This document shows positions 1 to 35,900 of a stretch of DNA of 35,900 bases, one piece after another. The stretch is taken from positions 1 to 35,900 of IMG/VR virus record IMGVR_UViG_3300048838_000397; one strand, 5' to 3'. This stretch comes from a virus. Every line of letters begins with the position of its first letter. Positions within the stretch are counted from its first letter, which is position 1. The position numbers and the translations under genes were made by a program. The notes below the pieces were generated by a model, which saw only the letters and a program-made list of their open reading frames with translations, did not search any database and was not told the DNA's origin.

Positions 1-2
1 CG

Positions 3-299
3 CAGGTTAAAGACCTCGACATGCCTTGGTATTTCGAGGAGATGCTGCCGGGGCTGGTAACGGCCAACGGCGTGCGACTCGACACGATGGAGGAGATCGC
101 CGAAACTGGCATCGGGCCGATCGACCTCCTCGAACTCATGTGGGTAGCGATGGTCGTGAACTTCCGCCCTACCTCCACCGCCCGCGCTATGTTCGATGGG
201 AGCGCCGGGGCGGTTCAAAGTCCGGAAAACAGGACGAACGGGAAATCGAGCTACAGAGGAGGCGCGACGAAGGATGGCCAAGCGGCCCCAATACAATAG
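3..299 (+). CDS. Tail assembly chaperone, upstream frame (5' partial)
   Basis: This gene lies directly before the tape measure, where tailed phages encode the chaperone that coats the tape measure during tail assembly. The frame is open from the window edge, so the true start may lie outside. A possible internal start is the ATG at 21. The protein-like part runs through the acidic, hydrophobic stretch to about position 200 (motifs EEMLPGLV and DLLELMWVAM). After that the frame becomes Gly/Ser/Asn-rich and stops at 299, while the -1 frame becomes protein-like. That is the usual arrangement of gpG/gpGT-type chaperones, in which a minority of ribosomes shift to -1 to make a longer product. The assignment rests on position and frame behaviour, not on a strong motif. 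Confidence 0.6.
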   Translation, partial: QVKDLDMPWYFEEMLPGLVTANGVRLDTMEEIAETGIGPIDLLELMWVAMVVNFRPTSTARAMFDGSAGAVQSPENRTNGKSSYRGGATKDGQAAPIQ

Positions 300-493
300 G
301 CGACTGGCTGATATGGCGGCCGATAATGGAGGGCAAAACGACATGGACCGAAGTCTCGCAAAATGACCTCTACTGGCTGCTAGACCTCAATGAGGCGCTC
401 GACGTCTATCAGGATATGAACGACCTCGACGTGAGACCACCTATTTTGCCGGGATCGACTGGCGTTTCGGCGGTACGATTTAAGGGATTCTAA
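200..493 (+). CDS. Tail assembly chaperone, -1 frameshift extension
   Basis: The -1 frame relative to the upstream chaperone frame reads as a real protein from roughly 200-230 to the stop at 491-493. It has an Arg/Glu-rich helix, then WLIWRPIMEGKTTW and an acidic NEALDVYQDMNDLDV segment. The same frame before about 200 is an Arg-rich shadow, and no well-placed start precedes the coding part except an ATG at 326. A -1 shift is therefore the best explanation. The candidate slip site is the heptamer G_GAA_AAC at 224-230, where the A-site codon re-pairs perfectly as AAA but the P-site re-pairing is imperfect. The stop overlaps the tape-measure start (TAATG), as expected for a T-domain ending at the tape measure. 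The slip position is inferred. Confidence 0.55.
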   Translation, partial: ERRGGSKSGKQDEREIELQRRRDEGWPSGPNTIGDWLIWRPIMEGKTTWTEVSQNDLYWLLDLNEALDVYQDMNDLDVRPPILPGSTGVSAVRFKGF

Positions 494-2388
494 TGGCCAC
501 AGCACTACGAGAGATTTTCCTTGCACTCGGCATCGATACGAAGGCCGCGGTGCAGGGCTTGCACGAGGCCGACAAGGCTGTCGACGCCAGCAAGAAAAAC
601 CTCAAAGAACTCGACGAGCGCAACGAAAAGCTCAAACAGGGTTTCAAGGATTTTGGCTCGAAGGTCGCTAGCGGTGCCAAGATCGCCGCCGTTGCCCTGA
701 CGGCCGCCACGACAGCGACGGCGCTGTTTTTCGACCGTTGGAGCAAGGGCGCTCAGGAGATCGAGCGAACCTCCAAATCATACGGGATAGGCACGGACGC
801 GCTACAGGAGCTGCGGTTCGCTGCGGAAAAACTCGGAGGCGAGGGCGAGTCCATCACCGAGGTGTTTAAGGAAATGGCGATCCGCATCACCGAGGTGGCG
901 GAGACGGGCACGGGTCCGGCCACAGATGCACTCACGTTGCTCAAGCTCAAGGCTGAGGACCTCAAAAAACTTCGGCCCGAGCAACAGTTCGAAGTTCTCG
1001 CCGATGCGATAGCAAAAGTCGGCGACGAGGGGACGCGATTTTTTATAAAGGACTCTCTGTTCGGCGAGGAGGGCGGAATCAAGATCGGCAACCTGCTTGA
1101 GCAGGGCTCGGCTGGAATTGCCAAGTTTCGCGAGGAGGCTCGTTCGCTCGGTGTAGTCCTCGACAAGGACGCGATCAAGCAGGCCAACGAGCTGCGCGGT
1201 TCGTTTTTCACGCTGCACAAAACAGGAGAGGGGCTGGTCAACCTCGTTGCAACGAGGCTCTCGCCGAAAATCAAAGACATCGCCGACAGGTTCCTAGCGT
1301 GGGCTAAGGCGAACAAAGACGTGATCGCCACGCGCGTCGAGAAGACGATCAGTATGCTGGTCGACGGAATATCGAAGCTTGCGCCACTACTGGGCGACAC
1401 GCTCGACGCGTTCAATAATTTAGTCACTTCGGTCGGAGGTCTCGACAATGCCCTCTACGGCTCGGCCGCAGCGTGGGCGGCTTGGCAACTGGCCGCACTC
1501 ACGGCGATTGGTCCAGTGGGTGCCGCCATTGCAGCGCTGACAACAGGGCTTGCGGTCGGTGCCGGCCTGGCAAAATATGCGCAGTCGTTCCAAGTCGAAC
1601 TTCAGAACCTTCGAACTTCGGAGACTCAGCAATTCAATTCCGCTGCGAGTCTGCTGGAATCTCCATCGTCCGGCCTGCCGGGAGAGGCAGAGGCCCGCGC
1701 ACGGCTTGAGCAGGAACTCATAAATTTCGGGCTATTGACGCAGCTCGACAAAGGCAAACTTCGATCGGCCCAGCTGCAGGCCGACATCGACGCTCAGCTC
1801 GCGGAGATTGGCAAGGCTGCGCTAGGGTTTGGCGAGTTCACCGATCTTGAGCCAACGAACATAACGACGACGGATTCACCCGCGTCGATGCGCCTTGGCA
1901 AGATCGCAAAGCCGGGGGACAAGGCTCCAGAGTCGCGCGTCACAGCGAAGAGCCTCCTCCTCGAAAAACAGAAGCGCGCGCGCGAGGAGCAGGACCTCCG
2001 CAACGCAATCGACGAGCTCGACCGCGTGCGCCCTGGCTCGGAGGGTGGCGCTCGCCAACTCATCGAGTCCGCCAAAGCGGAAGCGTTGCAGCGGCTGTCG
2101 AACACGAGCGACCTGTCGATCAACCAGCTCATCGCCTCGGCGGTCGGCCAGGATACCGGATTCGGAGGCGCCCAACTTCGGCCCGCTGGACTCGGCACGA
2201 CAATCAACAACATCGACGCCAGCGTCACGTTCAACATGGGTGGCATCGAGGTCGCGGCGTCACTTGCTGGCTCCGTCTCGGGCAACGCTCAGGCGGCCGG
2301 CTCGACCATCGGCGAGTCAGTGGCTTCCGTGCTGCAAGGCGTCCTGAACACCGCATTCCAGGCGCAGAGAGGGCAGATCATTGGTTGA
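493..2388 (+). CDS. Tail tape measure protein
   Basis: This 631-residue protein is the largest of the tail operon and follows the chaperone. It has an N-terminal coiled coil (about residues 20-60, Lys/Glu/Asp-rich), a hydrophobic Ala-rich stretch near 65-80, and the segment around residues 98-115 containing YGIGTDALQELRFAAEKLGG. That segment is typical of tape measures of this class (a TDALQxLRxAAE motif). A second hydrophobic Ala/Gly-rich region lies near 325-360, and another helix-rich part follows. At about 1.5 angstrom per residue, the general rule for tape measures, 631 residues would suit a tail of roughly 90-100 nm. The ATG overlaps the chaperone stop by one base. In the mature tail it sets tube length and leaves at DNA ejection. 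Confidence 0.88.
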   Translation: MATALREIFLALGIDTKAAVQGLHEADKAVDASKKNLKELDERNEKLKQGFKDFGSKVASGAKIAAVALTAATTATALFFDRWSKGAQEIERTSKSYGIGTDALQELRFAAEKLGGEGESITEVFKEMAIRITEVAETGTGPATDALTLLKLKAEDLKKLRPEQQFEVLADAIAKVGDEGTRFFIKDSLFGEEGGIKIGNLLEQGSAGIAKFREEARSLGVVLDKDAIKQANELRGSFFTLHKTGEGLVNLVATRLSPKIKDIADRFLAWAKANKDVIATRVEKTISMLVDGISKLAPLLGDTLDAFNNLVTSVGGLDNALYGSAAAWAAWQLAALTAIGPVGAAIAALTTGLAVGAGLAKYAQSFQVELQNLRTSETQQFNSAASLLESPSSGLPGEAEARARLEQELINFGLLTQLDKGKLRSAQLQADIDAQLAEIGKAALGFGEFTDLEPTNITTTDSPASMRLGKIAKPGDKAPESRVTAKSLLLEKQKRAREEQDLRNAIDELDRVRPGSEGGARQLIESAKAEALQRLSNTSDLSINQLIASAVGQDTGFGGAQLRPAGLGTTINNIDASVTFNMGGIEVAASLAGSVSGNAQAAGSTIGESVASVLQGVLNTAFQAQRGQIIG

Positions 2389-2602
2389 CAAAAAAGAGCT
2401 TGAGGAGATGATCCTAAGGGCTGCCGCGGCTAGATTCCCGTATGGCGACACGATTAGGATTGTCACGTCTAGGGAGATTTTCAAATGCGCGGGTCCAATG
2501 ACAGTGGACACGTCGAAGATTTCAGAGTCCGACGTAGACCTAGAAACCATCAAGAAGCTTCTTGTTGATGCGATAAAATCGGAGATGGTCGCCGATGGCT
2601 AA
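2381..2602 (+). CDS. Small hypothetical tail-operon protein
   Basis: This 73-residue protein is not recognised. The start is a TTG at 2381, chosen because an AGAGAGGG ribosome-binding site sits 7-8 bases upstream inside the end of the tape-measure gene. The two genes overlap by 8 bases, and the end overlaps the next gene by 8. The sequence is acidic and mixed alpha/beta with no membrane segment. Lying between the tape measure and the Dit-like protein, it may be a small tail-assembly or tail-tip factor, but nothing in it shows this. Confidence 0.65.
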   Translation: MVDKKELEEMILRAAAARFPYGDTIRIVTSREIFKCAGPMTVDTSKISESDVDLETIKKLLVDAIKSEMVADG

Positions 2603-3119
2603 TTACAATCAGTTCGCACTGTTCGCGGCAAAACGCCCGTCGATTGGCAATTTAATTATGAATTGCACAATCAGCGAGGTTCATGGCGGCGAGTATGTTA
2701 TATCAGATGCGCCGATCGAGAATGGATCCACTATATCGGATCACATAATTAAACTTCCGACAACACTCAAACTCGTCGGGATATTTTCTCCTTTCCCGGA
2801 CAATGGAGACGCTGAGGTTCGAAACGCAATCGCTGGCAACCCCGAAGCCAAGGCCACGTGGGCGCAGATTCGTGCGCTGGCCGATTCGCGCGTGCCGTTC
2901 GATGTCTACACCTACCTCGAACTCTACAAAAACATGGCCTTCGCATTGTTCTCGCACACCGAGGACGACACGCAAAACGGCGGAATCATTCGCCTTGAAG
3001 CGACATTGAGGCAACTCGAATTCGCCGCAACGATCAACGAGCTGAACATTGCCGACAGTGTGCTCAATAACCTCTCATCGGCTGACGACGTTGGCCTGCA
3101 AGGTACGACCGTACTATGA
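2595..3119 (+). CDS. Dit-like baseplate/tail adaptor protein
   Basis: This 174-residue protein resembles the Dit-like N-terminal domain found in contractile phages with simple baseplates. Visible features are an early beta-rich part with an EHGGEYVISDAPIENGS-type stretch, then SDHIIKLPTTLKLVGIFS (a 'disulfide/asp-his' like beta strand pattern), and a helical part containing DVYTYLELYKNMAF. In related phages this protein joins the end of the tail tube to the hub. It is followed at once by plug, hub and spike genes, which supports the role. The ATG lies after a GGAGATGG ribosome-binding site. The family assignment comes from the pattern of conserved residues, not from an alignment. Confidence 0.7.
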   Translation: MANYNQFALFAAKRPSIGNLIMNCTISEVHGGEYVISDAPIENGSTISDHIIKLPTTLKLVGIFSPFPDNGDAEVRNAIAGNPEAKATWAQIRALADSRVPFDVYTYLELYKNMAFALFSHTEDDTQNGGIIRLEATLRQLEFAATINELNIADSVLNNLSSADDVGLQGTTVL

Positions 3120-3496
3120 GCACAGTCCAGATTAACGGACCACAACGAAGCCGGTCGATCGATATTTCGTGGCGATGCGTGCTCGATTCCGTCGTGTACC
3201 GGTTTCGCCTAAAATATCGCGTGCGCTATGACTGCTGGGACATGCAGATTTCGCAGTCGGACGGCACGGTTGTGCTTGATGGCTTCCGCGTAACCGAGGG
3301 CAATGACATGCTCGCGCCCTACACCGACACGCGATTGCCAGCGGGGCAACTGATTTGCGTCGATACGCAGGGGCTAGGCACCACGCCGACACGCAACGAC
3401 TGGATCGAGCGCCATGTCCTGACCTACACCAGCCCCGTCGCTGTCGACTTCGACAATGATTTACGATCTGAGCCAGCTGGGGGGCCATTTCTATAA
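3116..3496 (+). CDS. Baseplate plug protein (Pam3 gp18-like, DUF6983)
   Basis: This 126-residue all-beta protein matches the pattern of the small plug proteins described from the cyanophage Pam3 baseplate. It has an aromatic strand (VYRFRLKYRVRYDCWDMQI), a DGTVVLDGFRVTEGNDML turn, then LPAGQLICVDTQGLG and a PTRNDW motif ahead of a final strand ending in LTYTS. In that family the plug closes the hub channel. Its place between the Dit-like and hub genes agrees. It overlaps the upstream gene by ATGA and shares one base with the hub gene (TAATG). Confidence is fairly high from motif order and gene order. Confidence 0.75.
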   Translation: MSTVQINGPQRSRSIDISWRCVLDSVVYRFRLKYRVRYDCWDMQISQSDGTVVLDGFRVTEGNDMLAPYTDTRLPAGQLICVDTQGLGTTPTRNDWIERHVLTYTSPVAVDFDNDLRSEPAGGPFL

Positions 3497-4449
3497 TGCA
3501 GGCCCCGCGGCGCACACTCTCGGCGAATATCTTCGCCCAAAACAACCGGATCGAAATCAACGATCCGCTGATGGACCCGCAGCTTGAAATGGACTTCGCG
3601 TGCACGATGTCCATTTCTCCTGACGCAAACACGGCCTCACTACGGATCCTGAACCTATCGAGGGCGACGCGCGAGGCAATCGCCGGCGTGGCCAAGCGCG
3701 ACCTCGATGTCTCAGGGATCATCGCCGGGAACCCAGCGGAATACGGCGCGCTTGCTGGCCTCAGCGTCGTCCAGACCACGATAGTGAACCGCGGCGACTG
3801 CTACGTCGAGATCTACGGCGGCTATGCCCCGCGGCCCGTGCTGATGTTCGCGGGCTCGTGCCAATGGGCGCGGCACCATCACGACGGGCCAACGTGGGTC
3901 ACAGAAATGCAGATCGGCGATGGCCTGTCCACTATGATGGAGGGCGTAACATCGAGAGCATTCCCCCCGCGCGCGACCACGTACGAAGTCGTTGAATACC
4001 TCATTGGGACCATGGCGCTGGGCCGGGGGAACCTCAGCGAGGCCACTCTTGCCGCCGCAATGGGCTCGCAAAATTCGAGCTTCCCGTTTGGATGGACCTC
4101 GTTCGGAGACGCCAAGTGGGCGCTCTCGGAGATCCTCGGCCGCACGGGCGAATGGTTCGTTGACCGTGGCGATTTTTTTGTGGTGCCCCGTGGCGAGGCG
4201 TTGCCGGATGCCCCGGTAATCCTGTCGTCCGACACCGGGATGATCCACAGCCCCGAGCCAGGAGAGGCCGGCAAGCTCCACGTGCGCAGTATCATGCGCC
4301 CCGATATTCGAATTGGACGCAAGGTTCGAGTCGTTGGCCCGCAATACGAGGGCGTCTACCGGGCCGAGGTGGTCACCCACGTCGTAAATAACCGAGGTGG
4401 ATCCGCGATAACGGACGTGCTATTGTCGGTTGGACCGGGGGCATTTTGA
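3496..4449 (+). CDS. Baseplate hub protein (gp27/gp44-like)
   Basis: This 317-residue protein has the layout of hub proteins of simple contractile tails. A first beta domain contains NRIEINDPLMDPQLEMDF and the segment SLRILNLSRATREAI, a hub-type INLSxxTRxxI motif. A central helical domain and a final beta domain follow, the last containing SPEPGEAGKLHVRSIMRPDI and GRKVRVVG. In such baseplates a hub trimer surrounds the spike and continues the tube. The neighbours are plug upstream and Gp138-type spike downstream. The stop overlaps the TTG start of the spike gene by four bases. The assignment rests on motif and gene order. Confidence 0.75.
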   Translation: MQAPRRTLSANIFAQNNRIEINDPLMDPQLEMDFACTMSISPDANTASLRILNLSRATREAIAGVAKRDLDVSGIIAGNPAEYGALAGLSVVQTTIVNRGDCYVEIYGGYAPRPVLMFAGSCQWARHHHDGPTWVTEMQIGDGLSTMMEGVTSRAFPPRATTYEVVEYLIGTMALGRGNLSEATLAAAMGSQNSSFPFGWTSFGDAKWALSEILGRTGEWFVDRGDFFVVPRGEALPDAPVILSSDTGMIHSPEPGEAGKLHVRSIMRPDIRIGRKVRVVGPQYEGVYRAEVVTHVVNNRGGSAITDVLLSVGPGAF

Positions 4450-5150
4450 GCGAAGCGCAACCAGACCTCAACGATGTTTTTCGCGTCGCATTTGAGCGCC
4501 TGCAAGCCGATATTCGCACGGCAACCGTCGGCACGGTAACGCGATTCACCCGCTCGCCGAATCGTGAGTGTTCCGTTCGGGTGGACATGCTGGCGCAGCT
4601 TCGGAGCGGCGACGCGGTGGAGATCCCCGAGGTCGATCGCGTGCCCATCGTGTGGCCGTTCGGCGGCGGATGGTCGGCAGACGCTGACCTTGCCATCGGC
4701 GAGCAGGTGTTGCTCCTGGTGATCGATCGAGACATTTCGAGCTGGCTCCCCGCTGGCGGCGAAGTTGAGCCGACGCGTCGCGCGCTGCACAAAATAACGA
4801 ACGCCGTAGCGATTCCGGGACTGTGGTCAATCAACAACCAGAGCACACAGGCGCCAGCGCCTGGCGAGCTGCGAATTGGCGCGCATTCAAGCGCATCGCC
4901 ACGCCTCACGCTGGGCACCCTGCCGGCTCCGAATGCATTAATTGAGGCGACGACAATCAAGCTTGGGGCCGGTGCGACTCCGCTGCAAGGGGCGGCGAGA
5001 GTTGGCGACGACGTCGTCCCGGATGTGACGATGGCAACGTGGATTAGTGCAGTCACTACATTCATCAATACATTAGCGTCTGGAACGCTAATACTGCCGT
5101 CAGATTTTGGGCTGATATTTTCCGGTTCAACGAAAACGAGGATCGAATGA
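4446..5150 (+). CDS. Baseplate spike protein with Gp138 N-terminal OB-fold domain
   Basis: This 234-residue protein shows the Gp138_N pattern of tail spikes: an N-terminal helix, then TVGTVTRFT, EIPEVDRVPIVWPFGGG, and AIGEQVLLLVIDRDISSW followed by RRALHKITNAVAIPGL. The C-terminal part, from about residue 140, is Gly/Thr/Ala-rich and beta-like and ends in a hydrophobic segment. A trimer of this protein would form the membrane-piercing tip. The start is a TTG overlapping the hub stop. No TTG/ATG alternative fits as well, because the conserved helix begins right after it. Confidence 0.8.
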   Translation: MSEAQPDLNDVFRVAFERLQADIRTATVGTVTRFTRSPNRECSVRVDMLAQLRSGDAVEIPEVDRVPIVWPFGGGWSADADLAIGEQVLLLVIDRDISSWLPAGGEVEPTRRALHKITNAVAIPGLWSINNQSTQAPAPGELRIGAHSSASPRLTLGTLPAPNALIEATTIKLGAGATPLQGAARVGDDVVPDVTMATWISAVTTFINTLASGTLILPSDFGLIFSGSTKTRIE

Positions 5151-5572
5151 ACAGGCACCTAATTCTTGGATGGTATGAGGACCACGCGGGCGAGTGCGAG
5201 ATTCCTGGGCCTCGCTCAAATTCCAAGATCATCGCATGGATTCGTGAGTTTTTCCCGCGGGCTACCGATGACTCAACCGTTGCCTGGTGTGGCATTGCGA
5301 GGCATCAGGCTGCCAAATTCAGCGAAACACCATCGCCGAAATATCCGTTTCGCGCGAAGTCGTGGCTCAACGTAGGCGAGCCAATCGACCTCGAAGACGC
5401 CATGCCGGGCGATACACTAATCTTCAAACGCGACGCCGGTGGACACGTTGGTGTCTTTGTTAGGCTCCACGAGACACAAGGATTCATCGTCGTCCTGGGC
5501 GGCAATCAAAAAAATCGAATCGGCGAGTCGGTCTACCCGATTAAAAACCTCCTAGGAATTCGCCGCGTATGA
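5147..5572 (+). CDS. Peptidoglycan hydrolase-like protein (TIGR02594/CHAP-type)
   Basis: This 141-residue protein matches the TIGR02594 pattern, a papain-like (NlpC/P60-CHAP type) amidase or peptidase fold. It has a candidate catalytic Cys at residue 48 in TVAWCGIA, the SWLNVGEPI segment at 72-80, the PGDTLIF strand at 87-93, a candidate catalytic His at residue 100 in GGHVGVFV, and the LGGNQ signature at 117-121. It has no signal peptide or membrane segment. It sits between the spike and wedge genes, so it may be a baseplate-borne wall hydrolase that helps penetration. No other endolysin is visible in the window, so it could equally be the endolysin. Confidence 0.8.
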   Translation: MNRHLILGWYEDHAGECEIPGPRSNSKIIAWIREFFPRATDDSTVAWCGIARHQAAKFSETPSPKYPFRAKSWLNVGEPIDLEDAMPGDTLIFKRDAGGHVGVFVRLHETQGFIVVLGGNQKNRIGESVYPIKNLLGIRRV

Positions 5573-5970
5573 GCGTATTTCGCCTCACCGAGACATCGAC
5601 GGACCTCTATCGCCCAGCGTCTGCGACATCGTTCGAGCGTGTCCGCGATGCAGTGCAGGGGGCGCAGCATCTGCGCACGAGGCTTCGATTGTTCGAGGGC
5701 GAGGTGTTCCGCGATACCAGAATCGGTATTCAGTTTTTCAGTCTCGTCACTGTCATCGGAGTGCCTCCAACGGCGATTGCGAACCACTTCGCGTCCGTTG
5801 CACTGGACACTCCGGGGATAACAGAGTGCGACATATCGTTTGAATTCGAATCCGTTCGCGGGGTTATCGAGATCACCGCTGACGCCGTATTCTTGCTGGC
5901 TGACCAGCGCACGCGCGTGCCGTTGCACGAGGTCATTCTCGTCAACTCAGGAGGGAGCATCCAAACATGA
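5569..5970 (+). CDS. Baseplate wedge protein W (gp25/gp46-like)
   Basis: This 133-residue protein has the features of the small wedge protein at the end of the tube and sheath (P2 gpW, T4 gp25, Mu gp46). The segment TRLRLFEGEVFRDTRIGI at about 42-60 is typical of the family. A VIGVPPTAIANHF stretch and a final beta part with VRGVIEITADAVF follow. It overlaps the hydrolase gene and the J-like gene by ATGA-type junctions. The order W-J-I is the standard wedge gene order, which supports the call strongly. Confidence 0.8.
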   Translation: MSVFRLTETSTDLYRPASATSFERVRDAVQGAQHLRTRLRLFEGEVFRDTRIGIQFFSLVTVIGVPPTAIANHFASVALDTPGITECDISFEFESVRGVIEITADAVFLLADQRTRVPLHEVILVNSGGSIQT

Positions 5971-7418
5971 GCGGCTACATTCCACCCACATACGACGCGA
6001 TTCGTGCGAGCGTTGTCGCTCGATGGAAGACGACATTTGGCGCGAACGCGGACTCGTCTAGCGACACCGTCGACGGCCTCCTGCTTGACCTTGCGTCGCT
6101 TGGCGGCCAATACATCGGCGACGAGCTCGCTGAAAATTACAACCAGGGAAAATTCGCTACATCGACAGGTCTCAACGTCGACGCGTTGCTTGCACTATTC
6201 CTGAATGAAAGACGGCAAGCCACTCCAACAACGTGCGAGGTTTGGCTCTACGGCGTCAATGGAACGTCGGTCCCTGCGCTGTCTGGAGTCGCCACGATCG
6301 ACACAGGCGTCGCGCTTCGAACGTCTGGTATCGTAAACATCGCGGACGGCGTTTATTTTGTGATGACCTTCGCGGACATGTCGGTCGCCGACACAATCAC
6401 GACGACGATCGGCGCCGCCGTGACGAATACGAACACGAGCGGAACCGCTGCCGTCGTGAGGGCAGCGGTTGCATTCGGCCTGCTGGGAAATGCAAACGTA
6501 GCGAACGTCTGGGCGGTGGGCACCCAGACCGACGGACGCACGATTCTACTGGTACAGAAAACCTCAACGTGGGGCGACTCAGTGTCTGGAGGCAACGCGG
6601 AGATCTACCCCGCGACACTCGGGTTCGTCGAGGCCGTGAACACTGGCCCGCAAGGCGCAGCGGCCGGCACGATCACCCGGATCACAACGCCAGTCACCGA
6701 CTGGGAGGGCGTTGTAAATATCATCGACGCATCACCCGGCACTCGCACCGCTACGGACGCGGAATACAAAGAGACGCAGGTCGCTAAATTCCAGGGGCGT
6801 GGATTGTCGACTGCCCGCGCCCTTGCTGGCCAGCTCCTCTACGGCGACGAGACTCGACCGCAAATTCCAGGCGTCACGGCCGTTAGGGTTTACGAGAATA
6901 AATCAAACGAAACCGTGTCGGGCCGTCCTCCCCATTCATTCGAGGCCGTCGTCCTGGGCGGCGATCAAAACCTCATCGCCGAGAGGATCTGGCTCTGCCA
7001 CCCGGTAGGGATCGAGTCGTACGGGTCGACGTCGATACTCATCACCGACGAACAGGGGCTCGTTCCGCAGCCGAGAATAATTAAATTCTCGCGACCACTC
7101 AGCCGCTACGCATGGGCGAGGATCTCCATCACTCCAGGCGAAGGGTTCCCATCGCTGCCACTCACCGATATCCAAGCGCTCATTTCAGGAGCGTTGGAGG
7201 CATGGGGCGACGCGCTAGGCATCGGCGGTGACATTTACGTCGCGCAGGTGTCCGGAGTCATCACAAACAACCTGGCGGGCTGCGCAGACGTGCAGGTCGA
7301 ACTCGCAGTCACGCCCACCGACGTTGGGCCACCGACCTACGGATTCACGAGCATCACGATCGGCGAGGTCGAAATCAGTGAGTGGTCTGCGACTCGCGTG
7401 GAGGTCTACCTCGTATGA
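5967..7418 (+). CDS. Baseplate wedge protein J (gp47-like)
   Basis: This 483-residue protein belongs to the baseplate J family. The N-terminal part (residues 1-80) reads YDAIRASVVARWKTTFG, then DTVDGLLLDLASLG and TGLNVDALLALF, the familiar J-like opening in which the protein commits to a large disc domain. The middle is beta-rich, and the late segment near 255-275 has the TDAEYKETQVAKFQGRG motif common in J proteins. In the virion it would join W to I and trigger sheath contraction. It lies between the W-like and I-like genes with coupled overlaps. Confidence 0.88.
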   Translation: MSGYIPPTYDAIRASVVARWKTTFGANADSSSDTVDGLLLDLASLGGQYIGDELAENYNQGKFATSTGLNVDALLALFLNERRQATPTTCEVWLYGVNGTSVPALSGVATIDTGVALRTSGIVNIADGVYFVMTFADMSVADTITTTIGAAVTNTNTSGTAAVVRAAVAFGLLGNANVANVWAVGTQTDGRTILLVQKTSTWGDSVSGGNAEIYPATLGFVEAVNTGPQGAAAGTITRITTPVTDWEGVVNIIDASPGTRTATDAEYKETQVAKFQGRGLSTARALAGQLLYGDETRPQIPGVTAVRVYENKSNETVSGRPPHSFEAVVLGGDQNLIAERIWLCHPVGIESYGSTSILITDEQGLVPQPRIIKFSRPLSRYAWARISITPGEGFPSLPLTDIQALISGALEAWGDALGIGGDIYVAQVSGVITNNLAGCADVQVELAVTPTDVGPPTYGFTSITIGEVEISEWSATRVEVYLV

Positions 7419-8050
7419 CTTGGGGGATGGGCTGGGGCGGGTACTGGGGAGGTGGTCCATCGATCGCCCCGTTCGATTTTAAGGCGCTCTTCGATTCGAA
7501 GCGCTGGAAACAACTCGACTTCGCCGAGAACTACGAGAAAATCATCCAGTTCATGGCGGACACGTTCGCGGAATGGGATGGGTGGATCGTCGCCGAAACC
7601 ATTCGCGTGGGCGTCGATGCGGCCGTTGGGGACGAGATCGACGACTGGGGCGCCATGGTCGGAATCCGGCGAAACGGAATGGGCGACACGACCTACAGGC
7701 GCGCCGTCAAAGCGAAGGCCCGCGCGAATCTTGGCCAAGGCGACATCCAAACAATCTACGACATTGTGGCGATTTTCAGCGATGGTAACGCCAAGGCGAC
7801 CGTGTTGGAGTCATTCCCGGCGAATTATATCGTCTGGCTTCACGGACTCACGCTGATCGAACAGCAACAGGTTGGCGCATTGTTCGAAGGTGTGCCAGGA
7901 TTAGGCATCGGGGCCTACATCATCATCGTTGACCCCGATGGAGTTTTTGCATGGGCCGGAGCAAGCACGCCAACAGTCGCAAAACATTGGTCTGGAGCCT
8001 CTGCGCCAGCGTCGGAATCAGCTGGCTTTGCTGGGGGTGTGACACTTTAG
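7415..8050 (+). CDS. Baseplate wedge protein I (gp48-like, DUF2612-type)
   Basis: This 211-residue protein follows J in the normal wedge order. I chose the ATG at 7415, which overlaps the J stop as ATGA and has GGAGGT 9 bases upstream, rather than an in-frame ATG at 7382. The N terminus is Gly/Trp-rich, followed by a helical region with RRAVKAKARANLGQGDIQTIYDIV, typical of tail protein I/gp48 families. A beta-like C-terminal part ends in a short Gly/Ala-rich tail. It probably connects the wedge to tail fibres. Confidence 0.75.
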   Translation: MTWGMGWGGYWGGGPSIAPFDFKALFDSKRWKQLDFAENYEKIIQFMADTFAEWDGWIVAETIRVGVDAAVGDEIDDWGAMVGIRRNGMGDTTYRRAVKAKARANLGQGDIQTIYDIVAIFSDGNAKATVLESFPANYIVWLHGLTLIEQQQVGALFEGVPGLGIGAYIIIVDPDGVFAWAGASTPTVAKHWSGASAPASESAGFAGGVTL

Positions 8051-8061
8051 AGGACGAGCAT

Positions 8062-9102
8062 ATGGCAACGAAACCAGTCGTAACAGTTCCGCTCTGGGCG
8101 AGCAACACTAATCAGGCTGGCGGGCCATACCCTGGCACCGCCGCAAAATGGGACAGCACTCCATTTGCTGCCGATGGCCACTACGAGGGGAATAGCTACC
8201 CAACCGACAATCGCACGCAAAACGATTGGCAAAATAAAACCTCGCAATGGATCAAAAATTGGGTCGAGCAAGGATCGTCGCTAGGGGCCGCTGACGCTCA
8301 CATTGTCGAGTGCGACGCGAATGGAAAGTCTGCCGTGCGCCGGCTCGAAGTCCTAGGCAACGCGGCGGTCGCCGGGAACTCGCTGACGGTCACTCGTGGA
8401 CAGGCTGGCTCGTATGCCGCAGAAGTGACGACTACAGGGATTTCGACGATCCTATTTGGTGGCGACGGCTACGCCATGCAGCTCACCTCTAACGCAGGCG
8501 GTGTGGCCATTGGAGCCACTGGCGACACGATTCCACTGACACTATTTCCGCAAGCAACTCGGCCGACAACCTTCGCCGGAAACGATGGGGGGATCTACAT
8601 TGAGAAGGTGGCCATCTCCGGCGACGATGCGTTTGCGCTGCGAGTTGTCGCAAACGGCCAGCGAATGAGCGTCCCACTCTACCGCGACCAGCACGTCCAC
8701 GCGTTCGAGCATGACGGCGGCTCTGATACCCCGTTTAGCACTGGAGCTGGATCAGACGTTAGTATTATTCAAAGCCCGATGATTTTTTATCAGGGGGTTG
8801 CGCCGCTCGATGCAAACGTGCCGATGATTTACGACATTTCGTTCGAGGCGCAGGTCGTTGGGTTCGCGGCGACGACGATCGGGATTATCTTCAAAAATAA
8901 TGCTACGACGATCAACACCTTTCAGATTCAGATAAACAATACCGGAGGGTTTCAGCCGGTGTTCTTGCGGGGAATCTACGCCTCCGGAGCGTCTTCGCTT
9001 GCCGGGAACTCGTTTGACGTTCGTGCGTACAAAATAACAGACGTCGGAGGTGCAAACGTCGTCATCCGCAACGCCATAACCACCATCCGCGGCGCACGAT
9101 AA
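8062..9102 (+). CDS. Tail appendage/fibre-like structural protein
   Basis: This 346-residue protein lies just after the wedge genes, where fibre and appendage genes sit. I chose the ATG at 8062 (an AGAGGACGAG ribosome-binding site lies upstream) over an in-frame ATG at 7951 that would overlap the I-like gene. The N terminus (PLWASNTNQAGGPYPGTAAKW) and the NDWQNKTSQWIKNWV helix resemble the attachment ends of phage appendage proteins. The rest is beta-rich with Gly, Ser and Asn, and the C terminus has a jelly-roll-like feel with many hydrophobic strands. The receptor-binding role is inferred from position. Confidence 0.6.
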   Translation: MATKPVVTVPLWASNTNQAGGPYPGTAAKWDSTPFAADGHYEGNSYPTDNRTQNDWQNKTSQWIKNWVEQGSSLGAADAHIVECDANGKSAVRRLEVLGNAAVAGNSLTVTRGQAGSYAAEVTTTGISTILFGGDGYAMQLTSNAGGVAIGATGDTIPLTLFPQATRPTTFAGNDGGIYIEKVAISGDDAFALRVVANGQRMSVPLYRDQHVHAFEHDGGSDTPFSTGAGSDVSIIQSPMIFYQGVAPLDANVPMIYDISFEAQVVGFAATTIGIIFKNNATTINTFQIQINNTGGFQPVFLRGIYASGASSLAGNSFDVRAYKITDVGGANVVIRNAITTIRGAR

Positions 9103-9103
9103 A

Positions 9104-9352
9104 ATGAAACAGGCCGTCGAATACTCGCCAGAATTTCGCCAGCTCATGCGCAAGGCCGAGGTGTCGATGTCGCATTTGCAGCCGCGAAACTCTGCGAGTG
9201 TGGCGACGACGATGGCATCGGATACGGTCGACACGATTCGCGGACTCGCTGAGGCATACGGAGTCCCTGCCGGCCACATGATTCGCGCGGCGATTGTCAT
9301 TGGCCTTGAGGAGCTGCTAGGCTGCGCCAAGGAGCTCAAGCATGGCCCGTGA
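9104..9352 (+). CDS. Small protein with ribbon-helix-helix-like C terminus
   Basis: This 82-residue protein has a C-terminal part (VDTIRGLAEAYGVPAGHMIRAAIVIGLEELLG) with the spacing of a ribbon-helix-helix DNA-binding domain: a polar strand, then a helix, a turn at YGVPAGH, and a second hydrophobic helix. Its ATG lies one base after the appendage stop and its end overlaps the small terminase gene by 11 bases. Next to the terminase genes it might bind packaging DNA or regulate the late genes. Neither role is shown by the sequence. Confidence 0.55.
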   Translation: MKQAVEYSPEFRQLMRKAEVSMSHLQPRNSASVATTMASDTVDTIRGLAEAYGVPAGHMIRAAIVIGLEELLGCAKELKHGP

Positions 9353-9968
9353 GAAACTCCCGCAGGAATACGAGGCGCCGCTAGATCTCGAATCCCTGGC
9401 CAACGAGGCGCGCTCTGGAGAGATGCCCATCGGTCGCGCGCTGGCGATGCTCCATCGGTCCACGGCGCTCACCGATGAGCTGATTGACGCGGTATGCATC
9501 GACGCTCAAAACGGCTACGAGTGGCCGGCAATTGCGGCGCGTGTTGGGGTCTCAAAAAACACCCTGGCGAACTGGCTGCGACGCGGCGAGGATCGTCGCA
9601 ATGCAATCGACGACTGGGCCGATCGAAGGCGCGACCTCCCGTCCGATATGCCGGACGAAGAGGTCATCGACACCATTGGTGAGCCGCCCGTCGAGGATGA
9701 TCTGCTCCTGTTTTACGATCGTGTTTCGCGTGCGTTCGCGAATGGCGAGTGTCGAATCATCGACGTCATCCGCGAAGACGCGCTCGTCGCCGGCAACGTG
9801 AGCTCGGCAAAGTGGCTGCTAACGGCTCGGTACCCGAATTGGCGACCTGCCGGCAAGGGTCCGCAGCGGTCCGCTGAAACGGATAACTCCGACGTTGACG
9901 TGATCGAGGCCATCGAGAAAAAACTGAACGCCATGGCGGAGAGGAAGCTCGCGCTTGCTGGCGATTGA
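9342..9968 (+). CDS. Terminase small subunit-like protein
   Basis: This 208-residue protein directly precedes the large terminase gene. It has a helix-turn-helix at about residues 55-85 (YEWPAIAARVGVSKNTLANW followed by LRRGEDRR), the DNA-recognition element of many small terminases. A central helical region contains DRVSRAFANGECRIIDVIRED, and SAKWLLTARYPNWR is a motif common in small terminase-like proteins of such phages. The C terminus is a charged helix that may contact the large subunit. The ATG follows an AAGGAGC ribosome-binding site. Confidence 0.75.
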   Translation: MAREKLPQEYEAPLDLESLANEARSGEMPIGRALAMLHRSTALTDELIDAVCIDAQNGYEWPAIAARVGVSKNTLANWLRRGEDRRNAIDDWADRRRDLPSDMPDEEVIDTIGEPPVEDDLLLFYDRVSRAFANGECRIIDVIREDALVAGNVSSAKWLLTARYPNWRPAGKGPQRSAETDNSDVDVIEAIEKKLNAMAERKLALAGD

Positions 9969-11334
9969 GCGACTCATTGAGCTTGAACCGCAGGCGCGAA
10001 TGCGTCTGATTCGTGCGCTGACGCCAGTCGATCGCATTCGTTTTCTACACGACTGGCGCGTGTGGGGCCGGCCAAAACAGCAATGGGAGCCCGACACTCG
10101 CTACACGTTCGTCACGAGCGGGCGAGGCTGGGGCAAGACTCGCATGGGCGCGGAGAACTGCCACAAAATGGCAGGCCCGAATATCGAGGATTGCGGCGGC
10201 GTGATTGGCATTGCAGGCCGAACGCACACCGACGTGATGAAGGACCTTATCGAATCCCCGAGCGGAGTGCTTGCAACTCAGAAGCCGTGGAACCGCTGCA
10301 AAGTATTCAAGGACGCTATTGTATGGGATAGCGGAGCCGTCGGCTATTTAATGTCCGGCGATACGCCGGCGAAGTTTCGCGGAAAAAATACCGGATTTCT
10401 CTGGTGCGACGAGTTCGCACACTGGCAATACCCTCAAAAGTGTTACGACGCCTTCGAGTTCGACGTTCGAAACGGTAATCGTCCGTCGATATTTATAACC
10501 TCGACACCACTCCCGATCCCCATCGTTTCGCAAATTTGGAACGATCCGGAGACGAAGCGAATCAACGGCCACACGAAGGAAAACGCGCTCAATCTACCGG
10601 TGTCGACGCTTGCTGGGTGGATCAAGAAATACGAAGGATCCGACCTCGGCGATCAAGAGCTTCGAGGACTCATTCTCGACGCAAACAAAAACGCCCCGTT
10701 TTCGCAGGAAAACATCCGTCGCATCGAGGTCGACCAGATGCCGTCAATCGCCCGCACGATCCTGATGATCGACCCTGCTGGCGGATCGAGGAAGAAGAAC
10801 GACGAGACTGGCATGGTCGTTTGTGCCGCCGACGACCATGGTCGAACGTACGTTTTGGAGGACTACAGCGAGCGCATGGGCGCCGAGGAGTGGTCGCGCA
10901 AGGCGATCTACTATGCAAGACTGCACTCGGTCGACGCGATCGGCGGCGAGACGAATTTCGGCGGCGACATGGTCATGACGGTGATCCGCCTTCACCCGGA
11001 TTGGCCTCGACTGCGCGACGAGGAGCAAGTCGAGCTGCGCGAGGTGACTGCCGGCAAATCAAAGGGCGACCGGGCGATTCCGGTCAACGCGATGTACCAG
11101 CAAGGGCGAATTTTCCACGTGGGCGACCCGAGAAAATTCGACAGGCTCGAATTTCAAATGACACACTTCGACACCACGCTTGGCCGCGACAAACAGGCGT
11201 CGCCTGACCGCATGGACGCGCTCGTGCACGGCGTGATGGCGTTGCACCCCGACACCGAGGGCCTGCCGGCTTCGAGCGCCTACAGCAGCAATGTCGTCCT
11301 TGATTGGCAAAAAATGCTAGGATCAAATCGATGA
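9955..11334 (+). CDS. terL: Terminase large subunit (packaging ATPase-nuclease)
   Basis: This 459-residue protein powers DNA packaging and cuts the concatemer. The ATPase domain has Walker A at about 54-62 (TSGRGWGKT), Walker B at 147-153 (GFLWCDE) and a coupling motif near 181-186 (ITSTPL). The RNase H-like nuclease domain has the acidic residues expected: Asp273 in MIDPAGG, Glu332 in GGETNFGG and an Asp near 424 in SPDRMDAL. The start is a TTG at 9955 with a GGAGAGGA ribosome-binding site about 9 bases upstream, overlapping the small subunit by 14 bases. The stop overlaps the portal ATG (ATGA). Confidence 0.93.
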   Translation: MLAIERLIELEPQARMRLIRALTPVDRIRFLHDWRVWGRPKQQWEPDTRYTFVTSGRGWGKTRMGAENCHKMAGPNIEDCGGVIGIAGRTHTDVMKDLIESPSGVLATQKPWNRCKVFKDAIVWDSGAVGYLMSGDTPAKFRGKNTGFLWCDEFAHWQYPQKCYDAFEFDVRNGNRPSIFITSTPLPIPIVSQIWNDPETKRINGHTKENALNLPVSTLAGWIKKYEGSDLGDQELRGLILDANKNAPFSQENIRRIEVDQMPSIARTILMIDPAGGSRKKNDETGMVVCAADDHGRTYVLEDYSERMGAEEWSRKAIYYARLHSVDAIGGETNFGGDMVMTVIRLHPDWPRLRDEEQVELREVTAGKSKGDRAIPVNAMYQQGRIFHVGDPRKFDRLEFQMTHFDTTLGRDKQASPDRMDALVHGVMALHPDTEGLPASSAYSSNVVLDWQKMLGSNR

Positions 11335-12689
11335 ATATTTTTCGACGATTTTTCAGCCGATCCGACGCGTCACAACCATCGGCGAGAGCGCTCCCCCCTG
11401 CGCAGCCGAGGATCGACGCGTTCGAGAACTGCGAGACTGGACTCGGCATGAAACGCTCGACGCAGTTTGTCGGGCAGCCGAACAAGACCTACAACGAAGC
11501 CGATGCCGCCTACGCGTTCTCGGGCCTACTTGCGCGGGCTATCGACGTTTTGCCGAACGCCTGTTTCTCGAAGGGGTTTGGAGTCAACGAGATTTCTGGC
11601 GATGATATTACTGACCTTGAGTCCGCTTTGACGGACTTGGATGCGTTTCGAAAAATGGCCGAAGCGTTTCGCCTCGCGCGTCAATACGGCGGGGCGATCG
11701 TCTACATGGTGGTCAACGACGGCAAGGATTCGAGGGAGCCAGTCGACCTCAATCGTATTGCCAGCGTCTCTAGCCTGCTGGCATTCGATTCGACAGAGGT
11801 GACGATCGCTCTCTACGGTACAACGATCGGCAGTGACTGGTTTGGAATGCCGGAGGTTTATCAGATTTCGCCGGGTTACGGAGAGATGTTTTACGCTCAT
11901 GCGTCTCGATGCTTGCACTTCGATGCGATTCAGGTTGGACGCTCGCAAAAGCGGAGAATGTATTGCAACCGAGGATTTTCGCCCTCGTTCATTGATCGAA
12001 TTTGGACATCGTTCGAAGCGTACGGAGCGACGAATCAATACTTCGCAAAAACCGTCGAGAAGCTCACACAAGGCGTTCTGAAGCTGAATAGACTCAATGA
12101 GTCTATGGATGGAGGAAACGCGCGTACAATTATGAATCGCCTGCAAGTCCTACTCGCCACGATGTCAAGCATAGGAGACATCGTCGTCGACAAAGACGAG
12201 GAATATTCCATCACCTCGCGCAACGTAACGGGGTTCTCCGACGCGTCGCAAGTGTTCGTCGACTGGCTCGTTGCCGATTCAGGCGTGCCGCGGTCGATAC
12301 TCATGGGGCAGACGGCGGGAGGCATTGCCGACGGGAACAACGATGGCGATTGGAAATCGTTCGCCATGAGCGTTGGAGCGGAGCAAATCAACCGGCTTGA
12401 ACCGCTAGCGTCGAAGCTCATTAAATACATTTTGGCATCAACGATGTCACCGGTCGCCGACCCACCTAGGCGATTTACTGTATTGTGGCCGCCGATTCTC
12501 CAAATGAGCGAAAAGGAGAAGGCCGAGATTTACTCGCTGCGCGCTACGGGTAGAGCGTCCGATATTCTTGCCAGCGTCATCTCTCCTGTCGAGGCCCGCA
12601 AGTCGGACGACGTGATCGAGACCTACCACCTCGACGCTGGCGACGATGCGCCCATCCCTGAGCCGGAGGAGGACGATGGCGACGAGTAG
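11331..12689 (+). CDS. Portal protein (DUF1073-type)
   Basis: This 452-residue protein forms the dodecameric DNA gate at the head vertex. The start ATG at 11331 overlaps the terminase stop; an in-frame ATG at 11304 lies inside terL and is less likely. Typical features are LARAIDVLPNACFSKGFGV, the helical AFRLARQYGGAIVYMV stretch (residues about 110-130), and late in the protein the segment GVPRSILMGQTAGGIADGNN, the pattern of DUF1073 portals. The C terminus is very acidic (EPEEDDGDE). Location between terL and the Mu gpF-like gene is the normal order. Confidence 0.88.
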   Translation: MNIFRRFFSRSDASQPSARALPPAQPRIDAFENCETGLGMKRSTQFVGQPNKTYNEADAAYAFSGLLARAIDVLPNACFSKGFGVNEISGDDITDLESALTDLDAFRKMAEAFRLARQYGGAIVYMVVNDGKDSREPVDLNRIASVSSLLAFDSTEVTIALYGTTIGSDWFGMPEVYQISPGYGEMFYAHASRCLHFDAIQVGRSQKRRMYCNRGFSPSFIDRIWTSFEAYGATNQYFAKTVEKLTQGVLKLNRLNESMDGGNARTIMNRLQVLLATMSSIGDIVVDKDEEYSITSRNVTGFSDASQVFVDWLVADSGVPRSILMGQTAGGIADGNNDGDWKSFAMSVGAEQINRLEPLASKLIKYILASTMSPVADPPRRFTVLWPPILQMSEKEKAEIYSLRATGRASDILASVISPVEARKSDDVIETYHLDAGDDAPIPEPEEDDGDE

Positions 12690-13515
12690 CGTGCCCTTGA
12701 CGGCTTCTCCACGAGCCGATGACAGGCTCATCGCGCTGAATCGGTCGGTCGTGCGCAAGCTCGCGTCGTACAATGCCGAGGTTTTGCGCGAGTTCGGCAA
12801 GCTGTCGCGGACAGCGAGGACCGACGCAACGGCGACGCAAAGCCTTGTCGATCGGCTCGTGAAAAAATACGGCATTTGGTTCGCCGCGAATGAGGACGTT
12901 GCGAGGCGGACGATCGAGGCGGTAAGCATCGCAGCGCAAGCCGGCAATATGCTCCGGTTCAATGCTAACATCGAGAAAAAATTAAACTCGATGGGCAGGT
13001 CGGAGCTCGTGAAATCCTTCGCAATCGAGCGCGAGGAGGGCATCCCGAAGCTGATTTCGCGGCAATGGAAAACGCAGCAACTCGCGCTTATCCGCAAGGA
13101 CGGCTCGCCAGGGGCATTCGATACGCCGTCAATACCCAAGGAACACTTCGAGCGCCTTGAAGCGATTGTCCAGGATGCCGTTCACTCTGGTCTGCGACGG
13201 GAGGAGTTGCAAGCCAAGCTCGCGCAGCTCGACGGAGTTTCGGCTCGACGCGCCGAAGTCATCGCCCGCGACCAAGTCGGAAAATACAACTCGAAAATGA
13301 ACGAGTCGAGGACCAAGCACCTCGGCATTACGCATTATTTTTGGCGCTCGGTCGGCGATGAATCGGTTCGGCCGGAACACAAGGCGCGCAACGGCAAGCG
13401 CTTCGCCTATGCAGACCCACCTAGCGACGGGCCGCCCGGGCAGCCCATCCAGTGCCGATGCTATGCAGATCCAGATCTGGATGCCGCGATCGCGGCGAGG
13501 AGCAAGAAACGATGA
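12676..13515 (+). CDS. Minor head protein (Mu gpF-like)
   Basis: This 279-residue protein follows the portal, as minor head/capsid morphogenesis proteins of the Mu gpF family (PF04233) do. The C-terminal domain shows the family pattern YFWRSVGDESVRPEHKARNG, then FAYADP, PPGQPIQCRCYADP. The N-terminal half is helical. The start ATG at 12676 has a GGAGGAGGA ribosome-binding site 3-11 bases upstream and overlaps the portal end by 14 bases. An in-frame ATG at 12646 would add only an Arg-rich shadow of the portal C terminus. Confidence 0.85.
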   Translation: MATSSVPLTASPRADDRLIALNRSVVRKLASYNAEVLREFGKLSRTARTDATATQSLVDRLVKKYGIWFAANEDVARRTIEAVSIAAQAGNMLRFNANIEKKLNSMGRSELVKSFAIEREEGIPKLISRQWKTQQLALIRKDGSPGAFDTPSIPKEHFERLEAIVQDAVHSGLRREELQAKLAQLDGVSARRAEVIARDQVGKYNSKMNESRTKHLGITHYFWRSVGDESVRPEHKARNGKRFAYADPPSDGPPGQPIQCRCYADPDLDAAIAARSKKR

Positions 13516-13952
13516 AGGCAAAACTAATCGAGGGAAGGGACGCGATCATGGACATACCAGATCCGCTATTGCGGAAATTACTGGCCGAGGCCACCAAGAC
13601 CGGCAAGAATCAGACTCGAATCATCCTCGCAGTGATGATCGGCCTTGCTGGCGGCGGAAGTGGGTGGATGGCCACCGCCGAAGAGAAGATCGACGCGGCG
13701 CGGTCAGTGGCCGCAGATCGTGCCGCAATCGAGGTGCGACGTGAAGAGAGACTTCTGGCGCAGGAAACGAAATTAATATCGACTTCGGAGCGTCTGGAGG
13801 ATATTGCCGTGTATTTAGTGCAGCAAGGGCGCTACGTGGAGGACATGGTGCGGGCCGTGTCTCCACGCGGGGCCAAGCTGCCCCCGAGGCCGGCAGGTCT
13901 GGACGCGATCGAACGGGACATCCAAACTGGGGCCAGGCGTGGGACGCGCTGA
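13512..13952 (+). CDS. Membrane protein with periplasmic-type coiled coil (possible i-spanin or holin)
   Basis: This 146-residue protein has one clear hydrophobic segment at about residues 36-55 (RIILAVMIGLAGGGSGWMA), followed by a long helical, charged, Ala/Glu/Arg-rich part (60-120) that looks like a coiled coil. This shape fits an inner-membrane spanin such as Rz, and the next gene encodes a short lipoprotein, which would be the outer-membrane partner. The 35-residue N-terminal cytoplasmic part is longer than in typical Rz, so a holin or a head-associated membrane protein is also possible. The ATG at 13512 overlaps the upstream stop (ATGA). Confidence 0.6.
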   Translation: MKAKLIEGRDAIMDIPDPLLRKLLAEATKTGKNQTRIILAVMIGLAGGGSGWMATAEEKIDAARSVAADRAAIEVRREERLLAQETKLISTSERLEDIAVYLVQQGRYVEDMVRAVSPRGAKLPPRPAGLDAIERDIQTGARRGTR

Positions 13953-13975
13953 AATATCCGTGATAAATTACAGTC

Positions 13976-14248
13976 ATGCGCCTCACCATCATGACTGGAC
14001 TCCTGACCCTCTCTGCATGCTCCTGTGCCTCGATACGCCATTCTGTGCCGCCATGTGACGGGATGAGGACGATCGACCGATTCGCCGACCCGTGTGGATA
14101 CGCCGATGCCATCGGCGCGTGCTACGGCGTTCCAGAGCCCGAGCGAGCTCGAATTCGATCGCGCTGCGAATCCGAAATAGACCGAGCCGACCCGAGGTTA
14201 AATGCGACGCCCCCGGATGGCGCCAAAATTGAGGCGCAACCCAAATAG
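13976..14248 (+). CDS. Small lipoprotein (possible o-spanin)
   Basis: This 90-residue protein begins with a short signal peptide (MRLTIMTGLLTLSACSC); LSAC or ACSC could serve as the lipobox, with lipidation on the Cys at 15 or 17. The mature part is short, polar and Pro-containing, with four further Cys residues, which is unusual for Rz1-like proteins. It follows a gene with one membrane span and a coiled coil, so the pair may be a two-component spanin. No good ribosome-binding site is visible. A hairpin overlaps the stop. Confidence 0.6.
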   Translation: MRLTIMTGLLTLSACSCASIRHSVPPCDGMRTIDRFADPCGYADAIGACYGVPEPERARIRSRCESEIDRADPRLNATPPDGAKIEAQPK

Positions 14249-14268
14249 GTGCCGTTCGGTGGGCACCT
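14247..14268 (+). terminator. Hairpin at the end of the late gene block
   Basis: An AGGTGCC arm (14247-14253) and a GGCACCT arm (14262-14268) form a perfect 7-bp stem with an 8-base loop, starting on the stop codon of the lipoprotein gene. Only two T residues follow, so it is at best a weak intrinsic terminator or an mRNA-end stabilising hairpin. Confidence 0.4.
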
Positions 14269-14274
14269 TCGAGC

Positions 14275-14583
14275 GTGGACGATGCAGCCGATGGATCGCA
14301 CACTAAACACGTGCTGAACCTCACACTCGCAGAACTCTCATCAGTCACCGCTCGAATCATGCTCCGCGCATTCGAGCGCCACGGACTCACGCTCGCAGCT
14401 CAAGCGACGCTGCGCGGCACAAAACTCGAAATCTCGCTAGCTGGGCACGGCCAGTGCCACGAGTCGACGATCTCCATCCTAGACTCGGACACGATACCGC
14501 GAGGCCGTTTGGCGGCGTACCTCGATGCGAGGTTTGACATCCTGGCCCGCAAATTCGACGCTGTGCGTCGCGCGGTCAACTAG
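14275..14583 (+). CDS. Hypothetical protein at the end of the plus-strand late block
   Basis: This 102-residue reading frame is not recognised. It reads as a plausible mixed protein (LNLTLAELSSVTARIMLRAF, then a Thr/Ser-rich part, then a final helix). Starts are GTG at 14275 or GTG at 14311; neither has a good ribosome-binding site. Its last 105 bases overlap the convergent minus-strand gene, which is unusual, so one of the two ends may be misread. It could be a late gene of minor function or spurious. Confidence 0.4.
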   Translation: MDDAADGSHTKHVLNLTLAELSSVTARIMLRAFERHGLTLAAQATLRGTKLEISLAGHGQCHESTISILDSDTIPRGRLAAYLDARFDILARKFDAVRRAVN

Positions 14584-14982
14584 CCGTTTGGCCACTTGCT
14601 GGCTTGACCGGTCGCTGTGGAGTTCGACTGTGTAGGTGATTGCCAAGTGGTAGCGGTCAGAGTACCAGCGAATCATCGGCGACGGCCTGCCTGACACCTG
14701 GTGGACCATGCGGATGGTACCGGCCTCGTGACAGCAAACGCGGATGAATTTGCGAGCATCGAGAATGGATTCGTCGTATCCACCAGCGCCACCCGTGGCG
14801 TACGAACCGGTGTCTATGCGCTCAAGGTAGAGCGTAAATTCTGGCCACTTCACGGCCATCTCTGCCAGGTGCCTCAGCCCGAGGCATCGTGTTGCGATTC
14901 GCTCGCCGGGGCTGATGTGGTAGATGTGTCCTCCTGATTTCGGCGAGAGCGAGACTTCGTGGATGGGTGCGGCGTTGAGCAT
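14479..14982 (-). CDS. Hypothetical protein, last gene of the minus-strand operon
   Basis: This frame of up to 167 residues is not recognised. The N-terminal two thirds read as a plausible globular protein (GGHIYHISPGERIATRC, KWPEFTLYLERIDTGSYATGG, KFIRVCCHEAG). The last 30 residues are Arg-rich and lie opposite the plus-strand gene ending at 14583. The ATG at 14982 would place its first 109 bases inside the lipoprotein frame at 14874-15032. An alternative ATG at 14859, preceded by GGCAGAG and lying just after the lipoprotein stop, would give 126 residues and remove that overlap. I cannot decide between them. Confidence 0.5.
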   Translation of the reverse strand: MLNAAPIHEVSLSPKSGGHIYHISPGERIATRCLGLRHLAEMAVKWPEFTLYLERIDTGSYATGGAGGYDESILDARKFIRVCCHEAGTIRMVHQVSGRPSPMIRWYSDRYHLAITYTVELHSDRSSQQVAKRLVDRATHSVEFAGQDVKPRIEVRRQTASRYRVRV

Positions 14983-15032
14983 GTCAAAAAAAATCCCATT
15001 AGAATCATGAACATAGCCTGCAAAGTGGTCAT
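14874..15032 (-). CDS. Short lipoprotein-like protein
   Basis: This is a 52-residue protein. The ATG overlaps the stop of the zincin-like gene (ATGA), the coupling used throughout this operon. It has a hydrophobic N terminus (MTTLQAMFMILMGFFLTC) that looks like a signal peptide with an FLTC lipobox, then a short Ser/Thr/Pro-rich, charged mature part. This is the size and build of Rz1-type outer-membrane spanins, but no obvious inner-membrane partner lies beside it on this strand. It may instead be a small exported or superinfection-exclusion lipoprotein. An internal part is read in another frame by the next gene. Confidence 0.5.
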   Translation of the reverse strand: MTTLQAMFMILMGFFLTCSTPHPSTKSRSRRNQEDTSTTSAPASESQHDASG

Positions 15033-15547
15033 ACCTTGCTCAGCACCTCGATGGTTGACTTGATGATTTCGTCCTTGCCGAATAGGAGCCACGGCTTGTA
15101 ATTCTTCCACATCGACTTTGCGACGTTCTCCGGGATGTCGGACACGTCGAACCCTAGAGATCGGTTCGCGCGAATCGTCTCGGCGTAGGCTTGCATCTCC
15201 AGGACCCACCGCCCGCGCGGCGTTGCGTAGCGGCGCAGGAACTTCGCTGGGCCCATAGCGAGCTGCTGGCGGACATGCACGAGCTCGTGGGCTAGCGTGA
15301 GAGCCTGGCTTGCTTCAGGGCGCGAGTCCCAGTCGTGCGAGAGCCAGATGATACGAGCGGCGGGCACGGTTGTGGTCAAGCTCGACTTGGGAGACGATTT
15401 TTTCTTGATCATGAGCTGGTAGTCGTGGCCTATGATCGCATTGCGAGACATGATCAGCAGGCCGCTGGCGCTCATTTTCTCTCCGATGATCGGGTTGTGG
15501 TACTTGGTTGACAGTGCTTCGGTTTTGTTTTTGCTTGTGAATTTCAT
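15029..15547 (-). CDS. Zincin-like metallopeptidase-fold protein
   Basis: This 172-residue protein contains an HExxH motif, HELVH at residues 87-91, within the helix LTLAHELVHVRQQLAMG. After a linker with Arg and Tyr comes RGRWVLEMQAYAETI, where Glu117 could be the third zinc ligand. This is the gluzincin-type layout. The first part is beta-like. It has no signal peptide, so it acts in the cytoplasm unless released at lysis. The substrate is unknown. It is the third gene from the end of the minus-strand operon and overlaps both neighbours. Confidence 0.6.
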   Translation of the reverse strand: MKFTSKNKTEALSTKYHNPIIGEKMSASGLLIMSRNAIIGHDYQLMIKKKSSPKSSLTTTVPAARIIWLSHDWDSRPEASQALTLAHELVHVRQQLAMGPAKFLRRYATPRGRWVLEMQAYAETIRANRSLGFDVSDIPENVAKSMWKNYKPWLLFGKDEIIKSTIEVLSKV

Positions 15548-15872
15548 GTCGATTGCTCCCAGCCATCACTTGTGATTCGAATGGCAACTTTCTTCATACG
15601 AATCACATCTAACGGTTTTGAATCTGTGTATTTCAAATAAGTATCAGCCCAAACTTGCAACGCAAGCTCAGCTCCGTCGGCGGCCTCAATGGTTCCTTCG
15701 CTACCATCAGGCAGCTCACCATAGAGCTTATCGTCCATCTGATCGCAAAGGCTTTCGATCGATGGAAGCATCGCGGAAATCGGCATCAGCTTTGACATCC
15801 ACACATCGACCTCTACAACTTCACCGATCTCTGGCTCGGTGCGGCCTGTTCGTGGGTCAATTCAATCGCCAT
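15544..15872 (-). CDS. Hypothetical protein with an apparent one-base deletion near its start
   Basis: The frame from 15544 to about 15860 reads as a good protein (acidic, EPEIGEVVEVDVW, then a helical part, ending VAIRITSDGWEQST). It lacks a start of its own: upstream it meets a stop, and the GTG at 15804 would discard protein-like sequence. The ATG at 15872 has a GAGGTG ribosome-binding site but is in another frame and meets a stop after 19 codons. Adding one A in the A-run at about 15861-15862 would join MAIE to IDPRTGRTEPEIGE and give 109 residues. So this is a natural frameshift mutation, a sequencing error, or a short coupled leader plus a GTG start. The protein family is unknown. Confidence 0.55.
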
Positions 15873-15873
15873 T

Positions 15874-16173
15874 TTACACCTCAATGATATTGACGATACC
15901 CGCATCTAACGACTGGATAAGAAACACTTGTGGCATCTCGCCAAATACGGCGACGTGGATTTCAAAGGGCCCTGCGTTACCTGTGAGCACCTGACTGGAT
16001 ACGCGCCTTCCATCGCCAGCGTTTTCAAGCCAGTACTTGACGGCTCCCTCATACGAGAGCGCACGGCACTCCCAACCGTCTTCAAATCCCCTCTCCAGTG
16101 TTCCAGGTTGGTGAATACGGAAGGTCGTAAGTGCTGACTCTTCGGCGGCCGTGATTTTGTTTTTGGTGGTCAT
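15874..16173 (-). CDS. Hypothetical early protein
   Basis: This 99-residue protein is not recognised. It is mixed alpha/beta and acidic, with the segment LERGFEDGWECRALSYEGAVKYW in the middle and a hydrophobic end (VFLIQSLDAGIVNIIEV). The ATG overlaps the stop of the upstream gene (16170-16514) by four bases. Its own end lies one base from the ATG of the next gene. It has no membrane segment and no metal-binding motif. Confidence 0.65.
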   Translation of the reverse strand: MTTKNKITAAEESALTTFRIHQPGTLERGFEDGWECRALSYEGAVKYWLENAGDGRRVSSQVLTGNAGPFEIHVAVFGEMPQVFLIQSLDAGIVNIIEV

Positions 16174-16514
16174 ATACTCGGCAACTCCTCAAGTTCTTTG
16201 CGGGTCATTTCGATGATTTTGAGCGTCACCTCGTCGCCTACCTTCGCATTTTCAGCCCACGACTGAAGCGTCTGCGCAAGTAAGGTGCCGTCGCTAACCT
16301 CAACCGGGCACGAATGCTCACCGTCGGTCATTTCGGGCGGGAATCGAATGCAGCGAACAATCTTGCTGGCGTCCTCTCCGGTGTACTCCCATCGCTGCGT
16401 TTGGCGTGGCTCATGACTTGGAAGTCTTGCGAATCGATGCAACTGGCAGGGCCGAGGCTCATTGCCGTCGTCGACCGATTCCCAGCATTGCGGGCATTGT
16501 GTTTTAGTGGTCAT
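16170..16514 (-). CDS. Hypothetical protein with N-terminal Cys/His cluster
   Basis: This 114-residue protein starts at the ATG at 16514, which overlaps the upstream stop (ATGA) and follows a GGGGGCTTTGGG leader; the longer frame to 16616 is a shadow of the upstream gene. The first 25 residues contain CPQCWES and a later Cys and His (PRPCQLHR), spacing that could bind zinc. The rest is acidic and helical, ending in KIIEMTRKELEELPSI. No function is known. Confidence 0.6.
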   Translation of the reverse strand: MTTKTQCPQCWESVDDGNEPRPCQLHRFARLPSHEPRQTQRWEYTGEDASKIVRCIRFPPEMTDGEHSCPVEVSDGTLLAQTLQSWAENAKVGDEVTLKIIEMTRKELEELPSI

Positions 16515-17134
16515 CCCAAAGCCCCCACCTTCTTCACCGCATCGTACTGTCCAATCGCCCAAACTATCGCGTGGCAGCACCAAAGGAAATGAAACGAATG
16601 TGTCGAAAATCCCCATTCGTGCATATCGCTATCAAAAAAAGGCTCGCCATCGACCTCGAAGCTGCGCAGCAACTCAAATGCTTCGTCGATGGAGGTGGCG
16701 CATTCAAGAATCTCATCATTAATCCGTTCACCGATTTCACCGCGCTGTTCGGCGGTCAGTGTATATCGCCTGCTGCGAAGCTCGCTCCAGCAATACTCAG
16801 CCAGCGCCTCCTCGTCCAGCGCCGTGCAGCCGCCTTTGGCGATTGCGGTAAGCTTTCCCGCCCAGTAATCAGGATTGATGCTGTCATGTCTTGACTTGCG
16901 AAACCACTCAATCATGTCAGTCTCTCGGCGGAAAACAAAGTCGGACATGTCGCCGGAGATCGAGAGATGTCCGGGCCAGGTAACGATGTCGAACCCGTAG
17001 CTTGATCCATCGCCAGCACGTCGACAGCGCAAATGCTTGTGCATGGGTGCGTCAAGGATGACCTCCATCGTGTGCGTTGCGGTGTTTTGGTTGAATCGCT
17101 GCAAGGCGCGTTCTCTGCTGGTTTGTTTGGTCAT
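16511..17134 (-). CDS. Conserved phage hypothetical protein
   Basis: This 207-residue protein looks like a hypothetical family common in phages and prophages. It has HKHLRCRRAGDGSSYGFDIVTW, then PGHLSISGDMSDFVF, a DMIEWFR helix, and INPDYWAGKL. The C-terminal part has a hydrophobic helix with Trp, His and Cys (FHFLWCCHAIVWAIGQYDAVKK). The role is unknown; in phages the family sits among early genes, as here. The ATG overlaps the HNH gene stop (ATGA) behind GGGAGGCTTTGG. Confidence 0.7.
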   Translation of the reverse strand: MTKQTSRERALQRFNQNTATHTMEVILDAPMHKHLRCRRAGDGSSYGFDIVTWPGHLSISGDMSDFVFRRETDMIEWFRKSRHDSINPDYWAGKLTAIAKGGCTALDEEALAEYCWSELRSRRYTLTAEQRGEIGERINDEILECATSIDEAFELLRSFEVDGEPFFDSDMHEWGFSTHSFHFLWCCHAIVWAIGQYDAVKKVGALG

Positions 17135-17490
17135 ACCAAAGCCTCCCGTTCTCGTACAGTTTCAAAGTAAAATTTAACCGGCATCTCCGTCTCCACAACG
17201 AGCCCGTATGCAATGCACAGTCGGTATGTGCTCAATCTTTGAAGGCCAGTCACATGTCCCGCAAGCCAATCGCGCCAGTGCTCAAGCGACATCCGGCTTT
17301 TTGATCGATTGCACGGTGGGCACGCTGGCGTGAGATTCTCGGCGGCATGGCGACAAGCTAACTCCATTTTTCCCTTTTCCCTCAACACGGGCTCAATGTG
17401 ATCGACATGCCACGTCTTTCCGAGCGGGCGACCGCAGTATGTGCAGCGACCGTCGTACATGTTAAAAATCGCTTTGCGGTCAACCTTCAT
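17131..17490 (-). CDS. HNH endonuclease domain protein
   Basis: This 119-residue protein begins at the ATG at 17490, overlapping the upstream stop and following GGGAGGCTTTGG; the frame extension to 17505 is only the end of the upstream gene. The HNH fold is clear: CTYC (Cys16, Cys19), HVDHIEP (His28, Asp30, His31), Asn52 in ENLTPACPPCNRSKS, and a second pair at Cys57 and Cys60. The two CxxC pairs would bind the structural zinc, and the His/Asn residues the catalytic metal. It is small for a homing nuclease but has the usual length of a free-standing phage HNH enzyme that nicks or cuts DNA. Confidence 0.8.
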   Translation of the reverse strand: MKVDRKAIFNMYDGRCTYCGRPLGKTWHVDHIEPVLREKGKMELACRHAAENLTPACPPCNRSKSRMSLEHWRDWLAGHVTGLQRLSTYRLCIAYGLVVETEMPVKFYFETVREREALV

Positions 17491-17975
17491 ACCAAAGCCT
17501 CCCACTCTTTGATAGCCGCTTCGAGCTTGGCCAGCAGCCTATTCATTCGCCTCTCACTCTTAGGCGGCGAGGAGAATGTCCTAATTCTTAAAACCAGCCT
17601 CGCGGTCCCGATAAGTTCCTTGGCGCCCCACGCGGTGAACAATCTGCCATCTCGCCCCATCCATTCGAGCTCGCCCATTATCCTGGATATTTTCCGATAA
17701 AGCTTGCGGCGGGATGGGGGCTTGATTGATGGGCGATAGTCGTCGGAGCTACCGCTAACAACACTGCATTCCATCGGCATACCGATGGCAAAATCGTCCG
17801 TGTATTCGTGATTTGCGACGGCAATGCCGGCTAGTGTCGATCCGGACCTTAGGGCGGCCCACGCTGCGTCCTTCACCGCTTCGCCATCCTCAGAGTCACC
17901 GAAAAACTCGAAATGAAAAATCGACTCGGATTGCGCGTGGATGTTGACTTCAATCACTGCTGACTTCTTGCTCAT
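17487..17975 (-). CDS. Hypothetical early protein
   Basis: This 162-residue protein is not recognised. The N-terminal part is beta-like with alternating hydrophobics (SAVIEVNIHAQSES, then HFEFFGDSEDGEAVKDAAW). A Lys/Arg-rich middle part (SIKPPSRRKLYRKISRIMGELEWMGR) and a helical C terminus ending KEWEALV follow. The last codons, GAG GCT TTG GTA, also form part of the ribosome-binding region of the next gene. The ATG overlaps the upstream stop. Confidence 0.6.
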   Translation of the reverse strand: MSKKSAVIEVNIHAQSESIFHFEFFGDSEDGEAVKDAAWAALRSGSTLAGIAVANHEYTDDFAIGMPMECSVVSGSSDDYRPSIKPPSRRKLYRKISRIMGELEWMGRDGRLFTAWGAKELIGTARLVLRIRTFSSPPKSERRMNRLLAKLEAAIKEWEALV

Positions 17976-18241
17976 GCCTCACCTCGCAAAATCTTTGACA
18001 TCTTCGAAATGAAAGAAGGTGGTGGGCACGCCGGACCTCCAGCGGAAAGCGATGCTTCTAGCAAAGCGTCGATCGCCTTGAGCTTCGCTTCGGCTGCATT
18101 GTTTTTTTCGTCGATAGCTTTGAGCAGAGATGCGCTCAAATCGAGCTCACGAGCGTTGGCCTCAGGCGTGAATGCTCCTTCGCGAACACTGTTGGACACA
18201 TGGGTGATTCGAATGATGATGTTTTTTAATGTTGCGCTCAT
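17972..18241 (-). CDS. Small helical hypothetical protein
   Basis: This 89-residue protein is almost entirely helical: an N-terminal amphipathic helix, then a stretch rich in Ala, Leu, Lys and Glu (KAIDEKNNAAEAKLKAIDAL) that could form a coiled coil. A Gly/Pro-rich break and the tail SKMSKILRGEA follow. The tail and its junction sequence closely match those of the upstream gene (ending EILRGES). It overlaps both neighbours by four bases. Function unknown. Confidence 0.6.
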   Translation of the reverse strand: MSATLKNIIIRITHVSNSVREGAFTPEANARELDLSASLLKAIDEKNNAAEAKLKAIDALLEASLSAGGPACPPPSFISKMSKILRGEA

Positions 18242-18570
18242 GATTCGCCTCGCAAAATCTCCAGCACGCGGTTTGCGGTGAATTGGGACCCCTTCATCGT
18301 CTGATTGCAGTCCAGAACTGCGGAGCAGTATTCCTCAATCGCTTTAAGCTCCGCTTCAGCCTCTTCGGCGCGGACTTGCCATTCACTCGCCCCAAACCCA
18401 GTAGCCGGCACAAATTCGCCGGCGGCGTTGATGTTTTCGCCGGGGATAAATGCCATCGCAACCGTCCCCTCATCGAAGTCCTGCACAATGCACCCGGTGC
18501 GCGAGTTCATGCAATTAAACCATTGACGGGCTAGTTCGCCGTATTGAATCTTTTGAAATGATGCCTTCAT
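18238..18570 (-). CDS. Hypothetical protein behind the structured leader
   Basis: This 110-residue protein starts at the ATG at 18570, which has AGGAG 7 bases upstream; the longer frame to 18714 crosses the noncoding leader and is rejected. The sequence is mixed: KIQYGELARQWFNCMNSRTG at the start, a beta part, and a helical region (QVRAEEAEAELKAIEEYCSAV) before the ILRGES tail. It is the first gene after the terminator-bearing leader, so its expression, and that of the downstream genes, may depend on read-through. Confidence 0.65.
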   Translation of the reverse strand: MKASFQKIQYGELARQWFNCMNSRTGCIVQDFDEGTVAMAFIPGENINAAGEFVPATGFGASEWQVRAEEAEAELKAIEEYCSAVLDCNQTMKGSQFTANRVLEILRGES

Positions 18571-18581
18571 ATTTCTCCTGT

Positions 18582-18613
18582 AAAAACCCCGCCGAGCACG
18601 ATGCCCGACGGGG
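18582..18613 (-). terminator. Rho-independent terminator in the recT-18570 gap
   Basis: On the minus strand the arms CCCCGTCGGGCA and TGCTCGGCGGGG pair over 12 positions with two G-U pairs, closing a TCG loop, and five T residues follow directly. It is downstream of recT and immediately upstream of the ribosome-binding site of the gene starting at 18570. It would therefore separate the recombination genes from the distal small genes. Confidence 0.85.
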
Positions 18614-18706
18614 CAGCCGACTAACCCCGCCATCTGCTTTTGCGCGTTGCTGAGCGCTGGGAGCTGGCGGAATGCCTCCCATCTCGACCCGCCGCGCGCG
18701 GGCCAA

Positions 18707-18750
18707 TGGTGCAACGTCAGGGAATCGAACCCGGGTGAACCGTTCGTTGC
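18707..18750 (-). other. tRNA acceptor/T-arm-like 44-base element
   Basis: Just after the recT stop the minus strand reads as a T-arm with the invariant loop TTCGATT (18723-18729), a CCGGG/CCCTG stem with one mismatch, and an acceptor-like 3' end GTTGCACCA. GCAACG at 18745-18750 is complementary to CGTTGC in that 3' end, giving a 6-bp acceptor stem. D-arm and anticodon arm are absent, so it is not a normal tRNA gene. It could be the tRNA 3'-end copy of an attachment site or a tRNA mimic. No integrase is visible to support the first idea. Confidence 0.45.
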
Positions 18751-19583
18751 TATTCTACGACTCCCTCAGCCTCGTCACGAAAAAAATCAGTGTCTTCGTT
18801 GACCTCAGGAGCCTGCTCAGGTTGGGGAGACACGAGCGCTTGCAGCTTCGATGGCTGGCGCTCAACGAGCGGGAATGCAGCATCCTCGCGCTCGAACATT
18901 TTCTGCACATCTGTCGACGATGGCAAGTATTTTGCGAGTCGGCGAATCGCGGATTTCTTGCACATCTCCTCGAACCAGTCGCCCCAAATCGACGACTTGC
19001 CTTTGGCCGCTGCGTCCTTGTAGCCCTTGCTGGCGTCCCGAATCTTAAGGATGTCGTCCATATGCAACACCTCGAACTGCTCGGTGCCGTCCTTGAGAGT
19101 CGCTCGTGCGTAGGCGAAGATCACTGGGCCGCGAGCTTGCAGCATCTGTGGACGATGCACGAGCTTTGGCGTTGAGCCGAGCTCAAACTCCCACTCGTCG
19201 CCCTCATGGACACACGCCGGGAAGATCGTCTTGATCTCTCCGCTCTGGCGGAGCTTTTTCAGTACGCCGGCAACCATCGGCATGTATTGGACTTTGGAGA
19301 CCCATTGCCCATCGACCTTCGTGTTGAAAATCACCAGCGCCGCCTCGTGGCCGTTCGGCAGGAGCCCATCGGCCGCGGCATTGATGCACGCCAACATCAG
19401 CGATGCACGGTCGGCCTGCAAGAGTTTAGAGTCCTTGCTGCACGCTGCAATCAACGTGTTCTTGAACTCGTCAAACGTGATGGTCGATGGCAGCGAGAAA
19501 TTATCGCGCCGGCTGTCGAGCTGCGCGGTCAAGACGTGGATGGGCTTTGCTGGTTGTTGTTGCGTTGCGATTTCGGCGCTCAT
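18750..19583 (-). CDS. recT: RecT-family single-strand DNA annealing protein
   Basis: This 277-residue protein is a RecT-type annealase that pairs complementary single strands during phage recombination. Key features are LACINAAADGLLPNGHEAAL and VQYMPMVAGVLKKLRQSGEI, the family's central conserved block (about residues 65-115), then FAYARATLKDG and the helical KKSAIRRLAKYLPSS near 215-230. The acidic C-terminal tail (EVNEDTDFFRDEAEGVVE) is typical. It is two genes downstream of a RecE-like exonuclease, its usual partner. The ATG overlaps the upstream stop. A tRNA-like element and terminator follow. Confidence 0.9.
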   Translation of the reverse strand: MSAEIATQQQPAKPIHVLTAQLDSRRDNFSLPSTITFDEFKNTLIAACSKDSKLLQADRASLMLACINAAADGLLPNGHEAALVIFNTKVDGQWVSKVQYMPMVAGVLKKLRQSGEIKTIFPACVHEGDEWEFELGSTPKLVHRPQMLQARGPVIFAYARATLKDGTEQFEVLHMDDILKIRDASKGYKDAAAKGKSSIWGDWFEEMCKKSAIRRLAKYLPSSTDVQKMFEREDAAFPLVERQPSKLQALVSPQPEQAPEVNEDTDFFRDEAEGVVE

Positions 19584-19900
19584 GCTACGAATCCCATTAC
19601 TGGCTGAAGTGAAAATGTTTCAAACCCACCGTGCTGATCGATGATAACTCGAAACCCCTTCTCAACCCATTCAACCTTTAGCTGAACTGCTTCTCCTATG
19701 TGCTCATCAGGATGAATCTCGGCGACTTTTTTCTTGACTGCTTCGATGTCCCCCGCAAGGATAAGCTCGACAAGTCGCTTATCGAATAACATGAACTCTT
19801 TGTTGTCAGCCCATGTCGACCATCCTGCACCATAGCCAGGAGAGTATATGAACGCAACCTTGCCATCATCTCGCACGTATCGTTCTATTTCTGTGCTCAT
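19580..19900 (-). CDS. Hypothetical protein between exonuclease and annealase
   Basis: This 106-residue protein is not recognised. It has a mostly beta N-terminal part (DGKVAFIYSPGYGAGWSTWA, a Gly/Tyr/Trp-rich motif), then a helical segment with LVELILAGDIEAVKKKVAEI, and ends in a beta stretch. The PGYGAGWSTW motif recurs in small phage hypotheticals as far as I recall. Coupled ATGA overlaps on both sides suggest it is translated with the recombination pair. Confidence 0.65.
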   Translation of the reverse strand: MSTEIERYVRDDGKVAFIYSPGYGAGWSTWADNKEFMLFDKRLVELILAGDIEAVKKKVAEIHPDEHIGEAVQLKVEWVEKGFRVIIDQHGGFETFSLQPVMGFVA

Positions 19901-20697
19901 AGGTCATTAATCTCCATTTCCCACGGTGCCCATTCATCGCCACCAGCGTAACGCCGAAGCGCCTCTCGATTCTGTTCCTCGGCGGCGTCGAGGTCAATCT
20001 CGGGCACGCGATACACCGCGGCCGTTCGATACGTTTTGCCGACGGCGAGCATCACTTGCTCAGTATCGATGCCGAGAATAGCACGTAGCCCCGTGCGGTA
20101 CCAGGCCATGCGGCGAATGTAGTTCAGTTTTTTTGCGTGGTACCGAAACTCATATGGGGACGGGTCCTCGCACGTTTTCAGGTCCTCATTGATTACGGTG
20201 CCATCCGCGTGAATCAACAACGCATCCGGTCGAATGCGGCACTCGATGCCAGTTTCCTCGTCGGTCCAGAAAAACGACCCCTCGCAGCACACGACGTCGA
20301 ACGCGGCGCGATAAATCTTCACCACCGGCACCGTGTCGAGCGTGTCGATAATGCTGCGCATGGTATCTATCATGTCCGGATGGACGATGAGTTTACCCTC
20401 GTTGGCCAGCAAAAACTGTCCGTACGCCTTCGTATTCGACGCGATGCACCGGCCATTGATGTCGACTGGACGAACCGCCACGTTGTCCAGCAAATGCGGT
20501 TCTAGCCATGCCGTGTGCGCCAGCGTGCCCATCGTGAGCGCGTCCGATGCTTCGAGCTTCGCTGCGCGCATGAGCTTCGATGGTGTTGGATTCGCCTCGG
20601 TACCCATCGCAAGCAGTTGCGAAAACGAGAGCGCCGGGTGGGCGTGGTAGTCCTCAGATGCGAGGCGTTGGTTTGCTGCGTTGATTTTATCGCGCAT
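19897..20697 (-). CDS. RecE-like PD-(D/E)XK exonuclease
   Basis: This 266-residue nuclease probably resects double-stranded ends to feed RecT. The start is the ATG at 20697 with GGGAGGA 7 bases upstream; the ATG at 20712 lies deeper in the upstream gene. Motifs in order: MGTLAHTAWLEP (His61, the conserved GxxxH of the family), ECRIRPDALL (Asp158), and INEDLKT (Glu171, Asp172, Lys174), the PD-(D/E)XK catalytic core, then YHAKKLNYIRRMAWYRTGL, the QxxxY-like C-terminal part. A role as exonuclease VIII/RecE-like enzyme fits the adjacent ATPase and RecT. Confidence 0.82.
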   Translation of the reverse strand: MRDKINAANQRLASEDYHAHPALSFSQLLAMGTEANPTPSKLMRAAKLEASDALTMGTLAHTAWLEPHLLDNVAVRPVDINGRCIASNTKAYGQFLLANEGKLIVHPDMIDTMRSIIDTLDTVPVVKIYRAAFDVVCCEGSFFWTDEETGIECRIRPDALLIHADGTVINEDLKTCEDPSPYEFRYHAKKLNYIRRMAWYRTGLRAILGIDTEQVMLAVGKTYRTAAVYRVPEIDLDAAEEQNREALRRYAGGDEWAPWEMEINDL

Positions 20698-21928
20698 CGG
20701 AAATCCTCCCATCGTGCATCACGATCGTGCACTCGTCGCCCACGCTGACGCGCTCCATGATGACTTGGAGGTCGTTTGCGACGCAAAATTCGGCGACAGC
20801 TTCGAGGGAGTCTTCGTCGAGGAGCGAGCCCTCGCGGACCAGGACGGTGCGCAGCTGCGGGGCCAGTGCCGACGCAACTGCCAGAGACACGCGGAGTTGC
20901 TCCGCGCTCGATGCTTGGGCGAGCGGCACACCGCCAAACGTGAGACCGTCTGCGCCGAACGAGAGGCCCTCGACGGGCATCTGAGCGGATGCGACCTTGG
21001 CCCGGTATTCCTCGCGTTTCGCTTTGACGAGCGCGTCGAGATTGTCCGCTTCGCTCCATGCGGCGCGGCGCTTCTCGACCAGAGCCGCTCGTTTTTTGGC
21101 CGCTTCGTGCCGGGCATTGTGGGCTGATGCCCCCGCGAGTCGCTCCGTTATGCCGGACGTGTCACCTGCAGGCAGCTCCGATGCGTGCCGAGTAGCCTGA
21201 AACGCAATCTCGACCGCCTTCTCAGCATCGGCGATCGACTTGGCCAGCGCGGCGCGGGCGGCCTCGACCTTGCTCTCGGCTCGGTCGGCGTCCTGCCGGG
21301 CGCGCTCAGCCTCGGACTCGGCGCGTCGCTTGGCGTCCGTTTTTTTGGTCTCCGCGGCGAGCTCTGCCGCGAGCGCGGCGGTGTCGACTGGCTCGGCTGG
21401 GGCATCCTCATCGACTGGAGTTGCGGCGATTTGGGCGTCGAGACTGTCGACGACCTTCTTTGCCTGCTTACGGTCCTCCATCGCCTGTTTGCCCTCAGCT
21501 TCGATCTGCGAAGCGTCGCAGCCGGTGAGTTCGCGGATCGTCTGTTGTTGCGACTTCGCATCCTGGCGCATGAATGCGAGTGGGTCCATGGCGAGGCTGC
21601 CCGCCATAGCGGACAGAAGCGCTTGCGGGCTCGTGAGTTTAGCGAGCTTGCCGTCGACATCTTTGCCGACCGTGACACCGCCTTTGAGGTCACATCGAAT
21701 CACGTGCCCAGAATCGAGAGTGATCTTGATTTCGCCCTCGTCCGCGCCGTCGCGGAGTGCCCGAGCCGGCAGGGCACGCTTGCCGCCAAATGCAGCTTCA
21801 ACGGCATCGAGCAGGCTTGATTTTCCGTTTCCGTTTTTGCCTCCCACAACGAACAGGTGGACACCTGGCGACACGTCGAGCCTGCGGATTCGTTTGAAAT
21901 TTTCGATTTGGATGCTAGAGATTTTCAT
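20687..21928 (-). CDS. SMC/RecF-like AAA ATPase with coiled coil
   Basis: This 413-residue protein has the build of RecF/SbcC-type ATPases. Walker A is at about 29-38 (GGKNGNGKSS), preceded by KISSIQIENFKRI, the typical N-terminal strand and loop. A long Ala/Glu/Arg-rich coiled coil spans about 150-290. The signature-like motif ASSAEQLRVSLAVASAL then precedes a Walker B region RTVLVREGSLLDEDSLEAV. It probably handles DNA ends together with the RecE-like nuclease and RecT, since the three genes are linked. It overlaps the exonuclease gene by 11 bases. Confidence 0.82.
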   Translation of the reverse strand: MKISSIQIENFKRIRRLDVSPGVHLFVVGGKNGNGKSSLLDAVEAAFGGKRALPARALRDGADEGEIKITLDSGHVIRCDLKGGVTVGKDVDGKLAKLTSPQALLSAMAGSLAMDPLAFMRQDAKSQQQTIRELTGCDASQIEAEGKQAMEDRKQAKKVVDSLDAQIAATPVDEDAPAEPVDTAALAAELAAETKKTDAKRRAESEAERARQDADRAESKVEAARAALAKSIADAEKAVEIAFQATRHASELPAGDTSGITERLAGASAHNARHEAAKKRAALVEKRRAAWSEADNLDALVKAKREEYRAKVASAQMPVEGLSFGADGLTFGGVPLAQASSAEQLRVSLAVASALAPQLRTVLVREGSLLDEDSLEAVAEFCVANDLQVIMERVSVGDECTIVMHDGRISDAR

Positions 21929-22392
21929 TGAAATGCCTCGATCTGTGCTCGATAAATAGCCTTGTCGAGCTCGCTGAGATTATTGTCGTCGGCTAATTTT
22001 TGACCTTCTGGCCCGAGCCACTGGGCAATAGTCATTGATGTGCATCCGATAGTAATAACGTCCCCATAGATGCTGATGTCGTATCTGCCGGAGCCGTAGC
22101 CGTCGCCGGAGCCGTCGCCGGAGCCGTAGCCGGAGCCGTCGCCGTAGCCGTCGCCGTAGCCGGAGCCGGAGCCGGAGCCGTAGCCGGAGCCGTCGCCGTA
22201 GCCGTCGCCGTAGCCGGAGCCGGAGCCGGAGCCGTAGCCGGAGCCGTAGCCGTCGCCGTCGCCGTCGCCGTAGCCGTCGCCGGAGCCGTCGCCGTCGCCG
22301 TCGCCGTAGCCGTCGCCGGAGCCGTCGCCGGAGCCGTAGCCGGAGCCGTCGCCGTAGCCGTCGCCGTAGCCGGAGCCGGAGTGCTCACGCAC
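21925..22392 (-). CDS. Gly-X repeat protein
   Basis: This 155-residue protein starts at a GTG at 22392 with AGGAG 9 bases upstream and overlaps the upstream gene by 8. Residues 5-103 consist almost only of Gly alternating with Ser, Tyr or Asp. The C-terminal 50 residues form a normal globular part (ISIYGDVITIGCTSMTIAQW, then a helical end). Phages of enteric hosts carry similar Gly-Tyr-Asp repeat proteins next to DUF6948-like genes, as far as I recall, but their role is unknown. Low-complexity tyrosine/glycine chains may phase-separate or bind nucleic acid; that is only a guess. Confidence 0.75.
   Translation of the reverse strand: MREHSGSGYGDGYGDGSGYGSGDGSGDGYGDGDGDGSGDGYGDGDGDGYGSGYGSGSGSGYGDGYGDGSGYGSGSGSGYGDGYGDGSGYGSGDGSGDGYGSGRYDISIYGDVITIGCTSMTIAQWLGPEGQKLADDNNLSELDKAIYRAQIEAFQ
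22088..22380 (-). repeat. Six-base-unit coding repeat (GGC + TCC/TAC/GAC)
   Basis: About 49 tandem hexamers, each a GGC codon followed by TCC, TAC or GAC, run for roughly 290 bases. There is a higher-order repeat: the string GSGYGDGYGDGSGYGSG occurs three times, and the first and third copies also share the next eight residues, so larger blocks have been duplicated. Length changes in steps of six bases would keep the frame. Confidence 0.9.
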
Positions 22393-22678
22393 GGCGCCAC
22401 ACTCCTATAGCTGCTAGCGATTCCTCCGCATCTGGAGACAGCGCGTAACACTCACGAGCATCGCTGACTACTCCGCACGAGGTCGGCGGCGAGATGCGGC
22501 CCGATGAGATGCCGATCGATGCGATCGTAACTGTGTCTAGCGCCCCTTGCCACGACCAAATTCGCTGGCAGTCAGTGAGTTCGGCGCCAAATGATGACCA
22601 GCTCTTTAGCGTGCCAATATGCACGCCTGATGCTGAGGATCGCATGATGACTCGTTTTGCAATTAGCGGGTGTTCCAT
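22385..22678 (-). CDS. DUF6948-like phage protein
   Basis: This 97-residue protein shows the pattern of a small phage family. It has LIAKRVIMRSSASGVHIGTLKSW at the start (the VIVRxxSAGVHxGTL motif), then LTDCQRIWSWQGALDTVTIASIG (the RRIWxWxGA motif), and an ECYALSPDAEESL end. The family is often found in early regions of siphophages and myophages and has no known function. Here it lies next to the Gly-X repeat gene. A one-base gap separates it from the next upstream gene. Confidence 0.72.
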   Translation of the reverse strand: MEHPLIAKRVIMRSSASGVHIGTLKSWSSFGAELTDCQRIWSWQGALDTVTIASIGISSGRISPPTSCGVVSDARECYALSPDAEESLAAIGVWRRA

Positions 22679-22679
22679 T

Positions 22680-23072
22680 TTATTCTTCTTTCTCGTATTT
22701 AGTGCGGTTGTACAGGTCGCCGACGATTTTGAGGCCGTCGAGCGTGAATCCAGACAACGCGAGTTTGTTAGCCGATGGATGTGCTCCCAGCAGGATGCAC
22801 GACCGCACCTCGTTGCGGGCTTCGTGCGTAGAGCGAGCGATGTCGATGGCTTCGGGGATCGTCTCGGACTCGGACCACGAGTCGCCGATTGTGACCTGCC
22901 AGTAGCCGTCGGCGGTGTATTCGAGCGTGCCGTCGTCCTCGTCGAATGACGCGATTTGCTCCGCGAGCGCCAGTAGTTTGTTCGCCGCGGCGTGCAGCGC
23001 CCTCACGTGGTCCATATCGTTCCATTTTTCTGGACCTCGCACGAATGTCGACGTTTCGATCTCGACTGCCAT
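22680..23072 (-). CDS. Hypothetical protein, first gene of the minus-strand operon
   Basis: This 130-residue protein is not recognised. It is acidic and helical at first (MDHVRALHAAANKLLALAEQI), with a beta part around DGTLEYTADGYWQVTIGDSW, then EARNEVRSCILLGAHPSANKLALSGFTLDGLKIV. It is the promoter-proximal gene, so it may be an early regulator or accessory factor. A possible promoter (TTGCGC, 18 bases, TATAGA) ends about 8 bases before its ATG, which would give an almost leaderless message. Confidence 0.62.
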   Translation of the reverse strand: MAVEIETSTFVRGPEKWNDMDHVRALHAAANKLLALAEQIASFDEDDGTLEYTADGYWQVTIGDSWSESETIPEAIDIARSTHEARNEVRSCILLGAHPSANKLALSGFTLDGLKIVGDLYNRTKYEKEE

Positions 23073-23209
23073 CGAAGTGGTCTATACCGCGGCGGCAGTA
23101 CGCAGCGCAAGTGCTGGCGCACAATACGGCATGGTCGACGCGTCACAACCATCGGTGCGAAATAGAATGCGCGTGACCGATACATCTATGCAGTGCTAGA
23201 GATCGTTCC
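23073..23209. promoter_or_regulatory. Divergent promoter region between early operons
   Basis: This 137-base gap separates the divergently read minus-strand and plus-strand early operons, so promoters for both are expected. For the minus strand a TTGCGC and a TATAGA box with an 18-base spacer lie just before the ATG at 23072. For the plus strand a GTGACC and a TAGAGA with an 18-base spacer lie just before the GTG at 23210. Both are weak matches. No clear operator repeat was seen. Confidence 0.35.
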
Positions 23210-23452
23210 GTGGCGACAAAATCGAACACACATCAACGCATCAAAGATTCGCTCGCAGGCCCGAACGGTGAGCAAAAAGCGATCAAGCTCTCGGCCGCGG
23301 CCGAAGTCTCGATGTCGGTCGGACGCAAAGTCATCGCGGGCGAGCCCATCGGTATCACGACGGCAACGCGCATCGTCGCGTGGATGACCGCTCAGGGCCT
23401 CAGCCCCACCGACAGCGATCTCGCTCAGCTCATGCGGGGGAAATTCGGATGA
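23210..23452 (+). CDS. Cro-like regulator candidate
   Basis: This 80-residue protein starts at a GTG with a short, weak upstream ribosome-binding site. It has AIKLSAAAEVSMSVGRKVIAGEP in the middle, which fits a helix-turn-helix (helix, SMSVGRK turn, recognition helix) of Cro-like type, followed by a helix TATRIVAWMTAQ. Divergent position next to the minus-strand operon suits a small repressor. The match is loose, so other small DNA-binding proteins are possible. Confidence 0.5.
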   Translation: MATKSNTHQRIKDSLAGPNGEQKAIKLSAAAEVSMSVGRKVIAGEPIGITTATRIVAWMTAQGLSPTDSDLAQLMRGKFG

Positions 23453-23595
23453 TTCACTTGGCCATCATTGCTGGCGTCCTGGCGCTCGTCGCCATTGGAT
23501 TCATAATCGAGGCGCGACGACGATTCGCACGGTCTCTCGATGGGTTTCGCGGATGCCGAATCGATAGCGATGGAACACGGAGGTGCAGACTATGA
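23449..23595 (+). CDS. Small membrane protein
   Basis: This 48-residue protein starts at the ATG overlapping the upstream stop (ATGA), a better start than the in-frame ATG at 23380. Residues 2-20 form one hydrophobic segment (IHLAIIAGVLALVAIGFII), followed by a basic, cytoplasmic-like tail with two Cys (FRGCRIDSDGTRRCRL). No function is known. The coupling to neighbours supports expression. Confidence 0.6.
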   Translation: MIHLAIIAGVLALVAIGFIIEARRRFARSLDGFRGCRIDSDGTRRCRL

Positions 23596-23708
23596 GAGTA
23601 AAAATAAAAAACATCTCGCACCCGTCGATGATCGATAGGCTCAAGATCTGGATGGCATTCAAGGTCAATATTCTATACTGCAGATTGCTAAACTTCTTTG
23701 ATATATGA
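23592..23708 (+). CDS. Tiny basic protein (38 residues)
   Basis: This frame starts with ATG overlapping the upstream stop (ATGA) and ends overlapping the next ATG in the same way, so it is one link of a coupled chain. The product is basic and hydrophobic (MRVKIKNISHPSMIDRLKIW, then a Leu/Phe-rich end). It is too short to assign. The local base composition is AT-rich compared with its surroundings. Confidence 0.5.
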   Translation: MRVKIKNISHPSMIDRLKIWMAFKVNILYCRLLNFFDI

Positions 23709-23896
23709 CCATCACTCCGCGCCAGTTGTCAAAAAAGGAATATAAAATGAGATTCGCCAAGCATATGCATATGGTTACAGACCTTTGCATCGAAACATGC
23801 AATGATCTGGCTGATAAATCTCTGAGCGATGGCCTGGCAACCGATGATCCTGAGGAGGACGCGGAAGCCATGGATGTTCCAGGTGCGCATAAATAA
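23705..23896 (+). CDS. Small acidic hypothetical protein
   Basis: This 63-residue protein begins at the ATG at 23705 inside the upstream stop (ATGA). The N terminus is basic (QLSKKEYKMRFAKHMHM) and the C terminus acidic (DDPEEDAEAMD), with two Cys in the middle. It lies just before the helicase gene, whose ATG at 23898 follows one base after this stop. Function unknown. Confidence 0.55.
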   Translation: MTITPRQLSKKEYKMRFAKHMHMVTDLCIETCNDLADKSLSDGLATDDPEEDAEAMDVPGAHK

Positions 23897-23897
23897 C

Positions 23898-25304
23898 ATG
23901 ATCACCCTGCGCCAAGACCAAGTCGAGTTCGTTGCTGCGATTCGCAACGCGTACAAGCGCGGCGCGAAGTCGGTTCTTGGCTGCGCTCCTACCGGCATGG
24001 GCAAGACGGTGATTTCTGCGTACATCGTGCAGGCATACGCAGCGGCAGGGAAACGGCTTCTATTCACAGTGCATCGAACAGAGCTGATTCACCAGACTAG
24101 CGATACGTTCACTAAATTTGGAATCAGCCACGGATTCGTCAAGGCCGGCATGGTCTACGACAGGGACCAGCTCGTGCACATCGCATCGATCGACACGCTG
24201 CGCCGGCGCCTCGAAAAAATACCGGCGCCCGACCTACTCGTCGTCGACGAATGTCACATGGCGAAGGCCGCGAGTTGGCAGCGAGTGATTGAGTGCTGCC
24301 AGGCCAATGGGGCCCGTGTTCTGGGGAATTCCGGGAGCCCGCAGCGACTCGACGGCAAATCGCTTGGGGATCTGTTCGACGCACTCGTGGTGGGGCCTTC
24401 GACCGCGGATCTCATCGAGGCGGGGCACTTGTCGCGATTCCGGTATTTTGCTCCCGACACTCCAGACATGTCGAGCGTCCGCAAATCGCTCGGGGACTTT
24501 ACGCGGGGCGAGGCGTCCGCCATGGTGGACACCGGGGCGATCACCGGCAACATCGTGACGCATTGGAAAAAATACGCGGCGGGGATGAGGACCGTTTGTT
24601 TCACGATCTCCCACGCGCACTCGGATCATCTCGTGTCCGCGTTTCGGGCCGCTGGCATCACCGCGGATTCGATCTCGTCGGAGACGGCCTCGCACGAGCG
24701 CAGGCGGCTGATTCGAGCGTTCGCCGACGGCGAAATCTCGATCCTCTGCAATGTCGAGCTCATCACGACAGGATTCGATCTCGCGGCGCAGGTCGGGCGC
24801 GATGTCACTGTCGAGGCGATCATCATGGCCCGCCCCACGATGTCGCTCGCTTTGTATTTACAGATGGTAGGCCGGGCTCTGCGAAGGAAGCCTAATCCGG
24901 CCATCATCCTCGACCACGTCGGAAATTCGTCGCGGCACGGGTTCCCTGATGAGATTAGGGAATGGTCGCTCGACGGCGACAGTAAATCGAAGGCGAAGAA
25001 AAAAACGCAGCCGCCGGTAACGTGCCCGAAGTGCTACTGCCAGTGCGCTCGCCCACTGCCGGAGTGCTGTCCGCATTGCGACATGGAGTGGCCTGAGTCC
25101 GAGCTGCGCGCAATCGAGGTCAACGAGGACGCCGAGCTCGTTGAGGTCACCGAGGCCGAGCGGCGAGTCGTTGCGGCGCACAAGCGACGAGAAGAGGGAG
25201 CCTGCAAAACACTTGAGGAATTTCAGGCGCTGGGGCAGTCTCGTGGATACAAACCGGGCTGGGCCGCTCACCGCTGGGCGGCCAGACAAGGAAAAACGAA
25301 ATGA
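23898..25304 (+). CDS. Superfamily 2 DEAD/DEAH-type helicase
   Basis: This 468-residue protein starts at the ATG at 23898 (MITLRQDQVEFVAA); the ATG at 23829 would run through the upstream gene. Motif I is APTGMGKT at 30-37, motif II DECH at 117-120, and motif III-like GNSGSPQR near 145; the C-terminal helicase domain ends with QMVGRALRR near 335. A Cys-rich zinc ribbon-like region follows at about 375-395 (CPKCYCQC, CCPHC). It probably acts in phage replication or recombination and may load the primase-helicase or resolve branched DNA. It is coupled to the next gene by an ATGA overlap. Confidence 0.88.
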   Translation: MITLRQDQVEFVAAIRNAYKRGAKSVLGCAPTGMGKTVISAYIVQAYAAAGKRLLFTVHRTELIHQTSDTFTKFGISHGFVKAGMVYDRDQLVHIASIDTLRRRLEKIPAPDLLVVDECHMAKAASWQRVIECCQANGARVLGNSGSPQRLDGKSLGDLFDALVVGPSTADLIEAGHLSRFRYFAPDTPDMSSVRKSLGDFTRGEASAMVDTGAITGNIVTHWKKYAAGMRTVCFTISHAHSDHLVSAFRAAGITADSISSETASHERRRLIRAFADGEISILCNVELITTGFDLAAQVGRDVTVEAIIMARPTMSLALYLQMVGRALRRKPNPAIILDHVGNSSRHGFPDEIREWSLDGDSKSKAKKKTQPPVTCPKCYCQCARPLPECCPHCDMEWPESELRAIEVNEDAELVEVTEAERRVVAAHKRREEGACKTLEEFQALGQSRGYKPGWAAHRWAARQGKTK

Positions 25305-25678
25305 TGGAAATGACCTACAAATTTACCGATGGCGTGATCGTCGAAGGGTATATCAGCGCCATGATTGAATCGAACTCATGGATTTCGTACAGGCCCGAGA
25401 GGACAGCCAATGTCACGCATTGGCGCAATGGTAGGATGTCGATTGATGGGCTCATTTTCTCGCCGGAAATGCACGGCGTGCCAACGCAAACCGTGACTAA
25501 GAATGCTCAATGGATTGCAGATTTTGCTCTAAACCATGGCATAAAGGTTTTCATCGGGCCGCCTTCTGGAAAAATGCACATTGCACGCATTGAAAACGCT
25601 CCGTTTGTTGGGTGCGACCTTCGTATCCACCTTCAACATGTTATGCTGCCGACATCGTTCAAAGTGATAACGAAATGA
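25301..25678 (+). CDS. Hypothetical protein after the helicase
   Basis: This 125-residue protein is not recognised. It is mostly beta (MTYKFTDGVIVEGYISAMI, then a Trp/Arg-rich part), with the string ENAPFVGCDLRIHLQHVMLP near the end. Three Met codons lie close together at the start, and I use the first, which overlaps the helicase stop. Its stop overlaps the next ATG. No domain is clear. Confidence 0.55.
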   Translation: MMEMTYKFTDGVIVEGYISAMIESNSWISYRPERTANVTHWRNGRMSIDGLIFSPEMHGVPTQTVTKNAQWIADFALNHGIKVFIGPPSGKMHIARIENAPFVGCDLRIHLQHVMLPTSFKVITK

Positions 25679-25923
25679 TAAGCGAAGAAATAAAGAAAAT
25701 CATAGCTGAAGAGCATCGAATCGCCAAGGTGATTGAGAATGGGACAAATACATACGCGGAGCTGTCAAGTCTTAATCGATTGTTTGACATGTTCATCCTA
25801 CGATTGAAGTCAGACGACTACGAATGTAGCATTGAACTCAGGGCATTGATCCGCACAGCCATGCGATTCGGCTCGATGGGGCATAACATGCGTCGCATAG
25901 GCCTAAGAACGACGATGGAGTGA
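25675..25923 (+). CDS. Small hypothetical protein, paralogue A
   Basis: This 82-residue protein starts at the ATG at 25675 (MISEEIKKIIAEE), not the frame extension at 25612. The C-terminal half reads ELRALIRTAMRFGSMGHNMRRIGLRT. It shares start sequence and layout with the following gene, so the two are diverged tandem duplicates. It is a small helical protein of unknown function. The DNA around both starts is identical over 21 bases. Confidence 0.6.
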   Translation: MISEEIKKIIAEEHRIAKVIENGTNTYAELSSLNRLFDMFILRLKSDDYECSIELRALIRTAMRFGSMGHNMRRIGLRTTME

Positions 25924-25929
25924 GGCGAA

Positions 25930-26172
25930 ATGATAAGCGAAGAAATGAAACAAATCCTAGATAGAGAATCGAAGTTACGCGAAAAAGTAATCGCAGGGGA
26001 AATAGTCGCAAACATGGAGAGCGAGATGATTTCGATTCTTGAGCAATTCAGGAATCAGGCGAAATTAGAGAACGATGAGATCAAGACGCTCATCGATGTG
26101 GTGTTTCGATTCGGCCAAGCTCATGCCGCATTGCGCATGATGGCGACTAGTGTGCCGCAGGGGATAAATTGA
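25930..26172 (+). CDS. Small hypothetical protein, paralogue B
   Basis: This 80-residue protein begins MISEEMKQILDRE and has EIKTLIDVVFRFGQAHAALRMM near its end, the same plan as paralogue A. The conserved points are the opening MISEE, a middle E..I.L..., and RFG in the C-terminal helix. It lies one gene upstream of the VRR-NUC nuclease, with a gap of one base. Function unknown. Confidence 0.6.
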   Translation: MISEEMKQILDRESKLREKVIAGEIVANMESEMISILEQFRNQAKLENDEIKTLIDVVFRFGQAHAALRMMATSVPQGIN

Positions 26173-26173
26173 G

Positions 26174-26572
26174 ATGAAAATACCTGAACTCTTGGGACGA
26201 GAATCAAACCGCGACAAAACCGAAGCCGAGCTTCAGGACGACATCCGCAATGCGCTTGCGGCCGTTCCGGGGTGCATGATTTTCCGCGCCAATGTCATCG
26301 GCGAGGCGTATTGTGGCAAAGTCGTGAATCGAGGCCATGGCACCGTAATCATCAGCGAGGCAAGGCGCGTCACGTCTGGGCTGCCAGCAGGGTTCGCAGA
26401 TCTGTTCGGGCTGTATCGCGGGCGATTCGTGGCGATTGAAGTGAAGTCCAGGCGCGGCGTAGCATCGGCGTCTCAACAGGCATTCATCGCGTCGGTGCGG
26501 CGCAATGGGGGCCTTGCTGGCATCGCTCGGAGCGTCGCGGATGCGATGGCGATTTTGGGGGTGGAAGGATGA
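26174..26572 (+). CDS. VRR-NUC domain nuclease
   Basis: This 132-residue protein has the catalytic core of the VRR-NUC family (a PD-(D/E)XK fold): Glu19 in the first helix, GLPAGFADLFGL (Asp76), then FVAIEVKSRRG (Glu89, Lys91) and Gln101 in SASQQAF. Such small free-standing enzymes in phages probably cut Holliday junctions or flaps during replication, like Hjc-type resolvases. Its place between helicase and methyltransferase agrees. It overlaps the next gene by ATGA. Confidence 0.85.
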   Translation: MKIPELLGRESNRDKTEAELQDDIRNALAAVPGCMIFRANVIGEAYCGKVVNRGHGTVIISEARRVTSGLPAGFADLFGLYRGRFVAIEVKSRRGVASASQQAFIASVRRNGGLAGIARSVADAMAILGVEG

Positions 26573-27222
26573 ATCTCTTCCCCAACATCATCACCAACGA
26601 CGAGCGCCTTGAAGAGTTTGAGGTTAATTACACGCCGATTGGCGTTGTGCGGCAAGGGTTGCAGTTTTTCAAGGATCGCCACCACGGATTTGAAGTTCGC
26701 CGTTTTCTCGACCCGAGCGCGGGTCAAGGCGTCTACTGCAAGGTCGTGCGCGAGCTTTGGCCCAATGCCCATATTACCGCCGTGGAGCCGCGGGAGGAGG
26801 AGCGCGAGGGCTTGTTGGAGGTGGCCGACGCGGTGATTGTCGACATGTTCGACGTGCTGCATTTTGAAGATGGCTTCGACCTCATTGCCACGAACCCGCC
26901 ATTTAAGCGGGCGAAGGAGTGGGTATCAGACATATGCGAGGCTAATCTTGCTGCCTTCCTTTTGCTTCTGAATACGGTGCAGGCGTTTCAGAGATCTGTT
27001 GGCGGTGTCAATCTTATGAGGGAATTTACGCCGATAGAAGAGTTTAGGGTTGCCCAAGGCGTAAGATGCAAGCATGGAAGTAGTGGAGATAAAGTTTCAT
27101 ACAGTCATTGGCTTTGGGATGTTGCAACTGCTAGAATTGCACCGAAGTTAAGTTCGAAGGATGCGCCTTCGTGGCAATCGTATCAGCTTCCACTTTTGAG
27201 CGCAGGAGAGAGGAAGAATTGA
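26569..27222 (+). CDS. DNA adenine N6-methyltransferase-like protein
   Basis: This 217-residue protein has the S-adenosylmethionine site DPSAGQGVY at about 48-56 (motif I), an acidic AVEPREEE at about 71-78, and the catalytic NPPF at 109-112, the NPPx motif of N6-adenine and related amino-methyltransferases. It has no target-recognition domain of obvious size, so specificity is unknown. It may protect phage DNA against host restriction or mark it in replication. The base composition becomes more AT-rich after about 26930. Confidence 0.8.
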   Translation: MNLFPNIITNDERLEEFEVNYTPIGVVRQGLQFFKDRHHGFEVRRFLDPSAGQGVYCKVVRELWPNAHITAVEPREEEREGLLEVADAVIVDMFDVLHFEDGFDLIATNPPFKRAKEWVSDICEANLAAFLLLLNTVQAFQRSVGGVNLMREFTPIEEFRVAQGVRCKHGSSGDKVSYSHWLWDVATARIAPKLSSKDAPSWQSYQLPLLSAGERKN

Positions 27223-27260
27223 TGCCACATGCTGATTTTCTTGGAAAGGTGGAAGAATGA
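27222..27260 (+). CDS. Possible 12-codon coupled peptide
   Basis: An ATG overlapping the methyltransferase stop (TGATG) is preceded by GGAGAGAGGAAG and ends in a TGA overlapping the next ATG. The product would be MPHADFLGKVEE. It may serve only to couple translation of the flanking genes. Weakly supported. Confidence 0.3.
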   Translation: MPHADFLGKVEE

Positions 27261-27364
27261 ACGATAAAGACGAAATCAGGAAGCTAAAATCGGAGGTGAA
27301 GCGGCTAAGTCGCTCTCAGTGGGCGATGTTGCTGACAGGGATATTACTGGGGTTGGCGCTTTGA
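27257..27364 (+). CDS. Small membrane-associated peptide (35 residues)
   Basis: This 35-residue frame begins with ATG after GGTGGAAG and is part of a coupled chain. It has a charged helical N terminus (MNDKDEIRKLKSEVKRLSRS) and a short hydrophobic end (WAMLLTGILLGLAL). It is shaped like small phage membrane peptides and may be a small membrane anchor. Function unknown. Confidence 0.5.
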   Translation: MNDKDEIRKLKSEVKRLSRSQWAMLLTGILLGLAL

Positions 27365-27377
27365 GGAGGGACTGCAA

Positions 27378-27791
27378 ATGAACAACGAAGAAATCGTCGG
27401 AAAATTGTACATCGAAAACGCAGAGCTTCGCGCTACGATCGCGGAGCAAAACATCAGGATCGCTGCGGCAAACGAAGATCTCGACAAATGGGCGGCAGAG
27501 GTCGATATGCTGCGGCGGCAGCTCAAGCAGGCGGAGGATGATCTTGCGGAGCAATCCGTTTGGAAGGCGAACTATTTGGCTGCGAATAAGAATCTGGAGA
27601 CGCTTATTAAGCGATTTGACGCGTTGCAGGCGGAGTTCAAGTCTGAGGCCGACATGCTGCGAAGGCAGCTCGAGGAATCGAGGCTTGAGTGCGCTGAAAC
27701 GATTGAGTGCTATGAGAAGCGCCACTACACGAAGCTCATGAACGAGTTCATGATTTCACGCGCTAAGGCACTACGGGAGATGTGCAAATGA
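27378..27791 (+). CDS. Coiled-coil protein
   Basis: This 137-residue protein is a helical coiled coil with heptads of Leu, Ile and Ala through most of its length. Two similar stretches (VDMLRRQLKQAEDD and ADMLRRQLEESRLE) suggest an internal duplication. It has a GAGGAGGG ribosome-binding site 9 bases upstream. It could be a scaffolding or DNA-organising factor. Its end overlaps the next ATG. Confidence 0.65.
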   Translation: MNNEEIVGKLYIENAELRATIAEQNIRIAAANEDLDKWAAEVDMLRRQLKQAEDDLAEQSVWKANYLAANKNLETLIKRFDALQAEFKSEADMLRRQLEESRLECAETIECYEKRHYTKLMNEFMISRAKALREMCK

Positions 27792-28084
27792 AAATCACAA
27801 TGGCAAAAGCGGTAGGACAAATGTCGTCAACGGTCGTCTATGAGGGCGATCTCGAACAGATCGCCAAGGCGATAGAGATCGTCGAGGAGTCGAATCCGTT
27901 GACAAATGCACAGGTAAAAGACGCACTGGCCAAGGCCAAGCAATGCTCCGAGGCCGCTCAGGATTTCGAGAAAAAATTCAAAGCAGAGAAGGCCAGGAGC
28001 GAGCAGCTGCGCCAGCGGCTCGGGAGGATCGGGAGGACTCTCGACATCGTGGCCTCGACCAGGGGTTATCCGACTGGCGACTAA
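27788..28084 (+). CDS. Hypothetical helical protein
   Basis: This 98-residue protein starts at the ATG at 27788 (overlapping the upstream stop as ATGA), with GGGAG upstream; the GTG at 27782 is less likely. A short beta part (MKITMAKAVGQMSSTVVYEG) precedes a long helix rich in Lys, Glu and Ala (KAKQCSEAAQDFEKKFKAEK) and a C-terminal Arg-rich helix. No family is recognised. Confidence 0.6.
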   Translation: MKITMAKAVGQMSSTVVYEGDLEQIAKAIEIVEESNPLTNAQVKDALAKAKQCSEAAQDFEKKFKAEKARSEQLRQRLGRIGRTLDIVASTRGYPTGD

Positions 28085-28292
28085 ACGTCCACCATCCTGG
28101 ACGGTCTACACCTACACGGCTGCCGGCGAGCGTGTGCGCGATTCAGTGCACGCGCTTCGAACGGCGGCCGTCGTCGTTGCAGCTCTTCGTCCTGAGGAGC
28201 GGACTGAGGTCGTCGGCGACAGTGGCGATGTCTGGCCGGTGAAGTTCACGCGCAGGGTGTTGACTCGGGCAGCGGATGTCGAAATAATCTAA
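28074..28292 (+). CDS. Small hypothetical protein with a probable CTG start
   Basis: The frame ending at the TAA at 28290-28292 is clearly coding (WTVYTYTAAGERVRDSV, VVVAALRPEERTEVVGDSG, VWPVKFTRRVL), but the first ATG, GTG or TTG after the upstream stop is a GTG at 28134, which would lose the opening beta strand. A CTG at 28074 gives 72 residues beginning MATKRPPSWTVYTYT and has AGGGG 8 bases upstream. It overlaps the preceding gene by 11 bases. The protein is not recognised. Confidence 0.5.
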   Translation: MATKRPPSWTVYTYTAAGERVRDSVHALRTAAVVVAALRPEERTEVVGDSGDVWPVKFTRRVLTRAADVEII

Positions 28293-28295
28293 GAC

Positions 28296-28490
28296 ATGCA
28301 CGAGCGCAATGCGAGGGTTCGCGAGATAATCGAGGACCGGGAGTGGACATCGTCCAAGGTCGCCGGGATTCTGGGCGTCAAAATTTCGACCGTAAATTCG
28401 TGGCGGGCCAACACGCGAAACGTGAGCCAGACCCACCTGGACATGCTGGAGCGCGCAGCCACGCGTGAACGCGAGGCGCTCGGAATATGA
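28296..28490 (+). CDS. Small helix-turn-helix protein
   Basis: This 64-residue protein has an XRE/Cro-type helix-turn-helix: EWTSSKVAGILGVKISTVNSWRAN (helix, turn at GVKIS, recognition helix with STVNSW). It is helical and charged elsewhere. It overlaps the next gene by ATGA and lies directly before the primase-helicase. It may regulate that operon or take part in initiation. Confidence 0.7.
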   Translation: MHERNARVREIIEDREWTSSKVAGILGVKISTVNSWRANTRNVSQTHLDMLERAATREREALGI

Positions 28491-30778
28491 ATCTGCCAGC
28501 GACAGCGCCAACCCTCGGCAGTGACATCGATCGCGCCAAAAAAACTCCCGTCGTCGATGTGTGCAGGCATCTCCTGCCCGACGGGCGACTCGAACGCGAG
28601 GAGTGGGTCGCCACGAACCCGACGCGTAGCGATGAGACGCCAGGGTCGTTCAAAATAAATATCGTCACCGGGAGATTCAGCGATTTTGCGGACCCGGGGC
28701 GAGGTGGCAACGACGTCGTCGCTCTCTGGCGCTACGTCCGGCAAAGCGGATCGATGCTCCAGGCGGCCCGCGAGCTCCTCTCTGAGATGGATGGATTTGT
28801 GCCAACGCCACCGAATCCCGCCCACGACCGCCCGCGCGTCGCCATGGCGATCATGCCGGTGCCCGATGACGCGCGGCAACTCTCGTCGGCCGACGTCCAG
28901 AATATTTTTCAGGGGCCGCGCAACGAGCTCGATGTCTGGAGATACCTCGACCAAAATAACAGACTTCTCGGCTTCACCTGCATTTTGCCGGCTAGCGAGG
29001 GTCGACCGCGCAAACAGGTGCTTCAGCACTGCTATTGCGAGATGAGCGACGGCCTCAAGAAGTGGACCTGGGGCGGACCTCAGGGCGAGCAGGCCCGTCC
29101 GCTATTTCGGCTCGAACACCTTGGGAGCGCCAGCAAAGTCATCCTCGTCGAGGGCGAACGCAAGGCCCACCTCGGGCAGACGTTCTTTCCCACGTCGACG
29201 GCCGTGCTCGGATGGTGGGGCGGCTCGAACTCGGCGCAGTATGTCGACCTTAAGCCGTTGTCCGGTAAAACGGTCATCCTCTTCCCCGACCACGACGCCC
29301 AGAAAAACGCATCGGGGGAACTGCGACCATACGACACGCAGCCCGGCGTCAAAGCCATGCACACGATCGGCAGGCGGCTCCTGGAGCTCGGGTGCACCGT
29401 TTGGATGGTTGATTATTCAATGGGCGAAATGCCCTCAGGGTGGGACCTCGGCGACGCCTTCGATGAGGGGTGGACCCGCGAGCAGGTGCAAAATTATATC
29501 ATGTCCCACCGCCGCGATTTTTCGAAGCCGTCCGCGACCCCACCGTCGAACAAGGAAACGAGGGACGCACTTTGGAACACGAAAAAGCCATATCAAAACA
29601 TCAATCCTGAAGAGTTCCCATTCGTGCTGTCGACCGAGAAGACGGCACGCATTTTCGATATGTGGCAAAACATCGACAGGATGCTGCATATTTACGGAAT
29701 CTCTATTCGATATAATTTAATGACCAAAGAATCGGAGTGCAGCTTCGGCGATGCGACGGCGGCCGACCAGATCTATTCGATGTGCAACAACCTTCGAATC
29801 CCGGTCAAGGGCCTCGACAAACACCTGAACGTAATATGTCGCCAACACTCGTTTCACCCGGTCAAACACTGGATCGACAGCGCGAAATGGGATGGAGTCA
29901 ATCGCATCGAAGCCATCGTCGAGACCATCGAGTGCCAACCGATGATGAAAATCATGGCACGCCAGCTGCTGATCCGGTGGATGGTATCAGCCATCGCCCT
30001 CGTGTACCGCGAACGCATGGGGGCCCGCGGTACTGACCCGAGCGCCCATGGGGTGCTGACCTTTGCCGGCAAGGGTGGTGGTGGCAAAACCTCATGGATT
30101 CAAACGCTCGCCCCCGGCAATATGGTGACGACCGGCTCAACCGTCCAAGTCGGCAACAAGGACTCCGAAATTATTGTTCTCAAGTCCTGGATAACGGAGC
30201 TTGGCGAGCTCGGGGCGACGTTTCGAAAGTCAGACATGGACAACATTAAATCCTGGCTCACGCGCTCAAGCGACACGATTCGCGTGCCCTATGGCCGCGT
30301 ATTCGAGAAAATGGCACGTCAAACCGTTTTTGCCTCGTCGGTCAACGACCACGACTTTCTCGTCGACAAAACCGGAAACCGTCGTTGGTGGGTGATTCAG
30401 GCCGACCGCCTGCACTACGACCACGATGTGAATATGCAGCAACTTTGGGCGCAAATTCTCGTGATGTATCGAGCCGGCGAACAGTGGCACCTGAATCCAG
30501 ACGAATTTGAAGCGCTCGAAATGAGCAATGCGAATCACATGCAGCCAAGCCCCATCGAGCACATTCTGCTCAGCGGCCTCGACTGGAATCGCCACGTCGG
30601 ACTCGGCGAATGGAGCTGGCGCACCGCTGGAGACGTTCTGCGGCTGGTCACGAGGGGCAAGCCCAGCATCGGAGAGTGTAGAGACGCAGGCGCGTGGCTA
30701 CGAGATTACGGGTGCAAGAATAAGGTGTCCGGACGAAATACACTATTCTATGTGCCAATTGGAGCCGGAAGCACTTAG
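28487..30778 (+). CDS. Toprim/VapE-type primase-helicase
   Basis: This 763-residue protein combines a Toprim-like module and a VapE/DUF5906 superfamily-3-like helicase. Toprim-type motifs are VEGER (221-225) and FPDHDAQ (266-272). The helicase part has Walker A at about 526-537 (FAGKGGGGKTSW), an acidic Walker B-like WITELGEL at 568-575, and the strongly conserved late motif around 615-635 (FASSVNDHDFL, TGNRRWW). No N-terminal zinc-binding CHC2 domain is visible. It is the largest replication protein and ends in a terminator. The role as replicative primase-helicase is inferred from family. Confidence 0.85.
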   Translation: MNLPATAPTLGSDIDRAKKTPVVDVCRHLLPDGRLEREEWVATNPTRSDETPGSFKINIVTGRFSDFADPGRGGNDVVALWRYVRQSGSMLQAARELLSEMDGFVPTPPNPAHDRPRVAMAIMPVPDDARQLSSADVQNIFQGPRNELDVWRYLDQNNRLLGFTCILPASEGRPRKQVLQHCYCEMSDGLKKWTWGGPQGEQARPLFRLEHLGSASKVILVEGERKAHLGQTFFPTSTAVLGWWGGSNSAQYVDLKPLSGKTVILFPDHDAQKNASGELRPYDTQPGVKAMHTIGRRLLELGCTVWMVDYSMGEMPSGWDLGDAFDEGWTREQVQNYIMSHRRDFSKPSATPPSNKETRDALWNTKKPYQNINPEEFPFVLSTEKTARIFDMWQNIDRMLHIYGISIRYNLMTKESECSFGDATAADQIYSMCNNLRIPVKGLDKHLNVICRQHSFHPVKHWIDSAKWDGVNRIEAIVETIECQPMMKIMARQLLIRWMVSAIALVYRERMGARGTDPSAHGVLTFAGKGGGGKTSWIQTLAPGNMVTTGSTVQVGNKDSEIIVLKSWITELGELGATFRKSDMDNIKSWLTRSSDTIRVPYGRVFEKMARQTVFASSVNDHDFLVDKTGNRRWWVIQADRLHYDHDVNMQQLWAQILVMYRAGEQWHLNPDEFEALEMSNANHMQPSPIEHILLSGLDWNRHVGLGEWSWRTAGDVLRLVTRGKPSIGECRDAGAWLRDYGCKNKVSGRNTLFYVPIGAGST

Positions 30779-30796
30779 CGAAATCGCAAGCATAGG

Positions 30797-30832
30797 AGGC
30801 CGGCAGGTGTCAACCCCTGTCGGCCTTTTTTT
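30797..30832 (+). terminator. Rho-independent terminator after the replication operon
   Basis: The arms AGGCCGGCAGG (30797-30807) and CCTGTCGGCCT (30816-30826) pair over 11 positions with one G-U wobble and an 8-base loop, followed by seven T residues. It lies 19 bases after the primase-helicase stop and ends the plus-strand replication operon. Confidence 0.9.
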
Positions 30833-30856
30833 GCGCGCTAGGCAACCGATTTCATC

Positions 30857-31262
30857 ATCCCCGTCTATCCCCATCCCCATCCAATTATCCCCGAATCGGC
30901 GCCATAGTCGCGGTTAAAATTGTTAGATACATTAACATGCTACTTTTGAATACAATGTAAGTAGCGGAATCGGCGGCGTCTATCCCCGGGTTCCCCGGGC
31001 TATCCCCGGATTTTAGAAGGCCGTGGAACATTATATAGCCTGCCGTGAAACAACTTTTACCGGGGAACCCGGGGATTATGGGGAGAAAATAGGCACTTAG
31101 GTTTTGCATGGTCTATTGTGAGGTAGCTTAACTTGATCGAAATAAACTAATATGGAGATTTCCCTGGGATCCCCGGATTTGGAATTTAATGAAGGCATAT
31201 CTCCCATCGTGCTGGTAGTTAGATGGGTGCTACGTTGACCGGGGATTCAATAAATCATCCCC
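30857..31262. repeat. Noncoding ATCCCC repeat region (candidate origin or operator array)
   Basis: No convincing gene lies between 30833 and 31355. It holds eight ATCCCC copies on the plus strand (30857, 30867, 30873, 30887, 30982, 31002, 31169, 31257) and two on the minus strand (31071-31076, 31241-31246). Several extend to ATCCCCGGATTT or ATCCCCGGGTT. AT-rich segments lie between them (30910-30965, 31090-31165). Iterated sites beside AT-rich DNA next to a replication operon fit an origin or a repressor cluster. Confidence 0.6.
30982..31076. repeat. 17-bp perfect inverted repeat pair
   Basis: The 17 bases at 30982-30998 (ATCCCCGGGTTCCCCGG) recur exactly as the reverse complement at 31060-31076, with 61 bases between the arms. 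Each arm contains two half-site-like CCCCGG units. The pair lies inside the repeat-rich noncoding region and could be a protein-bound origin or operator element, or fold as a long stem in RNA. Confidence 0.8.
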
Positions 31263-31355
31263 ACATTCCAGCGCGCTCGGCGCCGAAAATAGTTGCGGCG
31301 AGTTCGCACCTCATGCGATAGTCCCGCCGCGTCGGGATGGTGTAGCATCAGCGCG

Positions 31356-31661
31356 ATGCTAGCTGAGTACATCCAGTTCCGGGCCAGATATTTAGCCGCC
31401 CATGTTCACACGATCCCCGTCGAGGAGCGCACCATCGCCGGCCTGGCGCGTCGGATGGGCCTCTCCTATAGCGACCTACGTAGTCGGCTCACGAGATCGC
31501 CAGCGCCGGGCCTGTCGCTCCAGGCGATGGAGTCACTCGCTGCAGGCCTCCGGGTGTCGGTACTCGATCTAGTGGTCGGCTTCGAGCGATGGCGCGACAT
31601 CCGCGTAGCCGAGGCCGCCGCCGCACACGCGGCCGATGCTAGGCTTGCGTCGGGCCGCTAG
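31356..31661 (+). CDS. XRE-like helix-turn-helix regulator
   Basis: This 101-residue protein starts at the ATG at 31356; the extension to 31293 is Cys/Arg-rich shadow. The central part is a helix-turn-helix: RTIAGLARRMGLSYSDLRSRL, then LSLQAMESLAAGLRVSVLDLV, matching the two-helix pattern of XRE/Cro-type regulators. The C terminus is Ala-rich and charged. It lies just after the repeat region, so those repeats may be its binding sites. It is the first gene of the small-gene cluster. Confidence 0.65.
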   Translation: MLAEYIQFRARYLAAHVHTIPVEERTIAGLARRMGLSYSDLRSRLTRSPAPGLSLQAMESLAAGLRVSVLDLVVGFERWRDIRVAEAAAAHAADARLASGR

Positions 31662-31715
31662 GTGTGGTGTACTCCATTCGCCGGGCCGACGAGGCATCCA
31701 TCGAAAGCGAAAACC

Positions 31716-32084
31716 ATGACCACGATCTATGTCGACTACGATGTTCCCAGTGCCGCCTTTACTCGCATTGAATCCCTTGCGCTCAACCGTTTCGAGCGCA
31801 ATCTGAATTGGAACGGCGCCACCATTTTGGTGCGGCGAGGCGAGTACACATATATAGATGCCGCCCACAGAAAGCGAAGAAAAATGAACGAATCCGAATA
31901 CTCACAAGAACTCATCAATGCAGTCGTCGACCACGCTCGGCCAATGACAGGAGGGCAGTCATGGCAGTGGTCCCAAATTGTGGAGCTCGTCCGCGAAGAA
32001 GTGAGCGAGGATGTAGATGCTCCGCAACGCGTTGCCGATGAGATCCGCGAGGCGAATGGATTCACACCACTCCCCACCGAATAA
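31716..32084 (+). CDS. Hypothetical protein upstream of the first ribozyme
   Basis: This 122-residue protein starts at the ATG at 31716 (MTTIYVDYDVPSAAF), preferred over GTG at 31662. It has a beta-rich N-terminal half (NWNGATILVRRGEYTYIDAAHR) and a helical, acidic C-terminal half (SEYSQELINAVVDHAR). An internal ATG at 31884, itself preceded by AGCGAAG, could give the second half alone. The stop lies two bases before the first hammerhead. Function unknown. Confidence 0.6.
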   Translation: MTTIYVDYDVPSAAFTRIESLALNRFERNLNWNGATILVRRGEYTYIDAAHRKRRKMNESEYSQELINAVVDHARPMTGGQSWQWSQIVELVREEVSEDVDAPQRVADEIREANGFTPLPTE

Positions 32085-32086
32085 TA

Positions 32087-32136
32087 GGTCGAAACGCCTG
32101 CGGGCGTCTGCACTTCAGGAGTGCACTGAGGAGACC
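32087..32136 (+). ncRNA. Type II hammerhead ribozyme 1
   Basis: All conserved parts appear in type II order. Stem II arms are GGTC (32087-32090) and GACC (32133-32136). GAAA lies at 32091-32094. Stem III has A15.1 at 32094 paired with U16.1 at 32107 and four G-C/C-G pairs closing a TGCG loop. The cleavage C is 32108, in GTC. Stem I is TGCACT (32109-32114) paired perfectly with AGTGCA (32120-32125) around TCAGG. The core CTGAGGA lies at 32126-32132. Self-cleavage is predicted between 32108 and 32109, leaving the gene at 32140 with a hairpin 5' leader. Confidence 0.88.
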
Positions 32137-32139
32137 ACC

Positions 32140-32367
32140 ATGACCACCGAGATCTACACTGCATCATTTTCCGTTGGAGCACGCACAGAAATCTATGAGT
32201 ACGCCGTCAAGGCGAGTTCGTTCGACGAGGCCTTTGGTCTCGCCCTCAAAAAGAAAAACAAGAAAAATCCACTCGTCAAGAAATGGAATACATGCGGCAT
32301 CCGCTGCAAGAGTGAGGGTGGAAAGGTTTGGGATTCAGATTCAAAAAGACTGATGGCTGACTATTAG
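32140..32367 (+). CDS. Small hypothetical protein between two ribozymes
   Basis: This 75-residue protein starts at the ATG at 32140. Its ribosome-binding site GAGGAG (32128-32133) is part of the hammerhead core just upstream. The sequence is beta-like (TEIYTASFSVGARTEIYEYAV), then very basic (LKKKNKKNPLVKKW) with two Cys (TCGIRCKSEGGK). It might bind nucleic acid. The stop at 32365-32367 touches the next ribozyme. The frame upstream to 32017 is a shadow. Confidence 0.65.
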   Translation: MTTEIYTASFSVGARTEIYEYAVKASSFDEAFGLALKKKNKKNPLVKKWNTCGIRCKSEGGKVWDSDSKRLMADY

Positions 32368-32425
32368 GCCGAAACCTAGCGCCTAGGCGCGACGGTCTGC
32401 CCGTGATGCGGGCGCTGAAGAGGCT
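32367..32425 (+). ncRNA. Type II hammerhead ribozyme 2
   Basis: It has the same order as the first. Stem II arms are GGCC (32367-32370) and GGCT (32422-32425), four pairs with one G-U. GAAA lies at 32371-32374. Stem III is ACC/GGT (32374-32376 with 32394-32396), then an internal loop and a GCGC/GCGC helix with a CTAG loop. The cleavage C is 32397. Stem I is TGCCCG (32398-32403) with CGGGCG (32409-32414), one G-U, loop TGATG. The core CTGAAGA lies at 32415-32421. Predicted cleavage is between 32397 and 32398. All invariant bases are present, and the stems differ from ribozyme 1 by covarying pairs. Confidence 0.85.
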
Positions 32426-32428
32426 ATT

Positions 32429-32659
32429 ATGAAAATTAGAAAGGTGAGGCAAACACTAGTTGCAACGCTATCCCGTGAGGATAGCAGATTCTTTGAGGTG
32501 CACCGACAGGACGCCGGATGCACATCAGAGCAGAGAGAGAGGTGGCTCGCTATGCAGGACTCGCTTCGAGCCGCTGCCGAGAAGCGCAAGCTCCTCACTG
32601 TCGAAGTTTACGCCGCCAAGCGATATGGCGGACATCAAGTGGCAGAGATCGATGTGTAG
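32429..32659 (+). CDS. Small basic hypothetical protein downstream of ribozyme 2
   Basis: This 76-residue protein begins at the ATG at 32429; its ribosome-binding site GAGG overlaps the second hammerhead core (32415-32421) and lies 6 bases from the start. It is mixed and charged (TLVATLSREDSRFFEVH, TSEQRERWLAMQDSLRAAAEKRK), with a possible helical middle and a beta end. Not recognised. A strong hairpin follows its stop. Confidence 0.62.
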   Translation: MKIRKVRQTLVATLSREDSRFFEVHRQDAGCTSEQRERWLAMQDSLRAAAEKRKLLTVEVYAAKRYGGHQVAEIDV

Positions 32660-32678
32660 TCCTATCCCCTCACCACAC

Positions 32679-32717
32679 CCCGCCCGCACCGGCTCATTTA
32701 TTGAGTGTTCGGGCGGG
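32679..32717 (+). other. Strong hairpin after the ribozyme-linked genes
   Basis: CCCGCCCG (32679-32686) pairs perfectly with CGGGCGGG (32710-32717), with a smaller inner CTCA/TGAG stem and TTTAT loop. It has no T-run, so it is not a normal terminator. A second hairpin (GTCCA/TGGAC, 32735-32750) follows before the next gene. Both could be structured leader or RNA-protecting elements. Confidence 0.55.
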
Positions 32718-32759
32718 CTTGGGGCGTTGAGGCCGTCCAGTAAGGTGGACGAAGATGAT

Positions 32760-33116
32760 ATGGACACTGAAAATAGAAATCCATTAGCATTCAGCACCAC
32801 CCTCGCACCAAGAGGGACACTATTGGACTGTGACCTCTCACCGTGCTGGCATCGCCGCACCCACCACGCCGAACCTGAGCCCCATGCTCCTCATCGCCGC
32901 AGTGTCTCGACCAGTGTGCGCTACGGTCTAGTGGAGAGCTGGTGCCCTGGCCACGGCGATCTAGCCGGGCGCTGCTGGGAGACGCCAGATCCGGGATGTC
33001 TTTCATGGGTCGACCCACGGCCTGGATCGCTCGTTGTGATGCATCGGTGCACCGATGCATCATGGCAGCCACGCGGCGGGCTCACCTGCCACGTCGTCAC
33101 AGGGTCATTCTCGTAG
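32760..33116 (+). CDS. Cys/Trp-rich hypothetical protein
   Basis: This frame of 118 residues starts at the ATG at 32760 after GGTGGACGAAGATGAT. It reads DTENRNPLAFSTTLAPRG, then a Cys/His-rich part (CDLSPCWHRRTHH) and a C-terminal half with Trp, Cys and Gly (LVESWCPGHGDLAGRCW, SLVVMHRCTDASW). Its DNA contains two strong palindromes, so part of the sequence may be selected for structure rather than protein. The long frame to 32460 is a shadow of the preceding gene. Real translation is uncertain. Confidence 0.42.
   Translation: MDTENRNPLAFSTTLAPRGTLLDCDLSPCWHRRTHHAEPEPHAPHRRSVSTSVRYGLVESWCPGHGDLAGRCWETPDPGCLSWVDPRPGSLVVMHRCTDASWQPRGGLTCHVVTGSFS
33037..33062. repeat. 26-bp perfect palindrome
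   Basis: Bases 33037-33062 are identical to their reverse complement, with TGATGCATCGGTG as one arm, and a 12-bp palindrome (TGGGTCGACCCA, 33006-33017) lies 19 bases upstream. A 26-bp perfect palindrome within a possible coding frame is unexpected. It could be a dimer-binding site, a hairpin, or a recombination relic. Confidence 0.8.
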
Positions 33117-33223
33117 GCCCCAGGCCCAGTCCCGTGCAAGCCGGGACCGCTTTCGAGCGCGGCGCCGATCACTTTTTATGTACATTTTATGTACACGGAG
33201 AATTTTAGCGTTAGGATTTCGAA
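33117..33223 (+). promoter_or_regulatory. Structured intergenic region with tandem direct repeat
   Basis: The 107-base gap holds a GTCCCG/CGGGAC hairpin (33129-33147), a CGCT/AGCG hairpin with a TTCG loop (33148-33159), and an exact tandem repeat of TTTTATGTACA (33174-33184 and 33185-33195). Each repeat contains the palindrome TGTACA, so a dimeric regulator could bind there. It precedes the gene starting at 33224. No clear promoter was found. Confidence 0.5.
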
Positions 33224-33406
33224 ATGAACATCAAGGAAATTGAAGTTGAAGTGCAAATCAAACGTGAAGACGTCAACGAGGGCATTCGCCGAGCCATCGA
33301 CGAGTGGGTGCGAATGGTTCTCGAAAATTCCGGGGACCGCCGCCAGATTCGAGGTCGTCGTCGACGTCGGGCTCGACGGCTCAAGGCGAAGGGCGTAACA
33401 CCATGA
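33224..33406 (+). CDS. Small protein with Arg-rich tail
   Basis: This 60-residue protein begins with an acidic, strand-like part (MNIKEIEVEVQIKREDVNEG), then a helical middle and a cluster of Arg residues near the end (RRQIRGRRRRRARRLKAKG). The tail could bind RNA or DNA. The ATG follows TTAGGATTTCGAA and the end overlaps the next ATG (ATGA). Function unknown. Confidence 0.55.
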   Translation: MNIKEIEVEVQIKREDVNEGIRRAIDEWVRMVLENSGDRRQIRGRRRRRARRLKAKGVTP

Positions 33407-33504
33407 CCTGCCCCCATTGCCGTGCTCGACAGTCGCTCGAATCGTGGGTGCTGGTGTTTGCGCTAGCCATCGCCACCGTGGTCGTGGTACTCTCAGCACT
33501 GTGA
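33403..33504 (+). CDS. Tiny CxxC membrane protein (33 residues)
   Basis: This 33-residue frame starts with ATG overlapping the upstream stop. It has MTCPHCRARQ, a CPHC knuckle-like start, and one hydrophobic segment (WVLVFALAIATVVVVLSAL). Such small proteins with a metal-binding or redox CxxC next to a membrane span occur in phages without known roles. It is the last gene before the terminator. Confidence 0.5.
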   Translation: MTCPHCRARQSLESWVLVFALAIATVVVVLSAL

Positions 33505-33553
33505 GCATTTCCGGCTGTGGCCGGCTCCATTGAAGCGCTCTCGCTGAACCATC

Positions 33554-33590
33554 CGCCGCTCGGGCATAGTGCTCGGGCGGCGTCCTTTTT
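33554..33590 (+). terminator. Rho-independent terminator after the small-gene cluster
   Basis: The arms CGCCGCTCGGGCA and TGCTCGGGCGGCG form a 13-position stem with two G-U pairs and a TAG loop, followed within four bases by TTTTT (33586-33590). It separates the small early-type genes from the structural gene starting at 33649. Its core is nearly identical to the terminator at 18582-18613. Confidence 0.88.
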
Positions 33591-33648
33591 AACGGACGCT
33601 ACACGAGCGGCGGTTGCGGCGTATTCGCGGCGGTGGTAGCGTTGATTC

Positions 33649-35900
33649 GTGCCGTTTCCGACCGATGGCCCGTTTGTTGCCGGCAACCTCACATGGGACA
33701 GCGTCCTCGATGCGGCCGTGCCTGGATTCCCGGGCAAGACGTTTCGCATCATGCTGGACGACCTCAAGGTCGACACTGGCGGAATTATTTCTCCGGACGA
33801 TGTCCCCACGAAGGTTGGGGCAGTTTACGGGAATACTGTAGACACGTTCATGCGGGTCGCGTGGCCGGTGATTGCCAATATCATTGCAGGTGGTTCTGGC
33901 ACTTCAATTATCAGCCCGACAGCATTCGCGGGCGACGTAGATGATTACAATCCTACCGGGTGGGGCACGGCAACACATGTCCGGCTAGACCCTGGTGGTG
34001 CAAATCGGACGGTGTTTGGCTTCGTTGCCGGAGCTGTAGTCACTAAATTTATAACGAACATTTCCGACACGTACGAGATTACTATCCACAACGGCGCAAG
34101 CGGTTCATCTGCGTCGGCATCGTGGATATTGTGTCCGGACGAGAAGGACTTCGTGCTCGCGCCACTTGCTGGCGCGATTCTGTTTTACGATACGGCTTCG
34201 TCGAGGAACAAAATCATCGCTTTGCCGCGTGGGATTGTCGGAGCCACCGGAGCAACGGACAACGCTCTGGTTCGAGCCGACGGAACAAGCACTGACGCGA
34301 TTCAGGGCAGTGTTGCCACGCTGTCGGACATTGGATTTTTGAACGGGCTTACGCGCGTAGGTCTAAGCGCTAACACAAGCGTCGATGGACTCACCGCCGT
34401 TGGCTCGGGGCATACGCTAAACGGCCTCGATGGGGCAAAGTTCATTGACCTACTGCCAATTACTGGAGAAGCCCTTAGAAACACTACATACACGGCGCTA
34501 AATATTGAGCCATCGTCTGGAGCTGCCGCTGGTGCTGGGTGCATAGCTGGGCTCGTCTTGTCCGACGACATCAATGTGATGAAAGAGGCTGGCGTCGTAG
34601 CGGTTGGCGGCGTGGATGTTGCGCGCCAAACCGTTGGGTCGCTAGCCAACGCCGTTCAAATTTTAGTGGACCCAGCCGCGGTCGATGAAACGACTGCGCT
34701 GTCCAGTGGTGGCGGGGGCAATGTTGCGGTTTGGGCGACGACGTCCGACCATGTCTACATCGGAGCTGCCGCCCCGTTCTCACGCATCGCACTGGGCTTC
34801 GACGTCAAACCTGGCGGCGAGGGACTCGATTTATCGGTGAGTTTTTCGACTGGGGTCGGGACGTGGACAGTGTGCACATCGCTCACATTCGTTGTCGACT
34901 CGAATCGCCTGAACATCATGTTCGATCCGTCCGACTTCGTTGGACACGCTGTAGGAACATCCGGGCATTACTGGATTCGTCTCACGCGTAACAATGCATC
35001 GGCGCTGGCGGATGGGTCGACGCTCGACAGCGTTCGAGTTGCGGATGGTGGTACGTATTACTGGGACAAATTAGGGCGCGCTAAGTTTTCAGCGCTCGGC
35101 CTGGTGCCGCAATCGGCGAACCCTTCCATCATTGCCGGCAGCTCGATCTGGCTCGATGAATCCGATGCGCGAATGAAGCAGGGTTCGGAGACTCTGGCGT
35201 ACCTATCGGAGATCGGTGGGGGAGGCTCTGGCGACGTCGTCGGTCCAGCTGGAGCGACAGATAACGCGGTAGCTCGATTCGATTCGACGACTGGTAAGCT
35301 CCTACAAAACTCAGTAATCATCGCCACGGACGCGGGGGCGCTGTCTGGAATTACGACGATCAACGCTTCGGGCGCGGTGACGGCCTCGAACGTGTCGGGC
35401 AACAACACCGGCGACCAGACCATTACGCTCACGAGCGACGTCACTGGATCCGGAACTGGATCATTTGCGGCGACAATCGCCAATGATGCTGTGACCTACG
35501 CAAAAATACAAAATGTTTCGGCGGCCTCGAAGCTGTTGGGGCGCGGTGACTCTGGCTCGGGCGACGTGCAGGAGATTACGCTCGGCACAAATCTCTCGAT
35601 GAGCGGGACGACGCTCAACGCATCGGGAAGCTCTCCGAGCTACTCAATCATTTCTCCGACTTCGATTGGCGCGAATCAAAACAACTACGCGCCGACGAGC
35701 TGGTCGACGGCTGACATTGTGCGGCTCACGGCGTCCGGTGATTTTGACATCACCGGATTCGACGCGACGGCATCAACGCCTCGCAAGCTACTTTGGAATG
35801 TCGACACGGCCAACACATTCACGCTCAAAGACGAATCCGCGTCGTCCACCGCGGCGAATCGCATTCAGTGCCCGTATGGCACCGACTTGAAGATCCCTCC
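33649..35900 (+). CDS. Large tail-appendage or collar structural protein (3' partial)
   Basis: An open frame of at least 750 codons starts at a GTG at 33649, just after an in-frame TGA at 33643, and runs off the window. An ATG at 33751 is an alternative start. The N terminus reads VPFPTDGPFVAGNLTWDSVL and is followed by a beta-rich series of strands. The frame contains two related motifs, GATGATDNALVRADGTSTD and GPAGATDNAVARFDSTTGK, typical of phage tail-fibre and appendage proteins, and then SGNNTGDQTITLTSDVTGSG. It belongs to the structural block that must continue beyond the window. Host-receptor binding is possible but not shown. Confidence 0.75.
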   Translation, partial: MPFPTDGPFVAGNLTWDSVLDAAVPGFPGKTFRIMLDDLKVDTGGIISPDDVPTKVGAVYGNTVDTFMRVAWPVIANIIAGGSGTSIISPTAFAGDVDDYNPTGWGTATHVRLDPGGANRTVFGFVAGAVVTKFITNISDTYEITIHNGASGSSASASWILCPDEKDFVLAPLAGAILFYDTASSRNKIIALPRGIVGATGATDNALVRADGTSTDAIQGSVATLSDIGFLNGLTRVGLSANTSVDGLTAVGSGHTLNGLDGAKFIDLLPITGEALRNTTYTALNIEPSSGAAAGAGCIAGLVLSDDINVMKEAGVVAVGGVDVARQTVGSLANAVQILVDPAAVDETTALSSGGGGNVAVWATTSDHVYIGAAAPFSRIALGFDVKPGGEGLDLSVSFSTGVGTWTVCTSLTFVVDSNRLNIMFDPSDFVGHAVGTSGHYWIRLTRNNASALADGSTLDSVRVADGGTYYWDKLGRAKFSALGLVPQSANPSIIAGSSIWLDESDARMKQGSETLAYLSEIGGGGSGDVVGPAGATDNAVARFDSTTGKLLQNSVIIATDAGALSGITTINASGAVTASNVSGNNTGDQTITLTSDVTGSGTGSFAATIANDAVTYAKIQNVSAASKLLGRGDSGSGDVQEITLGTNLSMSGTTLNASGSSPSYSIISPTSIGANQNNYAPTSWSTADIVRLTASGDFDITGFDATASTPRKLLWNVDTANTFTLKDESASSTAANRIQCPYGTDLKIP

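Follow-up and report, generated by a model that had tools for sequence, protein, structure and literature searches.

Introduction

Do the two short gaps between three small genes of a phage contig encode self-cleaving RNAs and, if so, what would such RNAs do to the message that carries them? The question is raised by a 35,900-base stretch of the virus record IMGVR_UViG_3300048838_000397 (hereafter the window, meaning this stretch at its full length), for which a first-pass annotation made from the letters alone had proposed two type II hammerhead ribozymes, one in each gap. The role of hammerheads in bacteria and phages has been a question since 2011, when type II hammerheads clustered around single genes in prophages were described and the processing of long phage transcripts was proposed (PMC3088659). 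Arrays of this kind were cleaved in vitro, a triple array from A. tumefaciens was cut in E. coli, and an ArdA gene was found behind a hammerhead in Agrobacterium and Legionella (PMC3088659).

Results

Genes and phage setting of the locus

The window carries the gene set of a tailed, contractile-type phage, including tape measure, baseplate hub and wedge, terminase, portal, helicase and a VapE-type primase-helicase. Three small genes, all on the + strand, lie 3' of the primase, and the A-B and B-C gaps are occupied by the elements that we call HHR1 and HHR2; a promoter-like site was found in neither gap.

Gene A, 31716..32084, + strand: 122 aa from ATG 31716 (alternative starts ATG 31884 and GTG 31662), TAA stop at 32082-32084
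Gene B, 32140..32367, + strand: 75 aa, between HHR1 and HHR2, TAG stop at 32365-32367, its last base common with HHR2 stem II
Gene C, 32429..32659, + strand: 76 aa, 3' of HHR2

Genes A and B gave no Pfam or PHROG match and gene C no significant one; A and B are not paralogues. No relative of gene B was found among the viral contigs searched, and close relatives of gene B, the primase-helicase and the regional DNA were found neither in viral contigs nor among named phages. The terminase and primase are ~30-36% identical to those of many phages and thus provide no useful taxonomy. Farther downstream, an ORF of at least 750 aa (33649-35898), which runs past the window end, has a match to a DUF5907 repeat and none in PHROG.

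Identification of two type II hammerheads

Both strands of the window were scanned with a descriptor that required type II strand order, the exact core and a minimum of 4 pairs in stem I, 3 in stem II and 3 in stem III, which yielded exactly two perfect-core sites. These are HHR1 and HHR2, with the following elements.

HHR1, 32087..32136, + strand: type II hammerhead ribozyme (descriptor scan and covariance model, 59.7 bits, E 1.5e-19)
HHR1 stem II, 32087-32090/32133-32136, + strand
HHR1 GAA, 32091-32093, + strand
HHR1 stem III, 32094-32107, + strand
HHR1 predicted cleavage site, 32108..32109, + strand: after C17 of the GUC triplet, from hammerhead numbering
HHR1 stem I, 32109-32125, + strand
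HHR1 core CUGAGGA, 32126-32132, + strand
HHR2, 32367..32425, + strand: type II hammerhead ribozyme (descriptor scan and covariance model, 46 bits, E 1.7e-14)
HHR2 predicted cleavage site, 32397..32398, + strand: after C17 of the GUC triplet, from hammerhead numbering
HHR2 core CUGAAGA, 32415-32421, + strand

With ^ marking the predicted cut, HHR1 reads GGUC GAA ACGCC UGCG GGCGU C^ UGCACUU CAG GAGUGCA CUGAGGA GACC, and HHR2 reads GGCC GAA ACC UA GCGC CUAG GCGC GAC GGU C^ UGCCCGU GAU GCGGGCG CUGAAGA GGCU. The invariant core (C3 U4 G5 A6 N7 G8 A9, G12 A13 A14, A15.1-U16.1, H17) is intact in both copies, and descriptor and covariance model agree on the topology, with stems I and III closed, stem II open and the strand order II-III-I-II. 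In both, loop I is a U-NNN-G triloop and the start codon lies 3 nt past stem II. The stem sequences differ between the copies, with pairing kept and little in common beyond the core. The first-pass annotation had described every invariant element in type II order, differing stems that still pair, and cuts at 32108/32109 and 32397/32398, and its description holds, the cut positions being those predicted by hammerhead numbering. In fold calculations the hammerhead is the minimum-energy structure for HHR1 and lies 2.4 kcal/mol above the minimum for HHR2. Stem III of HHR2 (32374-32396) contains an internal loop UA/GAC, which recurs as UA/GAU in two other phages (L001:148 and L133:2949) and may be a conserved structural motif rather than a defect.

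The library search to which the same annotation had looked for confirmation failed: Rfam returned no match over the window at the gathering threshold, though the ribozymes look real. With the threshold relaxed, only HHR2 was picked up by Hammerhead_II (RF02276), at 16.2 bits where 37 are required, and HHR1 was not listed under RF02276. We attribute this miss to a limit of the library model with respect to a subfamily (see below), not to the sites.

Viral contigs were then scanned for the conserved pattern, which itself imposes pairing at a few bases only, and gave at least 120 contig stretches; the rest of the pairing is added by the descriptor, which fitted 84 of the 120 matches listed. A covariance model was built from an alignment of 41 relatives, free of redundancy, in which stem II has 4 bp and stem I 7 bp; the window was excluded from it. 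Run on the window with filters off, this model matched 32087-32136 with 59.7 bits (E 1.5e-19) and 32367-32425 with 46.0 bits (E 1.7e-14), the third-best score being 11.7 bits; these scores are independent of the pairing-based choice of relatives. In the alignment of the 41 relatives, 99.7% of the cells are paired, both sides change in 13 of 17 pairs, and pairing falls to 29-49% when partners are slid, but because the relatives were picked for pairing this covariation is partly circular, and the slide controls, together with the absence of descriptor sites in 100 dinucleotide shuffles of the window, make the case look somewhat stronger than it is. Overall, the assignment of HHR1 and HHR2 as type II hammerheads, one per gap before a small gene, is strongly supported by the sequence comparisons.

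Placement between genes

The ribozyme fills the whole intercistronic gap, and the upstream stop codon abuts stem II. In the window the distance from stop to stem II is 2 nt at HHR1, where TAATAG runs into the stem, and a one-base overlap at HHR2. Gene A itself ends in tandem in-frame stops (TAATAG, 32082-32087), the G of the TAG being the first base of HHR1 stem II.

Covariance-model matches in the 151 loci searched amounted to 247 distinct ribozymes, including HHR1 and HHR2. Taking as upstream stop that of the longest ORF with a stop near the ribozyme, regardless of distance, we found it from -5 to +3 nt relative to the start of stem II for 166 of 239 sense ribozymes (69%), as compared with 19/184 (10%) for the antisense control and 36/755 (5%) for random nearby positions. 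The same stop-codon placement was observed for 174/266 in new loci. The first-pass reading of one hammerhead per gap before a small gene is strongly supported by the independently built covariance model and by >240 relatives, in most of which the ribozyme is placed likewise.

Exactly one gene lies in 71 of the 125 gaps between adjacent ribozymes, and one locus carries 11 copies, another 14. The window shows the pattern of an intercistronic array, with at least two ribozymes on the gene strand, each between genes. The 179 proteins encoded behind ribozymes (median 94 residues) fall into 173 clusters, and thus the ribozyme is tied to a place between genes, not to a gene. Few of these proteins match Pfam, one ArdA and three DUF932 among them; an ArdA anti-restriction gene is thus again seen behind a hammerhead here, in related loci, and likewise three DUF932 genes.

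The catalytic core as a probable Shine-Dalgarno sequence

What the first-pass annotation overlooked is that the 3' core strand is likely the Shine-Dalgarno sequence (SD) of the next gene.

AGGAG, SD-like, 32129..32133, + strand: core A6 G7 G8 A9 and stem II G10.1 of HHR1, 6 nt before AUG 32140
GAGG, SD-like and weaker than the HHR1 site, 32420..32423, + strand: core G8 A9 and stem II G10.1 G10.2 of HHR2, 5 nt before AUG 32429

The AUG lies 7 nt past A9 in both cases, and AGGAG is the sole SD at a proper distance for the gene B start. Position 7 of the hammerhead is free to vary, and a G there turns CUGANGAG into CUGAGGAG. HHR1 represents the full form of the overlap (N7 = G giving AGGAG, an AUG 4-11 nt past A9 and an ORF of at least 40 codons), and HHR2 a weaker form with N7 = A and GAGG.

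Starts were then called blind to any SD, as an AUG opening at least 40 codons 4-11 nt past A9. Among ribozymes with a stem II of at least 4 bp, such an AUG followed 17/25 with N7 = G vs. 6/109 with another base (p 5e-11). HHR2 accounts for one of the 6/109 non-G cases, and for most of the rest there is, in addition, a later start preceded by a separate SD. Among model-defined ribozymes the counts were 17/34 vs. 9/191 (p 2e-10), and a later start with its own SD was rarer with N7 = G (14/34) than with another base (158/191, p 1e-6). These p-values are somewhat optimistic, since they treat ribozymes as independent and shared proteins link some contigs (several groups are separate). In a held-out sample, obtained by a scan with a different stem I pattern, the counts were 6/26 vs. 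2/224 (p 1.7e-5). The spacing from core to AUG is mostly 6-8 nt. Locus L131 allows the two forms to be compared within one phage: CCAAGGAGA...AUG comes after each of two CUGAUGA ribozymes, and after one CUGAGGA ribozyme there is AACAUG and no further site.

In total, a CUGAGGA core that together with G10.1 would serve as SD for an AUG 4-11 nt later is present in the window and about 22 scattered relatives. Judged from these comparisons, the association between N7 = G and the start replicates, with a lower share in the held-out sample, and the core-SD overlap is a real minority variant. A stronger statement, by which N7 = G would be enough to recognize the overlap, was rejected, as the majority of the N7 = G ribozymes in the held-out sample carry a separate SD; the L216 and L217 family combines N7 = G with an SD of its own. 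In secondary-structure calculations, the AGGAG of HHR1 is about equally unpaired before and after cleavage and the SD of HHR2 is less accessible after it; folding thus shows no unmasking, and any masking would depend on inaccessibility of the tertiary core.

A subfamily with a 4-bp stem II

HHR1 and HHR2 belong to a tailless class in which stem II has 4 bp and loop I is closed by a conserved U-NAN-G (UNANG-type); by inspection, both are without the pseudoknot between loop I and a tail 3' of stem II that characterizes the RF02276/Perreault consensus. The ribozymes reported by Rfam at threshold in 14 loci mostly have a 3-bp stem II and a tail able to pair with loop I, as in the published pseudoknot consensus. 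Among loci selected to represent the 4-bp class, L014 is the only one reported by Rfam at threshold, and only three copies in it. RF02276 was applied to L014, L117, L123, L128, L075, L033, L111, L131, L139 and L084, where it recovered the pseudoknot class and missed most of the 4-bp class. The 4-bp class being mostly invisible to the current Rfam model, the abundance of these ribozymes in phages is probably underestimated, and an updated or separate Rfam family would be useful.

The largest array seen here is on a 65-kb phage contig (IMGVR_UViG_3300033551_000003, loci L129 and L140), with >20 type II hammerhead matches in gene gaps. Locus L014 (positions 174-5156; contig IMGVR_UViG_3300038412_000035) carries eleven hammerheads with very similar stems in 5 kb; two copies have the core CCGAUGA instead of CUGAUGA and are possibly decaying or variant. 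A recurring variant of the junction between core and stem II has one extra base past the core (CUGANGAU before stem II; L122:1519, L124:4100, L005:8431, L042:3107 and others). The L014 and L128 arrays have no DNA match in named phages. Short matches to the consensus ribozyme in Microbacterium, Streptomyces, Nostoc and Rhizobium phages were rejected, there being no covariance-model match in the four loci tested.

Discussion

Taken as a whole, the best explanation of the locus, which we consider probable, is that co-transcriptional cleavage yields hairpin-ended monocistronic mRNAs and that, in the core-SD variant, catalysis excludes ribosome binding. The parts of this explanation that can be read from the DNA are the fold, the covariation, the stop/start placement and the core-SD overlap. 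As the operon is transcribed, each ribozyme would cut itself after C17, and the products, held by the 4-bp stem II only, would part, so that each gene would obtain its own mRNA; cuts at HHR1 and HHR2 would release a 289-nt RNA (32109-32397) with gene B only. It follows from the topology that no strand order but type II has a closed hairpin on each side of the cut, and hammerhead cleavage chemistry generates 5'-OH and 2',3'-cyclic phosphate ends. The upstream piece would thus carry the stem III hairpin and a 2',3'-cyclic phosphate at its 3' end and the downstream piece begin with a 5'-OH and the stem I hairpin, and these terminal hairpins would presumably protect the RNAs at either end against the main decay enzymes. 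Processing of a polycistronic message, as the first-pass annotation had suggested, is the most likely role of these ribozymes, but it is not a new one (PMC3088659).

In the core-SD variant, A6-G7-G8-A9-G10.1 would act both as catalytic core and as SD, and since AGGAG is made of core positions, a folded ribozyme and a bound 30S subunit should be mutually exclusive: cleavage would free the ribosome site, and a ribosome that binds early would prevent the cut. The more specific proposal, a natural phage hammerhead class in which the core is the SD of the next gene and self-cleavage and ribosome binding compete for five nucleotides as a one-shot translational switch, is put forward tentatively, as a possibility that we hold with somewhat more doubt than belief. 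Among the observations that weigh against the best explanation are the HHR2 hammerhead fold, which is not the minimum, and the weak GAGG of HHR2. Compact phage genomes could also juxtapose core and ribosome site without regulation.

Evenly balanced, in our estimate, is a simpler account by which the ribozymes provide plain mRNA processing and insulation, the core-SD overlap being compaction only, with no effect on the timing or amount of translation. Most relatives have a separate downstream SD (158/191 of the non-G ribozymes) and evidently work without overlap, stop codons abut just as tightly, as compaction alone would give, and the fold calculations reveal no unmasking after cleavage. Against this stand the tight AUG spacing, mostly 6-8 nt from the core, and the location of AGGAG wholly within the core and the first stem II pair, where competition between the 30S subunit and catalysis is hard to avoid. 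A use of the ribozyme as a conserved DNA boundary, a recombination linker for swapping small gene cassettes, would fit the similar ribozymes that precede unrelated genes (173 clusters for 179 proteins), the common single-gene cassettes (71/125 gaps) and the close likeness of copies within one phage (L014); we nevertheless regard it as unlikely, as compensatory stem changes serve RNA structure and weaken DNA homology, HHR1 and HHR2 share little outside the core, and the stop/start placement is strand-specific.

Two further readings have still less to recommend them. The 289-nt piece might become a stable circular mRNA if its ends were joined by the hammerhead reaction in reverse or by an RtcB-type ligase of the host; the predicted ends (5'-OH and 2',3'-cyclic phosphate) are chemically suitable, and the ribozyme-flanked circular RNAs of eukaryotic retrozymes offer a parallel (PMC4918200). 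A re-formed hammerhead, however, needs matching stem II arms, which in the window would pair GGCC with GACC (one mismatch in 4) and which are compatible in only 45 of 104 neighbouring pairs; circular or spliced products were sought and none seen in PMC3088659, and we consider this outcome very improbable. That the two sites are decayed or chance hammerhead-like sequences, and inactive, agrees with scores below the Rfam threshold and with an HHR2 minimum-energy structure that is not a hammerhead, but it is scarcely credible in view of invariant positions that are all intact in both copies, strong scores with an independent covariance model, exact intercistronic placement and no sites in 100 shuffles.

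Returning to the competition between catalysis and ribosome binding, its novelty can be assessed against several known systems. The clusters of Perreault et al. 2011 (RF02276) share with the window the same permutation, the catalytic core and the multi-copy flanking of single genes in phage operons; their consensus has a pseudoknot between loop I and a 3' tail, in contrast to the 4-bp stem II, UNANG-type loop I, missing tail and probable use of the core as SD in the window. The terms Shine-Dalgarno and ribosome are absent from that paper (PMC3088659). HHphage, found in the haloviruses HF1 and HF2 at 13 nt before a start codon (PMC3088659), is likewise a phage hammerhead close to a start; it differs in being a core variant, in archaeal viruses, present as a single copy before a helicase gene, with no mention of a ribosome site. 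Engineered hammerhead expression platforms sequester the SD (Wieland and Hartig 2008, as cited in PMC5052635), and twister versions of such platforms exist (PMC5052635). As proposed for the window, a 5' UTR ribozyme ties up the SD in these platforms and accessibility depends on cleavage; they are man-made and ligand-controlled with the SD paired in a stem, whereas the window is natural and intercistronic, with the likely SD in the core and no ligand known. RiboJ (the sTRSV hammerhead plus a hairpin), left at the 5' end, raises transcript about twofold (PMC6206723). Here too, as we propose for the window, the cut sets a defined 5' end, with a hairpin shortly before the ribosome site; RiboJ is, however, engineered and promoter-proximal, and uses a different hammerhead and a separate ribosome site. 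In the open-licence literature we found no later treatment of phage hammerhead arrays and no natural hammerhead core linked to an SD, which is no proof of absence. Thus, arrays between phage genes and the idea of mRNA cutting were already published in 2011, and the core-SD overlap seems undescribed.

It is this overlap, rather than the array itself, that deserves follow-up. The stop/start fit, the indifference to the gene and the core-SD overlap point to gene-by-gene control of phage mRNA, an idea within reach of small reporter constructs. If the switch reading is true, a message cut first would be freed as a monocistronic mRNA, and one reached first by a ribosome would stay polycistronic; a ribozyme of this type would be nature's parallel to the synthetic switches in which a ribozyme conceals the ribosome site.
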